Assembly (NCBI GenBank): GCA_004292855.1
Contig: RDXN01000047.1
Location: 1-64,000 of the forward strand
Source of the DNA: Cytophagales bacterium
Lineage (GTDB): Bacteria > Bacteroidota > Bacteroidia > Cytophagales > Spirosomataceae
Length of the DNA: 64,000 nt
Direction of reading: 5' to 3'
The notes under the pieces are model-generated. The model saw nothing but the letters and a program-made list of their open reading frames with translations. It made no database searches and was not told the DNA's origin. The position numbers and the translations under genes are program-made. Positions 1-64,000 of this stretch are shown here, piece by piece. Position 1 is the first letter of the stretch. Each line of letters opens with the position of its first letter.

Positions 1-87
1 GACGAAGTTCAGTCAGTTGTGGCTGGGTTAAGTCCAAGTTCATAAGTCAAAGCTACGATTTTCAACTTTTTCGCAATTCAATTCCGT

Positions 88-354
88 TTGACTATAGTTA
101 CGGGTCGGTGGACTCGCGGGAAAAGTTTTCTTAACAGGCAAACTGGGCGTAATTTCGCGGCTAATGAATCACGGTTTTTGATAGGGTGGCAGGCGAAAGC
201 CGTTTACAGCTACAACCGGTTATCGGCTCATGTTACGTATTTTAGAACAGAACAACGGATGGGGCGGTGGCATCCGGTAGGTCCAACCCCTACCTACAGT
301 GATTTTTACTTCTCTTCCTGGCAGTTTGGACTTGCCTACAGTATTATAAAATGA
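88..354 (+). CDS. 3' end of an outer-membrane-type protein, possibly frameshifted
   Basis: The reading frame is open from position 46 to the stop at 352-354, but the same frame has a stop at 43-45, and the only early start is a TTG at 88 with no signal peptide after it. The encoded piece alternates polar and aromatic residues (AVYSYNRLSAHVTYFRT, then WQFGLAYSI at the C terminus), as in the last strands of an outer-membrane beta barrel. A distant resemblance to the LpxR-like DUF2219 C terminus is possible but unproven. Another frame is open from the window edge to 131, so the gene may enter from the left in that frame and shift between about 46 and 131. It converges on rpsJ across a terminator hairpin. 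Family assignment is weak. Confidence 0.4.
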   Translation: MTIVTGRWTRGKSFLNRQTGRNFAANESRFLIGWQAKAVYSYNRLSAHVTYFRTEQRMGRWHPVGPTPTYSDFYFSSWQFGLAYSIIK

Positions 355-357
355 AAA

Positions 358-392
358 AGCCCTCTGCCCGGAACATATCCAGACAGAGGGCT
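358..392 (-). terminator. Rho-independent terminator after rpsJ
   Basis: Nine-base arms AGCCCTCTG (358-366) and CAGAGGGCT (384-392) form a hairpin. Read on the minus strand it is followed by a run of T, so it should end the fusA-rpsJ transcript. It also lies just after the plus-strand fragment. Confidence 0.75.
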
Positions 393-418
393 TACAAAAC
401 GATAATGGGCCGTTGGCC

Positions 419-724
419 TTATACCTTGATTTCTACATCGACACCGCTGGGCAGTTCGAGCTTCATGAGGGCATCTACAGTCTTGGCTGACGTTGAATAA
501 ATATCAACCAGACGCTTGTAGGTGCAAAGCTGGAATTGCTCCCGCGCCTTCTTGTTCACGTGGGGTGAACGCAGTACGGTGTAAATTTCTTTGTTGGTTG
601 GCAGAGGGATGGGACCGCTAACAACGGCTCCCGTCGACTTTACTGCCTTCACAATTTTCTCGGCTGACTTGTCGACCAGCGTGTGATCGAATGACTTCAG
701 CTTAATGCGAATTTTCTGGCTCAT
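419..724 (-). CDS. rpsJ: 30S ribosomal protein S10
   Basis: A 101-residue protein matching S10 along its whole length, beginning [14 protein letters not shown] and containing the typical [10 protein letters not shown] loop and the [12 protein letters not shown] segment. S10 belongs to the 3' domain of the small subunit and, as NusE, takes part in transcription antitermination. It follows fusA by 85 bases on the same strand and the two are probably co-transcribed. In the ancestral arrangement rplC and the rest of the S10 operon would follow. Here a terminator and a convergent gene come next, so the S10 operon has been severed after its first gene. Confidence 0.97.
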
Positions 725-809
725 TATACGTGGTTCGTTTGATTTAAAGAACAGGCCGGGAAAGAACCATTTACTCCCCGGCCCATTTTAAGGATGCAAA
801 GATATTGAA

Positions 810-2930
810 TTACGCGTTCACCGTACCCTTCGCTTTGGCAACAATGCCTTCTGCCAGGTTATTTGGTAATACTTCGTAGTGCGCGAACGTCAGGTTAGCC
901 GTAGCGCGGCCCGACGACATCGTGCGGAGTTCCGTGATATAACCGAACAGTTCCGAAAGGGGCACATCGGCTTTGATCACCTGCGAACCTGCGCGGGTAT
1001 CCATGCCCTTCATGATACCCCGACGACGGTTCAGGTCACCCGTGATCGGACCCGTGTATTCTTCAGGCGTCAGAACTTCAACAGCCATGATTGGCTCAAG
1101 AATTTTCGGACCAGCCTGACGACCAGCCTCGCGGAAGCCCAAACGAGCCGCCAATTCAAACGAGAGTGAGTCGGAGTCAACGTCGTGGTACGAGCCGTGG
1201 AAAATCCGCACTTTCATCGAATCGAGTGGGTAACCAGCAAGAGGGCCGTTAGTCATAGATTCGCGGAAGCCTTTCTCGATGGCCGGGATAAATTCTTTTG
1301 GAATTACACCCCCCACAATGGCATTCACGAACTGCAAACCTGGCTTCACTGTACCGTCTTCTTCAGGATCGCGGGGAGAAAGATCAAACACGATATCAGC
1401 GAATTTACCGCGACCACCGGTCTGCTTCTTGTACACCTCACGGTGACCAGCGAGGGTCTTTGTCAGAACCTCTTTGTAGGCTACCTGTGGCGCACCTTGG
1501 TTTACCTCAACCTTGAATTCACGACGCATCCGGTCGATGATGATTTCGAGGTGAAGCTCACCCATACCCCGGATGATCGTTTGGCCAGTCTCCTCGTTCG
1601 ACTCCACCTTGAGGGTTGGGTCTTCTTCGATGAGTTTACCAATTGCTTTCGAGAAGTTGTCCTGATCGGCTGTTTTCTTCGGCTCGATGGCATAACCGAT
1701 AACGGGATCGGGGAACACCATTGATTCGAGAACGATTGGGTGCTTCTCTTCGCAGAGCGTATCGCCTGTTTTGATATCTTTGAAACCTACAACGGCACCA
1801 ATATCACCTGCCCGGAGCTTGTCGATTTGGTTTTGCTTGTTGGCGTGCATCTGGAAAATCCGCGAAATCCGCTCCTTGTTGCCCGACCGGGTGTTGAGGA
1901 CATACGAACCTGACTCAAGAACACCTGAATAAGCCCGCACAAAGCACAAACGACCAACGTAAGGGTCAGTAGCGATTTTGAATGCCAAAGCCGCAAATGG
2001 ATCAGACTCCGTTGGGTGACGAACTACTTCGGCATCCGTATCGGGGTTTGTTCCATAAATTTCAGGCTTGTCCATTGGTGAGGGCAACAGGGCCATCACA
2101 TAGTCGAGCATGGTTTGCACACCTTTGTTCTTGAACGACGAACCACACAGCATGGGAACCACTTTCATGGCGATGGTTGCCTCGCGGAGGGCTTTCAGGA
2201 TTTCGGCTTCGGTGATCGACGTTGGATCCTCGAAGTATTTTTCCATCAGCGTATCGTCGAATTCAGCAACGGCTTCGAGCAATTTCTCGCGCCACTCGGT
2301 AGCTTCTTCAACCATATCATCGGGAACCGGAATCTCGGTAAAGGTCATGCCTTTGTCTTGCTCGTTCCAGATAATGCCCCGGAAATTGATGAGGTCAACA
2401 ACACCCTTAAATTCGGTTTCGGCACCAATCGGCAACTGAAGTGGAACGGCGTGGCTACCCAGCATTTCGCGTACCTGCTTCACTACATTGAGGAAGTCGG
2501 CACCCGAACGGTCCATTTTGTTCACGAAGCCCAAGCGAGCTACGTTATAGTTGTTGGCCAAACGCCAGTTGGTTTCCGACTGTGGTTCTACACCGTCAAC
2601 GGCAGAGAACAGGAACACCAAACCATCGAGAACACGGAGAGAGCGGTTCACTTCAACGGTGAAGTCAACGTGGCCCGGCGTGTCAATAATGTTTACGTGA
2701 TATTTCTGATCGCGGTATGTCCAGTCAACAGTGGTAGCTGCCGATGTAATCGTTATGCCACGCTCTTGCTCCTGCTCCATCCAGTCCATGGTAGCAGCAC
2801 CTTCGTGTACTTCGCCGATTTTGTGACTCACACCAGCATAGTACAGAATCCGCTCGGTAGTGGTAGTCTTACCGGCGTCAATGTGAGCAGCGATACCAAT
2901 GTTGCGGAGGTATCGGAGATCAGTTGCCAT
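810..2930 (-). CDS. fusA: Elongation factor G
   Basis: Translational GTPase that drives ribosomal translocation. The start chosen gives a protein of 706 residues beginning [16 protein letters not shown]. An upstream in-frame extension to 3047 would run through the promoter and is rejected. Visible motifs are the P-loop [13 protein letters not shown], the switch region [17 protein letters not shown], and the NKMD specificity motif. Domains II to V follow at normal length, including the [11 protein letters not shown] and [11 protein letters not shown] regions. It is led by an exact consensus promoter about 85 bases upstream and followed by rpsJ. Its usual partners rpsL and rpsG lie about 40 kb away. 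Confidence 0.97.
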
Positions 2931-3017
2931 AATTGTATTTGAGAAATGAAGTTGATTAGTACAGAACCGTGACAAGGCGTTTGTGGATACGAAACCCCCG
3001 GTTTCACAATTAGGACG

Positions 3018-3048
3018 CAAAAGTATGGGAAAACAATTTAGAATCAAA
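3018..3048 (-). promoter_or_regulatory. Bacteroidota primary-sigma promoter for fusA-rpsJ
   Basis: On the minus strand, TTTG (3045-3048) is followed after exactly 19 bases by TACTTTTG (3018-3025), matching the known Bacteroidota consensus TTTG-N19-TAnnTTTG. The predicted leader before the fusA ATG at 2930 is about 80 bases. Confidence 0.8.
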
Positions 3049-3157
3049 GTCGAGCTTTAATTAAGCGACCGTTAAAAGGCAGATTCTAAAGGAGTTTGAA
3101 CAACGAAGCGCGTTGTAATTTTCTCAGTTGAGCAAACTGATAGAGTGGTGTTGCCAA

Positions 3158-3286
3158 TCACTTTGATAAGATTCCTTTGGCAATCAAATATGGAAGTAGT
3201 ATGTATAGCACAATGCCCTTAATCAGGAAGAACAGAAAGCCCGCCCAGCCCATGCGCTTTAGCCAATAAATGAATCGCTCTTTCAT
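3158..3286 (-). CDS. Small hydrophobic protein of 42 residues
   Basis: An open frame of 42 codons starting ATG at 3286, beginning MKERFIYWLKRMGWAGFLFF, with a single strongly hydrophobic segment (about residues 15-38) flanked by basic residues. The layout is a basic amphipathic N terminus followed by one transmembrane helix, as in small inner-membrane proteins of Bacteroidota. It sits between ftsI and the fusA promoter on the minus strand. No strong Shine-Dalgarno is present, which is normal for this phylum. Function unknown. The composition and charge layout argue for a real gene, but only conservation could prove it. Confidence 0.6.
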   Translation of the reverse strand: MKERFIYWLKRMGWAGFLFFLIKGIVLYILLPYLIAKGILSK

Positions 3287-3352
3287 AAGAAATAAACTCA
3301 AAATATTTGTAGCAGGTTCATGACGAAATTAATCCCTATAGCTTTTGTCATT

Positions 3353-3483
3353 GGTTTTTTTGTCATCCCGACCGGTCCGCCGGTGCGGCAGGAGGGATCT
3401 ACTCGGTTTTCGATCAAATTGGGAACACCAGAAGTAGATCCCTCCTGCCGCACCGGCGGACCGGTCGGGATGACAAAAAAACC
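3353..3483. repeat. Perfect 51-bp inverted repeat, REP-like
   Basis: Arms 3353-3403 and 3433-3483 are exact reverse complements, separated by 29 bases. Each arm runs from a T7/A7 tract through GTCATCCCGACCGG to GGAGGGATCTACT. The outer GTCATCCCG and inner GGGATCTA ends recur in a second element at 37898-38040, while the arm centres differ. This looks like a dispersed palindromic family. No U-tract follows the stem in either direction, so it is not a standard terminator. Confidence 0.9.
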
Positions 3484-3486
3484 GCT

Positions 3487-5679
3487 TCACTCCAATGTCA
3501 GCACGATACTCCGGTTGCCTTTGGTTGCAGCACCCGGCTCCAGCGACTGTCCGGCCACGCGTCCACGCCCCTGACCTCGAACGGCCACGCGCAGTCCGCG
3601 GTTTTCGAGCAGCGGTAAGGCATCACGCAGGGGCAGGCCGCGCACATCGGGTACGCGCCCCTCGCGGGTAGGCAGAGCTTTCCAAGTGCCATTCTCAGTA
3701 GTCCGTACCCAACCCTCCACCGACGGTTCCTGCCCTAGGCCCAACTCCTGACTAATCAGGTGCATATCTTCGGCATAGCCTGCTTTGGGTTTAGGGGCCG
3801 TTTGAGGCTTGCCTTGCCGAAGGGCCGAGTGCATCTGAACGTCGTAGGCATGAATCCGGTCGGCAACGGCGCGGAACACGGGCGCGGCCACCTTACCGCC
3901 ATAGAGCGAGTCGATACTACTATAACGTGGGTTATTGATAGCTGCCAGAATCGTGTACCGGGGCTTGTTGGCCGGGAAATAGCCGATAAATGAGGAGTAA
4001 TAAAGCCCTTTACGGAACGCACCGCCTACGTTTTTTTGAGCCGTGCCGGTCTTGCCGGCAATGCCGTAATTAGTTGTATGGATGCTATGCGCCGTACCGT
4101 GTTCCACAACCCCTTTGAGCATCTTTTTAGCAATCCGAATGGTTTCCTTCGACGCAATGGGTTGAGGATCAACGTATGGCTCAAACTGTTCGACTAACTC
4201 GCCAGCCAGCCGGATTTGCTTCACGATCATGGGCCGCACCCAACGCCCATCGTTCGCTACAGCGTTGTAGAACGTCAGCATCTGGAGCGGGGTCAGGAGC
4301 ATTTCGTAACCACGGGACATAAACGAAACCGATGTTTTGCTCCACCCTTTCATGTCGGGATTGCGGATGAAGGGTGGGGCCTCTCCTTTCATGTGGATTC
4401 CCGTTGGCTCAGTGAGCCTGAACCGGCGCAGATACTGGCAAAACAGGTCGGGTCGGGCATAGAAATAATCTTTCATCAGCAAGTGAGTCCCGACGTTCGA
4501 CGATTTCTCGAACACCTGTTGGGCAGTCAGCTTGTCGTACCCATTTCCTGTGTCTTCGATCCTGATTCCCCGATAGATGATCGCCTTACCCCGCGGATAC
4601 ACCATTTTACCGGGGTAAACGGCCTTCTCTTCAAGCAGAGCCATCATACTGGCCAGCTTAAAGGTGGAGCCGGGATCGGTTCTGACGCCAACGGCGTAGT
4701 TCAGGCGTTCAAAAAATTGACCGCTCCCGTCGGGTTGGCCAAATCGGGTCAGGTTGGCAATCGCCCGGATTTCACCGGTTTGTACTTCCATCACGATCAC
4801 CGTGCCGTTGTCGGCCTGGAACTTCTCCATGTACTGCCGCAGCGACACCTCGGCCATATCCTGATAATTCACGTCGATGGTTGTGTGGAGGTCCATGCCG
4901 GGTTCGGGTCTCATGTCAGGACCATCGTGGATCGGTTTTTTAACGCCATTGCTCAACACTTCAACCAGACCCACTGCGTTCTTACCGGCCAACTGCGACT
5001 GAAAACTAGCCTCAAGGCCCCGTAAACCCCGGCCTGTTTTCGGATCAAGGTCGCCCAGGGTCCGTTCGGCCATCGTTCCGAAGGGGTGTTCGCGTTCGTA
5101 GTACGGACGGAACACTCCCCCACGCGGAGAGATTACTTTAGCTACTTTTTTGCCGGGTGTGAGGCTTGGCTTTTGCTTAACGGGTCGGCGAAAGAACGGC
5201 CACTGACGCATCTGCTGCCGTTCGGCGTAGGAAACATGCCGGGTGTAGAGAGGCAGAAATTGTCGTTTGTGGGCGCGGGCGTCGCGGGCCATGTCGGCAT
5301 ATTCACCCGGCGTACGGTCGCGAAACACCCGCGAAAGCAACAGCCCCAGCGAGTCGACTTGGGCGGCAAAATCGGCCGAGTCGGCGATGGTGGGATCGAG
5401 ACCAACTTCGTATTTCGGCACTGAGGTGGCCATTAAGCTCCCGTCGACCGCATAGATGTTGCCGCGCATGGCCCGGAGCGTGTCGGGTTTAATCTTGACA
5501 CCCTCCATCCGGTCGATCCAGCGCAAAGCTTGTTCGTCGTTTTTGCCTTTGTAGGTGTCGAAAAACTGCACGTAAACCAGCTTCACGACAATGGCAACGC
5601 CCACCACCACCAGCCCCACAAACAAGTGCGACGCCCGGTTGATGAAGTCCTGTTTGATGTTATTTGACTTAGAGACCAT
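3487..5679 (-). CDS. ftsI: Division transpeptidase FtsI (PBP3) with C-terminal PASTA domain
   Basis: Class B penicillin-binding protein of 730 residues that cross-links septal peptidoglycan in the periplasm. A short cytoplasmic tail and one transmembrane helix (about residues 18-40) precede the pedestal. The transpeptidase triad is intact: STFK with Ser338, SSN at 393-395 and KTG at 543-545. A PASTA-like domain occupies roughly the last 65 residues (VPDVRGLPLRDALPLL). It overlaps the ftsL-like gene by 11 bases and follows rsmH, the normal dcw order. murE and the rest of the cluster do not follow, and the next features are a palindromic repeat and a 42-residue gene. Confidence 0.92.
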   Translation of the reverse strand: MVSKSNNIKQDFINRASHLFVGLVVVGVAIVVKLVYVQFFDTYKGKNDEQALRWIDRMEGVKIKPDTLRAMRGNIYAVDGSLMATSVPKYEVGLDPTIADSADFAAQVDSLGLLLSRVFRDRTPGEYADMARDARAHKRQFLPLYTRHVSYAERQQMRQWPFFRRPVKQKPSLTPGKKVAKVISPRGGVFRPYYEREHPFGTMAERTLGDLDPKTGRGLRGLEASFQSQLAGKNAVGLVEVLSNGVKKPIHDGPDMRPEPGMDLHTTIDVNYQDMAEVSLRQYMEKFQADNGTVIVMEVQTGEIRAIANLTRFGQPDGSGQFFERLNYAVGVRTDPGSTFKLASMMALLEEKAVYPGKMVYPRGKAIIYRGIRIEDTGNGYDKLTAQQVFEKSSNVGTHLLMKDYFYARPDLFCQYLRRFRLTEPTGIHMKGEAPPFIRNPDMKGWSKTSVSFMSRGYEMLLTPLQMLTFYNAVANDGRWVRPMIVKQIRLAGELVEQFEPYVDPQPIASKETIRIAKKMLKGVVEHGTAHSIHTTNYGIAGKTGTAQKNVGGAFRKGLYYSSFIGYFPANKPRYTILAAINNPRYSSIDSLYGGKVAAPVFRAVADRIHAYDVQMHSALRQGKPQTAPKPKAGYAEDMHLISQELGLGQEPSVEGWVRTTENGTWKALPTREGRVPDVRGLPLRDALPLLENRGLRVAVRGQGRGRVAGQSLEPGAATKGNRSIVLTLE

Positions 5680-6055
5680 CGGCCACGATTAGTTTTCGGG
5701 GGGGTGTTTGCCCACCAGTGAGGCCCAGCGGAGTCATGCGTTTGCTCAGTTCCGATTGCTTGCCCTTTCTCATAAATTCGGCTTGCAGCGTGGTGTATTG
5801 CGCCCGTAGTTCATCAACCTCAGTTTTGGTGCGCTGCGTCCGGCGCACAAGCCGCTCGGCGTTGTGGTTCAGGCCGATATAAATAATCAGCAAGAATGTT
5901 ATCCACAAAATCCGGTCGATGTTGCGGATGGGCCAGGAGTTGTTTTCGCCAAATAGACGGTCCAAACCAATGAAATTATTCACCAGTTCGGTTAGCCGGT
6001 TTTTGCGCTTCTGCCGGGCAATGGTTTTCTGGGTTCGGAATGTGTTTTGGGCCAT
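5669..6055 (-). CDS. ftsL: FtsL-like cell division protein
   Basis: A 128-residue protein with a long basic cytoplasmic N terminus, one transmembrane helix (about residues 49-63, ILWITFLLIIYIGLN) and a periplasmic segment of about 40 residues (ERLVRRTQRTKTEVDELRAQY) that should form a coiled coil. This is the layout of the Bacteroidota FtsL-like family. Position supports the call: it starts within the TAATG overlap at the end of rsmH and overlaps the start of ftsI. FtsL normally pairs with FtsB-type proteins and with FtsI in the divisome. Confidence 0.85.
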   Translation of the reverse strand: MAQNTFRTQKTIARQKRKNRLTELVNNFIGLDRLFGENNSWPIRNIDRILWITFLLIIYIGLNHNAERLVRRTQRTKTEVDELRAQYTTLQAEFMRKGKQSELSKRMTPLGLTGGQTPPRKLIVADGL

Positions 6056-6963
6056 TACTTTTCTGCTACTCGCAATTTAGCACTTCGGGCGCGGGGGTTG
6101 CGACTAATTTCGTCTTCGGTGGCTTCGACCGGCTTACGCGTAACGGCCTGCAAGGGCTTTAGCTCGTTACCATATAGATCTTTATCGACCTCGCCGTGAA
6201 ACTTTCCTTTGTTGATAAAATTCTTCACCAACCGATCTTCGAGCGAATGATAGCTCATCACCACCAATCGCCCACCGGGTTTCAGAACCTCCGGCACCTG
6301 CGTCAGGAACTCTTCTAAAACGGCTAACTCCTCATTGACCTCAATTCGTATGGCCTGAAAAACCTGTGCGTAAAATTTATTTTCCTTACCGCGTGGTGCA
6401 AATCGCTGGATAGCCGCTTTCAAATCGTTCACTGTCCGCATTGGGCGGTTGGCGCGGGCCGCGACCAACGCCGAAGCCACCGTGCGGGCGTTCGTAATTT
6501 CGCCATACATACCCAGAATCTTGTGCAGTTCGGCCTCGGTGCCGTTGTTAACGACCTCGCGGGCCGAGATGGTGGCTTCCTGATTCATCCTCATGTCGAG
6601 GTCAGCGTCGAAACGGGTGGCGAACCCCCGGTCGGGCGTGTCGATCTGGTGCGATGAGATGCCCAAATCGGCCAAAATCCCGTCTACCTGCTTCACGCCG
6701 TAGAGCCGCAGAAACCGCTTAATGTTGCGGAAGTTGGTCGGAATAAACGTCAGTCGCTTGTCGTTGATAGCCTCTGCGTTGGCACGGGCGTCGGCATCCT
6801 GATCGAACGCGAGAAGCTTGCCCGTTTGCCCAAGTTGGTCCAGAATGGCGCGGCTATGCCCTCCGCCCCCAAAGGTTACGTCGATGTAAATACCGTCGGG
6901 TTTGATGGCGAGGGCGTCGAGACATTCGGTGAGCATTACCGGCTCATGGTAGGATGTTGTCAT
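6055..6963 (-). CDS. rsmH: 16S rRNA m4C1402 methyltransferase
   Basis: SAM-dependent methyltransferase (MraW) of 302 residues when started at MTTSYHEPVML. Motifs: HEPVML near the N terminus, the SAM-binding DVTFGGGGHSRAIL, the LADLGISSHQID segment, and the C-terminal SYHSLEDRLVK and RNPRARSAKLR. It N4-methylates C1402 of 16S rRNA in the decoding site. It heads the truncated rsmH-ftsL-ftsI unit. The usual upstream gene mraZ is absent, and a divergent lipoprotein gene begins 48 bases away. Confidence 0.95.
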   Translation of the reverse strand: MTTSYHEPVMLTECLDALAIKPDGIYIDVTFGGGGHSRAILDQLGQTGKLLAFDQDADARANAEAINDKRLTFIPTNFRNIKRFLRLYGVKQVDGILADLGISSHQIDTPDRGFATRFDADLDMRMNQEATISAREVVNNGTEAELHKILGMYGEITNARTVASALVAARANRPMRTVNDLKAAIQRFAPRGKENKFYAQVFQAIRIEVNEELAVLEEFLTQVPEVLKPGGRLVVMSYHSLEDRLVKNFINKGKFHGEVDKDLYGNELKPLQAVTRKPVEATEDEISRNPRARSAKLRVAEK

Positions 6964-7011
6964 GCAAAATAGGGGCGGAACCAAACCGAAAGGGTCAGCC
7001 GTTACAAATTT

Positions 7012-8259
7012 ATGAACAAACTGCTTCTTCTCCTGCTCACCGCCATCATTCCGGTGGCCTGCACAGCGCAGACAGACAAGCCTCTGACAACCGGAACCTG
7101 GCGGGCTACGGTCCGCACGGCGGGGGGCGAATTGCCTTTTGGGCTAGATATACAATCGACCACAGACAAACAATCGTTTACAGTGCATGCCCTCAACGGC
7201 AAAGAACGCTTGCCGATGGATGCAGCCACGTATCGCAATGACACTCTACGGATTCCGATGAGTTTGTTTGAGTCGGAGATCGTGGCGCGGGTGAGCGGCA
7301 ATACTATGCGGGGCCTCTGGCGACGGAAACGGCCCGATAAAACATGGCAAAGCATCCCGTTTGAGGCCCAACACGGTTTGAACTACCGGTTTACGCCCGA
7401 CGGTCGGCAGGCAACAGCGAACCTGTCGGGCAAGTGGAAAACTGTTTTTCGGGCTGTCGATAGTAAAGACACCACAGCCGCTGTGGGTGTTTTTGAACAA
7501 CAAGGCAACGTCATCACGGGTACGTTTTTGACCCCCACCGGCGACTATCGCTATCTGGCAGGCAACGTGGTGGGCGATAGCCTACTGCTCTCGTGTTTTG
7601 ATGGCTCCCACCTGTTTCTGTTCAAAGCAAAGGCCGGGCAACGATTGGCAGGGGCTAATCGCACGCTGACCGGCACATTTCATTCCGGTCCAACGTACAA
7701 AGAAACCTGGACCGCCCGCTTCGATCCCAACGCCCAGTTGCCCGACCCGGCTAGCCTGACGTACATCAAACCCGGACAAAAACTAGCATTCTCCTTTCCC
7801 GAAACTACGGGGACCAAAGTCTCGCTCACCGACGACCGATTCAAGGGTAAGGTCACTGTCGTGCAGATTTTGGGTTCGTGGTGTCCGAACTGTATGGACG
7901 AGACCAACTTTTTAAGTCCCTGGTACAAGAAAAACCGCAGCCGGGGTGTCGAGGTGGTGGGGTTGGCATTTGAGAAGTCAGCAAACATCGCTGAGTCAGG
8001 GCCGCGCATCGAACGGATGAAAGAGCGGTTCAAGATCGACTACCCCGTTCTGTTGGCGGGGACCAATAGCAAAGACGAAGCCGCCAAAGTCTTGCCCGCC
8101 CTAAACCGCGTGGTGGCCTTCCCAACTACGATTATTGTTGACAAAAAAGGGCAGGTACGGCGTATTCACACCGGGTTCAGCGGCCCCGGAACCGGCGTCT
8201 ACTACGACCGATTCGTGGAGGAGTTCAACGGGCTAATCGACAAATTACTAGCCGAGTGA
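7012..8259 (+). CDS. TlpA-like thioredoxin-fold lipoprotein
   Basis: A 415-residue exported protein. The N terminus has a hydrophobic signal ending in PVAC (Cys17), a plausible lipobox. Residues about 25-245 form a beta-rich domain of unknown role. From about 250 there is a TlpA/redoxin thioredoxin fold with active site WCPNC (Cys291, Cys294) and the cis-proline loop VVAFPTTII. Such proteins act as thiol-disulphide reductases in the periplasm or at the outer membrane. Its stop overlaps the GTG start of the VTT gene, which in turn overlaps eboB, so it is translationally coupled to the ebo-type cluster. A redox role for the same pathway is an inference from that coupling. Confidence 0.85.
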   Translation: MNKLLLLLLTAIIPVACTAQTDKPLTTGTWRATVRTAGGELPFGLDIQSTTDKQSFTVHALNGKERLPMDAATYRNDTLRIPMSLFESEIVARVSGNTMRGLWRRKRPDKTWQSIPFEAQHGLNYRFTPDGRQATANLSGKWKTVFRAVDSKDTTAAVGVFEQQGNVITGTFLTPTGDYRYLAGNVVGDSLLLSCFDGSHLFLFKAKAGQRLAGANRTLTGTFHSGPTYKETWTARFDPNAQLPDPASLTYIKPGQKLAFSFPETTGTKVSLTDDRFKGKVTVVQILGSWCPNCMDETNFLSPWYKKNRSRGVEVVGLAFEKSANIAESGPRIERMKERFKIDYPVLLAGTNSKDEAAKVLPALNRVVAFPTTIIVDKKGQVRRIHTGFSGPGTGVYYDRFVEEFNGLIDKLLAE

Positions 8260-8918
8260 GAAACCTCACCCTCCCCGCTCTTTCGGGTATTTTGCTCTCA
8301 GTAGCCCCGCTATTGACGAGTTCATTTATTACATATCAAGTGCTTGCTAATGAGCTGATTTTGGCGCAACTCTCGACTACGCAATGGTCTATTGTGACAG
8401 CGGTTTGCGTGCTAACGTCGGCCTTCGCCCTTACGCCCCCAACGTTTCTGGCACTGGTTTTTGGTTATTTTTTGGGTTGGTATGCCTTATTACCCCTGTT
8501 CGCCCTTAACATGACGGCTATCCTGTTCGTTAATGTGGGGGTTCGCTGGCTCGACGGTGATCGGCTTCGGCATCAGTTGGAACAAAACCCGCGCGTTAGG
8601 CAGGTGCTGGCTCAGATTGAGCAGGAGGAATTGAAGTTTATTTTCTTCACAAAACTTTCTCCGGTGCTCCCTTTCGCGGTTACGAACCTGGTGTTTGCGT
8701 TGTCGGGGGCGCGGCTGCGGAATGTGTTGTTGGGTGGTTTTTTGGGGATGGTTCCCCGGACGGCCTTAGCCGTTTGGGTAGGCCGGCAGGCACACGAACT
8801 ACGTACCCTGCTCGAAAACCCCAACTCGGCCAACTGGACACAGTGGGTGATTGGTGCGCTGGTGGGGGTGTCGACGGTGGGGCTGTGGCAACTTTTGAAA
8901 ACGAAACAAAACCTATGA
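8256..8918 (+). CDS. TVP38/TMEM64 (VTT superfamily) membrane protein
   Basis: A 220-residue integral membrane protein with about five hydrophobic segments. The VTT/SNARE-associated core is visible as FFTKLSPVLPFAVTNLV followed by the re-entrant GGFLGMVPRTALAVWVG. Members of this superfamily move lipids across membranes; some DedA-type relatives translocate undecaprenyl phosphate. The GTG start at 8256 overlaps the preceding stop, and its own stop overlaps the eboB ATG. That position is where eboA might be expected in an ebo cluster, but this is clearly not an EboA protein. Its likely cargo is unknown. Confidence 0.85.
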   Translation: MRNLTLPALSGILLSVAPLLTSSFITYQVLANELILAQLSTTQWSIVTAVCVLTSAFALTPPTFLALVFGYFLGWYALLPLFALNMTAILFVNVGVRWLDGDRLRHQLEQNPRVRQVLAQIEQEELKFIFFTKLSPVLPFAVTNLVFALSGARLRNVLLGGFLGMVPRTALAVWVGRQAHELRTLLENPNSANWTQWVIGALVGVSTVGLWQLLKTKQNL

Positions 8919-9850
8919 GTTCGTTCTTAGATTCGATTCGCGGGATGTCGTTCTTCGACATGCACGTACACATGATTTCGCGGACCACCGACGATTATCA
9001 GGCGATGGCCGATGCGGGCGTGGTGGCCGTGCTCGAACCAGCTTTCTGGTTAGGGCAACCCCGCACGGGCGTCGATACGTTCCGCGATTATTTTGCCAGT
9101 CTGGTGGGCTGGGAACGGTTCCGGGCGTCGCAGTTCGGTATCCGGCACTACTGCACGATGGGCCTCAACGCCAAAGAAGCGAATCAGGAGGCTCTGGCCG
9201 AGCAGGTTATGGAGATTCTGCCCCTGTTCATTTATAAGGAAGGCGTGGTAGGCATCGGCGAAATTGGTTTTGACGACCAAACCCCCGCCGAGGAGAAATA
9301 CTACCGCGCTCAACTCGAACTGGCCAAAGAAGCGAATCTGCCCGTACAGATTCACACGCCCCACCGCGACAAGAAGCAGGGCACCCAACGCAGCATGGAC
9401 ATTGCGCTGGAACACGGCCTCGACCCGGCTCTGATTATCGTGGACCACAACAACGAGGAAACCGTTCGTGAGGTACTCGACCGGGGTTTCTGGGCTGGCT
9501 TCACGATCTACCCGTTCACCAAAATGGGCAATGAGCGCATGGTTGAGATTGTGAAGCAGTACGGCCCCGAACGCATCATGGTGAACTCAGCCGCCGACTG
9601 GGGTATAAGCGACCCATTGGCAGTACCAAAAACAGCCGCCCTGATGCTTGAGCACGGCATTTCGCGCGAAACAGTCCGGGCCGTGACGCTTGAGAACGCG
9701 GTGGCGGCCTTTGCCCCAAGCGGTCAAATCAGCCTTGCCGACTTTGACCAACCGCTGAATATCGACCAAAGCCAACGCTTCAATGGTTCGTCGGTCCTGC
9801 GCGGTGGGCAAGCTCCGAGGGTTGACAAAGATTCTACGATTATAAAATAA
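8915..9850 (+). CDS. eboB: EboB, TatD-family metal-dependent hydrolase
   Basis: Starting at the ATG inside the ATGA overlap gives 311 residues; a longer frame from 8774 only overlaps the VTT gene. TatD-type metal ligands are in order: His17 and His19 (FFDMHVHM), Glu116 (GIGEIGFD), His147 (QIHTPH), His178 (IVDHNN) and Asp228 (NSAADWG). This TIM-barrel hydrolase is the first enzyme of the eboBCDEF run here. In cyanobacteria the ebo genes are needed to move a scytonemin precursor to the periplasm. The substrate of this enzyme is not known. Confidence 0.88.
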   Translation: MSSFLDSIRGMSFFDMHVHMISRTTDDYQAMADAGVVAVLEPAFWLGQPRTGVDTFRDYFASLVGWERFRASQFGIRHYCTMGLNAKEANQEALAEQVMEILPLFIYKEGVVGIGEIGFDDQTPAEEKYYRAQLELAKEANLPVQIHTPHRDKKQGTQRSMDIALEHGLDPALIIVDHNNEETVREVLDRGFWAGFTIYPFTKMGNERMVEIVKQYGPERIMVNSAADWGISDPLAVPKTAALMLEHGISRETVRAVTLENAVAAFAPSGQISLADFDQPLNIDQSQRFNGSSVLRGGQAPRVDKDSTIIK

Positions 9851-9923
9851 TGCGTAATGATGAATGCGTAATGCGTAGTATTACTGCATCAGCCATTCAT
9901 CATTACGCATTACGCATTACGCA
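9848..9923. repeat. Spacer-filling word-repeat hairpin between eboB and eboC
   Basis: Perfect 19-base arms lie at 9848-9866 and 9894-9912. They are built from reiterated GCGTAAT / CGCATTA words, and further copies of the word extend the structure. It begins in the eboB stop codon and ends immediately before the TTG start of eboC, so it occupies the whole spacer. Confidence 0.85.
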
Positions 9924-10802
9924 TTGAACTCACTCTCACTCTTTACCCTAACGCGCCCCGCGAACCTGGTCACGGCTGTTGCCGATGTGCTGGCGGGCAT
10001 GGCTATTGCCGGGTACTTGAATCAGCTTGACGCGGCCCCCGCACCAGTCGGCTGGCTGTGTTTGGCTACCGTTGGCTTATACGGTGGTGGTGTGGTATTC
10101 AACGATGTGTTCGATGCCGACCTCGACGCCATCGAACGCCCCGAACGCCCCATTCCAAGTGGTAAAGTGAGCCGATCAGCGGCCGCTACGTTGGGAACGG
10201 TTCTGTTGGCGATGGGTATCGGAGCCGCGTTCATGGTCAACTGGCTGGCGGGTGGGCTAGCGGTGGGGATTGCCGTTGCCGCGCTGGTTTACGACCGGTT
10301 TGGCAAGCACCACAACTGGTTGGGACCAGTAAACATGGGCCTTTGCCGGGGACTAAACCTGCTTCTAGGCGTGAGTATTCTGCCTGAGCAAGTACAACCT
10401 TGGGCATGGGTTGGGCTGGTTCCGGTAGCATATATTGCTGCCATCACGGCCATCAGTCGGGGCGAAGTTCACGGGGGTAATACCCGCACGCTCCGGTTGG
10501 CGGGCCTGCTCTACGCGGGGGTGATCGCCGTAATAGCGGCCATTGCGCAGGCGCGAGGGCAGTTAGGAACGGCTTTTCCGTTTCTGGTGATCTTCGGTTA
10601 CTATATATTTGTACCGCTTTGGCAGGCCGTTCGCGAACCAGTCGGACGAAACATTGGGCTAGCGGTAAAGGCAGGTGTGTTGTCATTGATTGTGATGAAT
10701 GCAGCCTGGGTAGCAGCTTTTGCCTCGTTTCCATTCGCCTTACTGGTTATGTGTCTGTTGCCTTTGTCGCGGCTGCTGGCGCGGGTCTTCGCCGTAACGT
10801 AA
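9924..10802 (+). CDS. eboC: EboC, UbiA-family prenyltransferase
   Basis: An integral membrane prenyltransferase of about 292 residues with eight or so hydrophobic segments. The first UbiA metal/diphosphate motif NDVFDADLD is at residues 60-68, and a second region follows at about YDRFGKHHNW. The family attaches an isoprenoid chain to an acceptor; here the acceptor is unknown. The only usable start is TTG at 9924, one base after the hairpin, because the frame upstream is closed (stop at 9876-9878) and has no ATG. Insertion or expansion of the repeat may have replaced the original start. eboD follows after 11 bases. Confidence 0.88.
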   Translation: MNSLSLFTLTRPANLVTAVADVLAGMAIAGYLNQLDAAPAPVGWLCLATVGLYGGGVVFNDVFDADLDAIERPERPIPSGKVSRSAAATLGTVLLAMGIGAAFMVNWLAGGLAVGIAVAALVYDRFGKHHNWLGPVNMGLCRGLNLLLGVSILPEQVQPWAWVGLVPVAYIAAITAISRGEVHGGNTRTLRLAGLLYAGVIAVIAAIAQARGQLGTAFPFLVIFGYYIFVPLWQAVREPVGRNIGLAVKAGVLSLIVMNAAWVAAFASFPFALLVMCLLPLSRLLARVFAVT

Positions 10803-10813
10803 GTTTAGACTTT

Positions 10814-11968
10814 ATGAATCAACTCCACCAATCGTTTAGCGTCCAGTTCACCTACAGCGTGAGCTTCACCGACGGCTTGTTCGATGCTCACAATACGTTG
10901 TTTGCCGATTTTTTGGCCAGTCAAAGCACGGCTGAACATCCAAAAAAGCTTTTGTTCGTGCTTGACGGGGGCATTTTGACCGCTTTTCCCGACCTGACTA
11001 ATCAGATTCGGGCCTACTTTGCGCATTTGCCAAACGCCCAGTTAATTAATGACCTGCTGACGGTAAGCGGGGGTGAGGGGGCTAAAAACGATCCGGCTCT
11101 GGTTGAACGAATTGTGGATGCGATTGATCGCCACGGCATCGACCGGCACGCTTATGTGGTCGGCATTGGCGGAGGGTCCGTTCTGGATTTAGTGGGGTAC
11201 GCGGCTGCCATTTCGCACCGGGGTATCCGGCACATTCGTATTCCGACTACGGTGTTGGCGCAGAACGATTCGGGCGTGGGCGTGAAGAATAGCGTTAACT
11301 ACCGGGGCAAAAAGAACTTCCTGGGCACGTTTGCGCCCCCGGCGGCTGTATTCAACGATTTCCGGTTCCTGCGTATGCTGAACGACCGCGACTGGCGGGC
11401 AGGTATGGCCGAAGCCGTGAAGGTAGCCCTTATCAAAGACCCCGCCTTTTTCGACTGGCTCGAAACCAACGGCCCGGCTCTGTCTCAACGGGATGCAGGA
11501 GCCATGCAATACCTGATTCACCGTTGCGCCGACCTACACCTGCAACACATCGCAAGTGGCGACCCTTTTGAGCAAGGCTCCTCGCGCCCGCTCGACTTTG
11601 GGCATTGGAGCGCGCACAAGCTGGAGTACCTGACCAACTTTGAACTCCGTCATGGGGAGGCTGTGGCCATCGGTATGGCCCTCGACTGTCAGTATGCTCA
11701 CCTGCTGGGGCTATTGGCCGAAACCGACCTGAACCGCATTCTGAACCTCCTCCAAACGCTGGGCTTCGACTTGTATCACCCGGCTCTCGATAGCGACAAT
11801 GGCGATGCGGTTCTACGGGGTCTAAACGAATTTCGCGAACATTTGGGCGGTCGGCTAACGATTTTGCTGCTCACGAGCATTGGGCAAGGCGTTGAAGTTC
11901 ATGAAATGGATGAGGCTCTGGTGCGTCAGGCCATTGGGCAGTTGGCTAGCGAACAAAAAACTGTATGA
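10814..11968 (+). CDS. eboD: EboD, 3-dehydroquinate synthase-like sugar phosphate cyclase
   Basis: 384 residues when started at ATG 10814; a longer frame from 10619 only overlaps eboC. The dehydroquinate synthase fold is shown by the nucleotide-binding GIGGGSVLDLVGY (glycines near 118-121), by RIPTTVLAQNDSGVGVKN, and by metal ligands Glu200 (MAEAVK), His264 or His268 (FGHWSAHKLE) and His280 (LRHGEA). Its place in the ebo run, not in a shikimate cluster, argues for a secondary-metabolite cyclase instead of housekeeping AroB. It overlaps eboE by an ATGA. Confidence 0.9.
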   Translation: MNQLHQSFSVQFTYSVSFTDGLFDAHNTLFADFLASQSTAEHPKKLLFVLDGGILTAFPDLTNQIRAYFAHLPNAQLINDLLTVSGGEGAKNDPALVERIVDAIDRHGIDRHAYVVGIGGGSVLDLVGYAAAISHRGIRHIRIPTTVLAQNDSGVGVKNSVNYRGKKNFLGTFAPPAAVFNDFRFLRMLNDRDWRAGMAEAVKVALIKDPAFFDWLETNGPALSQRDAGAMQYLIHRCADLHLQHIASGDPFEQGSSRPLDFGHWSAHKLEYLTNFELRHGEAVAIGMALDCQYAHLLGLLAETDLNRILNLLQTLGFDLYHPALDSDNGDAVLRGLNEFREHLGGRLTILLLTSIGQGVEVHEMDEALVRQAIGQLASEQKTV

Positions 11969-13188
11969 CGCACATTGGCTATTGCACCAACATCCATGCG
12001 GGCGAGCGTTGGGCCGATCATTTCGCGGCCTTGCAACAGGCTGTCCCCGAACTAAAAAACCGACTTTCTCCGGGTGAACCGTTTGGGTTGGGGCTGCGGC
12101 TGTCGAATGTGGCAAGCGAGGAGCTGGAACAGCCTGAACAGTTGGTGGCCTTTCAGCACTGGTTGGCCGATAACGACTGCTACGTGTTTACGATGAACGG
12201 CTTTCCCTACGGCGGCTTTCATCACACCGTTGTGAAAGATCAGGTACACGCGCCCGACTGGACCACCTCCGAACGCGTTGACTACACCAAGCGGCTGTTT
12301 CGGCTGCTGTCGGTGCTGTTACCAGTCGATGAACTGGGCAATCCTATTCCGGGGGGCGTGTCAACATCGCCCCTCTCCTATCGGCACTGGTTCGACTGGG
12401 AAAAGGCCGAGGCCCGCGATGCGGTGCTGACCCAAACGACCCAAAACGTGTTGCAGGTGGTGGCCGAGTTGATTAGGCTGCACCGGCAAACCGACCGGCT
12501 CATGCACCTCGACATCGAACCCGAACCCGACGGCGTTCTCGAAACCGCCGATGAGTTTGTGGTCTGGTACACGAATTACCTGTTACCATTGGGCCTTGAT
12601 TATCTGCACGATACCTTGGGCATTAGCGACGAAGAGGCCGAAACCGCTATTGTCCAACACGTTCGGCTGTGTTACGATGTTTGCCACTTTGCCGTGGGCT
12701 ACGAACGGCCCGCCGAAGTACTCGACAAACTGAAAGCATATGGCCTTCGTGTGGGTAAGATTCAGGTCAGCGCGGCCCTCAAAGCCGAGTTTCCAATGCC
12801 GAATGCAGACCCTGATGGGCGGGAGACCATCCGTCAGGCGTTCGAGCGGTTTAATGAGCCAACGTATTTGCATCAGGTGGTGGCCCGAACCTACGCGGGC
12901 GAACTGCTCCGGTTCCGCGACCTGCCCGATGCTCTTGCTGCCTTCGATGATACCCACGCCGAATGGCGGTCGCACTTCCACGTGCCCATTTTTGTGTCGG
13001 ATTTTGGGGTGCTGAAATCCACGCAAGATGACATTATTGAGACCCTCCAATTGCTAACCAACCGCCCGTTCACTAATCAGCTCGAAGTCGAAACGTACAC
13101 GTGGGAAGTGCTGCCCGACGGCCTCAAAACCGGCCTGATCGACTCCATCGAACGCGAAATGAACTGGGTTAAATCAATTAGCGAATGA
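11965..13188 (+). CDS. eboE: EboE, TIM-barrel metabolite-traffic protein
   Basis: A 407-residue protein of the xylose isomerase-like/AP-endonuclease-like TIM barrel class, matching EboE in layout: MTHIGYCTNIHAGE at the start, MNGFPYGGFH, LDIEPEPDG and YDVCHFAVGYE carrying the acidic and histidine residues expected at the metal centre. Its reaction is unknown; in cyanobacteria it is required with the other ebo genes for correct localisation of the scytonemin monomer. It is translationally coupled to eboD. Its last three codons, including the stop, lie inside the left arm of the following hairpin. Confidence 0.88.
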   Translation: MTHIGYCTNIHAGERWADHFAALQQAVPELKNRLSPGEPFGLGLRLSNVASEELEQPEQLVAFQHWLADNDCYVFTMNGFPYGGFHHTVVKDQVHAPDWTTSERVDYTKRLFRLLSVLLPVDELGNPIPGGVSTSPLSYRHWFDWEKAEARDAVLTQTTQNVLQVVAELIRLHRQTDRLMHLDIEPEPDGVLETADEFVVWYTNYLLPLGLDYLHDTLGISDEEAETAIVQHVRLCYDVCHFAVGYERPAEVLDKLKAYGLRVGKIQVSAALKAEFPMPNADPDGRETIRQAFERFNEPTYLHQVVARTYAGELLRFRDLPDALAAFDDTHAEWRSHFHVPIFVSDFGVLKSTQDDIIETLQLLTNRPFTNQLEVETYTWEVLPDGLKTGLIDSIEREMNWVKSISE

Positions 13189-13259
13189 GTGATTGAGCGA
13201 CTAGCTACAACAAAAGCAACTTACCTGCTTGCATTCGCTCAATCACTCATTCACTCATT
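13183..13259. repeat. Spacer-filling word-repeat hairpin between eboE and eboF
   Basis: Perfect 18-base arms at 13183-13200 and 13235-13252 are made of GAGTGATTGAGCGA-type words. The left arm includes the eboE stop codon (13186-13188), and the right arm plus one more word reaches the ATG of eboF at 13260. Confidence 0.88.
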
Positions 13260-14624
13260 ATGAAAAAGACTGTTGTAATCGACGTTGTGGGGTTGTCGTA
13301 TTCGCTGATTGGCGAGCACACGCCCTTTTTGAGCCGCTGGATGGCCGATAAAAACCGAGCCACCATCGACCCCATGTTGCCCGCCGTGACGACCGCCGTT
13401 CAATCGACCTACGTGACGGGCAAGTGGCCTGCCGAAAACGGAATCGTGGGCAACGGCTGGTACGACCGCGACGATGCCGAGATCAAATTCTGGAAACAGT
13501 CGAACCACTTGGTGCAGGGTGAAAAGATTTGGGATCGAGCACGGAAAATTGACCCGGCCTTCACGGTCTCGAAAATGTTCTGGTGGTACAACATGTACAG
13601 TTCGGCAGATTTTTCGGTGACGCCCCGCCCGCAATATCTGGCCGATGGCCGCAAAATGCCCGACTGCTACAGCCAACCCGCCGACCTCCGCGACCGGCTA
13701 CAGGCCGAACTGGGCACGTTTCCGCTATTCCAGTTCTGGGGGCCGGGGGCTAACATCATCTCGACCCGCTGGATTGCCGATGCATCAATGCTCGTGGATC
13801 GCTGGCACAACCCCACGCTGACCCTCATTTACCTCCCCCATCTTGATTACTGCCTGCAAAAGTTTGGCGTTGATTTCGCTAAAATCGCCACCGATCTCCG
13901 GCAAGTAGACGACGTGTGCCGCGATTTGATTGAATACTACGAAAAAGCGGGGGCCGAAGTGCTTGTTCTATCAGAATATGGGATCACAAATGTAAGCCGT
14001 CCCGTTCACCTAAACCGGGTGTTGCGCGAGGCCAATTTGATCCAAATTCGGGAGGAACGCGGCCTTGAATTGCTCGACCCCGGTGCGTCGCGAGCCTTCG
14101 CCGTGGCCGACCATCAGGTGGCCCACGTGTACCTGAACGACCCCAAGTTGCTGCCCCAGGTTCGCGCCCTGCTCGAACAAACGCCCGGTGTGCAGCGCGT
14201 GCTGGACCGCGACGAACAACGCTCATACCACCTCGACCATGAGCGTGCGGGCGACCTCGTCGTGATGGCCGACGCCGATAGCTGGTTCACCTACTATTAC
14301 TGGACCGACGACCGCAAAGCCCCCGATTTCGCCCGGTTGGTCGACATTCACCGCAAGCCCGGCTACGACCCCGTAGAGATGTTTATGGACCCCAAGAACC
14401 CGCTCATAAAGCTACGGGCGGGCTACAAACTCCTACGCAAAAAGCTCGGTTTCCGCTACCTGATGGATGTGATTCCGCTCAACGCCACGCTCATCAAAGG
14501 CTCACACGGGCGCACGGGCACGGCCCCCGAACACCACCCGGTTTTGATTGGGCGCGGCCTAAATGCGGAGCGCGTCACGGCAGTTGAGGTCTATGACACG
14601 ATTTGGAAGATGTTGAATGGGTAG
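13260..14624 (+). CDS. eboF: EboF, alkaline-phosphatase-superfamily phosphodiesterase
   Basis: A 454-residue protein of the nucleotide pyrophosphatase/phosphodiesterase branch. The first metal site is VIDVVGL (Asp8). The nucleophile is Thr44 in LPAVTTAVQS, followed by the typical VTGKWPAENGIVGNGW. Later metal-site motifs are LPHLDYCLQ, LSEYGIT and GSHGRTG. The usual DHG of this superfamily is read here as EYG, so the second metal site is altered or of a subfamily type. No signal peptide is seen, so it is probably cytoplasmic. It ends the ebo run and faces the convergent fucosidase gene 6 bases away. Confidence 0.85.
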   Translation: MKKTVVIDVVGLSYSLIGEHTPFLSRWMADKNRATIDPMLPAVTTAVQSTYVTGKWPAENGIVGNGWYDRDDAEIKFWKQSNHLVQGEKIWDRARKIDPAFTVSKMFWWYNMYSSADFSVTPRPQYLADGRKMPDCYSQPADLRDRLQAELGTFPLFQFWGPGANIISTRWIADASMLVDRWHNPTLTLIYLPHLDYCLQKFGVDFAKIATDLRQVDDVCRDLIEYYEKAGAEVLVLSEYGITNVSRPVHLNRVLREANLIQIREERGLELLDPGASRAFAVADHQVAHVYLNDPKLLPQVRALLEQTPGVQRVLDRDEQRSYHLDHERAGDLVVMADADSWFTYYYWTDDRKAPDFARLVDIHRKPGYDPVEMFMDPKNPLIKLRAGYKLLRKKLGFRYLMDVIPLNATLIKGSHGRTGTAPEHHPVLIGRGLNAERVTAVEVYDTIWKMLNG

Positions 14625-14630
14625 TTCCCT

Positions 14631-15989
14631 TTACTCCTCCCCCGATGCCTTGAAAACGCCAACCTCTGCTATTTCAACCGGGCCTTTTGCCTCGGTAATC
14701 GTTAGCCGGATTTGGCTTGCCCGAACGGGCGCAAACCGCATGAGCCGTTTGTAGCCAACCGTCGTAAATGTACCCAACGATTTCCAGTCGGTGCCCGCCA
14801 GATACTCCACGTTTCCGGCTACAATCTGTTGCCCGTTGGCGATGTTCTCCTGAATCGAAATTCGGTCGAACATGGTTTCAGGTGGCAGGTTGATCGTGAT
14901 AGGTTCGTTGACGGTTGCAGGTGCGAACGTAGTCAGTTTTTTATCGGTGAGTTGGGGGGAGTCAGCCACAAAGTTGACCCTGAACGTTTCGTCCAGAATG
15001 CGCCGAAAGGCTTTCAAACTGGTTACGTCGGCCTCTGAGAGCAGACCCTCGCGGTTGGGTGGCACGTTGAGTAACAACAAACTGTTGCGGCCAACGGACT
15101 GGTAATACAAATTCACCAGGTTTTGCGGGCTGCGCACTTTGCTGTCTTCGGCGGGGTGGTAAAACCAGCCGGGCCGGATACTCACGTCGGTTTCGGCGGG
15201 AACCCAGCGTTTGCCGTTGGCGTCGCCCCGGTTCAGATATTTTTCATCGGCCACGCCGGGGGCCATCCCCTCCGTATTGATCGTTGACCAGCACGTTTCG
15301 CCCGCGTTACCTTTCTCGTTGCCCACCCAGCGCACGTCCGGCCCGGCGTCGGAAAACATCACGGCGTTGGGTTGCAGTTTGCGGACCAATGCCCAGTAGC
15401 CCTCGAAATCATAGGTCATGTTTTTGGCGTTCTCGCCCTTCGCCCCGTCGAACCAAACCTCGGCAATGAGGCCATAATTGGTGAGCAGTTCTTTCAATTG
15501 GCTTTTGTAGAAGTCGTTATAAGCATCGGTGCCATAGAGCGACTCGTGCCGGTCCCAAGGCGAGAGATACACGCCGAATTTCAGCCCAAACTCACGACAG
15601 GCGTTAGCTACTTCGCGGACTACATCGCCCTTGCCATTGCGCCAGGGGCTACTTTTTACGGAATGCTCGGTGGTGCGCGTAGGCCACAAACAGAATCCGT
15701 CGTGGTGTTTGGCAGTCAGGATAGCCATCTTAAAACCGGCCTCTTTCAATGACCGAATCCACTGCCGCGCATCAAGTTGAGCCGGATTAAAGATTTTGGG
15801 ATCTTCAGTACCGTCGCCCCATTCTTTGTCGGTAAAGGTGTTGACGGTGAAGTGCAAAAACGCGGTGGTTTCAAGCTGTTGCCAGGCGAGTTGCCGGGGG
15901 GCGGGCCGGGGCGTTGGTTGAGGGGGTTGAGCATAGACAGTTGTTGTCGTTAGCATTACCGCCAAAATAAAGAGCCGAAGGATTGTCAT
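14631..15989 (-). CDS. Secreted alpha-L-fucosidase, GH29
   Basis: A 452-residue glycoside hydrolase with a cleavable signal peptide (cut after about residue 20, VYAQ). The GH29 barrel begins with FLHFTVNTFTDKEWGDG, contains the substrate pocket TAKHHDGFCLWPT, and has the nucleophile Asp181 in AEVWFDGAKG. About 110 residues at the C terminus form a beta-rich, discoidin-like module. It releases alpha-L-fucose from glycans in the periplasm or outside the cell. No polysaccharide-utilisation partners (SusC/SusD) are adjacent. Confidence 0.92.
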   Translation of the reverse strand: MTILRLFILAVMLTTTTVYAQPPQPTPRPAPRQLAWQQLETTAFLHFTVNTFTDKEWGDGTEDPKIFNPAQLDARQWIRSLKEAGFKMAILTAKHHDGFCLWPTRTTEHSVKSSPWRNGKGDVVREVANACREFGLKFGVYLSPWDRHESLYGTDAYNDFYKSQLKELLTNYGLIAEVWFDGAKGENAKNMTYDFEGYWALVRKLQPNAVMFSDAGPDVRWVGNEKGNAGETCWSTINTEGMAPGVADEKYLNRGDANGKRWVPAETDVSIRPGWFYHPAEDSKVRSPQNLVNLYYQSVGRNSLLLLNVPPNREGLLSEADVTSLKAFRRILDETFRVNFVADSPQLTDKKLTTFAPATVNEPITINLPPETMFDRISIQENIANGQQIVAGNVEYLAGTDWKSLGTFTTVGYKRLMRFAPVRASQIRLTITEAKGPVEIAEVGVFKASGEE

Positions 15990-16103
15990 AGGTCTAAGGT
16001 ACGAAAAAAGGGCTAATTCATCCTAAATTATTGCCTGTTTGTACTTTATCTCACGGCGAACAAACAACAGGCCACCAACGTTAGCAAAGTGGCCACCTCA
16101 CTG

Positions 16104-16111
16104 TATTTTTG
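16104..16111 (+). promoter_or_regulatory. Minus-7 promoter element ahead of ispH
   Basis: TATTTTTG matches TAnnTTTG and ends only 5 bases before the ispH ATG at 16117. A transcript starting at the usual distance would have almost no leader. The minus-33 site at the expected spacing is only a partial match (TTAG). Confidence 0.5.
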
Positions 16112-16116
16112 CGCCC

Positions 16117-17388
16117 ATGAAGTCCTTCAACATCCCCGACTATTACCGCAGCACCGTTATCACGCCCCTGAAAGAGTTTCGGCGCAAACGCGACAAACTA
16201 AAGCGCGATTTCACGCCGACTCTGCTCGATTTTGGGCCGGTACGGTTCCACATCGCCCGTCACTTCGGGTTCTGCTACGGGGTCGAAAATGCCGTTGAGA
16301 TTGCCTACAAGGCCATTGCCGAGAATCCCGGCAAACGCATTTTCCTGTTGAGTGAAATGATCCACAACCCCGACGTCAACGCCGATTTACTCAGCCGGGG
16401 TGTGCGGTTTTTGATGGATACCGGAGGGCAGCAACTGATTCCGTTCAGCGAGCTAACGCCGGACGACGTGGTGATTATCCCGGCGTTCGGCACCACGCTC
16501 GAAACGTACGGGCAACTGTCGGCAATTGGATTAGACATTGAGAAGTACGACACCACTTGCCCCTTCGTGGAGAAGGTCTGGAACAAGGCCGCCCAGATTG
16601 GCCAGAAGAATTACACGGTGGTGGTTCACGGTAAGCCGAGCCACGAGGAAACCCGCGCGACGTTCTCACACAGCAAAGAGGCCGCGCCTACCGTGGTCGT
16701 GAAGAACATGGCCCAGACCGAACGGCTAGCTCGTTACATCACGGGCGAGGCCCCCGCCGAAGAGTTCTACACCGAATTTTCCGGGCAATATTCCGAGGGT
16801 TTCGATCCCACCCGCGACCTTAAGCGCATTGGCGTTGTCAACCAAACCACGATGCTCGCTTCTGACACCCAGGGCATTGCCGATTACTTAAAGCGGGTGA
16901 TGATGGATCATTTTGCACAGTCGGCAGAGCCGACTTTACAGCCTTTGCCGTTGGCTTCAGCCAACGGTGCCAATGGAGAGGAATATTTTGCCAACACCCG
17001 CGATACCCTCTGCTATGCCACCAACGACAATCAGGACGCCACCTACGCTCTGCTCCGTTACCCGGCCCATTTAGCCATTGTGGCCGGGGGCTACAACTCG
17101 TCCAACACCTCGCACATCGTTGACCTCTGCGCCGAGCGGTTACCCACTTATTTTATTGAGTCAGAGCAGAAATTGCTCTCGCGCGAGTTAATCCGGCATT
17201 TCGATTTGCACACCAAAGAAGAGATCGTTACCGAAGGCTACCTGCTCCCCAACGAACCTCTCACCATTCTGCTCACCTGCGGGGCCTCCTGCCCCGACGC
17301 CGTGGTTGAGGGCATCCTAACGCGCATTGTGAGCTTTTACCCCGGCGCAAAACCGATTGAGGAGGTAATGAAGGATTTCGAAGGATAG
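16117..17388 (+). CDS. ispH: 4-hydroxy-3-methylbut-2-enyl diphosphate reductase
   Basis: Last enzyme of the MEP isoprenoid pathway. The chosen start gives 423 residues, the long cyanobacterial/plant-type form and not the 310-residue E. coli type. The three iron-sulphur cysteines are Cys53 (GFCYGV), Cys148 (TTCPFV) and Cys299 (DTLCYATNDNQ). Other landmarks are HGKPSHEETRAT and the C-terminal LTCGASCPDAVV. Between about residues 267 and 288, just before Cys299, the coding sequence contains two short palindromes, suggesting an in-frame repeat insertion in a variable loop. Its product could feed the EboC prenyltransferase, but no direct link is shown. Confidence 0.93.
   Translation: MKSFNIPDYYRSTVITPLKEFRRKRDKLKRDFTPTLLDFGPVRFHIARHFGFCYGVENAVEIAYKAIAENPGKRIFLLSEMIHNPDVNADLLSRGVRFLMDTGGQQLIPFSELTPDDVVIIPAFGTTLETYGQLSAIGLDIEKYDTTCPFVEKVWNKAAQIGQKNYTVVVHGKPSHEETRATFSHSKEAAPTVVVKNMAQTERLARYITGEAPAEEFYTEFSGQYSEGFDPTRDLKRIGVVNQTTMLASDTQGIADYLKRVMMDHFAQSAEPTLQPLPLASANGANGEEYFANTRDTLCYATNDNQDATYALLRYPAHLAIVAGGYNSSNTSHIVDLCAERLPTYFIESEQKLLSRELIRHFDLHTKEEIVTEGYLLPNEPLTILLTCGASCPDAVVEGILTRIVSFYPGAKPIEEVMKDFEG
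16919..16967. repeat. Palindromic module inside the ispH coding sequence
   Basis: AGTCGGC-AGA-GCCGACT (16919-16935) runs into TTTACAGC (16935-16942) and is followed by CCGTTGGC-TTCA-GCCAACGG (16948-16967). The same TTTACAGC after a hairpin and the same GGCTTCAGCC word occur in the repeat at 37084-37259. It is read through in frame as part of ispH. Confidence 0.75.
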
Positions 17389-17425
17389 AGCCACCCGACT
17401 GGCTGATCCATTACAGACCCAATGT

Positions 17426-18244
17426 TTATTGAGGAGATCGCTCTGCCAGCATCAGAAGGTTCCGGCAAAACAGGGTGACAGCTTTGGGTTGTTCCAGCGG
17501 GCTGACATGCCCGCCATCGACCCATTCGGTCTCGATGCCAACGGGGTCAGGAACGTAATCGGTGCGTCCTCTCAGAGCACGGGCAGGCATAGACAACCGG
17601 GCGGGCAACGCGGTGGCATCGTCGGCGTTCAGGATAACAGTCCGGTCGATTTGGCGAATATTCCGGTTACTCAGGCTACTCATCGGCCGAGCGAGGGCGT
17701 CGGTCAGGCCCGGATTATGCAGCAAACTATCTTGTCCAAACAGCGATTTAGCAGCTTGCTTCATGTAAAATTCACGAAATGGCAAAGCCATATGCTGTAG
17801 ACTAAACGTCAGTTTTTGTTGTACAGTTGCCTGCTTGAGAGGCATGTTACACAGTCCCACAGCCCTAAACCGGGTTGGTTCTTTAACGGCTGCCCGCAGA
17901 ATAGTCATACTTCCCCACGAATGGCCAACGGCCACTACCGCTGGCAGTTGGAGGTGCTTTAAAACCGTCAGCAACATATCGGCGCAATCGGCAAGGGTCC
18001 ATTGAGCGGGTATGCGGGTTCGGCTGTCTCCATGTAGGGGCATGTCGAGCGTCAGCACGGTGCGGTCGGTGATATTGGCAACTACTCCATCCCAGAGGTG
18101 ATGATCGAAATATACACCGTGCAGGAAAAGTATGGGTACACGCTCCGGCGACCCTTCCCGGCGGTACACGGCAATATTGCCCAGCCGGGTCGGAACACTG
18201 ACTAACTCAAACGCGGGTTTTGGCGAGGACGTCGATTTCATCAT
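17426..18244 (-). CDS. Alpha/beta hydrolase
   Basis: About 272 residues from the ATG that overlaps the preceding stop (TGATG). Alpha/beta hydrolase fold: the HG oxyanion motif LFLHGVYFDHHLWDG, nucleophile elbow GHSWGS, and a late Asp and His (RGRTDYVPD, DGGHVSPLEQP). Substrate unknown; the closest general class is small esterases and lactonases. It is the third gene of a Crp/Fnr regulator-SDR-hydrolase unit on the minus strand, which suggests a small inducible detoxification or redox function. Confidence 0.85.
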   Translation of the reverse strand: MMKSTSSPKPAFELVSVPTRLGNIAVYRREGSPERVPILFLHGVYFDHHLWDGVVANITDRTVLTLDMPLHGDSRTRIPAQWTLADCADMLLTVLKHLQLPAVVAVGHSWGSMTILRAAVKEPTRFRAVGLCNMPLKQATVQQKLTFSLQHMALPFREFYMKQAAKSLFGQDSLLHNPGLTDALARPMSSLSNRNIRQIDRTVILNADDATALPARLSMPARALRGRTDYVPDPVGIETEWVDGGHVSPLEQPKAVTLFCRNLLMLAERSPQ

Positions 18245-18894
18245 CAATTGCTGATTGAAGGAGCCTGTCGGGAGAACATGTCGGAAGCGATTTGATCCAC
18301 GATAAAGGTGGCAACGTCGGGGTTGGTAATCGACATGGTTAGCCCTTTGCCGTCCAAACTCGCCGTGACGCGGTTCTTGGCCTGTTTCTCGGTGATGTTG
18401 GGACACCGAACAATAGTCCAGTCGATGTGACTATCCATAATGATCGGCTCCATTCGGTTTTTATCGTCGATAATCACCTTGAGCCACTTCATAACATATG
18501 GTAGGATAAACCGGGTAAAGATCCGAGGTTGAAAAGCAATGCTGTTGCCTGCTCCGGCATTGCTCATGGCAATTAGTTTCCGCACACCGGCCTGTTCCAT
18601 TTCCCTCACAATGATACGGGTGGCGTCGGAGACGAACGTAGTCGGTTCACCATTTCCTTTACCGCCCACGCCCAGACATTGAATAACGACCTCCTGACCC
18701 CGTAGAACATTGGCTACATCGCTATGCTTAAGCACGTTACCCTCTACAATTGTCAGATTAGGATGATGCAGATTTACACCACTGCGTTTTCTCACCAGTG
18801 CTGTTACGTGATAACCCCGGGCAAGACTTTCGGCCAGAATGAGTTGCCCCGAAAAACCGGTCGCCCCAAAAATAAGTACGTTCATGGTTGACAT
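18244..18894 (-). CDS. NAD(P)-binding atypical SDR (NmrA-like)
   Basis: About 216 residues from MSTMNVLIFG; a start at 18885 is also possible. The Rossmann glycine motif GATGFSGQLI is at the N terminus, followed by the NADP-type basic loop VRKRS and later AMSNAGAGNS. This places it among NmrA-like or atypical short-chain reductases that bind NAD(P)H and often sense redox state or reduce quinones. It follows the Crp/Fnr gene by 59 bases and is coupled to the hydrolase by overlap. Confidence 0.85.
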   Translation of the reverse strand: MSTMNVLIFGATGFSGQLILAESLARGYHVTALVRKRSGVNLHHPNLTIVEGNVLKHSDVANVLRGQEVVIQCLGVGGKGNGEPTTFVSDATRIIVREMEQAGVRKLIAMSNAGAGNSIAFQPRIFTRFILPYVMKWLKVIIDDKNRMEPIIMDSHIDWTIVRCPNITEKQAKNRVTASLDGKGLTMSITNPDVATFIVDQIASDMFSRQAPSISN

Positions 18895-18953
18895 TTGTTT
18901 AGGGCAAAGTTGCCCGATGCAACCGGAGCGTACCTGACACAAATGTTACAAAA

Positions 18954-19544
18954 TCAGGGGCGGGTAAGTTTTTTGCGAATCCGGCTCAATGAAGGCCGTT
19001 CGATGCCCAGAAATGTAGCCAACGACGACAGCGATACCCGATTGAACAGGTCGTTGTGGTCGGCCACAAAATTAGTGTAGCGTTTTTCGGCAGAGTCGAA
19101 TAGCAGAGCTTCGATGCGCCGTTGCTGCATTTTCAGGATTTCCTCTACCACCAGTCGCCCGTAGCGTTCGAGCGAAGGATAGGCTTCGTATGCCGCTTGG
19201 ACGTGCGCGTAGGGGATGTTGACCATAACACACGGCTCAATACACTGAAAATAATAGCGGCTTGGCTGGTTGGAGATCTGGGCCGTGTAGTGCGTGGCGA
19301 ACTGATTTTCTCCAATAAAATTAACAGTGATTTCTTTACCACTCTGATCAATATAATACGCTCGCAACAGGCCCGAAAACACAAAGCCGATGTGTGTCTG
19401 CCGAGCATTGGCATGGGAATAGAAATGCCGGGCATTAAGCCGGGTGATGGTTAGGGCGGGTGCTAAAAAAAGTAGCGCATCGTCGTCGACATCTGGACAA
19501 AGCGTCTTGATTGACTCCAGATAATGAGAAATGGCCTCTTCCAT
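18954..19544 (-). CDS. Crp/Fnr-family transcription regulator
   Basis: A 196-residue regulator with an N-terminal cyclic-nucleotide-binding-type jelly roll (about residues 20-130, including FVFSGLLRAYYIDQSGKE) and a C-terminal helix-turn-helix (NRVSLSSLATFLGIERPSLSRIRKKL). No cysteine cluster for an Fnr-type iron-sulphur centre is evident. It heads the SDR and hydrolase genes and probably controls them. Ligand unknown. Confidence 0.88.
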   Translation of the reverse strand: MEEAISHYLESIKTLCPDVDDDALLFLAPALTITRLNARHFYSHANARQTHIGFVFSGLLRAYYIDQSGKEITVNFIGENQFATHYTAQISNQPSRYYFQCIEPCVMVNIPYAHVQAAYEAYPSLERYGRLVVEEILKMQQRRIEALLFDSAEKRYTNFVADHNDLFNRVSLSSLATFLGIERPSLSRIRKKLTRP

Positions 19545-19555
19545 AGCCCTATAAG

Positions 19556-21253
19556 TTATCGCCCCACCCGGACGGTCTCCACCACCGCCGGATTCACCAA
19601 CACCACCACTTCTTTGCTCTCATTGTGCAACCGGTCGAAGGCCGTAACCACGTAGGTGTAGCGTTTAGCGGGGTCGGCGGTTTTGTCGATGTAGCGGGTA
19701 CTGTCCTCACCCTGAGCAATTGACAGAATATACTGCGGATTGTCTGTGCGGAACTGCCGTTGTCGACCATCGAAACGGTAAATTACGTAATAACGGGCGC
19801 GATCGCCGTCGGATGCCGGGGCCGGGGCCTGCCAGAACAGCTCGACACCGCTGGGTGTGGCCGTAGCCTTCAGATCGCGCGGCATGTTAGGCAACACATT
19901 GTCTTTCCACGGCATGGGGGGCACCAGGGCGGGTAACCTGTACAAGTCGTTTTGCAACGAATCGCGAACGCCGAGCGGATTGTTTTGAAGCGATTTCGCG
20001 CTGAAATAGACTCCTCCCAACGTCGGTTTCATACTCCGGGCGTATCGAACTTGCCGGGGCATCTGCGTAGGGTCGTTCCATGAGGGTTCGCGGGTGCCGC
20101 CTTTGCCTACCCGGTAAGCCCCATAACCAATGTACAAATGCCGCTCACCGCTATTGCGCGTCCACCATTCGACAATCGTGCGGTAGGGCGCACGGGGGTG
20201 GTCGTGTGGAAAGTAGATTTGGGGTACGATATAGTCAATCCACCCTTCTCGTACCCACTTGCGGCTGTCGGCAGAGTGGTTAAAGTACGATTGTCCGCCC
20301 GTTGTGGCGGTACCTTCGGGGTCGGTTGTTTGGTTTTTCCAAATGCCGAACGGACTGAGGCCAAATTTCACCCAGGGCTTCACGGTTTTTATAGAGTCGC
20401 GCAGTTCAAGAACCAGCTTGTCGATGTTCGAGCGTCGCCAGTCGTCTTTGTTCATACCGTTGTAGTTGGCCCGGTAGGTCTCGTCGTCCTGAAACACCTG
20501 ACCGGGGCCGAGGTGGGGATAAAAATAATCGTCGAAATGAATAGCGTCAACATCGTAGTTCCGCACGATATTGGCCACCAGTGAGGCCACGTATGTCCGC
20601 ACGACAGGCAGGCCAAGGTTGAATAATTTACGCTCCCCATACGGCAAAAACCACTCCGGTTTGCGAACCGTAATATGGTCGGGAGTAATACTCGATTTTT
20701 TGCTGAATGTGCCCCTGTCCAGGTTCAACCACGCATGAAATTCCATGCCCCGATTGTGGGCCTCGGTAATCATGAACTCCATCGGGTCGTAAAACGGCGA
20801 GGGAGCAACCCCCTGTTGTCCAGTCAAAAACTCCGACCACGGCTCCATACTTTTAGCATAAAGCGCATCGGCAGCGGTTCGTACCTGCACCACCATCGCG
20901 TTGAAGCCTGCCTGCTTTTGTTGGTCGATCATCGCCCGAAACTCGGCTTGTTGCACATCGGCAGTTAAACTCTTTTTGGTAGGCCAATCGATATTATCGA
21001 CCGTAGCGATCCACACAGCTCGAAACTCCCTCTTAGGCGAGGTAACAATGCTCTGATCGAGCGGCTCAAAGGCCACTGTATCAACGGGTTTAGGTTTTGT
21101 AACCACGCGAGGGGCGGGCTTTGGCGGGGCCGGCTTCGGGGCCGACGAGGGCATAGTCCGAGTGGTGGCAACGGGGCGTTCTGGGCGACAACTCACCCAC
21201 AAACAAAGAATTACCAGGAAGCAGAAATAGAGAATGGGCCGGGGCATTGACAC
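19556..21253 (-). CDS. GHL10-family glycoside hydrolase-like lipoprotein
   Basis: A 565-residue exported protein with a lipobox-like LWVSC near residue 22 and a Pro-rich linker. The catalytic-type domain (about 75-400) is glycosyl hydrolase-like 10 (DUF187/PF02638), with FRAVWIATVDNIDWPT, DAIHFDDYFYP and WVREGWIDYIVPQIYF. A fibronectin-III-like module follows (about 455-555). The family is thought to act on peptidoglycan or glycan substrates at the cell surface. It precedes the Crp/Fnr gene on the same strand by 11 bases without clear functional link. Confidence 0.87.
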   Translation of the reverse strand: MSMPRPILYFCFLVILCLWVSCRPERPVATTRTMPSSAPKPAPPKPAPRVVTKPKPVDTVAFEPLDQSIVTSPKREFRAVWIATVDNIDWPTKKSLTADVQQAEFRAMIDQQKQAGFNAMVVQVRTAADALYAKSMEPWSEFLTGQQGVAPSPFYDPMEFMITEAHNRGMEFHAWLNLDRGTFSKKSSITPDHITVRKPEWFLPYGERKLFNLGLPVVRTYVASLVANIVRNYDVDAIHFDDYFYPHLGPGQVFQDDETYRANYNGMNKDDWRRSNIDKLVLELRDSIKTVKPWVKFGLSPFGIWKNQTTDPEGTATTGGQSYFNHSADSRKWVREGWIDYIVPQIYFPHDHPRAPYRTIVEWWTRNSGERHLYIGYGAYRVGKGGTREPSWNDPTQMPRQVRYARSMKPTLGGVYFSAKSLQNNPLGVRDSLQNDLYRLPALVPPMPWKDNVLPNMPRDLKATATPSGVELFWQAPAPASDGDRARYYVIYRFDGRQRQFRTDNPQYILSIAQGEDSTRYIDKTADPAKRYTYVVTAFDRLHNESKEVVVLVNPAVVETVRVGR

Positions 21254-21294
21254 AGAATATTTACAACAAAAGTAGCATATTTTGTGCCAGAGGA

Positions 21295-21447
21295 CTACGC
21301 CGAAGTTCGTTTACCTTCGCTTCGGCAACGGTCGCTGCAATACACGACGTTATCCCAGTCGCGCTCCCATTTCTTTCGCCACGCAAAGGGTCGCCCACAA
21401 ACGGGGCATGTTTTGGTCGGCAGGTCCGACTTTTTTCGCATGCGCAT
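21295..21447 (-). CDS. DUF2256 zinc-ribbon-like small protein
   Basis: A 50-residue basic protein beginning [20 protein letters not shown]. Four cysteines at 14, 17, 37 and 41 ([16 protein letters not shown]) with the central [11 protein letters not shown] match the DUF2256 family, a probable treble-clef zinc protein. In many genomes such genes lie near cryptochrome/photolyase genes and a DUF2805 (TIGR03643) gene. Here the DUF2805 gene is the divergent neighbour, with a word-repeat spacer between. Function unknown. Confidence 0.85.
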
Positions 21448-21569
21448 ACATTGAGTGATTGAGTGATGTAATACCTTTCTGAAAACTATATACTGACCTC
21501 TTGGTTAATTTATAAGCAGAAAGCTGCCCTCTGGTTATTCACTCAATCACACAATCACTCATTCACTCA
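21448..21569. repeat. Imperfect word-repeat inverted repeat between divergent genes
   Basis: GAGTGATTGAGTGATG-type words at 21451-21470 are mirrored by CACTCAATCAC...CATTCACTCAATG at 21537-21571. The right arm runs into the DUF2805 ATG and the left arm starts 3 bases outside the DUF2256 ATG. The central 65 bases are not symmetrical and may hold both promoters. Confidence 0.75.
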
Positions 21570-21842
21570 ATGCTTTCCCCCGACGATATCGACCGGATTA
21601 TTGAAATGGCCTGGGAAGACCGGACGCCATTCGACGCCATCACAGCTCAATTTGGTTTGTCTGAACAGGAAGTTATTGAGCTAATGCGCCGGGAAATGAA
21701 ACCGTCGTCGTGGCGTATGTGGCGCGCGCGTGTACAGGGACGAGCCACTAAACATGCAGCCCGCTCAGGGGTTGACGATCATGCGTTTAAGGCTAACCGT
21801 CAGCGGCAGATCAGCCATAATGGAATTACCAAACGTCGATAG
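21570..21842 (+). CDS. DUF2805 / TIGR03643 family protein
   Basis: A 90-residue protein beginning MLSPDDIDRIIEMAWEDRTP, with a helix-turn-helix-like first half (FDAITAQFGLSEQEVIELMRRE) and a basic tail (KPSSWRMWRARVQGR). This matches the TIGR03643/DUF2805 family, which often accompanies DUF2256 and photolyase-related genes. Role unknown, possibly nucleic-acid binding. Its ATG is the last element of the right hairpin arm. Confidence 0.85.
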   Translation: MLSPDDIDRIIEMAWEDRTPFDAITAQFGLSEQEVIELMRREMKPSSWRMWRARVQGRATKHAARSGVDDHAFKANRQRQISHNGITKRR

Positions 21843-21965
21843 GTTACGTTTGGTAAATGGGGTTTTAGCTGTAATTTTGTGCTGTAAAAACCGGATTTGG
21901 CTGTAGTTTCTTCTACTTTTTTGTAAGATTTCCGTATGTTTTTAGAATAATTTATGGAAACACTG

Positions 21966-21973
21966 TAGCTTTG
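21966..21973 (+). promoter_or_regulatory. Minus-7 promoter element for the Lrp gene
   Basis: TAGCTTTG matches TAnnTTTG and lies 38 bases before the ATG at 22012. The region at the expected minus-33 position is T-rich but not an exact TTTG. Confidence 0.6.
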
Positions 21974-22011
21974 CCCCGTTCTGAACGACCAATACTTACC
22001 GTTTTAGCATA

Positions 22012-22488
22012 ATGAACATGTCGAGTTCGAAACTAGATCAGATCGACCGCAAAGTCTTAGATATTCTTCAAGATAACGCCAAGATTACCAATGCCCAACT
22101 CTCGAAAGAGATCGGGTTATCTCCCGCACCAACCCTCGAACGCGTAAAGAAGTTAGAGACGTCGGGCATTATTCAGAGTTATCATGCCAAGTTAGATCGG
22201 GAGCGGGTTGGTCTGGGCGTTACAACGTTCGTCATGGTCACGCTGGTCGGTCACAAGAAGCAGGTGACCGACTCGTTTGTACTGAAGGTGAACACAATTC
22301 CCGAAATCATCGAGTGCCACCACATTACGGGCGACGGTGATTTTCTGCTCAAAGTGATCTCGAAAGACATTAACTCGTATCAGAAACTGATGCTTGAGGT
22401 TATCAACGAAATCGAAGAGGTCGCCAACACCAAAACAATGGTGATCTTGAGTACCTTCAAAGAAAGCAAGGCACTGCCGATACCATAA
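22012..22488 (+). CDS. Lrp/AsnC-family transcription regulator
   Basis: A 158-residue regulator with an N-terminal winged helix (LDQIDRKVLDILQDNAKITNAQLSKEIGLSPAPTLERVKKLE) and a C-terminal RAM ligand-binding domain (about 75-150, including HHITGDGDFLLKV). This architecture senses amino acids or related metabolites and wraps DNA as an oligomer. Target genes are not evident from context; the next gene is an ABC-F ATPase beyond a very strong hairpin. Confidence 0.93.
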   Translation: MNMSSSKLDQIDRKVLDILQDNAKITNAQLSKEIGLSPAPTLERVKKLETSGIIQSYHAKLDRERVGLGVTTFVMVTLVGHKKQVTDSFVLKVNTIPEIIECHHITGDGDFLLKVISKDINSYQKLMLEVINEIEEVANTKTMVILSTFKESKALPIP

Positions 22489-22497
22489 AAAGGGAAT

Positions 22498-22604
22498 AAG
22501 GAGCGGTCCGACGATTCGGAAAGGGACGAAGGGGAGAGAAGGGAAAAGCTATTGGCTATCCTTTTCTCCCCTTCGTCCCTTTCCGAATCGTCGGACCGCT
22601 CCTT
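22498..22604. repeat. 45-bp inverted repeat between lrp-type and ABC-F genes
   Basis: Arms 22498-22542 and 22560-22604 pair with one mismatch in 45 bases around a 17-base loop. They contain GAGCGGTCCGACGATTCGG and purine-rich AGGGACGAAGGGGAG words. A partial copy of the GAGCGGTCCGACG word recurs at the end of the DedA gene near 25290. Confidence 0.92.
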
Positions 22605-22626
22605 ACTCCCTTTCCTCCCTTCTCCT

Positions 22627-22634
22627 TAACTTTG
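22627..22634 (+). promoter_or_regulatory. Minus-7 element immediately before the ABC-F gene
   Basis: TAACTTTG matches TAnnTTTG and ends 3 bases before the ATG at 22638, so a transcript from it would be essentially leaderless. The upstream half of the promoter would sit at the edge of the 45-bp inverted repeat. Confidence 0.5.
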
Positions 22635-22637
22635 TGT

Positions 22638-24542
22638 ATGAATTACCTCTCAGCGGAGAACTTAACCAAGACATACGGCGACCGGACGCTGTTCCGAAAC
22701 GTCAATTTCGGTATTAATCGGGGCGACAAGATCGCCATCGTCGGGGCTAACGGCTCCGGCAAAACCTCGTTGCTGTCGATTCTGGCGGGAGCTGTCCCCC
22801 CCGACGAGGGTCTGGTGAGCGTGCGCAAAGACATCAGTGTAGGCTACCTCGATCAGCAACCCGACCTCAATGAAGCCTTAACTGTGATGGAAGAGGTGCT
22901 GTCGGGGGAGAGTGCGCAACTCGAAGCTGTGCGGAACTACGAAAAAGCCCTGGTGTCGGAAGATCACGCGGCTTTGGAGCGGGCAATGGCCCAAATGGAG
23001 AAGCTCGAAGCCTGGGACTACGAGTCGCAACTGCGGCAGATGCTAGGCGAGTTGGGTATTCACGATGTCGATCAGTCGGTGAGTACGTTGTCGGGGGGGC
23101 AACGGAAGCGGGTGGCCCTGGCGCGGGTGCTCATTCAGAATCCCGACCTCATTATTCTCGACGAACCAACCAACCACCTCGATCTGGAGGCTATCGAGTA
23201 CCTCGAAAACTACCTCAATACGAACAATGGCACCCTGCTGATGGTCTCGCACGACCGGTATTTTCTGGATTCGGTATGCAATCAGATCGTTGAACTCGAC
23301 GGGGGGCAACTCTTCGGCTACAAGGGCAATTACGCGTACTTTCTGGAGAAAAAAGCCGAACGGCAGGAGATGCAGGCCTCCGAGTTGGAAAAAGATCGTA
23401 ACACGTTCCGGCGCGAGTTGGAGTGGATGCGTCGACAGCCTAAAGCGCGGGGCACTAAAGCCAAATATCGCGAGGATGCCTTTGGCGAATTGCAGGAAAA
23501 AATCAGCGGCAAAGGTAAAGCCGACGGGCTGGAACTGAACCTCCGCACAGCCCGACTGGGCAGCAAGATTCTGGAAGTCGAAAACCTCAGCAAACGTTAT
23601 GACGATAAGGTATTGCTCGACCATTTTACCTATACCTTCAAGAGGTTTGACCGGGCGGGGCTGATTGGCAAGAATGGTATGGGCAAAACCACCCTGCTCG
23701 AAATGATCACGGGCGAAACCCGCCCCGATTCGGGCAAGATCACGACGGGCGGGACGGTCCGGTTTGGGTATTACAAACAGTCCGAAATCAGCATCCCCGA
23801 AAATCAGCGCGTGATCGACGTGGTGCAGGAGGTGGCCGAGGTGATGAAACTGGCATCGGGTGAGACCGTTACGGCGAGTCAGTTGCTCCACCATTTTCTG
23901 TTCGACCGACAAAAGCAGTACGACTACGTGGCCAAGTTGAGCGGGGGCGAAAAACGACGCCTGCAACTGCTGCTCGTGCTGGTGCAAAATCCCAACTTCC
24001 TGATCCTCGACGAACCCACCAACGACCTCGACATCACGACCCTCAACGTGTTGGAAGAGTTCCTGCTGAACTTCCCCGGCTGCGTGCTGATCGTGACCCA
24101 CGACCGCTACTTTATGGATCGGCTTGTCGATCACGTATTTGTGATGGAAGGCGAGGGACAGGTTCGCGATTACCCCGGCAATTACACCGATTACCGCGAA
24201 TGGCGCGATAAGCAGCCGAAGAAACAAGCTACCACCCAACCCGGCAAAAAAACCACCCCTGTAAACGGGGGGGCGGTTACAAACCAAAACGGGTCGGCAG
24301 GAGTTACCCCATTAAAAGCCGGTGATACGAAGAAGAAGCTTTCGTACAAAGAACAACGCGAGTATGAATCGCTCGAAGGCGAAATTGAAGCGTTGGAACA
24401 ACGTAAAACCGAGGTAACTGAGTTGCTCAATGGCGGGGGGCATCACGAGCAATTAACGGCCTGGGCGAACGAAATTGGTTCGCTCGACGCGCAAATCTCG
24501 GCCAAATCGGACCGCTGGCTTGAGCTGGCAGAACACATATAA
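22638..24542 (+). CDS. ABC-F family ATPase (Uup-like)
   Basis: A 634-residue soluble protein with two ATPase domains and no membrane segments. Walker A motifs are GANGSGKT (36-43) and GKNGMGKT, signatures are LSGGQRKR and LSGGEKRR, and Walker B regions are DEPTNHLD and DEPTNDLD. A linker of ABC-F type lies between the domains, and the C-terminal 100 residues form a charged coiled coil as in Uup. ABC-F proteins act on the ribosome or in DNA-related processes. Starting two codons earlier at TTG is possible but ATG is preferred. Confidence 0.92.
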   Translation: MNYLSAENLTKTYGDRTLFRNVNFGINRGDKIAIVGANGSGKTSLLSILAGAVPPDEGLVSVRKDISVGYLDQQPDLNEALTVMEEVLSGESAQLEAVRNYEKALVSEDHAALERAMAQMEKLEAWDYESQLRQMLGELGIHDVDQSVSTLSGGQRKRVALARVLIQNPDLIILDEPTNHLDLEAIEYLENYLNTNNGTLLMVSHDRYFLDSVCNQIVELDGGQLFGYKGNYAYFLEKKAERQEMQASELEKDRNTFRRELEWMRRQPKARGTKAKYREDAFGELQEKISGKGKADGLELNLRTARLGSKILEVENLSKRYDDKVLLDHFTYTFKRFDRAGLIGKNGMGKTTLLEMITGETRPDSGKITTGGTVRFGYYKQSEISIPENQRVIDVVQEVAEVMKLASGETVTASQLLHHFLFDRQKQYDYVAKLSGGEKRRLQLLLVLVQNPNFLILDEPTNDLDITTLNVLEEFLLNFPGCVLIVTHDRYFMDRLVDHVFVMEGEGQVRDYPGNYTDYREWRDKQPKKQATTQPGKKTTPVNGGAVTNQNGSAGVTPLKAGDTKKKLSYKEQREYESLEGEIEALEQRKTEVTELLNGGGHHEQLTAWANEIGSLDAQISAKSDRWLELAEHI

Positions 24543-24642
24543 TTAGTGATTGAGCGAATGAGCGAATGAGTGAATTTATTAGAGGATGATCTTCTGCTTA
24601 CAACATTCACTCATTCGCTCATTCGCAATTCACTCATTAAAG
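24543..24642. repeat. Spacer-filling word-repeat hairpin between ABC-F and DedA genes
   Basis: Perfect 22-base arms at 24554-24575 and 24605-24626 are composed of GCGAATGAGCGAATGAGTGAAT and its complement in overlapping words. With weaker outer pairing the element spans the whole gap from the ABC-F stop to the DedA ATG. Confidence 0.88.
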
Positions 24643-25314
24643 ATGGACACCATACTCGAATTTTTCCGCTACCTGCTCAACTCCGAGGAAATCATCCGCA
24701 CGGGTGGACTCGTGCTGATTACACTCATCATTCTGATCGAAAACGGTGTGATCTTCGGGTTTTTCCTACCCGGCGACTATCTGCTGTTTTTATCGGGAGT
24801 GTTTGCGGGAACCAAGTTGCTCAATGTGGAACCTACGCTGCTCATGGGCTGCATTTTTGGTGCTGCCGTTGTTGGGTCATTAATTGGCTATGGAACCGGG
24901 CATTTCTTCGGAACACGCATCCAAAACCGCCCCGACAGCCTGTTTTTCAAGAAGAAACACATCGAGACCACCCGGCAGTACTTTGCCAAGTACGGCAGCC
25001 GGACGCTCGTCATTGCCCGTTTTTTGCCCGTCGTGCGGACGTTTGCGCCCCTGTTAGCGGGCATCATCCACATGAATTTCCGCTACTTTATGCTCTACAA
25101 CATCGTGGGCGGAGCTATTTGGGTGGTTACCCTCGTGGGGGGAGGCTATTATTTCGGCGAGCGGTTCCCCTGGATCATTAACTACGTCCACTGGATTATC
25201 CTGTTCTTCCTCGGCGTCACCACAGTTACCGTCATTCGGGGGTACTTGAACGCGCGGAAAGAAATAGGTGAGAATGTAGAAGTGAGGAGTGAGCGGTCCG
25301 ACGTGTCGGAGTGA
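24643..25314 (+). CDS. DedA-family membrane protein
   Basis: About 223 residues from the ATG after the hairpin; an upstream in-frame start would translate the repeat. DedA features are clear: GFFLPGDYLLFLSGVFAG, the KYGSRTLVIARFLPVVRTFAP core with the conserved arginines, and a following re-entrant NIVGGAIWVV. Members move undecaprenyl phosphate or other lipids across the inner membrane. The last dozen residues (NVEVRSERSDVSE) are encoded by GAGTGAGCGGTCCGACGTGT-type repeat words, so the tail has probably been remodelled by repeat sequence. Confidence 0.92.
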   Translation: MDTILEFFRYLLNSEEIIRTGGLVLITLIILIENGVIFGFFLPGDYLLFLSGVFAGTKLLNVEPTLLMGCIFGAAVVGSLIGYGTGHFFGTRIQNRPDSLFFKKKHIETTRQYFAKYGSRTLVIARFLPVVRTFAPLLAGIIHMNFRYFMLYNIVGGAIWVVTLVGGGYYFGERFPWIINYVHWIILFFLGVTTVTVIRGYLNARKEIGENVEVRSERSDVSE

Positions 25315-25365
25315 GGAGGTGATTTATAAGTAAATGGCAGTACCCGTCTGACAAGCCAATAAAAA

Positions 25366-26016
25366 ATGGATAAGAATAAATCGCCTTTCGCGACTGATAT
25401 AAGCCTGCTGGCTGAAACGTTCGGTATTCTCCCTGTTGAGGATAGTCCCGAACTAACTACATGGCTTCAGACGAACGAAACACTCCGCGCCGATGAACAG
25501 CAACTTCTTGATAAATTATACACCCGCTCAAAGAATCTGATCAATTATTGGAATGAGGAAGAGCTTAAAATGCGTTTCATTAGCCATCTGTTATTGATTG
25601 CCGACATTGAGGTTGATCACCGAATTGCCCTTTTTTACGAACGTCCGTTCTCCGCCAAAATAGACGATCATACCCTGCGCGTTGTTGCCGACTGTCTAAT
25701 TGCTACCCCTGCAACATTCGCACGTCCAAAGCATCCTTATTTTTTCATGCAGGAATACAAGAGGAGCAAGGGTGATTATAAAGACCCAGAGGCTCAGATG
25801 CTCATGGCTATGATGATCGCGCAAGAATTAAACCAAGACGGGCACCCACTTTACGGAAGCTATGTGTATGGTAGTCGTTGGCGTTTTTGCACGTTGCTTG
25901 ATCGCAACTATTGCCAAAGCCCGGAGTATGATGCCGATAAATACGATGACTTACTCCAAATTGTATTTGTACTACGTAGATTGAAAGAGCTTATTCTGGC
26001 TCGTGCAGTCCACTAG
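25366..26016 (+). CDS. Unknown protein, PD-(D/E)XK-like, paralogue of 48160-48834
   Basis: A 216-residue soluble protein I cannot assign to a named family. It is clearly homologous to the protein at 48160-48834: shared WNEEELKM, the acidic strand VADCLIA, YFFMQEYKRSKGD, DPEAQMLMAMM, HPLYGS and DDLLQI...LRRLKELI, with about half of positions identical over the last 150 residues. The order Asp (VADC), then Glu-x-Lys (QEYK), then a helix with Gln fits a PD-(D/E)XK nuclease core, but this is an inference from pattern. It stands alone between DedA and a convergent carbonic anhydrase gene. Confidence 0.7.
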   Translation: MDKNKSPFATDISLLAETFGILPVEDSPELTTWLQTNETLRADEQQLLDKLYTRSKNLINYWNEEELKMRFISHLLLIADIEVDHRIALFYERPFSAKIDDHTLRVVADCLIATPATFARPKHPYFFMQEYKRSKGDYKDPEAQMLMAMMIAQELNQDGHPLYGSYVYGSRWRFCTLLDRNYCQSPEYDADKYDDLLQIVFVLRRLKELILARAVH

Positions 26017-26033
26017 ATACCCACCACTCGGTA

Positions 26034-26540
26034 CTACTCCTTAAACCATCCCGCATACATCACATAATTATCAGCGGTTCGCATGAACACCTCGGCGGCT
26101 TCGGTGCTGACGAGTTTGAGCAATCGGGCGGGGTTGCCTGCATAGATGCTCCCCGGCGGCACCACCGTGTTTTGGGTGATGATGGCCCCGGCAGCGATGA
26201 TGCTTCCCGTGCCGATAACGGCCCCATCCATAATGATGGCCCCCATACCAATCAGAACCTTGTCTTCGACCGTGCAGCCATGCACCACAGCGTTGTGGGC
26301 AATGGATACGTAGTTGCCGATTGTCGTTTTAGTTTTCTGATACGTGCAGTGAATCACGGCCCCATCCTGAATATTCACACGGTCGCCGATGCGGATGCTG
26401 TTTACATCGCCCCGGACAACGGCGTTGAACCAGACCGTGCAGTCGCGGCCCATCACCACGTCGCCCACGATGGTGGCATTCTCGGCAAACCAGCAGTTTT
26501 CACCAAATTGAGGGGATATTCCCCGGACAGGTAAGATCAT
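26034..26540 (-). CDS. Gamma-carbonic-anhydrase-like hexapeptide protein
   Basis: 168 residues from MILPVRGISPQFG; the longer frame upstream only overlaps the next gene. Left-handed beta-helix hexapeptide repeats are obvious (GDVVMGRDCTVWFNAVVRGD). Metal-ligand histidines are His64, His82 and His87 (DGAVIHCTYQ, YVSIAHNAVVHGC), as in the CaiE/YrdA/gamma-CA family. It is coupled by ATGA overlap to the membrane protein gene upstream. Carbonic anhydrase activity is plausible; many relatives have none. Confidence 0.88.
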   Translation of the reverse strand: MILPVRGISPQFGENCWFAENATIVGDVVMGRDCTVWFNAVVRGDVNSIRIGDRVNIQDGAVIHCTYQKTKTTIGNYVSIAHNAVVHGCTVEDKVLIGMGAIIMDGAVIGTGSIIAAGAIITQNTVVPPGSIYAGNPARLLKLVSTEAAEVFMRTADNYVMYAGWFKE

Positions 26541-27394
26541 AAATACAAGGTGGTTAATTTTCCATACGTCGCACTCACAACGCCCAGGTTCCAAACTTTC
26601 AGCACAACCCGCGCCATCACAAACGCCTGTTGCACGACAAGCATAATCAGGATAGTTGGCCAGTTCGACATGGTAATCAGATCGTCGAACAAGAAGTACA
26701 GACCGAACAAGCCCGCCCCTACCAGAAGCAGCACCCAATAACGCCCAAACGTGGCTCGGAGGTTACCCCGAACCAGTTTGGCGGCCCGCCCGAACGCCCG
26801 AAACGCATTGGTCTCGTCTTCGCGGAACATGAGTACTTTGGCGTAGTCGCTAATGCACAGCACGAGTGTTGCCGCCAGCACAAATAGGCCGAAAAAGCCT
26901 GCACCTATCCCAAACAAGCCCCGTTCGGTGAGGGTGTCTTCCAACCCGACAATAACCAGTACCCCAATTACGAGCCAGATAAACCCCGCCGAGAACACAA
27001 ACAGAGCCGTTACGCCTAGCAATCTCAAAAAACGGCCAAAATAGGTGCTCGACGCCCGCCAGAAATCGACCATGCGAAAAGCTGGCCCGGGTTGTGCGAA
27101 CCAGTATAAAATCCCCCCCGCAAAAAACACGCTCAACAGCAAATAAGCCAAGCCCATCCAGCGACCCACCCGCAGCAGGGGCGAAATGGCTTTGTCGCTT
27201 TGGGCCATGAAATCGGAGTAAATCGTGTAATCGAAGCCTGCCAGCATCTGAAGCGGGGCCAGTGAGTCGCCATCCTCAGCCTTGAGCGTCGAGAACATCG
27301 GCAAGGCCACCAGCAAGCCCAGAACCAGCGTAGCTCCGTACAAAACGGCCAGCATCGGGCGAGATTTTAGTGTAATGGATAATGTATCTTTCAT
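26537..27394 (-). CDS. Integral membrane protein of unknown function
   Basis: A 285-residue protein with about six transmembrane segments, for example near residues 14-34, 88-108, 128-150, 160-182 and 218-238. An N-terminal MKDTLSITLKSRP cytoplasmic tail and a soluble loop at about 40-80 (APLQMLAGFDYTIYSDF) are visible. No enzymatic motif was recognised. It lies between the M1 peptidase (6 bases upstream) and the hexapeptide protein (4-base overlap), so it belongs to the same transcription unit. Confidence 0.75.
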   Translation of the reverse strand: MKDTLSITLKSRPMLAVLYGATLVLGLLVALPMFSTLKAEDGDSLAPLQMLAGFDYTIYSDFMAQSDKAISPLLRVGRWMGLAYLLLSVFFAGGILYWFAQPGPAFRMVDFWRASSTYFGRFLRLLGVTALFVFSAGFIWLVIGVLVIVGLEDTLTERGLFGIGAGFFGLFVLAATLVLCISDYAKVLMFREDETNAFRAFGRAAKLVRGNLRATFGRYWVLLLVGAGLFGLYFLFDDLITMSNWPTILIMLVVQQAFVMARVVLKVWNLGVVSATYGKLTTLYL

Positions 27395-27400
27395 GATATT

Positions 27401-29398
27401 CTAAAACAGCCACGCGAGTGCCTGCATCCAGTTTTGCGTCCAGAATAGCATCTTGGCCGAGAACTTAGCCGCTGGAGCCGACGAGGGATTCAGTGTCAGG
27501 CTGTTGTTATTCAGGTTTGTATCAATGTACAGCTTTTGTTTGGGGTCGATGGTGGCCCAGAGCACTTCAGCGTTCTGGTTGAGGGTGAAGGTTTGGCTAC
27601 GTGCTTTTCCGTCCCAAAACAACATCAGTTCCTTTCCATCCTCGAAATGCACCAGCACGTCGACTGGCATTTGCGCGTCGCCCCGACGCATAACCTGTAT
27701 GGTAGAGCGGAACGCTTTGCCTTGTCTGCGATTACGGATGCTGTACAGTTCGTAGTCGCACACCTTATCGCCGTAGAGTACCTGATCGAAAAACCAGTTG
27801 AAATCGGAGCCGTAGCGCAGGCCCGTGCGGGCGGGGGCAATCTCGTTCACAATGGCGATAAAATTATCGGCGTTGGGATGCCGGAATTGCCAACGCTGGA
27901 AGTACGTCCGCATAATTTCGTCCATCGTTTTGCGGCCCACCAGCCCTTCAAGCGTGCGTAGCCACGTAGCTGGTTTGGAGTACGTTAACGCACCGTAGTA
28001 GCCATCGGGCAGTTGCCAGGTATTGCCAAACGACGGGCCAATGGCGGGGTTGTCGAGCCGGACGTAGGTATCGCGCGAACTTTCCATGTCGCCCATTCTG
28101 AAACCAAACAAATCAACCTGCGACGATTTTGGGCCGTAGGTCTCGTCCATAATCCGGCCCTCAAAATACTGGTTGAAGCCTTCATCGAGCCAGGCCTCTT
28201 CAAATTCGTTGCTGGCTAATAACTGCATAAAGTACTGATGACCAAACTCATGCACCGTGACGATCTCGGCAAAACGCGCACCATCGGGCAGGCCCCAACT
28301 CGTGCCCGCTGTGATGAATGTGGGATACTCCATCCCCGCCGACCCAGACCCGTGCAGGGGTGGGTCCACAATGGTCAGCGTTGCGTACGGATACCGCCCC
28401 AACACCCGATGAAAATAACTTAGCGCGGCTTTGGCTGCATACAAATGTCGGTCGGCCTGTGCGCGGTGTTCGGGTTGCATGAGCAGGCGGATGTTCACAT
28501 TGCCGCCCCCCGGCCTGGCGTGGCCCGGCCGCGTCCAAACGTCATCCACGACCTCGTAACGGGGTGAAGCCGTCCAGGCAAAATCGACCACATCGTTAGC
28601 CTGCCAGCGTTCGGTTTTGGTGTTGGCCTTGGCTGATTTGGTCGTGCCAAGCAATTGCCCTGTAGCCCCGGTCACATACTCGGTGGGGGTGGTGATACGA
28701 ACGTCGTAGGTGCCAAAATCGGCGTAGAACTCCGAGTGGGCGTGAAATTGGTGGCAGTTCCAGCGACCACGCGGCCCAGTTTGGTAGCGGGTTCCGGGTG
28801 TCTCATACACGCCGATTTTCGGGAACCATTGCCCCACCAGAAAATAGTCGCGGCTGAACCCCGTACGGGCAAAAATGCGGGGCAATTTGGCCCGAAACGC
28901 CATGTCGATAGCCACCGTTTCGCCGGGTCGGATGGGCGTTTGAAGCGGTATTCGCACTACCGTCCGGTCGTCGCGATTTTGGCGGTCCGTCGCACGGTCG
29001 TCGGGTTGGATAAACTGTGCCTTGTTGGTTAGGTTTTCAGAGGTTCCGGCTCCGTTGTCGTGGGTGAGCCGGGTGGAGAGCAGGTCTATGCTCCCCCAGG
29101 CCAGTTTGTCGTCTTTGTCGATGTATTGCCCCCGCAACTGCCCCCCCGACTCGCGCATAAACGTCGATTTTTCGTCACGAAACGCATTCAGGTACAAGTG
29201 AAATTGTAGCTCGGTGATGGGGTCGTTGGAGGTATTTCGCCAGCGTAAGGTTTGGCGTCCGGTCAGGCGTTTGGTGGCCGGGTCGAGCGCGACATCGATC
29301 TCGTAGTTGGCAATGCGCGGACTCAGCGCGGGTTTTAATCCCGTCGGATTAAAGGCGAGGGCCGGAACGCTTAGGAGAAGTAGCAACAGATGCTTCAT
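27401..29398 (-). CDS. Secreted M1-family zinc aminopeptidase
   Basis: About 665 residues, starting at the ATG followed by a clean signal peptide (MKHLLLLLLSVPALA). Gluzincin motifs are present: HEFGH with zinc histidines 383 and 387 and Glu384, the second-ligand Glu406 in EAWLDEGFN, and a GAMEN-like GSAGMEYPT near 353. The N-terminal beta domain (RQTLRWRNTSNDPITELQFHLY) is typical of M1. It probably trims peptides in the periplasm. It sits downstream of the MoxR/Bat-like genes with a 21-base gap. Confidence 0.92.
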   Translation of the reverse strand: MKHLLLLLLSVPALAFNPTGLKPALSPRIANYEIDVALDPATKRLTGRQTLRWRNTSNDPITELQFHLYLNAFRDEKSTFMRESGGQLRGQYIDKDDKLAWGSIDLLSTRLTHDNGAGTSENLTNKAQFIQPDDRATDRQNRDDRTVVRIPLQTPIRPGETVAIDMAFRAKLPRIFARTGFSRDYFLVGQWFPKIGVYETPGTRYQTGPRGRWNCHQFHAHSEFYADFGTYDVRITTPTEYVTGATGQLLGTTKSAKANTKTERWQANDVVDFAWTASPRYEVVDDVWTRPGHARPGGGNVNIRLLMQPEHRAQADRHLYAAKAALSYFHRVLGRYPYATLTIVDPPLHGSGSAGMEYPTFITAGTSWGLPDGARFAEIVTVHEFGHQYFMQLLASNEFEEAWLDEGFNQYFEGRIMDETYGPKSSQVDLFGFRMGDMESSRDTYVRLDNPAIGPSFGNTWQLPDGYYGALTYSKPATWLRTLEGLVGRKTMDEIMRTYFQRWQFRHPNADNFIAIVNEIAPARTGLRYGSDFNWFFDQVLYGDKVCDYELYSIRNRRQGKAFRSTIQVMRRGDAQMPVDVLVHFEDGKELMLFWDGKARSQTFTLNQNAEVLWATIDPKQKLYIDTNLNNNSLTLNPSSAPAAKFSAKMLFWTQNWMQALAWLF

Positions 29399-29419
29399 GG
29401 CGTCCAAGTTAGTGGATTT

Positions 29420-30946
29420 CTACAACTTTGGTTCGATCCAGAGAGCGGTTAAACAAACTAGAATCAGGGTTAGCCAAAGCCAGTCGGGTAGGCGGCTCTC
29501 GTGGGTGAGCACGGGGCGGATGGTGGTGGTTTGGTAGCGATTGTGCGCCCGTACCCAGGTCGCCATGCGCTCGTGCGGGGCCGCGAGGCTATCGTCTACG
29601 AACACCTCTACCGAGTCGGTTAAGGTTTGCCAGCCGGGGTTCGGAAACCGAATGCGGGAAGCCGGGGGGCGGGGACCATCAGAACGGATTTCGTGACGCA
29701 AACCCGCCACAACAGGGGCATCGACCAATATATTATTTTCCTGCACGGGCTGGAGTTTAGCCAGAATCGCGTTCCAGATGCGGGCATAGGCCAGGCTATC
29801 GCCACTCAGTTTGAGCGGGAACGTTTCGGTAAACAGGCTCACCCCCACCCGACCGCCAACCGTTTGCACCGCCATCGGATACCCCCGAACAGCCACCTGA
29901 TTCAAACTTGAACCAAACCGGAACGGTAATGCGGTTAGGTCGTTCATTGCGGGCACGGTAGCCTCGTTGCTCACGCGCTCGAACCGCCAGTTCGTGCCCA
30001 ACGCCCGATTCAGAAGGGCGGCTTCGGCGGGTGGGTTAGTCATCCCCAAAACTAGAACGGATTTACCCTCGGTTAGGGAGTTCCGAACAAGCGACTGACC
30101 CACCAAACCCGGCTCCGTAACAATCAAATCGGGCATTTCTGGCTTCAGGGGATTCGTTTTTCCGGCTGCGTTGATTTGTACGTTGGCCTCGATTCCGGTA
30201 GAGAGTTGACTACTCAACTCCACCCGGTTTCCCTGCCGACCAAGCCAATCGGCCAGGGTTTTAGTCTCGAAATCGGGCGTACTGAGCAGAAACCGAATAG
30301 TCAACGGGCGAGTGTTTCGGGCAAAAAACCGGACCGTATCCAGCGGTTCGTCATCGAGCCAGAGCGTGGTTTGGGTACGTCCACGAGCCGGGGCCGCAAA
30401 CCGCAACGCAAACAACTGCCGACTGGGCCGTAACCAAACGCTGTCGAGGGTTTGATTTCCGAAACGAACGGACAATTTTTGCCGCTGCGGGGTGCTGATA
30501 GCTCCGCGAATCTGTTGCTCCTCTCCCACCCGCACAATGCCTTTCCAGCGCAGATTTTGAGCCTTTTGCGGCTCCTCAAACGGCAACCAGCGCACGGCCT
30601 GCCGACTCATGTGGGCCAATAAATCGGGCGGCACTTGCTGCCCCAACACGGTCACCGAATCGAGCGTTTGTAGTTGAATATTGGTAGCAGAAACCCGTTT
30701 TGCCAACCGCAAACTGTCTTGCACTTGCCGAGCGACCGATTGGGGCACCTCGTCGCTCACCAACAGGGCGTGGGTAGCCGTGTTGCGGCTTGTCCAGATT
30801 GGTTGCCACACAAAACCCGCCAACATCAGCCACAACAGCGCGTTCAGACCTGCCCGCACCTTCATTCGGCCCACCGAGCGGGGCCGGTTGCGGAACAGAA
30901 GTACGATTTGGAGAAGGGCAAGTAGGACGAGGAGGGCGTAGTTCAT
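29420..30946 (-). CDS. Membrane-anchored protein of the MoxR/Bat-like operon
   Basis: About 508 residues from MNYALLVLLALLQ; the longer upstream frame only overlaps the DUF4175-like gene. Two transmembrane helices at the N terminus and one at the C terminus (LPDWLWLTLILVCLTALWI) bracket a large periplasmic region. The central LLSTPDFETKTLADWLGRQ and PDLIVTEPGL segments resemble the amidotransferase-like domain seen in similar proteins of MoxR-DUF58-BatA clusters, but no catalytic triad is visible. Likely part of a cell-envelope complex; exact role unknown. Confidence 0.7.
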   Translation of the reverse strand: MNYALLVLLALLQIVLLFRNRPRSVGRMKVRAGLNALLWLMLAGFVWQPIWTSRNTATHALLVSDEVPQSVARQVQDSLRLAKRVSATNIQLQTLDSVTVLGQQVPPDLLAHMSRQAVRWLPFEEPQKAQNLRWKGIVRVGEEQQIRGAISTPQRQKLSVRFGNQTLDSVWLRPSRQLFALRFAAPARGRTQTTLWLDDEPLDTVRFFARNTRPLTIRFLLSTPDFETKTLADWLGRQGNRVELSSQLSTGIEANVQINAAGKTNPLKPEMPDLIVTEPGLVGQSLVRNSLTEGKSVLVLGMTNPPAEAALLNRALGTNWRFERVSNEATVPAMNDLTALPFRFGSSLNQVAVRGYPMAVQTVGGRVGVSLFTETFPLKLSGDSLAYARIWNAILAKLQPVQENNILVDAPVVAGLRHEIRSDGPRPPASRIRFPNPGWQTLTDSVEVFVDDSLAAPHERMATWVRAHNRYQTTTIRPVLTHESRLPDWLWLTLILVCLTALWIEPKL

Positions 30947-30960
30947 TTTGTGTTGTTCTA

Positions 30961-33234
30961 CTATCTTATTGCGCCCCAAAACGCCCGCTCCAACGCCCGA
31001 TTGCCTTTGAACGAGGCAGACGTTGGGCGTTCCCAATCACCCATGAGCCGGTACAGATTCGTTTTCACTTGCTCGCGTTGCGGCAGGGTCAGTCCCTGCC
31101 CCGACGCCAGCGTTTGCAACGGCCCTAACACCGACCAATTGGGCAGGCCCGTTCCCGATGGGCGGGTGAGCAGGGCCGCGCCCAGTTGCTGCACGGGCAA
31201 CCGTTGGGTGGTGGTCAGGCGGGGTTGATCGAGCAGGCCAAGCACTTCGGCAAGCAGGCGGTTCAATTGGGCGTCGGTGTAGCTGCGCGACTGCGCGAAG
31301 CGGGTAGTCGTGTTTTTACGCTCGCCGGTCAGGCGGGTTTCGGCTTCTTTGATGGGGGGCGGATCAAGGCCCGTTTTTTTGGCGTAAGCGCGAGCTTTTT
31401 GTTGGGCGGTTTTCAGGTATTCTAGGGCTTGTCGCTCAAACGGGAGGGCTTTTTCGGGTTCGTAGAGCCGCAAATGCAACTCCGACTGCCACATCTGCTC
31501 CAAAGCCATTTTCAGCAGCGAGCGCGTCGATTGTTCGTAAAATGTGTTGGTTTCAGCGTTATCGTGAGCATGAACGTATTGCTCCATCAGGGCCGCCAGC
31601 GGGTCTTGTTCCTCGCCGGACTTTGCCGTTTCACCGTGCCCGTGCCCCCCATGACCCGTCTGCTTTTGCTCTGCGTTCCCTTCGGCCTTCTGCATCTTCT
31701 CGGCCATTTTGTAGGCAAACGTCCGGGGCGATTCGTTGGCGGCTTTATCCTGCTCGGTGTCGTGCTTGTGCATGTACCCGTCGAGCATGTGAGCGTCGTT
31801 CGTGGCCAGCGGGTCGTGCCCACCAATCGAATTCTCAAACTCTTCACCCAGATATTGGCCGTATTTCAGACGTAATACCTTCTGATCGAAGCCGATTTCA
31901 TTGGAGAAGCTGTTGAACGTTTCCTTGAGAATTTTCCCACGTTTGGCAATCAACTTCTCCGTGTCGATAATGATCTGCCGTTGCGACCGGAAGTATTCGG
32001 GCATGATGTTCACGGCCATCGTTGCCAGTTGACTTTCGTCGGCTTTGGTGGTGTCGCGGTAGACCACGAAATAGGTGTCGGACTTGGTAAAATTCGGTTC
32101 CGGTTGGCGGTTGTCGAGAGCCGCCCAATAGTAGTAGAGTTCGTCGCCGGGGGCGAAGTCGAGTGCTTTTAGGTCGAGTGTTTTATTTAATCGAGCATCG
32201 CTAAAGTTATTCGGACTGAGCGGCATACGAACTTCTCGAAACTTAACGTTCTCTCCCGACCCTCGCGCCAGAGTAGCCACAATGAATGCCTGTTGCACCC
32301 GAAAATCGTCGGAAATACGGGCCGAGACGGTCAATTGTTTGGAGTCGTTCAGTTTGTGGTATCGGTACAGATTCTTGTCGGCAGGTTCAATTTTCGGGGC
32401 AAGGTCGGGCTGGGCTTCGAGCCGGTAAAACGTTGACTGATAAACGAGTGAGTCGCGCCCGTTGCCCGGATTACGCCAGTACGCCCGGATGGAGTATAGC
32501 CCCGAATTCAGTAGCCGGTCGGCGTAGGTAAACGCTCCGTTTGCGGCCCGAAACGGCAATTCCTCAGCCCGGCTGTTGGTAAGCCGCACCCGCAAGTTGC
32601 GGCTGTCCGAAAACTGAACTGTCCAACCCAACTGCGACCCCACCAGAGCCGCCACGTTGAGGTCGGTTGTTTGGCGCACGGGCAAGCCCGAATACCCCGG
32701 CGGCTCCACCCGCACCCGTGCCGACTCGAAGCGGGGAGGCCGGGGCGGCTCTGGTGGGGTATGCTCTGTTGCACGCAAAACGGTGGTCGCGGAGGGGCGG
32801 GGGTCGGTGCCCGCCTGCACATACGGGAGGGCAAATGCGATGCTCAGGCTCCCAACCAGCACGAGCGCGTACGGCCATAAGTTGGCGGGCCAAACCGTCG
32901 GCACAGACGCGTTTATTAGCCGGTCGGTGAGTCGGTCAAGCTGGAGTTGTTCGGCTATATTGAGCGCGGATTTGTCGAGCAGAGGCAGGCTGTACTCGGC
33001 GTCACCCACGGTTTGATGGATCAGGGCTACGGCTGCCGGTCGGCGGGGGCGGTGCGCGTTGCCCAAGAGTAGCCCCAGCATGAAACCCGTTGCGCCAACT
33101 AACACCGCCCATGCAACGTCCAGCCCCAAACCACGCCCCAGCACATACCCCGACAGGCCCAACAAAACCCCTTTTAGCAGGGCGTTGAGGTATAGTTGGT
33201 TCCGAACCGACGATATGAATCTTTGTGGGTTCAT
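30961..33234 (-). CDS. DUF4175-like membrane protein
   Basis: A 757-residue protein with two pairs of N-terminal transmembrane helices (about 17-60 and 120-140), an Ig-like periplasmic part (about 165-280) and a long charged helical part (about 400-700) containing a His-rich stretch near TGHGGHGHGETAK. This is the layout of DUF4175-type proteins encoded with MoxR and BatA genes. It is separated by 3 bases from BatA upstream and 14 from the next gene. It may serve as the scaffold of the envelope complex assembled by MoxR. Confidence 0.72.
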   Translation of the reverse strand: MNPQRFISSVRNQLYLNALLKGVLLGLSGYVLGRGLGLDVAWAVLVGATGFMLGLLLGNAHRPRRPAAVALIHQTVGDAEYSLPLLDKSALNIAEQLQLDRLTDRLINASVPTVWPANLWPYALVLVGSLSIAFALPYVQAGTDPRPSATTVLRATEHTPPEPPRPPRFESARVRVEPPGYSGLPVRQTTDLNVAALVGSQLGWTVQFSDSRNLRVRLTNSRAEELPFRAANGAFTYADRLLNSGLYSIRAYWRNPGNGRDSLVYQSTFYRLEAQPDLAPKIEPADKNLYRYHKLNDSKQLTVSARISDDFRVQQAFIVATLARGSGENVKFREVRMPLSPNNFSDARLNKTLDLKALDFAPGDELYYYWAALDNRQPEPNFTKSDTYFVVYRDTTKADESQLATMAVNIMPEYFRSQRQIIIDTEKLIAKRGKILKETFNSFSNEIGFDQKVLRLKYGQYLGEEFENSIGGHDPLATNDAHMLDGYMHKHDTEQDKAANESPRTFAYKMAEKMQKAEGNAEQKQTGHGGHGHGETAKSGEEQDPLAALMEQYVHAHDNAETNTFYEQSTRSLLKMALEQMWQSELHLRLYEPEKALPFERQALEYLKTAQQKARAYAKKTGLDPPPIKEAETRLTGERKNTTTRFAQSRSYTDAQLNRLLAEVLGLLDQPRLTTTQRLPVQQLGAALLTRPSGTGLPNWSVLGPLQTLASGQGLTLPQREQVKTNLYRLMGDWERPTSASFKGNRALERAFWGAIR

Positions 33235-33237
33235 TGT

Positions 33238-34326
33238 CTATTTCTTCCGTAAAGCTAACCACCGTTCGGCACCCACAACCAGCAATAGGGCCATCAACAG
33301 CCAATTTTGTTCGGTAGTGCGGCTCCGTTCTGTCTCCCCTGTTGTTTCGTCTTTTGTCTGCACAAAAACGTCGATTAGCTCTTGTCCGCTTAACGCCGGT
33401 TGGGGTGGGTTGAGTTTGTAGAACGCCAGCAATTGTCCGCCCAACCATTCGGGTAGTTGTCCATTGGCAACCAGCTCAGAGGTTTGGGGGGTCAACGTAT
33501 CTGCCGTAAAAACCACGTTCTGGACTATTTGCGGGGGCATTCCCGCACCCGAAACCACATAGAGTGTTGATTTGTGAGGCTCCTGCGTGGGCGGTTGATC
33601 CGTCAGCACCCAGTCGGGCTGGGTGTTAGAATTCCTGTCATCAAGTATAGTCAGTTGGAGGGCATAAACGGCTGTCAAGGCGCGCAAGGCAGCCAAAACA
33701 GTCTTTTGCTCGGCAGGGTTTCGGTACGACAACCGAACGTTCAGGGGCTTCTTCAACTGGGCAAATCGTTGGGTTAAGGCCTGCTCATCACGAGAAGGAA
33801 TTGGGACCATTGTCGTGTGCAGGCTGAATCGTTGCGGCACCGAAATCTGAGGCACGTCGGCCAACGAGGCATCGTTGCGCACGTACAGATGAAGCAGCAC
33901 GCCGGGGCCACGAAGCGAGTCGATGGTGGCTTGCAACCGGAGAGGGTTAACTGAGCCGAGCGTGGGCAAACGCACCACCGTTTCGGCTCGTTTTTCGGCC
34001 TGCTCCAACTCGAACCGGAATGAGCGTGTTACGAGCGAGTCGGCCACAACCAGATGCACGGGTCGGATATTCTTGGGGTCGTTTGGATCGTTCCACACAG
34101 GTTGCGCCAGTAGCAGCGACAACAGCGCGATGACCAAACAGCGAATGGCCAGCAACAACCAATCATCAAATTGCAGGCCCCGCCGTTGTTGCTCACTTGC
34201 CTCGCGGAGCCACTGCATAGCCGCCCACGGCAGCGGTTGACCCCGTTTCTGATGCCACAGGTGAATAATCACCGGGATAGCCACGGCCAACAGACCCCAA
34301 AGGAAGGCAGGTTGCAAAAAGGTCAT
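33238..34326 (-). CDS. BatA-type N-terminal-domain membrane protein
   Basis: A 362-residue protein. Residues 1-80 form the aerotolerance-regulator N-terminal domain (PF07584 type): FLQPAFLWGLLAVAIPVIIH and LPWAAMQWL, with a second helix at 60-78. A C-terminal helix lies at about 340-358. The middle region lacks a clear von Willebrand MIDAS (DxSxS), so it is not a full BatA. Its ATG overlaps the stop codon of the broken RES toxin, so the toxin-antitoxin module sits immediately upstream inside this operon. Confidence 0.82.
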   Translation of the reverse strand: MTFLQPAFLWGLLAVAIPVIIHLWHQKRGQPLPWAAMQWLREASEQQRRGLQFDDWLLLAIRCLVIALLSLLLAQPVWNDPNDPKNIRPVHLVVADSLVTRSFRFELEQAEKRAETVVRLPTLGSVNPLRLQATIDSLRGPGVLLHLYVRNDASLADVPQISVPQRFSLHTTMVPIPSRDEQALTQRFAQLKKPLNVRLSYRNPAEQKTVLAALRALTAVYALQLTILDDRNSNTQPDWVLTDQPPTQEPHKSTLYVVSGAGMPPQIVQNVVFTADTLTPQTSELVANGQLPEWLGGQLLAFYKLNPPQPALSGQELIDVFVQTKDETTGETERSRTTEQNWLLMALLLVVGAERWLALRKK

Positions 34327-34644
34327 AAGGTGGTTCCTTTCACAACACGCATATCAACCCGAAATGGCGCGTTTTCGACCATCCGTACATCAGCCCCAAA
34401 CGCAGGATGCAACGTATGAATCAGGTAATTACTAGAACGGCTTACGATGGATGAAGGCACCTGCACCGTTAACATATCGGGTTTTTGTAGCCAATGGGCC
34501 AAATACGTTTGGTCAGTTTCATAGGACGTGCTTTCGGGCCAGTCGTCGGGTAGATCCATTAAGGCGACCACCCGCCCGACGCGCACCTTCGGCAGAGAGC
34601 GGGTCGTTGCTGTACGTACGTTTGCAAAGTCGATAAACCAACAT
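34323..34644 (-). pseudogene. RES-domain toxin with internal deletion and frameshift
   Basis: Downstream of the Xre antitoxin, a frame starts at ATG 34644 with MLVYRLCKRTYSNDPLSAEG and then ARRAGGR, a typical RES N terminus. It runs out of family similarity after about 27 residues and stops at 34519-34521. The C-terminal half of RES (ALMDLPDDWP, VPSSIVSRSSNYLIHTLHP, FRVDMR) continues in a different frame to 34323. Roughly 45 central residues, including the conserved WN..G..YTA region that contributes to the NAD-degrading active site, are missing. The gene is therefore probably inactive. The junction lies near 34560-34590. Confidence 0.82.
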
Positions 34645-34657
34645 ACGGCGTTTTAAA

Positions 34658-35080
34658 TCAGGAGTAAACGCCATGCTCAATACGAGTCAGTACATCATCG
34701 ACCAGGCCAAAACCGCTGATGGTGTTCAGTAGTTGGAGGAGGGCCTGCCCATTTAACTCGCGCAAGGGATAACGTAACCAGTTAGCGAGCGCGTCGGCAC
34801 GGTCATCGAATACCTCAAGACCATGAGCGGTCAGATTTTCCAATAACAACAGCCGCTCCGACGACAGATTGTCCAATCGCCCTTCGCGCCGGAGCCGATG
34901 CAGCGTCCGCTCCGCGATTTGCAGAATCTGAGCCATCTCTTTTAACGAAAGCCCCAACAGAGCGGTTAATTGATCGACCCGTTGTGCGCCAACACCTTGC
35001 CGGGCCTGTTCTATGATCGAGAAGGCCGTAAAACGCTGGGGTTGATACGAAGTTTTTGCTGCTATCGCCATGTCGTCCAT
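34658..35080 (-). CDS. Xre/MbcA/ParS-type antitoxin (DUF2384)
   Basis: 140 residues if started at 35080; 35071 is equally plausible. The N-terminal half has an Xre-like helix-turn-helix (LLGLSLKEMAQILQIAERTLHRLRREGRL). The C-terminal DUF2384 toxin-binding domain shows ALANWLRYPLRELNGQALLQLL and ends GVYS. Such proteins neutralise RES toxins and repress their own promoter. The partner RES gene starts 13 bases downstream but is broken. A minus-7 element sits just upstream, giving the module its own promoter inside the MoxR/Bat operon. Confidence 0.88.
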   Translation of the reverse strand: MDDMAIAAKTSYQPQRFTAFSIIEQARQGVGAQRVDQLTALLGLSLKEMAQILQIAERTLHRLRREGRLDNLSSERLLLLENLTAHGLEVFDDRADALANWLRYPLRELNGQALLQLLNTISGFGLVDDVLTRIEHGVYS

Positions 35081-35090
35081 TCTGATTGAG

Positions 35091-35098
35091 CAAATATA
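35091..35098 (-). promoter_or_regulatory. Minus-7 element of the antitoxin promoter
   Basis: On the minus strand the sequence reads TATATTTG, matching TAnnTTTG, 10 bases before the ATG at 35080. A TTTTTG lies upstream at a longer than ideal spacing. Confidence 0.5.
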
Positions 35099-35136
35099 AC
35101 TGTTTTTTGTCAGTAGCACATCTGCAAAAAGGCAGT

Positions 35137-35985
35137 TTACAACAACCCTTTTCGTAGCACCATCGCCACCGATTCGCTCAGTCGCGCACGTACGAGTCGC
35201 ACGTTAGGTGCGCGCAACTCTTCGTCGAGTCGGGTCAAGTAGGCGGTTGCGTTTTGCCGGACAGTGTCGCGGATGGCATCGGCTTCCAGTTCAACATCGC
35301 GTCCCGTTTCGAGGTCATGAAACCGGAAGAAACCCCGCATCGAAAAATCAATTTCCTGATCGCCCAGTACCTGAAACAAAAGCATTTCGCGACGCGGATG
35401 CGCCAGCCCCCGCACAAGCGACAGCCACTCGTCGTTCACTTGCAACAGGTCCGAAACCATAATAAGCATCTCGTTTGTTTTGGTGCTAAACTGAGGCAAA
35501 ACCGGTTCGGTGGGGTTCCATTGGCCAGACGCCGTCGCTTTTTCGAGGGCCACAATAATGCGCTGCATGGTTTGTCGGCCTTGCGGCACCAGCGGCACAA
35601 TTGCCCCATTTACAAGTCCGTACAGGCTCATATCGTCGCCCTGCCGGAAGCCCACATACGCCAGCGAAGCCAGCAACACACGCGCGTAGTGCAGCCGCGA
35701 CACGCCATTTTCAGCGTAGTTCATCGACCCCGACAGGTCAATCAAAAACCGAATCGTGTGGCTGCTCTCCGTAGCCGACTCCCGGACCATGTGGCGGTCG
35801 GTGCGGGCCAGCAGTTTCCAGTCGATGCGTTTGGGGTCGTCGCCGGGTTGGTAATGGCGGTACTGCTCGAACTCGGCCCCCACGCCCGCCCGCTTGCTCG
35901 TGTGCAGGCCCAGCCGTAGCTCCTCGCTCACGAGCTTGCCGACGAGATGCAGGTCATTGAGTTTGATAATGTCTTGCGCGAGCAT
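35137..35985 (-). CDS. DUF58 domain protein
   Basis: 282 residues from MLAQDIIKLND; an apparent extension to 36090 only translates the inverted repeat. The DUF58 core RHYQPGDDPKRIDWKLLART is followed by a von Willebrand MIDAS-like DLSGSM and a later MVSDLLQVNDEW. DUF58 proteins are encoded next to MoxR ATPases and are thought to be their substrates or partners. MoxR lies directly upstream across a hairpin. Confidence 0.9.
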   Translation of the reverse strand: MLAQDIIKLNDLHLVGKLVSEELRLGLHTSKRAGVGAEFEQYRHYQPGDDPKRIDWKLLARTDRHMVRESATESSHTIRFLIDLSGSMNYAENGVSRLHYARVLLASLAYVGFRQGDDMSLYGLVNGAIVPLVPQGRQTMQRIIVALEKATASGQWNPTEPVLPQFSTKTNEMLIMVSDLLQVNDEWLSLVRGLAHPRREMLLFQVLGDQEIDFSMRGFFRFHDLETGRDVELEADAIRDTVRQNATAYLTRLDEELRAPNVRLVRARLSESVAMVLRKGLL

Positions 35986-36105
35986 GTTTTTTGGGACACA
36001 GAGGTACACGGTGATGCACGGAGGACCCCAGAGATTTTTATTCATCCACAGTGAGATTGAAAAATTTCTCTGTGGTCCTCCGTGCATCACCGTGTACCTC
36101 CGTGT
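35986..36105. repeat. Spacer-filling inverted repeat between moxR and DUF58 genes
   Basis: Arms of about 46 bases (35995-36040 and 36061-36106) pair with a few mismatches and are built from GGTACACGGTGATGCACGG and CAGAGA-type words. The right arm includes the moxR stop codon, and the element reaches to within about 10 bases of the DUF58 ATG. Confidence 0.88.
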
Positions 36106-37083
36106 CTAAAATTTTTCTTTTAACAACTCGTCAACTAGTCTGTCCGTCGTGATGCCCTCACTCTCCGCCCGGAAGTTGAGCGCGATACGGTGGCGCAGAA
36201 CCGGGTGGGCCAAGGCGCGGATGTCGTCGGGGATGACCGAGAAGCGTTCGTTCAGCACGGCGCGGGCTTTGGCGCACAGAATTAGGGCCTGCCCCGCACG
36301 GGGACCGGCTCCCCACTCGCCCCACTGTTTCACAAACGCCACGGGCGAATCGAGCGGGCGCGACGAACGCACCAGTCGGTTCACCATCGTCAGCAGTTCG
36401 TCGCTAATGTGGACTTGCCGCGTGAGGGTTTGCAGATCCAGCACGTCGCGGTCGGTCAGGATGGTTTGGAGCGTAGGGCGGTCGGTGCCGGTCGTTTGGC
36501 GCAACACGGCCAGTTCCTCCTGTTCCGAGGGATATCCGAGCCGGATGTACAGCAGAAACCGGTCAAGTTGGGCTTCGGGCAGGGGGTAGGTTCCGGCCTG
36601 CTCGATGGGGTTTTGTGTGGCGATAATCAGGAACGGACGCGGCAACGGGTAATCCTGCCCGTTGTAGGTCACGCGGTATTCCTGCATGGCTTCGAGCAGG
36701 GCGGCCTGCGTTTTGGGGGGCGTCCGGTTGATCTCGTCGGCCAGCACCACGTTGGCAAAAATCGGCCCCCGGTTGAACTGGAAGAACTTTTTACCAGTCT
36801 GATGATCTTCCTCCAACACCTCCGTACCCACAATGTCGCCGGGCATCAGGTCGGGCGTAAACTGAATCCGTTTGAACGACATCGCCAGCGCGTCGGCCAT
36901 CGTTTTGACCAACAGCGTTTTGGCTAATCCCGGCACGCCTTCGAGCAGGCAATGCCCCCCGGCCAACAGCGTAATCAGCACCTCGTCAATGGCTTCATGT
37001 TGCCCGACAATTACTTTCCCAATCTCGGCCTTCAGCAGCGGTAACTTCGCTACGAGTTGTTTGTAATGTTGTTGTGTGTTCAA
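36106..37083 (-). CDS. MoxR-family AAA+ ATPase
   Basis: A 325-residue AAA+ protein. Walker A GVPGLAKT and Walker B VVLADEINR are intact, with the MoxR-type helix 2 insert and the sensor ATQNPIEQAGTYPLPEAQLDRF. The C-terminal lid domain follows. MoxR proteins act as chaperones that mature or load metal or cofactors into partners carrying von Willebrand domains. Here the partners are probably the DUF58 and BatA-like proteins encoded downstream. The stop codon lies inside the adjoining hairpin. Confidence 0.92.
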   Translation of the reverse strand: MNTQQHYKQLVAKLPLLKAEIGKVIVGQHEAIDEVLITLLAGGHCLLEGVPGLAKTLLVKTMADALAMSFKRIQFTPDLMPGDIVGTEVLEEDHQTGKKFFQFNRGPIFANVVLADEINRTPPKTQAALLEAMQEYRVTYNGQDYPLPRPFLIIATQNPIEQAGTYPLPEAQLDRFLLYIRLGYPSEQEELAVLRQTTGTDRPTLQTILTDRDVLDLQTLTRQVHISDELLTMVNRLVRSSRPLDSPVAFVKQWGEWGAGPRAGQALILCAKARAVLNERFSVIPDDIRALAHPVLRHRIALNFRAESEGITTDRLVDELLKEKF

Positions 37084-37259
37084 GTGTATTACGGTGCTGA
37101 AGCACCTTTACAGCTATTTCGCAGAGATGCACAGAGAAAATATAGAGATTCGCAGAGGTTTTTTGAGAAAACTAACTTCATTCATTTCTTCTCTGCGAAT
37201 CTCTATATTTCTCCGCGTATCTCTGCGAAATAGCTCAACATGAGGGCTTCAGCCCGAAT
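37084..37259. repeat. Composite spacer-filling inverted repeat between DUF4159 and moxR
   Basis: The outer part holds GGTGCTGAAGCACC (37093-37106) followed by TTTACAGC (37107-37114), and GGGCTTCAGCCC (37244-37255). Inside are arms of about 45 bases (37112-37157 and about 37191-37235) made of TTTCGCAGAGAT and AGAGATTCGCAGAG words. The element fills the entire gap. The TTTACAGC and GGCTTCAGCC words are shared with the insert in ispH. Confidence 0.88.
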
Positions 37260-37874
37260 CTACAATAACGCGTACGTAACAATGTTCACCCCAAATTTAG
37301 TGTTGTCCTCGGCCAGAAACCGCTTGTTGCGGAAATCATAGTCCCACTCGCAACCGTAATCTTTGTTGCTGTATAGCACGCCGATCCGCCCGTTTATAGT
37401 AATGGCCTTCAGATAATCATGCACGAGGTCGTCACCCCAGCCGTTCAACTCGAACGACGTGGTCGGTGGGCCTTCGTAGAACTTAAAGAAGCAGGTGTAC
37501 AGCGGGTGATCATTCGGGATTTTCTGCAAGGCTTTGGGACCGAACGTGCGGTCCATCTCCTGCTCGAACGACTTGGCAAACAGGCCGTCGATGTCGTGGT
37601 TGCAATCGTCCACAAACACAAATCCACCGTTCTGAACGTACCGCCGGAAATGGTCGCGCTCCACCGTCGAAAACTCCACCAGTTTATGCCCGCTCAGGTA
37701 GCAGAAAGCCGATTTGAACAGGTCGTTACTGCTCAACAGCACTACCCGCTCCTTATGATCAACCGGCAGTTTAGTGTACTCCACCAGCGAGTGCAACAGG
37801 TTCACAGGCATCCGCTGATCGGTGTCCCAATCGCCGGAGGTGTACTGAATGCGGGTAAAAACGAAAGGTTTCAC
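37260..37874 (-). CDS. DUF4159 family protein
   Basis: A 204-residue protein without a signal peptide or membrane helix. It matches DUF4159: FVFTRIQYTSGDWDTDQRMP, SGHKLVEFSTVERDHFRRYVQNGGFVFVDDCN, and GWGDDLVHDY. These proteins have a flavodoxin-like or amidotransferase-like fold and are typically the first gene of DUF4159-MoxR-DUF58-BatA clusters. The next gene here, across the hairpin, is moxR. Its function in the complex is not known. Confidence 0.87.
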   Translation of the reverse strand: MKPFVFTRIQYTSGDWDTDQRMPVNLLHSLVEYTKLPVDHKERVVLLSSNDLFKSAFCYLSGHKLVEFSTVERDHFRRYVQNGGFVFVDDCNHDIDGLFAKSFEQEMDRTFGPKALQKIPNDHPLYTCFFKFYEGPPTTSFELNGWGDDLVHDYLKAITINGRIGVLYSNKDYGCEWDYDFRNKRFLAEDNTKFGVNIVTYALL

Positions 37875-37897
37875 CCGGTAAAGTTAGGAAGGATTGG

Positions 37898-38040
37898 AAC
37901 GCGGATTGAACGGATGAAGCGGATTTTGTCATCCCGAAGCATGAGGGATCTAGATTGACCTCACACAACTTGTGTGTCGGCAGAGTAGATCCCTCATGCT
38001 TCGGGATGACAAAATCCGCTCGATCCGTTCAATCCGCGTT
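37898..38040. repeat. 55-bp inverted repeat carrying REP-like ends
   Basis: Arms 37898-37952 and 37986-38040 pair with two mismatches in 55 bases. The outer halves are GCGGATTGAACGGAT-type words; the inner halves are GTCATCCCGAAGCATGAGGGATCTA, which share both ends with the perfect repeat at 3353-3483. The rest of the spacer to 38163 holds only a T-rich stretch and a possible promoter. Confidence 0.92.
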
Positions 38041-38163
38041 CTATTATTTTTTTAAAAAAATTAGTACAACGTAAAAAGATTATGTTCTGGGGGGTGAATT
38101 TTTGTATTGTCCAAGACGGAAAAACGGTAACGCTCTCTGCTGAACAAGACAACACATACGACA

Positions 38164-38628
38164 ATGAAAATGGCAACGCTTCCCCAATTCTCGCAAACTC
38201 CTCATCCTGCCGCGCTGAACCTGATGCGCTGGCAGGAGCCGCTGGCCAATCGCCTGCGCTACGGGCACAATTTGCCTGGGCAGGTCGCCAACCGCCTGCT
38301 CAACGTTGAACTCGGCCTATACCTACTGGCCGAACTCCTGCCAACGGCCCCGCCCGAAGCCCTCCCCGACCTGCTGAACGGTCGCGAATCGGCTTACATC
38401 AAGCGGTCGGTCTGGACACCCAAGCAACACCGCTTTCTAAGCCGTTGCCGGTTGCTGCTATCGCCTTACCAAAACCGAGCTACGTGGTTCAACGCGCTGG
38501 CTAAATACAACACGTTGCCCATTGGCCCCCGCGTGTTCACGCTCAACAGCGCGGGCATCTACCGCTCCGGCGTCGACATGTACGCCTTACACGAACGCCT
38601 GAGCTTGTTCCGGCGGGCGTTGGCTTAG
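38164..38628 (+). CDS. Uncharacterised soluble protein
   Basis: A 154-residue protein with no signal peptide or membrane helix. It is rich in Leu and Arg and predicted mostly helical (GQVANRLLNVELGLYLLAELL, KQHRFLSRCRLLL). I do not recognise a family. The end (FTLNSAGIYRSGVDMYALHERLSLF) has a well-defined, non-random look. It is the only plus-strand gene between the Bat-like operon and rpsL and ends 1 base from the convergent secreted protein. Confidence 0.6.
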   Translation: MKMATLPQFSQTPHPAALNLMRWQEPLANRLRYGHNLPGQVANRLLNVELGLYLLAELLPTAPPEALPDLLNGRESAYIKRSVWTPKQHRFLSRCRLLLSPYQNRATWFNALAKYNTLPIGPRVFTLNSAGIYRSGVDMYALHERLSLFRRALA

Positions 38629-38629
38629 G

Positions 38630-39214
38630 CTATTGTTTCGCCGGGGGCGTAATCATGATGTGGGCGCGATAGGTGCCGGGGTCCATAATCCAGGGCATCC
38701 CCGGCACCTCGGCTTTTATAGGTAGTCCGGTGCTTTCGGCAGTGGCGTTGGCAATGTAGACCACGTAGCGCAGGTTGCCGTTCGTAACGGTGCCGGTTGT
38801 CACATCGAACCGCTCAGCGGGGGCTGAGAACACAAATAGGGTCGCGGGTTGCGTGGGCATCTTGAACTTACCCGCTTTGAAATCTTTGTCGCGAACCGCG
38901 TTCATGTCGGGGCCTTTTTTGCCGTCCATTTTGATCGTGCGCCCCCAAGCCATAAACGGTTCGAGCGATTGGTGGTAGCAGGCCGCGCTGAAGCCTTTTT
39001 GAGCGGGGTCGTCGGTGATACAAACGAGGTCGTTGGTGCCCTTGCGCAGGGTCACGAACTTACCCGCATCGTCGAAACCGATCACGGTAGCCGCGTCTTT
39101 CTTGTCGGCGGGGGCTGCCATCACGGCGTATTTGATTTGCTGATCGGGCGAGGGAACAACGGTCTGGGCCAACGCAGGCATTGCCAACAGGCATAGGGGG
39201 AGCAGGAGTTTCAT
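38630..39214 (-). CDS. Secreted protein of unknown function
   Basis: About 194 residues from MKLLLPLCLLAMPALAQT, which is a textbook signal peptide; the longer frame upstream has none. The mature protein contains ATVIGFDDAGKFVTLRKGTND, two cysteines (VCITDD, SAACYHQS) that may form a disulphide, and ends in a beta-rich part (RYVVYIANATAES, GTYRAHIMITPPAKQ). No family recognised. It is isolated from its neighbours by strand and function. Confidence 0.65.
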   Translation of the reverse strand: MKLLLPLCLLAMPALAQTVVPSPDQQIKYAVMAAPADKKDAATVIGFDDAGKFVTLRKGTNDLVCITDDPAQKGFSAACYHQSLEPFMAWGRTIKMDGKKGPDMNAVRDKDFKAGKFKMPTQPATLFVFSAPAERFDVTTGTVTNGNLRYVVYIANATAESTGLPIKAEVPGMPWIMDPGTYRAHIMITPPAKQ

Positions 39215-39269
39215 TGCGTTTGGAGTGTTTAAGAATGAGTAAAGATACAATCAGGATTTTGTCTGACTG

Positions 39270-42200
39270 TTATTCTTGCCTGCGAACTTCCCCACTCACC
39301 GTCCGGCTGCAACCGTTGCTATCGGTGACGGTGATCGTGTACGGACCCGCCCTATCGATCAGGAACACACCTGTGCTGTTTTCGATGACTGTACGAATCT
39401 CAAATCCGTTGATGCGGGCCTCAATGATTTTCCGTTCGTAGCGACCATTGTTGCCTCCACCAAACACCTGATAACTCAACCCAGCCCCCACCGGAACCGT
39501 AATCACCGGCCCCGTTGCGTTGACGCTCGCACTCGTGGGGAAAGCAATTGTTACCGTTGGTGAGGGGTTTACCGTCAACATGAAAGCCGTGCTGGTGGCC
39601 GACGCACAGCCATCGGCCTTAACCTCCACTACATAGTTACCGGCCTGCGAAGTTTGCACTCCGTTCAGCAACAACACCGCACCCTGTTGGACCGCCCCCA
39701 GCGACATTAAAATCCCCGACGGACTGTTCTGATACCACTGGTAACTCAGCGCGCCATTGGCTATAGCCGTAGCTGTTACTGCCACCACACCACCCTCGCA
39801 CACCACCGAACTACTCGCCGAGAGCATTGGCTGTGACAGCGACGCCGTGTTGATCGCGTTCACCGTCACGGTTGCCGTACCTGAATAGCCTCCCGCCGAG
39901 GTGGCCGTGACCGTGTAAAGACCACTCGTGCTTACGCTGATAGTCGCCGTAGTCTGCCCATTGCTCCAGCGGTAGGTGCCGCCCGCACCGGCTCCCGACG
40001 CCGTCAGGGGCGTGCTGCTACCTGCGCAAAACGTCAGGCTACCCGCGATGTTGGCTGTGATAGCCGCAACAATCGTGACTGTAAATGAAGTGCTTGCAGG
40101 ATTGCCCGATGCGTCGGTAGCGGTATGAACAACGGTTGTTTCACCAACGGGAAATTCGCTACCCGATGCTAATCCGGTTCGGGAGATTGTAAAACTGGTG
40201 CAGTTGTCGGTTGCTGTTGGCGTTGTGTAGGAGACAACCGCACTTGACCCACTGGCTATCACGCGTGTTACGTTATCTGGCGTTGAGGTAAAGACAGGGG
40301 GTGTTTTGTCGAGTTGAATGGTTACACAATTCGATAAAACCGGGAAATCGCTGCAACCCGCCCGGCGTGAAAACCGACGAAAATAGGTTGTTTGCGTCAA
40401 TGGCCCAGGGCTATAGTCAGCACCAGTTGCGTTCGCAAGCAGTTCGCTCGATGTGAGTGAAGTAGGGCAACTCGTGGTTGAACTCAACCAGGTATATTCT
40501 ATCGTCCCGCTGCCTCCTGTGGGGCCCGTAACATTCGACAGGGAGCCGGGAGTCTGCCCGGGGCAAATTTCCTGATTGGCCCCGATAGTGCCGCCATCGG
40601 TTAGGTTGTTGCAGGCGGGATTCGGACAGTAAACCGGACTAGTATAGTTTAATACGAACTGATGGTCAATACCGTTCGTGCGGATGTATTTGGCTGTTAT
40701 TGGATACCAGGTTCCCTGTACTAAGGCGATATTCAGCGTTCTTCGACCATTGGCAAAAGCGGTTCCAGTGTTTGACCATGGTTGCCCATTAATCGTGATG
40801 TCTGAAGTACCCACTATGGTATGGCTCAGTGAGTTTACACCGGCAGCATCTGTCTTGAGACTCCCCGTCCAACCAATAGACGACTGATTTAGGACCATAA
40901 TGTCTTTTATCGCTTGTGGGGACGAGTTAAACTTGAACGAGGGCTCTTCGATTATCGTAAGCTGAGGTATACCCGTTGCCGTTGTATTGGTATAATACTT
41001 GGTCAAAAGCCCAGGGCCTATCAGGACTTTGATGCAATTGGAGGCAGCATAACCTGCAAAAGTTGCCGGGCGTTGAGCAAAACGCTGGAAATAAGTGGTA
41101 GTAGTCAAGGCTTGGTCAAACGCAAGGCTTTCACCCGTTCCGTTCGTTATTGTCTCGGCATCGGCAGCAGTGGGGCAGCCAGTAGTCGATTTCAGCCACT
41201 TGTACTCCACACTTCCGGTCCCCTGCGGAACCCGTACGTTTTTGAACAGATCGGGCTTGTTGCCCGCACAAAACGCTTCTATACCGGTGCTGATTTCACC
41301 GCCATCAAACACCGTGATGGTCACACTATTGTCAGAGCCAACATAGTCCGTACAACCCGCCCGCCGGACAAATCGACGAAAATAGGTTGTTTGGGTCAGC
41401 AAACCGGGGTAATAAATGGGATCGGTTGCCCGGGGAATTATCTGGCCGGTAACCAATGTCGGGTTTGGGTCGGTGGTCGATTTTACCCAAACATATTCAA
41501 GAACACCGCCATTGGGGTCAAGTATGGTTTCGCCAACGATGGGGTCGGGAGCCAAGGCAGACCCCATGATTTGGTTCGCGCCAATTCGGCCACCATTGGT
41601 GATGTTATTACAATCCACCACGAAATTGACATTGGCACCGGCTTTGCCCGTAAACCGGGCCTGCTCAAAACTCGTGGTCGGGATTTGGAGATACGCGAAG
41701 TTTTTGAAGGTAATATTTGAGAATAGCAGCTCATCGTTGGCACCGGTATTTTGCCCCGTCCTCATTTTGTTGTGCGGCACCACGCCCACGGCGGGTATGT
41801 TAGCGTGATTGGGCTGCGAAAAATTCTCGAAGGTGATACCGTTATCCAGAAAAACCGGGGCCGGCTCAATGGTCTCAGGTTTATCATCGGCCATCCCAAA
41901 ATCAAATAGACCATAGGAAGGGAAAGGATCTTCAACCTTTACGTTGGATATGGTATAAGGCGGAATCCGGGAGCCAAGCCGGGCATCACTAAACCGGACA
42001 CCCGCCGTGCCGCCCGCGTGCCAGATTCGCCTGCCGTAAATAAACTTGAGATCCCGGATCGGATTACTGGCGGGATTGGTCATGTAGACTGTGGCAAATA
42101 CACCCAACGAGCCGTGATGATCCATCCAAAGCACGCAATTTCGCAACAGTGATTTATTCTGACAGCAATACAGCAAGTCGTCCTGTACTCTAAAAAAACA

Positions 42201-43250
42201 GTCTGTTGTGATGGTATTTCGTTGCATTGCCCCACCATCCGTGTTCAATCGCCAGGCCAGCGTTTTAAGGTTTTTGAAGATGTTGACATCGGCATCGTTA
42301 TCGTTTTTGTTCGATATATTGAAATGATGTTCCGCTGCATCAGCCACCACAAATCCTTCAAGCCGTATTCGGGTTGCCCAGCCTTTAAAAGGGTATTTAC
42401 CTCCCCGAAAGCCAGTGCGCCAGTGCGGAATTTCTTCGCCACTCAGCGTCCCCGAACCGTAAATAGCCCAACCGTCGCCAAAATAATTTTCACGAAAGCC
42501 CCCATTATTTATCGGCAGAAAAGTGCCGTGTACCACCGCATCGCCCGGAATATGAATGACCTGATTAGATCGAATCAGAAAGGACTGGGCAACGCCATTG
42601 GCATCATTCTGAAAAATCCGATGAACACCGGGCAGAAAACTAAGCGTATCCCAGGAACCATCGGCAGGTATTGGTTCAGAGGGGCTTAGGTATTTTACGC
42701 GACTACCCTGACTGGTTGGTTTGCGGTATATCGGGTTACCAAACAAACAAATGGTATGAATAGCTGGGCCAGAATAGCCCTGACCCGTCGATTGGTCTTC
42801 CATTTGGCCATCAATGTCCACATTCACATTGGCGTGTTTAGTGAATGTTACATAGACTTTTCCATCCCGGATGAGTGCCGGTTTAGTGTCCTCAACGGGC
42901 CTTGCCATCGCTTTTCGGATGGGTTTACCGTTCACTCTGGAGATTTCAACCTCTACTTCATTTCCCGCAGCAAACTCAAACGCAATCCAGGAGGCCGTCC
43001 AGCCTTCCACATTTTCCACATACCCGTTGTGGTAATCATTCGGACCTGTCACATTTTGTTTTGCTGTGGTTTGTAACACAAACGCATTTTCCCAGGTGGC
43101 CGAGTTTTTTAGTCGCACCCGACATGTATAATGTTCAGAAGCGGGCCTGCCCGGTATGGTTGAAAACGTAATTAGTTGCTGGGCATGGGCTATTCCGGTT
43201 AGAAATGACAAGCAAAGAAAGATTAAGACAGAAAGGAATTTTGTTTGCAT
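39270..43250 (-). CDS. Large secreted beta-helix protein with Ig-like and HYR modules
   Basis: A 1326-residue exported protein (signal peptide ends near HAQQ, residue 24). The first 560 residues resemble polysaccharide-acting right-handed beta-helix enzymes of the dextranase/polygalacturonase type (VYVTFTKHANVNVDIDGQ, WAIYGSGTLSGEE, repeated F.NI.N strands). Then come at least three related modules ending in TYFRRFxRRAGC, a HYR-like domain (DKTPPVFTSTPDNVTRV), and SprB-like Ig modules (FCAGSSTPLTASGAG, VVCEGGVVAVTATA). It ends TVTDSNGCSRTVSGEVRRQE without an obvious sorting domain. Probably a surface glycan-binding or glycan-cleaving protein; catalytic residues not identified. Confidence 0.75.
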   Translation of the reverse strand: MQTKFLSVLIFLCLSFLTGIAHAQQLITFSTIPGRPASEHYTCRVRLKNSATWENAFVLQTTAKQNVTGPNDYHNGYVENVEGWTASWIAFEFAAGNEVEVEISRVNGKPIRKAMARPVEDTKPALIRDGKVYVTFTKHANVNVDIDGQMEDQSTGQGYSGPAIHTICLFGNPIYRKPTSQGSRVKYLSPSEPIPADGSWDTLSFLPGVHRIFQNDANGVAQSFLIRSNQVIHIPGDAVVHGTFLPINNGGFRENYFGDGWAIYGSGTLSGEEIPHWRTGFRGGKYPFKGWATRIRLEGFVVADAAEHHFNISNKNDNDADVNIFKNLKTLAWRLNTDGGAMQRNTITTDCFFRVQDDLLYCCQNKSLLRNCVLWMDHHGSLGVFATVYMTNPASNPIRDLKFIYGRRIWHAGGTAGVRFSDARLGSRIPPYTISNVKVEDPFPSYGLFDFGMADDKPETIEPAPVFLDNGITFENFSQPNHANIPAVGVVPHNKMRTGQNTGANDELLFSNITFKNFAYLQIPTTSFEQARFTGKAGANVNFVVDCNNITNGGRIGANQIMGSALAPDPIVGETILDPNGGVLEYVWVKSTTDPNPTLVTGQIIPRATDPIYYPGLLTQTTYFRRFVRRAGCTDYVGSDNSVTITVFDGGEISTGIEAFCAGNKPDLFKNVRVPQGTGSVEYKWLKSTTGCPTAADAETITNGTGESLAFDQALTTTTYFQRFAQRPATFAGYAASNCIKVLIGPGLLTKYYTNTTATGIPQLTIIEEPSFKFNSSPQAIKDIMVLNQSSIGWTGSLKTDAAGVNSLSHTIVGTSDITINGQPWSNTGTAFANGRRTLNIALVQGTWYPITAKYIRTNGIDHQFVLNYTSPVYCPNPACNNLTDGGTIGANQEICPGQTPGSLSNVTGPTGGSGTIEYTWLSSTTSCPTSLTSSELLANATGADYSPGPLTQTTYFRRFSRRAGCSDFPVLSNCVTIQLDKTPPVFTSTPDNVTRVIASGSSAVVSYTTPTATDNCTSFTISRTGLASGSEFPVGETTVVHTATDASGNPASTSFTVTIVAAITANIAGSLTFCAGSSTPLTASGAGAGGTYRWSNGQTTATISVSTSGLYTVTATSAGGYSGTATVTVNAINTASLSQPMLSASSSVVCEGGVVAVTATAIANGALSYQWYQNSPSGILMSLGAVQQGAVLLLNGVQTSQAGNYVVEVKADGCASATSTAFMLTVNPSPTVTIAFPTSASVNATGPVITVPVGAGLSYQVFGGGNNGRYERKIIEARINGFEIRTVIENSTGVFLIDRAGPYTITVTDSNGCSRTVSGEVRRQE

Positions 43251-43444
43251 AGATGTACGTATTCTTCACAAATACTATGAGTAAAATTTCTAAGTTATTC
43301 ATGTAGATGGTTGTACTCCAATATTACCTTATGGCAGTCTGTTCTACAAACGTATTTTTCTCCACGCACAGCGTTTGCCAACCAAAGTCATTCTGGCTTC
43401 CGGTAAACGGACTCGTCAGTGCGCCCAGTCCTTTTTCTTGTCTT

Positions 43445-43475
43445 TTTGCTTTTCAAGCGCATTCCCGTATCTTTG
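43445..43475 (+). promoter_or_regulatory. Bacteroidota primary-sigma promoter for rpsL-rpsG
   Basis: TTTG (43445-43448), 19 bases, then TATCTTTG (43468-43475): an exact match to TTTG-N19-TAnnTTTG. The rpsL ATG is 47 bases further on. Confidence 0.82.
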
Positions 43476-43522
43476 CACCTCAATTTTCGCGACGACTGTT
43501 ATAATCAATCATTTTCAGCGTA

Positions 43523-43951
43523 ATGCCAACCATACAACAATTAGTTCGTAAAGGTCGTGAGAAGCTGGTTTTCAAGTCAAAATCACCAGCTTTAGACGCC
43601 TGCCCCCAACGTCGGGGCGTGTGTACACGTGTGTACACCACGACGCCGAAGAAGCCTAACTCGGCTCTTCGTAAAGTTGCCCGTGTTCGCTTGTCGAACG
43701 GCAAAGAAGTAAACGCATACATTCCGGGCGAGGGCCACAACCTGCAAGAGCACTCAATCGTGCTGATTCGGGGTGGCCGGGTGAAAGACCTTCCGGGTGT
43801 TCGTTATCACATTGTTCGGGGTGCCTTGGATACGGCCGGTGTAAGCGGTCGTCTGCAAAGCCGCTCGAAGTACGGTGCCAAGCGTCCGAAACCAGGTCAG
43901 GCCCCTGTTAAAGGTGGCAAAGGCGCACCACCAGCAAAGAAGAAGAAATAA
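43523..43951 (+). CDS. rpsL: 30S ribosomal protein S12
   Basis: A 142-residue S12, slightly long because of a Lys/Pro/Gly-rich tail ending APPAKKKK. Conserved decoding loops are present: [11 protein letters not shown] (lysines where streptomycin resistance maps) and [14 protein letters not shown]12 sits at the decoding centre. It begins a two-gene unit with rpsG led by a consensus promoter; fusA, normally next, is 40 kb away. Confidence 0.97.
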
Positions 43952-44051
43952 AGTTATAGAGTTTTAAAGTTGTAGAGTCATAAAGTTTGTGGTCGCAACC
44001 AAGCAACGCACAACCCAACTCTACAACTATAGAACTGTACAACTCTACAAC
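43952..44051. repeat. Imperfect word-repeat inverted repeat between rpsL and rpsG
   Basis: AGTTATAGAGTTTTAAAGTTGTAGAGTC on the left is mirrored by CAACTCTACAACTATAGAACTGTACAACTCTACAAC on the right. The unit word is (A)GTTGTAGAGTT. The element starts right after the rpsL stop and leaves about 60 bases before rpsG. Confidence 0.8.
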
Positions 44052-44111
44052 CAAAAATGGACTGCCCGTTGAACAGCAACGGCAGAGTAAGATCCAGAAT
44101 CTGAAGACACA

Positions 44112-44579
44112 ATGAGAAAATCAAAACCGCCCAAACGGTACGTGTTACCCGATCCGAAGTTTAAGGAAGTAATGGTAACCAAGTTTGTAAATAACCTCAT
44201 GTATGAGGGCAAAAAGAGTATCGCGTACACCATCTTCTACGACGCACTCGAAATTGTTGCCAAGCGCACCAACGACAGTGGCCTCGATATGTTTAAGAAG
44301 GCGTTGAACAACGTGATGCCATCGGTCGAAGTAAAAAGCCGCCGGGTAGGTGGTGCCACATTCCAGGTGCCTACCGAAGTCCGCGCTGACCGTAAAGTAT
44401 CGGTAGGTATGAAATGGCTGATTAAATATGCCCGCTCACGTGGCGAAAAAACCATGACCGACCGCTTGGCTGCCGAAATCGTGGCCGCAGCGAAAGGTGA
44501 AGGGGCAGCCGTGAAGAAGAAAGACGATACGCACCGTATGGCCGAAGCCAACAAGGCGTTCTCACACTTCCGGTTCTAA
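44112..44579 (+). CDS. rpsG: 30S ribosomal protein S7
   Basis: A 155-residue S7 beginning [17 protein letters not shown], with the RNA-binding [16 protein letters not shown] and the C-terminal [16 protein letters not shown]7 nucleates assembly of the 30S head. It follows rpsL across a 160-base spacer that contains an inverted repeat, and is followed by a strong terminator, so the str operon ends here. Confidence 0.97.
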
Positions 44580-44604
44580 AAACACAATAGTCGAAGCGAA
44601 ATTG

Positions 44605-44636
44605 AAAAGCCCCGCCAGTTGGCAGGGCTTTTTTTG
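44605..44636 (+). terminator. Rho-independent terminator after rpsG
   Basis: Stem AAGCCC-c-GCC / GGC-a-GGGCTT with loop AGTT (44607-44630), followed by seven T in a row. Confidence 0.88.
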
Positions 44637-44675
44637 TGCTTATGTACTTAGAATGAACTGATTAGCTCGCGTCCC

Positions 44676-45746
44676 TTACGCCACGCCCTCTTTCAATCGC
44701 TCGGCATTTTCGGCAATACGCAGTTGCTCAATGAAGTCGGCAATGTCGCCATCCATCACCGAGGGCAGATTATACACCGTCAGGCCGATGCGGTGATCAG
44801 TTACGCGGCTTTGGGGATAGTTGTAAGTACGGATTTTGTCGGAACGGTCGCCACTGCCCACCATCGTTTTGCGTTGCGAGGCAATGGCGTCGTTGTGCTT
44901 CTGTAGCTCAATCTCGTATATGCGCGACCGCAACACGGTCAGGGCTTTATCGAAGTTTTTGAGCTGCGAGCGTTCATCCTGACACTGCACCACCATGCCC
45001 GTAGGAATGTGGGTGAGCCGCACCGCCGAATACGTCGTGTTTACCGACTGCCCTCCCGCGCCCGATGAGCAGAACGTATCTTTTCGGATGTCGTTCATGT
45101 TCAGTTCCACATCGACCTCTTCGGCTTCGGGTAACACGGCCACGCTAGCCGCCGACGTGTGAATTCGGCCCTGCGTTTCGGTGGCGGGTACGCGTTGCAC
45201 CCGATGCACGCCCGATTCAAACTTCATCTTGCCGTACACGTCTTCGCCCTCTACCTCGGCCACAATTTCTTTGTATCCGCCCGAACTGCCTTCCGTAAAG
45301 TCGACAATAGACATGCGCCAGCCCTGTTTTTCGCAGAATCGCTGGTACATTCGGAAAATGTCGCCCGCAAAGATGGCCGCTTCGTCGCCCCCGGTGCCCC
45401 CGCGTACTTCCAGAATGATGTTCTTACTGTCGTTGGGGTCTTTAGGCATGAGCATCTCTTTCAATAGCTCCTCCAGCGGTTCGCGCCGGGGTACTAGCTC
45501 GTCGAGTTCAGCTTTGGCGAGTTCGCGGAAGTCCTCGTCTTTTTCGGTGGCAATAATCTCTTTGGCGTTCTCAATTTCGGCTAGCAGTTGCTTGTAGGCA
45601 TTATGCTGCGTGACAATCTTATCGAGATCTTTATATTCTTTGCTCAATTTCATGAACCGCTTTTGGTCTGATACGACCTCCGGCTGCACAATTTGCTGGG
45701 CAACCTCTTCAAAACGTTCACGTATAGCTTCTAACTGGTCAAGCAT
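44676..45746 (-). CDS. prfA: Peptide chain release factor 1
   Basis: 356 residues from MLDQLEAIRERFEEV; an upstream frame to 45827 crosses the promoter and is rejected. It has the class-I release-factor GGQ motif (GAGGQSVNTTYSAVRL), the TEGSSGGYKE region and the RTYNYPQSRVTDHR segment. RF1 terminates at UAA and UAG. It is convergent with rpsG and has its own minus-7 element. Confidence 0.96.
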   Translation of the reverse strand: MLDQLEAIRERFEEVAQQIVQPEVVSDQKRFMKLSKEYKDLDKIVTQHNAYKQLLAEIENAKEIIATEKDEDFRELAKAELDELVPRREPLEELLKEMLMPKDPNDSKNIILEVRGGTGGDEAAIFAGDIFRMYQRFCEKQGWRMSIVDFTEGSSGGYKEIVAEVEGEDVYGKMKFESGVHRVQRVPATETQGRIHTSAASVAVLPEAEEVDVELNMNDIRKDTFCSSGAGGQSVNTTYSAVRLTHIPTGMVVQCQDERSQLKNFDKALTVLRSRIYEIELQKHNDAIASQRKTMVGSGDRSDKIRTYNYPQSRVTDHRIGLTVYNLPSVMDGDIADFIEQLRIAENAERLKEGVA

Positions 45747-45765
45747 TGTATTGGTAATTAGCCCG

Positions 45766-45773
45766 CAAAGGTA
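45766..45773 (-). promoter_or_regulatory. Minus-7 promoter element for prfA
   Basis: The minus strand reads TACCTTTG, matching TAnnTTTG, about 20 bases before the ATG at 45746. No exact TTTG at the minus-33 spacing. Confidence 0.6.
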
Positions 45774-45833
45774 CGATATTTTGAGGCTTCTTGAACGGGC
45801 CGTATCTTTAGGCTGAAACTTACGCACACGCTT

Positions 45834-45935
45834 ATGGAAGCCGTTGCCCTGCTCCCCAAATTGCCCGAAACGCTACCCATCGGCGAGTTTAACTTGTCGT
45901 TGGCAGAGGTTTATCGAAAAATCGAGTTGTTGTAG
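45834..45935 (+). CDS. Possible 33-residue leader or small antitoxin-like ORF
   Basis: ATG at 45834 opens 33 codons beginning MEAVALLPKLPETLPIGEF, ending 8 bases before the DUF4160 ATG. The protein is amphipathic with an LAEVYRKIELL helix at its end. A near-consensus TATCTTTA lies about 25 bases upstream. It could be a small regulator of the following pair or the remnant of a longer gene. Evidence is weak. Confidence 0.35.
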   Translation: MEAVALLPKLPETLPIGEFNLSLAEVYRKIELL

Positions 45936-45944
45936 ATACAAAGT

Positions 45945-46229
45945 ATGCCTAAATTTTTCGAGTTGTATGGCTGGCGTTTTTTCGCGGTGATGTTCGATTT
46001 ACTAAACGAACCCTTTCATATTCACGTTACCGACAAAGGCAAGAAGGAATGTAAATACTGGATTACGCCTACGGGGGAAGTTCAACTAGCGTTCAACAGG
46101 GGTTACTCGGAACGAGATCTCCGCAAGATTGAGAAGGCGGTCAATAAACATCTGGTAGATTTAATAAAGAAGTACGAACAACATTGCAATGAGAACAGCA
46201 TTAAACCAAACTACAAGAAGATCGCCTAA
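45945..46229 (+). CDS. DUF4160 family protein
   Basis: A 94-residue protein beginning MPKFFELYGWRFFAVMFDLL, with PFHIHVTDKGKKECKYWI and the basic helix SERDLRKIEKAVNKHLVDLI. This is the DUF4160 pattern, small proteins usually paired with DUF2442 and suspected to form toxin-antitoxin-like modules. Here the DUF2442 gene follows with a 41-base overlap in another frame. Activity has not been shown for this pair. Confidence 0.85.
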   Translation: MPKFFELYGWRFFAVMFDLLNEPFHIHVTDKGKKECKYWITPTGEVQLAFNRGYSERDLRKIEKAVNKHLVDLIKKYEQHCNENSIKPNYKKIA

Positions 46230-46500
46230 AACGAAAACGGCTAATCCGTCTCTTGATATTCGGCCTGAGTTTTTGCCCGACTTATCGGCGGTCAGCGTTA
46301 CGGATTTGCTCGTATCCTGTACGTTTGAAGACGGTCGCTCCGTATCTTTCCCCCTTACTTGGTCCGACAAATTGGTAAATGCATCAAACGAACAGCGTCA
46401 AGCGTATGAGTTCAACGCCCACTTTATCTTCTGGGATGACATTGATGAAATTATTGGTGTAAGAAATATTTTACTGGGTAATCAACTGCGTTGGTCGTAA
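46189..46500 (+). CDS. DUF2442 family protein
   Basis: A 103-residue protein with a basic N-terminal extension and a DUF2442 domain (VSVTDLLVSCTFEDGRSVSFPLTW, ending FIFWDDIDEIIGVRNIL). DUF2442 commonly accompanies DUF4160. The start at 46189 lies inside the DUF4160 gene; a later start is possible because residues 1-25 are outside the domain. Its stop overlaps the ATG of the lipoprotein gene (TAATG). Confidence 0.83.
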   Translation: MRTALNQTTRRSPKTKTANPSLDIRPEFLPDLSAVSVTDLLVSCTFEDGRSVSFPLTWSDKLVNASNEQRQAYEFNAHFIFWDDIDEIIGVRNILLGNQLRWS

Positions 46501-47072
46501 TGAAATTACTCCACTCGTCTCTACATCTCCTGCTTTCGCTCTCCCTCCTTTCCTGCGCTGATCGCATTGAGCAAACCGACAAACTGCGGCAGGAGATGGC
46601 CGACAAGAAAATTAAGCGCATTACCAACGCCGAACTGAACGAGACGGTGAATGCCTGGGGTGAACAAATGGTGGCGGTGATGCAGAGCGAACTGACTGCC
46701 AGGCTGAAAACGGGCGTCGCGCCGGATTCGCTTTGCCAGTTGAGACAAGTGCCCAAAACACGAGCGTTGGCCGAACGCTACGCCGTGACGGTCGATTTGC
46801 TCGGCCCGCAGGATGTACAGAATCCCCGATTCTCGGCTAAAGAACGTGAGGTACTCGACGCGTACCTGTACAATGCAGAGAACAAACTGCCCCAACAATC
46901 GAACATTCAACGCATAGCTGACACGCTTTACGTGTACAACGCAGCTATTCCACTTGATAACCCGATTTGTAAAGCCTGCTTTGGCGACCAGAAACAGCCG
47001 TTGGCCGTTTGGCGGCTTGCGTTCACGAAGCGCGAGATTATCCGGCGCATGACTGCCAAAAAGAAAAAGTAG
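46500..47072 (+). CDS. Lipoprotein of unknown function
   Basis: About 190 residues with a lipoprotein signal (LSLLSC, Cys19). The mature part is charged and helical (EQTDKLRQEMADKKIKRITNAEL). A CKAC pair in NPICKACFGD precedes QPLAVWRLAFTKREI, reminiscent of the end of haem-sensor-like DUF3365 proteins, but the CxxCH haem motif is incomplete. Convergent with mnmH. Unknown role. Confidence 0.72.
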   Translation: MKLLHSSLHLLLSLSLLSCADRIEQTDKLRQEMADKKIKRITNAELNETVNAWGEQMVAVMQSELTARLKTGVAPDSLCQLRQVPKTRALAERYAVTVDLLGPQDVQNPRFSAKEREVLDAYLYNAENKLPQQSNIQRIADTLYVYNAAIPLDNPICKACFGDQKQPLAVWRLAFTKREIIRRMTAKKKK

Positions 47073-47081
47073 CGACGTTAT

Positions 47082-48158
47082 TTACAGCGAAACGTTACTC
47101 GCTACCCGAGTGTTGGCCCACTCAATCAACTGCCGGGCCGTTTGAGCCGGATCATCGTCAACAATTGGCAAGGTATAAACCGTTTGTGGGTCGCGCTCCG
47201 ACAGTCCGTGTAAATAGGCTTTGTCGTAGTAGCTGAGTGTGAGGTCGGCAACGGTGGCGTAATCGTTTTGAGCCAAAGCCGCGAGAGCATCTTGTGTGGC
47301 CTTGCCGCCTAACCGTTTCTGAATTCGGGTGGTAGCTTCAACCAACAAATTGTGACTGATCCCCGTGTATTCGCGCACGAGCCGCTCGATACGCACGGGC
47401 TTAGGTACGTCGACGAATGCCACCGGGGCGGCTCGCATTTGCGCCCAAAAGGCCCTCGGCACAAAGCACGTGCCTACGTTACGGCTCTCGTCTTCGATCC
47501 AGATACGCCGATTGGCTTGCCCTTCGTTCATGCGCGGTCCGTCGTTACGGTCGAGGTCGGTTAGGGCGTTGTGAATCTTGTTCTCAAACTGTTCGGTGGC
47601 CGGTTGGGGTAGCTGGCCAATAGCCCCGTACGACGACCCTTTGTGGTGGGCCAAACCTTCCAAATCAAGTATCTGTTCGCCCTGAGCGGCCAACGCTTTC
47701 AGGATATCGGTTTTGCCAGAGCCGGTTTTACCGCCCAACACAATCAGGTTACGGGGTTGCGTGAAGCTCTCAAGTACGGTGTTACGGTAGGCTTTGTAGC
47801 CCCCTTCGAGAATGTCGGCCCGAACCCCGGCGGTATTTAATAGCCACGCAAACGAGCCGCTACGCATACCGCCCCGCCAACAATGCACGAGCACCTCGCG
47901 CCCGTTCGGATTGAGTCTCCGCGATTCCCGCACAAAACCCGACATCTTGGTGCCGATCAAATCAAGCCCCAACAGTACGGCTGAGTCTTTACCCGCCTTT
48001 TTGTACTTCGTGCCCACCAATGCCCGCTCCTCGTTGTCGAACAGGGGAATATTAACGGCTCCCGGTATGTGCGCGTGGGCAAACTCCCCCGGCGACCGTA
48101 CGTCGATTATGGGTAGCGTTTGGGCTTGGGCTAGAAATTGATCTACTGAGAGAGACAT
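47082..48158 (-). CDS. mnmH: tRNA 2-selenouridine synthase
   Basis: A 358-residue two-domain enzyme. The N-terminal rhodanese domain carries the catalytic Cys93 in VHCWRGGMRSGS. The second domain has a P-loop GGKTGSGKT (142-150). This is the MnmH/SelU architecture, which converts 2-thiouridine to 2-selenouridine (via the geranylated form) at the tRNA wobble position. No selD gene is visible in the window to supply selenophosphate. It starts one base after the stop of the PD-(D/E)XK-like gene. Confidence 0.93.
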   Translation of the reverse strand: MSLSVDQFLAQAQTLPIIDVRSPGEFAHAHIPGAVNIPLFDNEERALVGTKYKKAGKDSAVLLGLDLIGTKMSGFVRESRRLNPNGREVLVHCWRGGMRSGSFAWLLNTAGVRADILEGGYKAYRNTVLESFTQPRNLIVLGGKTGSGKTDILKALAAQGEQILDLEGLAHHKGSSYGAIGQLPQPATEQFENKIHNALTDLDRNDGPRMNEGQANRRIWIEDESRNVGTCFVPRAFWAQMRAAPVAFVDVPKPVRIERLVREYTGISHNLLVEATTRIQKRLGGKATQDALAALAQNDYATVADLTLSYYDKAYLHGLSERDPQTVYTLPIVDDDPAQTARQLIEWANTRVASNVSL

Positions 48159-48159
48159 T

Positions 48160-48834
48160 TTATTCGATACCTATAACATATTGATTCATAATCAACTCTT
48201 TCAGTCGGTGCAAAACATGGATAATTTGAAGCAGATCATCCGGCTCAGTTGCGTCAAATGGCTTACTAACACAATAATCGTTGTTAACCAGAGTGGTAAA
48301 ATACCAGAAACGCCCTTGTATCCAGCTACCGTATAAAGGATGTTGATCAGCATTCAATGCCTGCGATAAAATCATAGCCGCCAGCATTTGCCCTTCGGGG
48401 TCGTGACTATCGCCCAGTGATCTCTTAAATTCTTGTAGAAAAAAGTACGGTGTTTTGGGTCGCCCTGAGTATGTCGGGGAAGCCAGCATACAATCGACCG
48501 TTACCGAAATGGGAACTTCCTGTACAACGCCTGTTAGTTTCCGTTCGAAGTAAGTATTGATTTGTTTGGGAACGTCTAATTGGGCAACGAAAATGACGAT
48601 ACTGATGAAATTCATTTTCAGTTCTTCTTCATTCCATTCATCCCACTTGTAGCTCAATTGCTGACGGGCTTCCTCAACAATTTCCATGTAAGAAGGCTTT
48701 AACGGGACAAGCGAACCACTCACCCAATTGGCTAACGTTTGGCAATCAAACACTTTATTGATCTCAAAGCGGTCGATAACCTCGGCTACATCGTAATGAT
48801 TAAGCCGCCTGCGCGATTCCAGTTTCTTATCCAT
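48160..48834 (-). CDS. Unknown protein, PD-(D/E)XK-like, paralogue of 25366-26016
   Basis: A 224-residue soluble protein homologous to the one at 25366. The shared landmarks are WNEEELKM, the acidic strand TVDCMLA, YFFLQEFKRSLGD, DPEGQMLAAM, HPLYGS, DYC.S, and PDDLLQI...LHRLKELI. The N-terminal 70 residues differ more. Asp, Glu-x-Lys and Gln occur in the order of a PD-(D/E)XK nuclease fold; catalytic activity is untested. It is one base away from mnmH on the same strand, so it may be co-transcribed with it. Confidence 0.7.
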   Translation of the reverse strand: MDKKLESRRRLNHYDVAEVIDRFEINKVFDCQTLANWVSGSLVPLKPSYMEIVEEARQQLSYKWDEWNEEELKMNFISIVIFVAQLDVPKQINTYFERKLTGVVQEVPISVTVDCMLASPTYSGRPKTPYFFLQEFKRSLGDSHDPEGQMLAAMILSQALNADQHPLYGSWIQGRFWYFTTLVNNDYCVSKPFDATEPDDLLQIIHVLHRLKELIMNQYVIGIE

Positions 48835-48897
48835 CTTCTACAACGCATTTTTACTAGGACAAACACTTATTAGCACAAAACTAGACTTCGAGTAGAG

Positions 48898-49614
48898 TTA
48901 GTATGCCAAACACCGTCGATAGAGTTGAATGGTGTTTTCTAATCCCAAATAGAGCGCGTCGCAAACGAGGGCGTGACCGATAGATACTTCGAGCAAACCC
49001 GGCACCCGTTCGGCGAAAAACTGAAGATTGTCGAGGCTTAGATCATGGCCGGCATTCAGCCCCAGGCCCAACTCCTGTGCCCGCTCGGCAGCCCGCACGA
49101 AGGGCGCAACGGCTTGTTCGCGATTCTCGAAATAGTGAGCTGCGTACGGTTCGGTATAGAGTTCGATGCGGTCGGTGCCCACGGCTTTGGCTCCCTCGAC
49201 CATGCGCTCGTCAGCATCCACAAAAATGGATACCCGGATACCATCGGCCTTGAAGGTCTCAATAAGCTGCCGCAGGTGATCAGCGTGGCGGATGGTGTCC
49301 CAACCCGCGTTGGACGTGATGGCGTCGGGGGCGTCGGGCACGAGCGTGACCTGAGCGGGCTTAACACGCTTCACAAGGTCAATAAACCGCTCGTCGGGGT
49401 TGCCTTCTATGTTGAATTCGGTTGTTACAACCTCGTGCAAGTCCAGCACATCCTGGTAGCGAATGTGTCGCTCGTCGGGGCGGGGGTGAACCGTAATGCC
49501 TTGTGCGCCAAACCGCTCGCAATCGAGAGCAACTCTAACAAGATCAGGATTGTTGCCCCCGCGTGCATTGCGCAGGGTGGCTATTTTGTTGATGTTTACC
49601 GAAAGTCGGGTCAT
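48898..49614 (-). CDS. pdxJ: Pyridoxine 5'-phosphate synthase
   Basis: 238 residues from [20 protein letters not shown]; the longer frame upstream only overlaps nuoB. PdxJ landmarks: [47 protein letters not shown], and [13 protein letters not shown]. It condenses 1-deoxyxylulose 5-phosphate with an amino-acetone phosphate to make pyridoxine phosphate. Its ATG overlaps the nuoB stop (ATGA), an unusual pairing of cofactor biosynthesis with complex I genes. Confidence 0.96.
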
Positions 49615-50102
49615 GGTAAATGGGGCTTTTCGGCCCGTATTTTCTCCTGTAATTTCAGAAAACCGTCGATCAAAGCTTCGGGGCGGGGTGGACAACCGGG
49701 CACATACACGTCGACCGGAATAATCTTGTCGACGCCTTTTACCACGTGATAGCCATGTTGCCAGTACGGCCCCCCGCAGTTGCTGCACGACCCCATCGAG
49801 ATCACGTAGCGCGGCTCGGCCATCTGCTCGTAAAGGCGTTTGATCCGGTCGGCCATTTTGTAGGTTACGGTCCCCGAAATAATCATGATGTCGGATTGCC
49901 GGGGCGAGGGGCGCGGAAAAATCCCGAACCGCTCCAGATCATAACTCGACGCCATCGACTGCATCATCTCGATAGCGCAACAGGCCAACCCGAACGTAAG
50001 CGGCCATAACGACGAGGCCCGCGACCAGTTCAAAAGCTCGTCGGAGTGCCAAAGCACAATGCCAGTGTCGGCGGTTTTATCGGCGGGAGTCGAGGGAGTC
50101 AT
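49611..50102 (-). CDS. nuoB: NADH-quinone oxidoreductase subunit B
   Basis: 163 residues from [14 protein letters not shown]. The N2 cluster ligands are present as adjacent cysteines 41 and 42 ([10 protein letters not shown]), Cys106 (GSCSNCGG) and Cys137 (VPGCPPRPE). NuoB is the peripheral-arm subunit next to the quinone site of complex I. An unrelated 183-residue gene lies between it and nuoA, and pdxJ, not nuoC, follows. Confidence 0.95.
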
Positions 50103-50160
50103 GGCGACAATTCGTTTGAAGGAGTAACGCCCGTAACCGGGCAAACGTTCTAAGCCACCG

Positions 50161-50712
50161 CTAGGGCTGATCATCTTGCATCCTGTCAAGATACACTTGT
50201 GTGAAGTGCTTTAGCTGCCGTTCGAGGCTTTCGGCGGGATTGTCGCGGTCCACTGGGCGGATGACGCGCCGGTTTGCGCCCCCAACGAGCGAGCCGACCA
50301 ACGCGCCTGCAAAGCCCATCGCGCTCGCCGTAAGTCCAATTGATATTCCCCCCAAAAGGGGCGACCGGAATGGGTTTCGTTGACTACCTCGATACGCCAA
50401 AAAACCACCAACAAGTGCCCCTACTACGATTCCGGTACGAATGGCTTTTTGGTTGTTCACACGCTTAACAACTACCCAACTAACGTTCGACAACGCGACC
50501 GAAGGCTCGTACTCGCCTGTATGTTTGATTCGTTCTGCCGTGTCGAAATAGAGGACGCCATTCTCAACCTCGTCGAGGAAGCCACTGATTCGGCCACCCT
50601 CCTTTAAATGAACAATGGCCCGGAATTGAGGCCGCTCGAACCGCTGCCCCACCACCGGGACTGCGAGTGTCAGAAACAGAACAAACAGCAACTGACCAGC
50701 AGGCGACTTCAT
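50161..50712 (-). CDS. Exported glycine-zipper-like protein inserted between nuoA and nuoB
   Basis: A 183-residue protein with an N-terminal signal ([16 protein letters not shown]), a small beta domain ([19 protein letters not shown]), and then a long Gly/Ala-rich hydrophobic stretch ([30 protein letters not shown]) that resembles glycine-zipper helices. The tail is charged. No enzymatic motif. It is not a complex I subunit and appears to have been inserted into the nuo operon, 11 bases from nuoA. Confidence 0.72.
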
Positions 50713-50723
50713 GAGGTGGGCGA

Positions 50724-51188
50724 TTAGCGATACTTCTCATTTACCCGGTCGTAGAGCGACGTGGGCACTTTGGTGTCGACAGTCGGAATTTTGGGTTGCG
50801 GTTTCACCCAATCCAGATAGCCCTTGCCCCAGGCGTAGGCCAGCCCCACGGCGAGCAACACTACAAACAAAACGGCCTCGGTCAGGGCAAACCAGCCCCA
50901 ACGTCCGTCTGTCTCTGCAAGTAAGGCTTTTTGCCCAAACACGGTTGCCCACGGGAACAAAAACACCAACTCCACATCGAACAGCACAAAAATCAGGGCC
51001 ACCACGTAGAACCGGGCGTTGAACTGCACACTCGCGTTGCCTACCGGCTCCTCCCCCGATTCGTAGGTACTCAGTTTGTCGGCGTTGGGGCGGTTGGGCC
51101 GCAAAAAACTAGCCACAAACAGCACCCCGCCAATAAACGCAAAGGCCGCTACAATGAACAGGAGAATGACGCCGAAGTCGGAGAGCAT
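50724..51188 (-). CDS. nuoA: NADH-quinone oxidoreductase subunit A
   Basis: A 154-residue membrane subunit with three transmembrane helices. Conserved features are YESGEEPVGNASVQFNARFY and VALIFVLFDVELVFLFPWA, followed by the third helix (TEAVLFVVLLAVGLAYAWG). NuoA helps close the quinone chamber. Its ATG overlaps the stop of the PorT-like gene (TAATG). Confidence 0.95.
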   Translation of the reverse strand: MLSDFGVILLFIVAAFAFIGGVLFVASFLRPNRPNADKLSTYESGEEPVGNASVQFNARFYVVALIFVLFDVELVFLFPWATVFGQKALLAETDGRWGWFALTEAVLFVVLLAVGLAYAWGKGYLDWVKPQPKIPTVDTKVPTSLYDRVNEKYR

Positions 51189-51799
51189 TACTTCTTTTTC
51201 TTTTTGTAGAAATTATACACCATCGACAACTGCAAAACGCGGTTGCGGTAATCGACGGCCAAAGCGGGGTCGGAGGGTGGGGCCACGTTGTTCAGGCCGT
51301 GAATGTAGCGCAGGTGCAGGCTGAATTTGTCGAGCAGGTCGAGAAAGTCGTAATGCGCCCCAACAACAATACCCAGGTCGTTTTTTGTGCCCGGCCCAAT
51401 GCTCGCCCCCGAATTGAGTGCGTAGCTAAATTCCGGCCCTAGTTGCAGCGTAATGCCTTCGGTTGGAATATAGCCAAACAAAACTGGCACGCTGACGTAA
51501 TTGTACTGATTTTTGATAACGGCGGTGCCACCCACCCGTGTAGCCTTAAACGTGCCCCCTTTCACACTGAACAGAGCTTCGGGCTGGAACACAAAGCGGT
51601 TGTAGCGTAGTCGATACATGGCCCCCAGGTGGAAGTCGATCTTTTGCTTAGGCAGGTTAGGTGTAATGCCCGACACCGATAAGCGGGTGAGCGATGGGCC
51701 TGCTTTTACCCCAAAATGACTCGAAATGGTGTTTTCCTGCGCCACGGCGAAGAGTGGGCAGGCCAGTAAAACCGAAAAAAGTAGTCGAAAAATGCGCAT
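51188..51799 (-). CDS. PorT-like outer-membrane beta-barrel protein
   Basis: A 203-residue protein with a signal peptide (cut after about VAQ, residue 21). It shows the small-barrel pattern GVKAGPSLTRLSVSG, RYNRFVFQPEALFSVKGG, YNYVSVPVLFGYIPTEGITLQLGPEFSY, and ends in QLSMVYNFYKKKKK. This matches the PorT/outer membrane beta-barrel family of Bacteroidota, which includes T9SS-associated PorT, but generic barrels of this type are common. Confidence 0.82.
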   Translation of the reverse strand: MRIFRLLFSVLLACPLFAVAQENTISSHFGVKAGPSLTRLSVSGITPNLPKQKIDFHLGAMYRLRYNRFVFQPEALFSVKGGTFKATRVGGTAVIKNQYNYVSVPVLFGYIPTEGITLQLGPEFSYALNSGASIGPGTKNDLGIVVGAHYDFLDLLDKFSLHLRYIHGLNNVAPPSDPALAVDYRNRVLQLSMVYNFYKKKKK

Positions 51800-51902
51800 G
51801 AACCAAGAGTTTACCCGCCGGGCGGGAAAGCGTTACCGATACAAGTAACGTGCTATCGGGCGCAAAATTGGTTTAAAAAAAGTTAAGATCAGCACGGTCC
51901 GA

Positions 51903-52460
51903 CTAGTTCAACCGGGGGTCGAGGGGGTAGTGAGCGATTGCCTTGAACTCACCGCCCATACTTTTGAGGATGCCCCGCCAAAATTCATCAACGGGCGTGT
52001 CGAACAGAAACCGGGCATTACTTCGGGTGACGATCCAGGCTTTTTCGTCCAACTCATCATCAAGTTGACCCTCGTCCCAGCCTGAGTAGCCCACAAAAAA
52101 ACGAATATCTTTTTCGGGCATCGTGCCGATATTCACGGCCTGCTTGACCTGCTCAAAATTGCCACTCCAATACAAACCCTCGCCCAGCCGAATCGACCCG
52201 TCGATCAGGTCGGGACGGCGGTGCAGGTAGTGGAGCGTGTTTTGCCCGACCGGCCCACCCACAAACAGGGGGTAATCGGCATACACGTCTTCGATCACGT
52301 CGCTCAGGGTCAGGGCGGTGGTTTGGTTCAGGACAAGGCCAAACGTACCCTCGCTGTTATGTTCGCACACAATCACGACACTGCGCTCGAAATTGGTGTC
52401 GCCGAGGTAGGGTTCGGCAATCAGGAAGCTGCCGTTGGTGAGTGGTGTCGTTGATTTCAT
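51903..52460 (-). CDS. YqgE/AlgH family protein
   Basis: A 185-residue protein beginning with GSFLIAEPYLGDTNFERSVV and containing the family signature SEGTFGLVLNQTT, FVGGPVGQNTLHYLH, and FFVGYSGWDEGQLDDEL. The family (UPF0301) has no settled biochemical function; some members affect gene regulation. It lies alone between the PorT-like gene and folK. Confidence 0.93.
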   Translation of the reverse strand: MKSTTPLTNGSFLIAEPYLGDTNFERSVVIVCEHNSEGTFGLVLNQTTALTLSDVIEDVYADYPLFVGGPVGQNTLHYLHRRPDLIDGSIRLGEGLYWSGNFEQVKQAVNIGTMPEKDIRFFVGYSGWDEGQLDDELDEKAWIVTRSNARFLFDTPVDEFWRGILKSMGGEFKAIAHYPLDPRLN

Positions 52461-52527
52461 GGCATGAGCGGTTGATTGCGTAAACTACGCAAAAGCGGTG
52501 ATGTGGGTTTTTGTTCTGAACGAAATT

Positions 52528-53010
52528 TTAGGGAGCGAACGTATTTACCGCTCCTTCGTCGGCGCATTCCGCCAACAATTGGGTGTTAGTTTTATTCAAC
52601 ACGGGATGAACAAAATCCGGCGCAATCTGACCCAGCGGCACAAGCGCGAACCGGCGGTGGTGCAACAGCGGGTGAGGGAGGGTCAGACGGTCGGTTTGGC
52701 AAACGAGGTCGCCATAATACAGCAGGTCAATGTCGATAGGGCGGGCACCCCATCGCTCGAGCCGGACCCGCCCTAAAACCTGCTCAATGGCCTGGGTTCT
52801 GTCTAAAATCTCCAGCGGGGGCAGGGTGGTGTGCATTTCCAACACCTGATTCAGGTAGGGCGGTTGCTCGGTTACGCCCCAGGCTGCCGTTTCGTACAAG
52901 CCCGACGCTTGCACTACCGGCCCAACCGCTTGAGCAAGTTGCGCCTGAGCCTGTTGCAACAAGGCAACCCGGTTGCCCAGGTTACCGCCGAGCAGCAGGA
53001 ACAGCCGCAT
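52528..53010 (-). CDS. folK: 2-amino-4-hydroxy-6-hydroxymethyldihydropteridine pyrophosphokinase
   Basis: 160 residues: LLLGGNLGNRVALL at the N terminus, the catalytic-loop PPYLNQVLEM, and RWGARPIDIDLLYYGD with the Mg-binding aspartates, then PHPLLHHRRFALVPLGQI. It transfers pyrophosphate from ATP in folate biosynthesis. Its 5' end overlaps the last 29 bases of the TspO-like gene. Confidence 0.95.
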   Translation of the reverse strand: MRLFLLLGGNLGNRVALLQQAQAQLAQAVGPVVQASGLYETAAWGVTEQPPYLNQVLEMHTTLPPLEILDRTQAIEQVLGRVRLERWGARPIDIDLLYYGDLVCQTDRLTLPHPLLHHRRFALVPLGQIAPDFVHPVLNKTNTQLLAECADEGAVNTFAP

Positions 53011-53761
53011 AATTGGTATTTTGGGTCAGCAAGGCAAAACCGGCCAGAACCACGGCAACCCCGACACCGACCCACGCAAACAAGGGCACGTAGGGGATAG
53101 CCTCTTGTTTGAGCGCGATGGCCGCATAGGCCCAGGCAAACACCAGGATGTATGCCGCGCTCCGGTAGCGATTGAACAGAAACACACCCACTATAAAGGC
53201 CACAACAAGCACCGCAGCCGCCCAACCGTATTCGGGTAACACATTCAAATTAAAGCCAGTCGATTTAAGGTAAACCGTTACGTTCAAAATAGTTGCGACG
53301 GTGAGCCAGCCGAAATAAATGGCAAACGGCACCCGCGCCAGCCAAGTTTCGCGCTTACGGACCTGCTCACGACCTACGCGCAACCCGTCCATCACGAGCA
53401 GCAGACTAACGAACATCACCAGAATCACGATTAACGCCAGACCGATTTTCTCGTTGTTGAAGATTGGACTCCAGATGGCATTGCCAACAGCGTTCAAAAT
53501 CACCCACGGACCAACTGCCCGAAAACGCGGGTTCTCGCGTTGCGAAGGCAGGGCCTGAAACACGGCAAATGCCAGCAAGCCCAGGAAAATCACCCCCCAA
53601 ACGGCAAACGCATAGCCTGCCGGGGTAATGAGTGTCTCGTACTTGCGCGAAATATCGGCGTTGGTCGTGGTAGCAAAGGCTCGCACGTTGGATAGGTAGT
53701 TCATCACGATCAGGCTGATGATCGAGGCAACGACGAGTATTTGGCGTAGGCGGTCAGACAT
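52982..53761 (-). CDS. TspO/MBR-like membrane protein
   Basis: A 259-residue protein with about seven hydrophobic segments. ITPAGYAFAVWGVIFLGLL and the GPWVILNAVGNAIWSPIF segment resemble TspO/peripheral benzodiazepine receptor motifs, but it is longer than the usual 160 residues, as in the long tryptophan-rich-sensory-protein relatives. A porphyrin or steroid-type ligand is possible but unproven. It overlaps folK by 29 bases. Confidence 0.78.
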   Translation of the reverse strand: MSDRLRQILVVASIISLIVMNYLSNVRAFATTTNADISRKYETLITPAGYAFAVWGVIFLGLLAFAVFQALPSQRENPRFRAVGPWVILNAVGNAIWSPIFNNEKIGLALIVILVMFVSLLLVMDGLRVGREQVRKRETWLARVPFAIYFGWLTVATILNVTVYLKSTGFNLNVLPEYGWAAAVLVVAFIVGVFLFNRYRSAAYILVFAWAYAAIALKQEAIPYVPLFAWVGVGVAVVLAGFALLTQNTNYAAVPAARR

Positions 53762-53787
53762 AGGGGAAGGATGTTATGCCGGATACC

Positions 53788-53878
53788 ATCCGGCAGGGCC
53801 GTAAGGCCAACGAGAATTTAGCGTTTAGGTATATCAGAACACCTAACTGCTCCCATTAGCCTTACGGCTTTGCCGGAT
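53788..53878. repeat. Inverted repeat between the PorE-like and TspO-like genes
   Basis: ATCCGGCAGGGCCGTAAGGC... (53788-53814) pairs with ...GCCTTACGGCTTTGCCGGAT (53852-53878), with five mismatches in 27. Smaller hairpins TGCCGGATaccATCCGGCA and TTTAGGT/ACCTAA are nested. It occupies most of the 150-base gap. Confidence 0.75.
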
Positions 53879-53911
53879 ACTACCGTAGCGACGGACCGCC
53901 GGCACGACATA

Positions 53912-55930
53912 TTAATACTCCAGAATCTTAAACTCCGTGCGACGGTTGCGTTGGTGTTCTTCTTCGGTTTTGGCGTTCTGCACGATCAACACCGTTTCGC
54001 CGTAGCCTTTGGCGGTCATCCGACCAGCGTCGATGCCCTTCGAGACGACGTAATCAACCGCCGAACGGGCACGATTTTGCGAGAGTTTCAGGTTATACGA
54101 ATCCGTATCGCGAACGTCGGTGTGTGAACCCAACTCAATGCGCAAGGTCGGATTGTCTTTCAGGATTGTCACAAGTTTATCCAGTTCCTGCGCGGCATCA
54201 GATCGGATATTGAACTTGTTCAGGTCGTAATAGATGTTGTCCAGCACGAACGTCTTGTCTAGCTCCACTCGGTCCATCGACATAGCTACCGTAAACGTGG
54301 TGTCGGTCTCAGCTTTACGCAAAAAAATGTCGGGGATGCTGCGGCCCTGCATGTTGAACGGCTCCCGACGTGTGAGGTAGCCTTTGCGCTCAGCCAAAAT
54401 TGAATACTCTTTACCTTCTTTGAGCGGATATTTGCCAAACGTGCCGGGTTTGCCCGTCGTTACCTCGGCCACGGTTTCTTCGCTGCTAACATCTATGATG
54501 CGAATACGCACCGAGTCGAGCGGCATGGGTGTTGGCTGCTCATTAGCCGACACCGTTCCGGCCAGGAAGTACCGCACAATCTTGGGGGCGTTCGAGCCAT
54601 TCGGGTTGTTCGGGTTATTCGGATTGTTAGGGTCGTTTTGGGCAATGGTCGAGGTGCTGCTGCCCGGCGTGGTCGAGTCGAAGAAATACAGATCATCATC
54701 GCCTTTGCCACCCGTGCGGTTCGAGGCCAGGAAACCCTTCCCCGCTTCCATCAGCACATAGCCAAAATCGTCGCCGGTGGAGTTGATAGGCTGACCCATG
54801 TTTTCCACCCGAATCACCCCCTGCGAGCGGGTAGCCACAAACACGTCGAGCTTACCCAGGCCGGGATGCCCGTCCGATGCGAAGTACAGTTTGCCATCGG
54901 CGGCCACAAACGGAAACATCTCGTTGCCGGGCGTGTTGATGTCGCGGCCCATATTGACCGGACGCCCAAACCGCCCCGAGTTGTCCATATTCACCCGGTA
55001 GAGGTCGATGCCGCCCACGCTGTTGGCGCGGTTCGAGGCAAAGTACAGCGTTTTGCCGTCGGCCGAAAAACAAGGCGAGCCGTCCCAGGCCGTCGAGTCG
55101 CTGATAGGCAGGCGTTGGGGTTCGCTCCACGCATCGCCGTTTTGGCGGCTAATATACAGGTCCACATCAAGGCCACCCTTGCGTTTTCCGTTGTTGCCCC
55201 GCGCAAAAATCATGGCCTTGCCATCTTTCGTAAACGTGGGCGTGCCTTCGTTCACGTCGCCCTGGAACACGTTGGTGCTGAATGGCGTAGCTCCGTTGCC
55301 CGTTTCGTCGAGGTTTTGGCCAATCTTAACTTTATACAGACCCAACATCGGCAGGCCGTTATTTTTATAAACCACATCTTTTCGCGAAGCCGTAAACACC
55401 AGCTCATCGCCCTGAACAACGGGTGCAAACTCCGTTCCCGGCGAGTTCACGTTGCTCATGTTTTTGAGCACCAACTCGGTTTTGCGGGCCGCGATGGCGT
55501 CAACGGCGCGGAGCGTACCAAGCTCGCGCTGGGCGAGGTCCAGATTTGTTTTGTTAGTCGGCTTACTGTCGACATACTGTTGCAACTGCTTCAGAGCCTC
55601 GGCGTAATTGCCCTGTGCCTTAAGCGCGTAGGCGTAGTTCAGACGGGCGTCCGCTTCGTTGCTGCCTGCGTCGAGGGCTTTCTGGTAAAACGGAGCGGCC
55701 TCGGCGGTGCGGTTCGAAAGCCGATACGACTCGGCAGCGTAATAATTAACACGCTTGGGGTCAATGTCGCCTTTGGTCGCCTTGTCGAATTGAGTCAGGG
55801 CCAAATTATATTCCCCGGCTTCGTAGTGGCGAACTCCTTTCTTATATGCAACCATCGCCGAGTTGCAGCCTGATAACCCGGCTGCCAGCCCCAGCATAAC
55901 CAGCAGTGAACGGGAGATACCCATTTTCAT
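53912..55930 (-). CDS. PorE-like OmpA-family lipoprotein (TPR, propeller, CRD, OmpA)
   Basis: A 672-residue lipoprotein (GLSGC, Cys22). Domains in order: TPR repeats (about 25-150; GEYNLALTQFDKA, ALDAGSNEADARLNYAYALKAQGNY), a beta-propeller with PD40-type repeats (about 175-425; DGSPCFSADGKTLYFASNR), a carboxypeptidase-regulatory-like domain (about 450-550), and an OmpA C-terminal peptidoglycan-binding domain (ELGSHTDVRDTDSYNLKLSQNRARSA split by loops). This is the architecture described for PorE of the type IX secretion system. An Asn/Pro-rich linker (NDPNNPNNPNNP) lies before the CRD. Confidence 0.87.
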   Translation of the reverse strand: MKMGISRSLLVMLGLAAGLSGCNSAMVAYKKGVRHYEAGEYNLALTQFDKATKGDIDPKRVNYYAAESYRLSNRTAEAAPFYQKALDAGSNEADARLNYAYALKAQGNYAEALKQLQQYVDSKPTNKTNLDLAQRELGTLRAVDAIAARKTELVLKNMSNVNSPGTEFAPVVQGDELVFTASRKDVVYKNNGLPMLGLYKVKIGQNLDETGNGATPFSTNVFQGDVNEGTPTFTKDGKAMIFARGNNGKRKGGLDVDLYISRQNGDAWSEPQRLPISDSTAWDGSPCFSADGKTLYFASNRANSVGGIDLYRVNMDNSGRFGRPVNMGRDINTPGNEMFPFVAADGKLYFASDGHPGLGKLDVFVATRSQGVIRVENMGQPINSTGDDFGYVLMEAGKGFLASNRTGGKGDDDLYFFDSTTPGSSTSTIAQNDPNNPNNPNNPNGSNAPKIVRYFLAGTVSANEQPTPMPLDSVRIRIIDVSSEETVAEVTTGKPGTFGKYPLKEGKEYSILAERKGYLTRREPFNMQGRSIPDIFLRKAETDTTFTVAMSMDRVELDKTFVLDNIYYDLNKFNIRSDAAQELDKLVTILKDNPTLRIELGSHTDVRDTDSYNLKLSQNRARSAVDYVVSKGIDAGRMTAKGYGETVLIVQNAKTEEEHQRNRRTEFKILEY

Positions 55931-56119
55931 AGTGTTTGGGAGAATAAAGCACTGTCGCGCCCAAGATAAACAAATTTAGGCGGGCACAGTTTCGTATGCC
56001 TTATTTTAAACGATAAATGAGGGCCGGATATTACCTCACCAACTACCCTAATTGTTCTCTATTCAATGAACAAGCTACGAGAAAAGCTCGTTATATTTCG
56101 CTAGAAATAACACCCCTTA

Positions 56120-58663
56120 ATGCTTCACCTGCTTACCTGCCTGCTGCTTACTGCCCCCACCGATAGTACCATTATACCTATCGATACACTGCGGAAACGT
56201 GATCTGGGTGAGGTAGTTGTAACGGCTTCGCGGGTGCCCGAGAATATCCGCAAAGCCCCCGTGAGCGTTGAACTGTTGGACGCACAGCAGATTCGGCTGT
56301 CGGCGCAACCGTCGTATTTCGATGCGCTGGAGAACCTAAAGGGCGTTCAGTTGCTTACGTCGAGCTTAGGATTTAAGGTGTTCAACACGCGGGGCTTTGC
56401 CAACCCGACCAACGTGCGGTTTGTGCAGTTGGTCGATGGGATCGACAGTCAGGCCCCGCACATTGGCGCACCAGTCGCTGTCGCGTTGGCCCCGTCGGAC
56501 CTCGATATTGAGCGGGTGGAGTTGGTGCCGGGCGCGGCTTCGGTGTTGTATGGACTGAACGCGCTCAACGGCCTGGCCCAGATTATTACGAAAGACCCAT
56601 TTGCGGCAACCGGCCTGAGCGTGAGCCAGAAAACAGGTGTCAACCACGTGAATAATCCGCTTACACGGACCAAAGGATTCTCAGAAACAAGCCTGCGGTA
56701 TGCGCGCACGGTGGGCACCCGGCTGGCGTTCAAACTGAACCTGACCTACCAACGCGGCTACGACTGGATCGCCCGCGATGCATCCGACCTAAGTCCGTCA
56801 GTGAACGCAACCCTCGGCCTGTTAGCTCCCAACAACCCCGGCTCCGACCTCGTAAACAACTACGGCGACGAACCCGCCAACCGCAGGACGCTTACCCTCA
56901 ACGGTCAACGGTATCTGATCTCGCGCACGGGTTATTTCGAGAACGACGTGGCCGACCTCGGCCTGAGCAACCTCCGGGGCGACGCGGGTGTATTCTGGCG
57001 TATTCGGCCAACCGTAACGCTCGCGTACCGGTACAAAGCCGCGACTCTCTCGACCCTCTACCAACGCACGAACCGCTTCCGCTTCGACGACTACCGACTC
57101 AATCAAAACGTGCTTTCGCTCGAATCGCCCTCAGTGCAGGTGCGCGTATACCGGACTAGTGAGAACACAGGCGAAGCCTACAACATTCGGTCGATGGCCG
57201 AAAACATCGAACGGTCTTACAAACCCGACAACCAATGGTTTTCGGAATTTTCGGGTCAATTTTTAGGCAGCATTCGGGCAGGGCAATCGGTCCAACAAGC
57301 GTTGCAAACGGCGCGTGGCGTGGCCGATGCGGGCAGGCCACAACCCGGCACCGACGCCTTCGCGACACAGGTAGCGCGGCTGCGCGACACTAACAACTGG
57401 GACGTGGGCGCGGCCCTGCGCGTACGGTCGTGGCTCTATCATGCTGAGGGCCAAATTGATCTCACGAGGGTCAGTTGGGCCGATTTCCGGCAACGAACGG
57501 GCTTGAGCGTGCAGGTTGGGTTCGATTATCGGCGGTACGTGGTGCATCCCGATGGGAACTACTTTATCAACCCCGACGGGTCGGGTCGTGACCTGGTGTA
57601 CGACAAAGCGGGCGGCTTCGTGCAGGCCTCACGGGCCTTTCTGGGCGACCGGTTCAAACTGACTGGGGCGTTGCGGGCCGACAAAAATCGCTACTTCGAC
57701 CTGCGCTTCAACCCACGCGTGGCCGCTACGTTTGCTCTGGCTGAGGAACACACGGTACGGGCTTCGTTTCAGACTGGCTACCGGTTTCCGTCGTTGTTCG
57801 AGGGGTTTTCCAACGTCAATTCGGGCGGGGTAAAGCGGGTGGGGGGATTGCCAATCATGTCGCAGGGAATTTTTGAAAACGCCTGGCTCCGCTCGTCTAT
57901 CGACGCGTTTCAGGTGGCCATCAACACCGACGTGAATGTAAACAAGCTCACGACCACGCAGGCCGTCACCAAAAACAAATCTCTGCTCCGACGCAACCCC
58001 TACACCTACCTGAAACCCGAACAGGTAAGCAGCGTGGAGCTTGGCTACAAAGGTTTATTTGCCCAAAAGAAGCTTTACCTCGACATCGACGCGTACCACA
58101 ACGTCTACCGCAACTTTATCGCCCAAGTCGAAGCCTACGTACCGAAGGTGGGCGCGACCGCTCTCAACAACCTCGATTCGGTGGCATTTGCTCTCAACGA
58201 CCGCTCCCGGCAGGACCGCTACCGGCTTTGGACTAACTCAAAAACGCGGGTATTCAACTACGGGGGCAGCATTGGGGTGCGCTACACATTAACGAAAGGC
58301 TGGGTGGTGTCGGGCAACGCATCGTTGGCAAAACTGTCCCGCACCGACCGGGGCGACGGTCTCGAAGAAGCTTTCAACACGCCCCGCTGGATAACAAATT
58401 TGGGTTTGGCAAATCCAACTCTTTGGGGCAGGTTGGGCGCATCGGTCAGCTACCGGTATCAATCCGCGTTTTTGTGGCAATCGGCCCTCGCAACGGCCAC
58501 TGTACCCGCCATCCACACGTTCGACGGGCAATTGAGCTATGTTCTGCCAAAACTCAACGCGTCGGTCAAACTGGGTGGCACTAATTTGCTCAATCGGTAC
58601 TACACGACCTTCTCTGCCGGGCCGAGCGTGGGTGGGTTTTACTACCTGACGTTAGTTTTGTAG
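56120..58663 (+). CDS. TonB-dependent outer-membrane receptor
   Basis: An 847-residue receptor. A weak signal segment is followed directly by the TonB-box/plug region: LGEVVVTASRVPENIRKAPVSVE, then FNTRGFANPTNVRFVQLVDGIDSQAPHIG and RVELVPGAASVLYGLNALNGLAQIIT. The barrel ends TTFSAGPSVGGFYYLTLVL. There is no N-terminal carboxypeptidase-like domain and no SusD partner, so it is of the siderophore/vitamin-receptor type more than SusC. Substrate unknown. A TATATTTC lies about 28 bases upstream. Confidence 0.9.
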   Translation: MLHLLTCLLLTAPTDSTIIPIDTLRKRDLGEVVVTASRVPENIRKAPVSVELLDAQQIRLSAQPSYFDALENLKGVQLLTSSLGFKVFNTRGFANPTNVRFVQLVDGIDSQAPHIGAPVAVALAPSDLDIERVELVPGAASVLYGLNALNGLAQIITKDPFAATGLSVSQKTGVNHVNNPLTRTKGFSETSLRYARTVGTRLAFKLNLTYQRGYDWIARDASDLSPSVNATLGLLAPNNPGSDLVNNYGDEPANRRTLTLNGQRYLISRTGYFENDVADLGLSNLRGDAGVFWRIRPTVTLAYRYKAATLSTLYQRTNRFRFDDYRLNQNVLSLESPSVQVRVYRTSENTGEAYNIRSMAENIERSYKPDNQWFSEFSGQFLGSIRAGQSVQQALQTARGVADAGRPQPGTDAFATQVARLRDTNNWDVGAALRVRSWLYHAEGQIDLTRVSWADFRQRTGLSVQVGFDYRRYVVHPDGNYFINPDGSGRDLVYDKAGGFVQASRAFLGDRFKLTGALRADKNRYFDLRFNPRVAATFALAEEHTVRASFQTGYRFPSLFEGFSNVNSGGVKRVGGLPIMSQGIFENAWLRSSIDAFQVAINTDVNVNKLTTTQAVTKNKSLLRRNPYTYLKPEQVSSVELGYKGLFAQKKLYLDIDAYHNVYRNFIAQVEAYVPKVGATALNNLDSVAFALNDRSRQDRYRLWTNSKTRVFNYGGSIGVRYTLTKGWVVSGNASLAKLSRTDRGDGLEEAFNTPRWITNLGLANPTLWGRLGASVSYRYQSAFLWQSALATATVPAIHTFDGQLSYVLPKLNASVKLGGTNLLNRYYTTFSAGPSVGGFYYLTLVL

Positions 58664-58731
58664 GGCGGGTTTTCTACCCGCCCCTATGCGTCAGCTTTGC
58701 ATAAAAAAGGCGGGTAGAAAACCCGCCCTAC
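58660..58731. repeat. Perfect 23-bp inverted repeat between convergent genes
   Basis: GTAGGGCGGGTTTTCTACCCGCC (split as GTAGGGCGGG-TTTT-CTACCCGCC; 58660-58682) is the exact complement of 58709-58731. It includes the TAG stop of the TonB receptor gene. GC-rich arms between two convergent genes could act as a two-way terminator, though no clean T-tract follows. Confidence 0.9.
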
Positions 58732-58745
58732 AACGCTAATGCCAA

Positions 58746-59159
58746 TTACTTCTGTTCTTTCACCCGCTTGGCAGTAGTATCGAACATGCCCATGAGCGAG
58801 CCTTTCAGATTATCGTCGTCCACTTTATCGAGGGGCAGATTCAAATCGTAGCCCTGCGCCGTGAAGTACAAGGTGATTTTGGTGGCCTCTTCTTCAATTT
58901 TGTCAATGTTAATTGGGTCGGCGGCTGCGTCGCCAACGGGCTTCAATTTACCCGACAATTTACCCTCTTTGCGGACGAGTTCGGCGGTCATTTTGGCGTC
59001 GCCATTGGGTGTGCCTACGATCACAATATCCCATTTCCCGGCAAAAAACTCGGGTGACGTTGTCGCTGTGGCGGGTGTCGAAGCTGGTGCATTCTGCGAA
59101 AAGCCTGTTAGCGCGATGCCAAACAGGAACACGAATAGGAAAAAGCTCAGTTTTTTCAC
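58746..59159 (-). CDS. Small secreted protein
   Basis: A 137-residue protein with a signal peptide (FLFVFLFGIALTGFSQ). The mature part has a beta-rich core: FFAGKWDIVIVGTPNGDAKM, ELVRKEGKLSGKL, ITLYFTAQGYDLNLPLD, then KGSLMGMFDTTAKRV. This pattern is common in Bacteroidota secreted proteins of no known function. It converges with the TonB receptor gene. Confidence 0.72.
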   Translation of the reverse strand: MKKLSFFLFVFLFGIALTGFSQNAPASTPATATTSPEFFAGKWDIVIVGTPNGDAKMTAELVRKEGKLSGKLKPVGDAAADPINIDKIEEEATKITLYFTAQGYDLNLPLDKVDDDNLKGSLMGMFDTTAKRVKEQK

Positions 59160-59263
59160 TGTCTAGTTAGAGATTTGATGGTTACCGATGTTGTCTTGCC
59201 AAAGGTAGGAGACCAACATTATGACGGCCTTAAAATGGCGGGGCTGGAGGATAGTTCATACAT

Positions 59264-60292
59264 TCACTTGTCGCGGATTAGTTTTTGGCGGGCAATCTCG
59301 ATGGCTTTGTGTAGCTTTTCCTGCAACAATTGCCGAGGAGGTAACACCGTCAGATACTCAGCTACGCGGATGTTGCTTTTGTCTAGTTGCATGAGTTCGA
59401 CGTGTTCCTCGTTTTTGCCGGTACACAGAATTAGACCAATGGGTGTGTTTTCGCCATCGAGTTGCTCGTAGCGTTCCAGATAGCGCAAATACAGTTCCAT
59501 TTGGCCTTTGTAAGCCGCTTCAAACTCACCTAATTTCAGGTCAATGGCCACCAGGCAACGCAATCGGCGGTGGTAAAATAGCAGGTCGATGTAGTAATCG
59601 CGGTTGTCGATGCTGATGCGCTTTTGTCGGGCCATAAACGCAAAATCGCTCCCCATTTCGCCCAGAAATCGCTGTAACTCCACCACAATGGCCGTTTCAA
59701 GGTCTTTCTCGGAATAGGTGTCCAATAAACCCAGAAAATCAAGCACATAGGGATCGCGAAAAACCAGATCAGGACTCAGTAGTCCATCCTGCCGCAGGGT
59801 CGTCAACTCGTTATGAATGGTTTTTTCGGGCTTGCGGCTGATGGCCGTTCGCTCATACAGCATAGACTGAACGCGCTCCTGCAACTGCCTCGACGACCAT
59901 TTTTCAAGCCGGCACATTTCCAGATAAAAGTCTCGTTTGAGCGGGTCATCCATAAACATCAGGATGCGAAGGTGCGTCCAGCTCAATTGTGTACGCACTG
60001 CGTATACAATTGCTTCGTCGGCAAATGTTTGAGCAAACTTTATGCACTGCCGAAGTTGCTTTTCGCCCCATCCTGTGCCATACTCGGCGGTTAGGCGGGC
60101 GGCTAACTCGCTCACAACCTGCTTACCGTAATCAGCGCGTTGGTTGTGGAGCACCTCGCTGTTGATGCGCTTGCCGACTTGCCAATATAGAAGTGTCAGA
60201 CTGGCGTTGACCGACACGGCCACCTGTTGACGACTTTCGTCAATTAGTTGCTGAATTTCGGATATGAGGCCCGGTTGTGGGGTATTGATCAT
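59264..60292 (-). CDS. YhcG-type PD-(D/E)XK nuclease (DUF1016)
   Basis: A 342-residue protein. The N-terminal DUF1016 helical domain includes TLLYWQVGKRINSEVL and SRQLQERVQSMLYERT. The C-terminal PD-(D/E)XK domain has IDNRDYYIDLLFYHRR (Asp) and AIDLKLGEFEAAYKGQM (Asp-x-Lys, then Gln). Such proteins are DNA nucleases found with restriction-modification systems or alone. No hsd or other restriction genes are adjacent, so it is an orphan here. Confidence 0.9.
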   Translation of the reverse strand: MINTPQPGLISEIQQLIDESRQQVAVSVNASLTLLYWQVGKRINSEVLHNQRADYGKQVVSELAARLTAEYGTGWGEKQLRQCIKFAQTFADEAIVYAVRTQLSWTHLRILMFMDDPLKRDFYLEMCRLEKWSSRQLQERVQSMLYERTAISRKPEKTIHNELTTLRQDGLLSPDLVFRDPYVLDFLGLLDTYSEKDLETAIVVELQRFLGEMGSDFAFMARQKRISIDNRDYYIDLLFYHRRLRCLVAIDLKLGEFEAAYKGQMELYLRYLERYEQLDGENTPIGLILCTGKNEEHVELMQLDKSNIRVAEYLTVLPPRQLLQEKLHKAIEIARQKLIRDK

Positions 60293-60464
60293 CAGGTGGT
60301 TTTAGGAAGTAAAAGCTGGGCACTGCCATCCAATCGGATGCTTAACAAAGTTTAACAGGTACAAAAGGCTGGTCTGTATCTTCGTTCCTTATATTATTTC
60401 TGTACTTCACTTGATTCGCTCCTAGTCGTCCGTTACTAAAGCACTGCCCCTAGCTGGTTTTAGC

Positions 60465-61019
60465 TTGTTCGTTGTTCTTTACTTAGCCGCAGCCTATTTG
60501 TACCCGGGCGGCAATCAGGCTGACTCAAAAGCGCGTGGCTTTAGCTGGCTACATAACTACTGGTGCAACTTGCTGAATGAGCAGGCCATGAACGGTCAAC
60601 CAAACCCCGGTCAACCAGTGGCTTTGGCAGCAATGGGTGTGTTGGGCGTTTCTCTGGCACTGTTCTGGTACAATCTACCCCGGTTATTCAATGCCCATCC
60701 ACGCAAATCGAACACTATTCGTGCGCTTGGATTGCTTTCCACCCTGTTTGCCAGCTTAATCTTCACGCCTTACCACGACTTGCTTATTAATCTTGCCAGC
60801 GTTTTTGGTGGTATTGCTTTATTGCTCACACTTCTTGAACTGCTCCGGGAACAGTTCAACCGATTGTTTTTGTGGGGCATCGGCTGCATCGTGTTGATAG
60901 GAGCCAACACATTTATTTACCATTCGAGTATGGGACTGATAGCCCTGCCATTGCTTCAGAAAATCACTTTTGTTTGCGTGTTGAGCTGGTTGTCAGCACT
61001 AGTATTGGCAAACCACTAA
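60465..61019 (+). CDS. Small multi-pass membrane protein
   Basis: A protein of about 184 residues with five hydrophobic segments (FVVLYLAAAYLYPGG, ALAAMGVLGVSLALFWY, LLSTLFASLIF, LASVFGGIALLLTLLELL, FLWGIGCIVLIGANTFI). The loop GFSWLHNYWCNLLNE is striking. No family recognised. No ATG lies upstream: the frame opens after a stop at 60423 and offers only CTG (60444) or TTG (60465), so the true start is uncertain. TATCTTCG about 85 bases upstream resembles a minus-7 element. Confidence 0.65.
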   Translation: MFVVLYLAAAYLYPGGNQADSKARGFSWLHNYWCNLLNEQAMNGQPNPGQPVALAAMGVLGVSLALFWYNLPRLFNAHPRKSNTIRALGLLSTLFASLIFTPYHDLLINLASVFGGIALLLTLLELLREQFNRLFLWGIGCIVLIGANTFIYHSSMGLIALPLLQKITFVCVLSWLSALVLANH

Positions 61020-61319
61020 CTACATCACAGGCCGCACCAGCCCCTCCAGCGCACTTAACGACTGCACGCCCGACTTGCGCCAGACTACCTTGCCCTTGTG
61101 GAACAAAATAAGCGTCGGGATGCTCTGAATCTGATACTTCTGAGCCGCCGACTGACTCCGATCCACGTCGATTTTGATGATCTTGAGTTTGTCGCCCATG
61201 CGGTCGGCAAGTTGTTTGAGCGTGGGGGCCTGCTGCTTGCAGGGGCCACACCAGTCGGCGTAGAAATCGACCAGAACGGGCGTGTCGCCTTTGATAAGTT
61301 CGCTGAATGACGTTTGCAT
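61020..61319 (-). CDS. Thioredoxin
   Basis: A 99-residue thioredoxin with the canonical active site WCGPC (Cys24, Cys27), FYADWCGPCKQQAPTL, and cis-proline IPTLILFHKGK. It is slightly shorter than E. coli TrxA at the C terminus. It reduces protein disulphides in the cytoplasm. It abuts the convergent membrane protein gene with no gap. Confidence 0.93.
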   Translation of the reverse strand: MQTSFSELIKGDTPVLVDFYADWCGPCKQQAPTLKQLADRMGDKLKIIKIDVDRSQSAAQKYQIQSIPTLILFHKGKVVWRKSGVQSLSALEGLVRPVM

Positions 61320-61368
61320 ACGATTGTTGTCTGTTCAGGCAGATAACAGGAATAAAAAGGTCGTAGTT

Positions 61369-63273
61369 CTACTTCCGCACAAGCGGCAGCACCACCTGCG
61401 AGGGATATTTGCCCGTGTGAAACACCTGATTGTGCGCCACAATCCCCTTCGATTCGTCGTAGTTGTTGCCACCCGTGTTCAAGTTGCGCTCAAACCGGGG
61501 GAAGTTACTGCTCGACACCTCGATCCGAATTCGGTGCCCCGGCGCAAAGAAATTGCTCGTAGCCATTGGGCTGAGGGTAAGCTTATAGACCTTGCCGTTT
61601 TCCATCATCACCTCCTTGTCGAAACCCTCGCGGTAGCGGGCGCGGAGGATGGTCTCGTCCAAATTGTAAGCCCGGCCATCGGGGTACACGTCGATCAGTT
61701 TCACCGTAAAATCGGTGTCTTTGGCGTCTGAACCTACATAGAGCGTGGTCTCGATGTTTCCTGACAGCTCTACCCCATCGGCAAACGACTCCGTCGTGTA
61801 CACCAGAATGTCCTGCCGGGTTTCCATCTGATGCTGATCGAACGACCCGCCCTGCACGGCATTGCCCGTGCAGCACACATTACCCCCGTAGGAGGGCACG
61901 GGGTAGGCCGGGTCGTAGGCAAAGGCATCGGGTTTTTCGTTGGCCGCCGGTAATGAAGTAGTCAGCTTACCATCGCCGTACAGACTGTTGGCGCGACCTC
62001 CGCTGCTAAGGTAATAGGGGGTGGGGTGGGCGTTGGCAGGGGGCCAGGAGTCGGCGGTTTGCCATTTGTTGCTACCCATCGTGAAGAACCGAACACGCGG
62101 CATGGTGGGGGGCGTGTTGCTACCGTCGGTTTTTAGCAGGGCATCGAACCAACCGTAGGTCAGGGCATCGTAGTCGAGCCGGGCGTCGCCTACGCTCCGC
62201 TCGCCCACAACGGTGTTGGCGGTGGCGCGTTTGTAAGCGCAGTGCAACGTGGGTGCAATCACCAGATACTGTGCATCACGCGTGGGCTGGTCGATGGCAT
62301 TTTTCCGCACGTGGTTGAACAGAGCCAGGTTAGGGCCGGTCGAGACATCGTACCACGATGCAAACCAGAACGTTGGCACACCAAACGGCATATTATCGTG
62401 GTAGAGGCCCCCCTTGTACCAGGCCGGGTCGTTGGGCTTGCGAATAACCATCTGATCGTAATAGCCCTTTTGCCCATCAACGTTTTTGAGGATGTCCTGC
62501 ACGGGCAGGTGCCGCAACCCCTGCGCCCAATCGACTTTGGGCATTTCGGGAGCGAGGTCGTAAAAGCGCGAAATACGGGCGAGGTCTTCGCTCGTGGCCG
62601 TTTTGGGGAACAGGGGCCGGGCGTTGGCGTCGACTTGTGTGCCGTAGAGCCAGGCCGTGAAGAGCATTTGCTGTGCCCCACCCCGATACCAGTTGCCCTG
62701 TTCCATGAAGTTGCCCACGCGCCCCACGCCTGCCCCGAAACCCTGCGCCACCATCGCGGCATGGGCCGGGTGGTCGAGGGCAGCCACCGCCATTTGCCAC
62801 TCGGCGGTCGATGAGCAACCCACCGTGCCAATTTTGCCATTGCTCCACGGTTGTTTGCTCATCCACGTGAAGGCATCGTAGCCGTCGGTGGTGGGGGCAC
62901 CCAGAATTTCCCAGTTGCCCTCGGAGAAAAATTTGCCGCGCTCGTTCTGCACGACATAGGCATAACCACGCTTCACGGCGTCCAAAGCGGCCTGATACGT
63001 TCCAGCGCGTTGCTCGCCATCGCCCCAGCTATTGAAGTTGTAGGGCGTTTTGGAGAACAGGATCGGAACGGGTTTGTCGGTGCGGGGGCGGTAAATGTCC
63101 GTAGCCAGCCGGACGCCATCCCGCATGGGCATCATCACTTTTTGCTCGACAATTGCCACTTGATTAAGCTGTTGGAGAACAGCCGCCGGGTCGGGGCCGG
63201 GCGTTTGAGCGGTTAACGTATAGGAACCAAAAAACAGGAGAATCAAAGCGATGGATACGAAACGGCTTTTCAT
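61369..63273 (-). CDS. Secreted CocE/NonD hydrolase (X-Pro dipeptidase-like)
   Basis: A 634-residue protein with a signal peptide ([12 protein letters not shown]). The alpha/beta-hydrolase domain begins at [15 protein letters not shown]; the nucleophile is Ser154 in [12 protein letters not shown]. The C-terminal jelly-roll X-Pro dipeptidyl-peptidase domain spans about 430-630 ([33 protein letters not shown]). Relatives hydrolyse beta-lactam side-chain esters, cocaine or X-Pro peptides; substrate here is not predictable. Confidence 0.9.
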
Positions 63274-63442
63274 CGGGATATACTGAGGTTAAATTATTTC
63301 TGTGAGAAGCAACTAATCACCAAAAGCTACGCGGACGGCTCAACATAGTCTTCCGGCCGCTCATCCCTATTTATAGCAGTCAATCCCGACCAGCCTTGCA
63401 TAAGGGAATTGAAAGTGAGATACTTGCACGAAACCGTTCACT

Positions 63443-64000
63443 ATGCAAACTATCCTCGGCGCGGGCGGGGCCATTGGCGTTGAACTCGCTAAAGCCTTGC
63501 CACCCTACACAACCGACATCCGACTCGTGAGCCGCAATCCGAAGGCCATAAACCCAACCGACCAACTCCATTCCGCCGACTTAACCGATGCTGCCCAGAT
63601 CGACCGGGCCGTAGCAGGCAGCGAGATCTGCTACCTCACCGTGGGTTTCGACTACACTACTAAACTCTGGCAACAGCGTTGGCCGGTACTGATCCGAAAC
63701 GTGGTTGATGCGTGCGCGAAACATGGGGCGAAGCTGGTCTTTTTCGACAACGTCTACGCCATCGGGGGCGACAACGTGAAGCATATCACCGAAAGCTCCC
63801 CCATCAGCCCAACCAGTAAAAAAGGCGAGGTTCGGGCCGCCGTCGACCGGCACATTCTGGACGCCGTTGAGAAAGGTCGCCTTGACGCTATCATTGCCCG
63901 CGCCCCCGATTTCTTTGGGCCAATCAAAGACAAGAGCATTACCATGAACCTGATTTACGACAACCTCGTGAAAGGTAAATCAGCGCAGTGGTTCTGCAAT
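63443..64000 (+). CDS. NAD-dependent epimerase/dehydratase-like protein, partial
   Basis: The frame is open from ATG 63443 to the window edge (at least 186 residues). The Rossmann motif GAGGAIGVELAKAL at the N terminus replaces the classical GxxGxxG in GxGGxxG form. LVSRNPKAINPTDQ, SEICYLTVGFDYTTKLWQ, LVFFDNVYAIGG, and IIARAPDFFGP follow, as in NAD(P)-binding epimerase-like reductases. The 3' end lies outside the window. Confidence 0.85.
   Translation, partial: MQTILGAGGAIGVELAKALPPYTTDIRLVSRNPKAINPTDQLHSADLTDAAQIDRAVAGSEICYLTVGFDYTTKLWQQRWPVLIRNVVDACAKHGAKLVFFDNVYAIGGDNVKHITESSPISPTSKKGEVRAAVDRHILDAVEKGRLDAIIARAPDFFGPIKDKSITMNLIYDNLVKGKSAQWFCN

Follow-up and report, generated by a model that had tools for sequence, protein, structure and literature searches.

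The ispH gene described here very probably carries, in the loop of IspH that precedes the third cluster cysteine, an inserted unit of a palindromic repeat that is dispersed through the genome in few copies. The unit consists of two hairpins held apart by a 12-nt spacer, and it would have entered the gene in frame. It was found in the window, the whole stretch of 64,000 nt of DNA that was analysed, which belongs to a 6.25-Mb genome made up of 108 contigs (G000).

The ispH gene and the loop of its protein

The product of the gene matched PF02401 with an E-value of 7.5e-60 and 202.9 bits (cut-off 24.5) and the equivalog NF009911 with 479.6 bits, over the cut-off of 440; its score for TIGR00216, 187.1 bits, was slightly below the cut-off of 187.85. 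Cys53, Cys148, and Cys299 lie in invariant contexts, and the cluster cysteines are present. The DTLCYAT stretch around Cys299 aligned with DDICYATTNRQ of the solved IspH structure 4h4c and, from this alignment and from knowledge of the family, we take this region to be that of the third iron-sulphur cluster cysteine. The repeat segment stops 43 nt 5' of the Cys299 codon (Table 1). The reading frame of ispH is unbroken, and strong purifying selection acts on the gene, with a pS of 0.665 and a pN of 0.088 in comparison with the Rudanella sequence L002. A nadA riboswitch at the start of the gene was considered and rejected, as the Rfam match was below threshold (18.7 bits, with 37.5 needed). The best named relative by IspH was Rudanella paleaurantiibacter, with 84% identity in the best segment, a value that one other record also reached, and the genome is therefore termed Rudanella-like. 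The IspH of L003, a record titled Flavobacterium sp. SUN052 whose organism name may be wrong, was 84% identical to that of the window in the best segment.

Table 1. Coordinates of ispH and of the parts of its repeat unit in the window
Feature	Position	Strand	Basis
ispH (lytB), 4-hydroxy-3-methylbut-2-enyl diphosphate reductase, 423 aa	16117..17388	+	PF02401, NF009911
In-frame two-hairpin repeat unit, 49 nt, residues 268-284	16919..16967	+	Model R1; longer loop than in 82 of 82 relatives; no model match in the loci of 37 relatives
Hairpin 1, AGTCGGC-AGA-GCCGACT, 7 bp, 3-nt loop	16919..16935	+	Direct reading
Spacer TTACAGCCTTTG, 12 nt; consensus TTTCACCCATTG	16936..16947	+	Copy alignment
Hairpin 2, CCGTTGGCT-TC-AGCCAACGG, 9 bp, 2-nt loop	16948..16967	+	Pattern matches 15 places genome-wide
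Codon TGC of Cys299 in DTLCYAT	17011..17013	+	Position read from sequence and loop alignment

Between LK and FA.TRDTLC, the IspH of the window contained 31 residues. It was aligned with 82 relatives, namely 80 public sequences (the best 80 of 183 found) and two from same-genus genomes, which may be of the same species as public ones. The loop had 17 residues in 72 of these relatives, 18 in two, 19 in three, 22 in four, and 27 in one, so that the loop of the window was the longest in the whole comparison. The net gain was 14 residues (42 nt) relative to the common 17-residue loop and 9 residues (27 nt) relative to the Rudanella sequences L002, L083, and L084. The preliminary description, which had read the segment as a repeat module lying in frame in a variable loop and used as coding sequence, had predicted a gap of about 15-20 residues in some relatives, and such a gap is indeed present, with the 14 residues. 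That reading was supported, and the segment was not conserved among the IspH relatives. No match to the model of the repeat family was found in the ispH loci of the 37 relatives searched, the longest loops included, and the lengthened loops of L002, L006, and L017 gave none either. Owing to the divergence of the sister loops, the precise empty site cannot be reconstructed; the sequences compared contained no strain of the same species lacking the insert. Because the unit has 49 nt, which is not a multiple of three, and the net gain is 42 or 27 nt, some bases of the loop were probably lost on or after insertion.

A structure predicted by AlphaFold2 from 27 aligned proteins had a mean pLDDT of 79.6, with residues 270-286 below 50. 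The structure alignment excluded L014 and L053. Its best solved match was IspH (E 7.8e-16), with a TM-score of 0.49 by query length and an rmsd of 6.8, and for this reason only the low confidence of the loop was taken from the model. The repeat in IspH presumably forms a disordered loop; the insert may be tolerated as such on the surface of the protein, the peptide itself doing nothing.

Both stems of the ispH copy are perfect. In most other copies hairpin 1 reads AGTCCC-GCA-GGGACT, and the inner stem of the ispH copy differs from this yet still pairs; in the alignment of the copies, hairpin 1 of the ispH copy is also 2 nt longer than the usual one, as is the whole unit. These differences weigh against the insertion reading. 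The first two T and the last TTG of the spacer are common to the copies of alignment A2. As single-stranded DNA, the segment folded with -16.7 kcal/mol (z -4.63), a value as low as which was reached by none of 200 shuffled sequences. Two such hairpins side by side are by themselves only mildly unusual, not very rare, since dinucleotide shuffling gave at least one hairpin pair this strong in 20 of 200 windows, and codon permutation of ispH gave some such pair in 23 of 2000 genes.

The repeat family in the genome

The family was revealed by a search of 59 genomes with positions 16905-16985, which returned strong partial copies in the window's own genome. Its unit is composed of AGTCCC-GCA-GGGACT, a spacer, and CCGTTGGCT-nn-AGCCAACGG. 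The covariance model R1 was built from seven other copies, with the ispH copy left out. On the window it matched the ispH segment with 49.7 bits (E 1.4e-10), and the next unrelated place scored 8.4 bits, the sole other match above this value being the same hairpin on the opposite strand. On the whole genome, 13 whole-model matches with an E-value of 1.4e-8 or better were obtained, that is, ispH and 12 others (among them the seven used to build R1), besides weaker and half matches. At E 1, the model gave no match in a further 331 kb of this genome and none in three other same-genus genomes, one of them 71% complete, with 150 first-look candidates scored per genome. The pattern of hairpin 2 was found at 15 places in this genome and at none in the three same-genus genomes, and its reversed control was found nowhere. 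Together, the R1 matches and the hairpin-2 pattern mark about 19 distinct places.

Four inverted pairs, in which the first hairpins face inwards, account for eight of the 13 copies (contigs C2, C52, C53, and C70). Nine of the 15 stem pairs varied on both sides, and 99.0% of the cells paired, as high a value being seen in none of 500 shuffles; these statistics come from an alignment that was fitted to the model, which leans towards pairing. Such changes on both sides, unmatched by any shuffle, indicate that the hairpins have been kept more than their letters. With 13 copies and compensatory changes, the family is a dispersed palindromic repeat, REP-like in the broad sense. Visual inspection of the 13 aligned copies and of the flanks of the listed loci revealed neither GTAG nor CGTC as a constant foot, and CGTC occurs inside the stem of hairpin 2 in two of the 13. 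All three frames on the + strand of the consensus unit are open, as is one of the three on the opposite strand. In another genome (G034), two loci, L206 and L205, contain CCGTTGGCTnnAGCCAACGG-like hairpins set in arrays with different spacers, four of those in L206 being spaced 91 nt apart.

Besides ispH, two genes hold hairpin 2 in frame: a dipeptide-epimerase-like gene of the enolase superfamily (C32) and a DEDD-exonuclease-like gene (C36). Compared with 19 aligned relatives, the epimerase has 3-4 extra residues and a replaced stretch at the hairpin, where about 9 codons have given way to 13 and no simple addition has taken place. The exonuclease has 11 extra residues at the hairpin in comparison with 10 aligned relatives, a partial match (L297) having been left out before counting. 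The full model scored 29.5 bits at the epimerase copy and 25.4 bits at the exonuclease copy, both low because little beyond hairpin 2 is present. The insert is read as PLASANG in ispH and as PLALANG in the epimerase, and the exonuclease uses a different frame; this variety speaks against a specific peptide having been selected for. In the exonuclease locus (L233:1313-1960, - strand), the insert seems partly duplicated, with AAACGGCAAC occurring twice and the second occurrence followed by GGGTGGAAAACCC as in the spacer of the repeat.

Three reading frames end inside a copy, those of hydantoinase B, a PMT-like protein, and a transposase relic, and a fourth, permease-like by look only, ends directly beside a hairpin. 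Other mechanical open reading frames that overlap copies, of 143 aa (C52), 100 aa (C53), 101 aa (C2), and, opposite a 305-aa frame, 367 aa (C53), were not counted as coding insertions.

Mobilization and alternative explanations

On balance, the unit may well have moved as single-stranded hairpin DNA by means of an IS200-like TnpA-Y1 (RAYT-type) enzyme. Eight Y1_Tnp matches were found in the genome, and one of them (C70:91242-91403, - strand) lies with a copy on either side, at 91120 and 91569, a third copy being located at 91012. The transposase gene flanked in this way is broken into two frames. Its C-terminal piece of 84 residues, in a separate frame, matched Y1_Tnp with an E-value of 1.9e-8 and ends inside the repeat, and its N-terminal piece of 52 residues resembles the starts of other Y1 proteins by eye and had no family match in Pfam or NCBIfam. 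This broken IS200-type transposase is likely the former mobilizer; an enzyme of its kind would have spread the unit and later decayed. The link is weakened by the two frames of the relic and by the seven other Y1 matches in the genome. Around those seven loci and ten in sister genomes R1 gave weak matches only (best 13.7 bits), and a search of plasmids with the transposase piece found nothing. Hairpins were also seen at other Y1 loci of this genome: the transposase gene of L303 (C26) is bracketed by TCGTCCCCTACGGGACGA / CCGTCCCCTACGGGACGG at 1290-1307, 2077-2094, and 2143-2159, and L313 and L315 (C70 and C101) have near-identical hairpin sets on both sides.

Compared by eye, the Y motif of the relic, YIQRQEVHH, agrees with Y---Q--HH, the signature of TnpA-Y1 subclass 1.2; the two open pieces of the relic contained no HuH motif and hence not the complete core of that subclass. 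According to the available part of the 2018 survey (PMC6006769), subclass 1.2 occurs mostly in Cyanobacteria and Bacteroidetes, is related to the IS200 transposases without having IS properties, generally lacks IS200-type terminal structures, and does not appear among the REP-flanked subclasses. In two sister genomes, subclass-1.2-like genes with the motif YIKKQKEHH (L305 and L308) are bracketed by inverted two-hairpin copies of a related-looking but different unit, GGACT..CGTCC, spacer, CAACCCC-GTT-GGGGTTG. Two of the four two-hairpin folds at these loci are weak (z -1.44 and -1.14), and in the second of them, on the left of L305, the first hairpin is hardly formed. The CAACCCC hairpins had no match in 400 kb sampled from G001, which counts against reading them as cognate repeats. 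It can be proposed only tentatively, and with more doubt than confidence, that subclass 1.2 TnpA-Y1 enzymes of Bacteroidota have cognate two-hairpin repeats with a spacer of about 12-16 nt, which would flank their genes, spread singly or as inverted pairs, and sometimes enter genes as new protein loops.

Movement without a transposase, in which hairpins would have been copied during replication through template switching or in the manner of gene conversion, is an unlikely but still serious alternative. The concerted variation on both sides of the stems and the replacement rather than mere addition of codons in the epimerase gene would suit such copying, as would the fact that no target duplication was seen by eye at the copies; but larger target duplications are also lacking in IS200/IS605 as treated in the consulted part of PMC2817692, and the bracketing of the TnpA-Y1 relic by copies is the usual sign of an enzyme-linked repeat.

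It is improbable that the insert has been kept because hairpins in the mRNA (or DNA) regulate ispH, for example by slowing ribosomes or stabilizing the message. The segment does fold strongly as RNA, with -26.4 kcal/mol (z -3.47), none of 200 shuffles being as low, and its stems are without mismatch; however, similar folding was obtained for two copies located elsewhere (z -3.17 and -3.11), so that stability is a property of the element, and the ispH loci searched in relatives are devoid of model matches.

A common origin of the ispH segment and the block at 37084-37259, as proposed in the preliminary description, is more improbable still. That description had noted the same two words in the same order at both places, and this part stood: each has a hairpin followed by TTTACAGC and later by a tip of GGCTTCAGCC. 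In ispH, TTTACAGC lies at 16935-16942, its first T being the final base of the hairpin 1 stem, and GGCTTCAGCC (16953-16962) is the tip of the longer hairpin 2. The kinship drawn from these words was not supported, R1 scoring at most 7.3 bits in the block. The block is a long inverted repeat of the cgcagagatt type, and its relatives, found in this genome and in sisters and several with end hairpins of their own, make up another dispersed family; the clear source family of the ispH segment is, as judged by sequence comparison, located elsewhere in the genome. End hairpins whose tip resembles CTnnAG are present in other copies of the block, and in one of these, L140, a hairpin precedes TAAACAGTTATT, which loosely recalls TTTACAGCTATT and could hint at a remote link with the block family; however, neither strand of the four other copies of the block checked in this genome contained TTTACAGC. 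The exact words behaved no better: GAAGCNNCTTTACAGC occurred once in this genome and in 18 of 200 family genomes, with its reversed control in 11, GCNGANGCNNNCTTTACAGC had no exact match in this genome, and GCNNNCTTTACAGC was found, with the two strands added together, 3, 4, 4, and 2 times in the four genomes of the genus, in comparison with 4, 5, 6, and 7 for the control. A hairpin of at least 6 bp followed by TTTACAG was seen in 395 kb of this genome at the two window places only, among 43 occurrences of TTTACAG, which speaks for a shared origin; a hairpin of at least 6 bp preceded TTTACAGC at two of 18 places, which speaks against it. Counts like those of the controls, or places in the window only, indicate that TTTACAGC is not a signature of the family. 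The two places of the 18 were 37099 of the window and L116 (genome G175), where at about 1501 a 6-bp hairpin, AGCGGC/GCCGCT, stands directly before TTTACAGC.

Finally, chance palindromes in a fast-evolving loop grown by ordinary indels, which the variation of the loop from 17 to 27 residues in relatives and the frequency of equally strong tandem hairpins in shuffled windows might seem to allow, are strongly disfavoured and hardly credible, because the unit recurs in the genome, with the ispH segment matching other copies over its whole length and the hairpin-2 pattern missing from the sisters, and because the longer loops of relatives do not match the model.

Comparison with known palindromic repeats

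REPs inside genes and the palindromic elements of Rickettsia are established, as the available portion of PMC3733652 (BMC Genomics 2013) sets out. The intragenic REPs described there are palindromes tagged by GTAG/CGTC that occur as singles or inverted pairs, mostly between genes and in part within ORFs; some provide the stop codon of the flanking ORF, some are linked to RAYTs, and Bacteroidetes are one of the phyla from which CGTC repeats have been reported. The repeat of the window resembles them in its short palindromes, its inverted pairs, and its presence within some ORFs, but, in terms of that portion of the source, it differs in having no GTAG/CGTC foot outside the stem, in its two hairpins with a fixed spacer, and in being confined to about 19 places. 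With the Rickettsia elements (RPE-1, -4, and -6), as far as the partial account goes, it shares a palindrome in unrelated housekeeping genes that is read as protein, and the trait of an in-frame coding insertion missing from relatives was found in ispH, the epimerase, and the exonuclease. It is set apart from them, by description, in that it belongs to a different phylum, is low in copy number, and has a transposase relic lying between copies.

In REPtron/RAYT systems (TnpA-REP), in the parts of PMC2817692 and PMC6006769 available, a tyrosine transposase gene is bracketed by copies of the repeat, as a piece of such a gene is here, where four inverted pairs occur as well; unlike in those systems, only a broken gene is present, with a Y motif that fits subclass 1.2. 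TnpA-Y1 subclass 2.6 of Bacteroidetes is flanked by atypical secondary structures (PMC6006769, in part), and its non-GTAG structures with genomic copies in Bacteroidota are similar to the repeat of the window, but its Y motif is YIH[QN]NP whereas that of the relic conforms to Y---Q--HH. In the literature searched on REP, RPE, REPIN/RAYT, Rudanella, and Spirosoma repeats, partly judged by title, no report of this family was found. As far as these searches go, the family itself, its two-hairpin unit lacking a GTAG/CGTC foot, its occurrence within a gene of isoprenoid synthesis, and its possible tie to subclass 1.2 are new. The ispH insertion offers a clean, testable case of mobile palindromic DNA turned into protein sequence in a housekeeping gene for which a single match was found in the genome, and the epimerase and the exonuclease of this genome provide two parallels. 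In addition, it suggests what may be the cognate repeat of a TnpA subclass that, in the available part of the 2018 survey (PMC6006769), was not tied to REPs.
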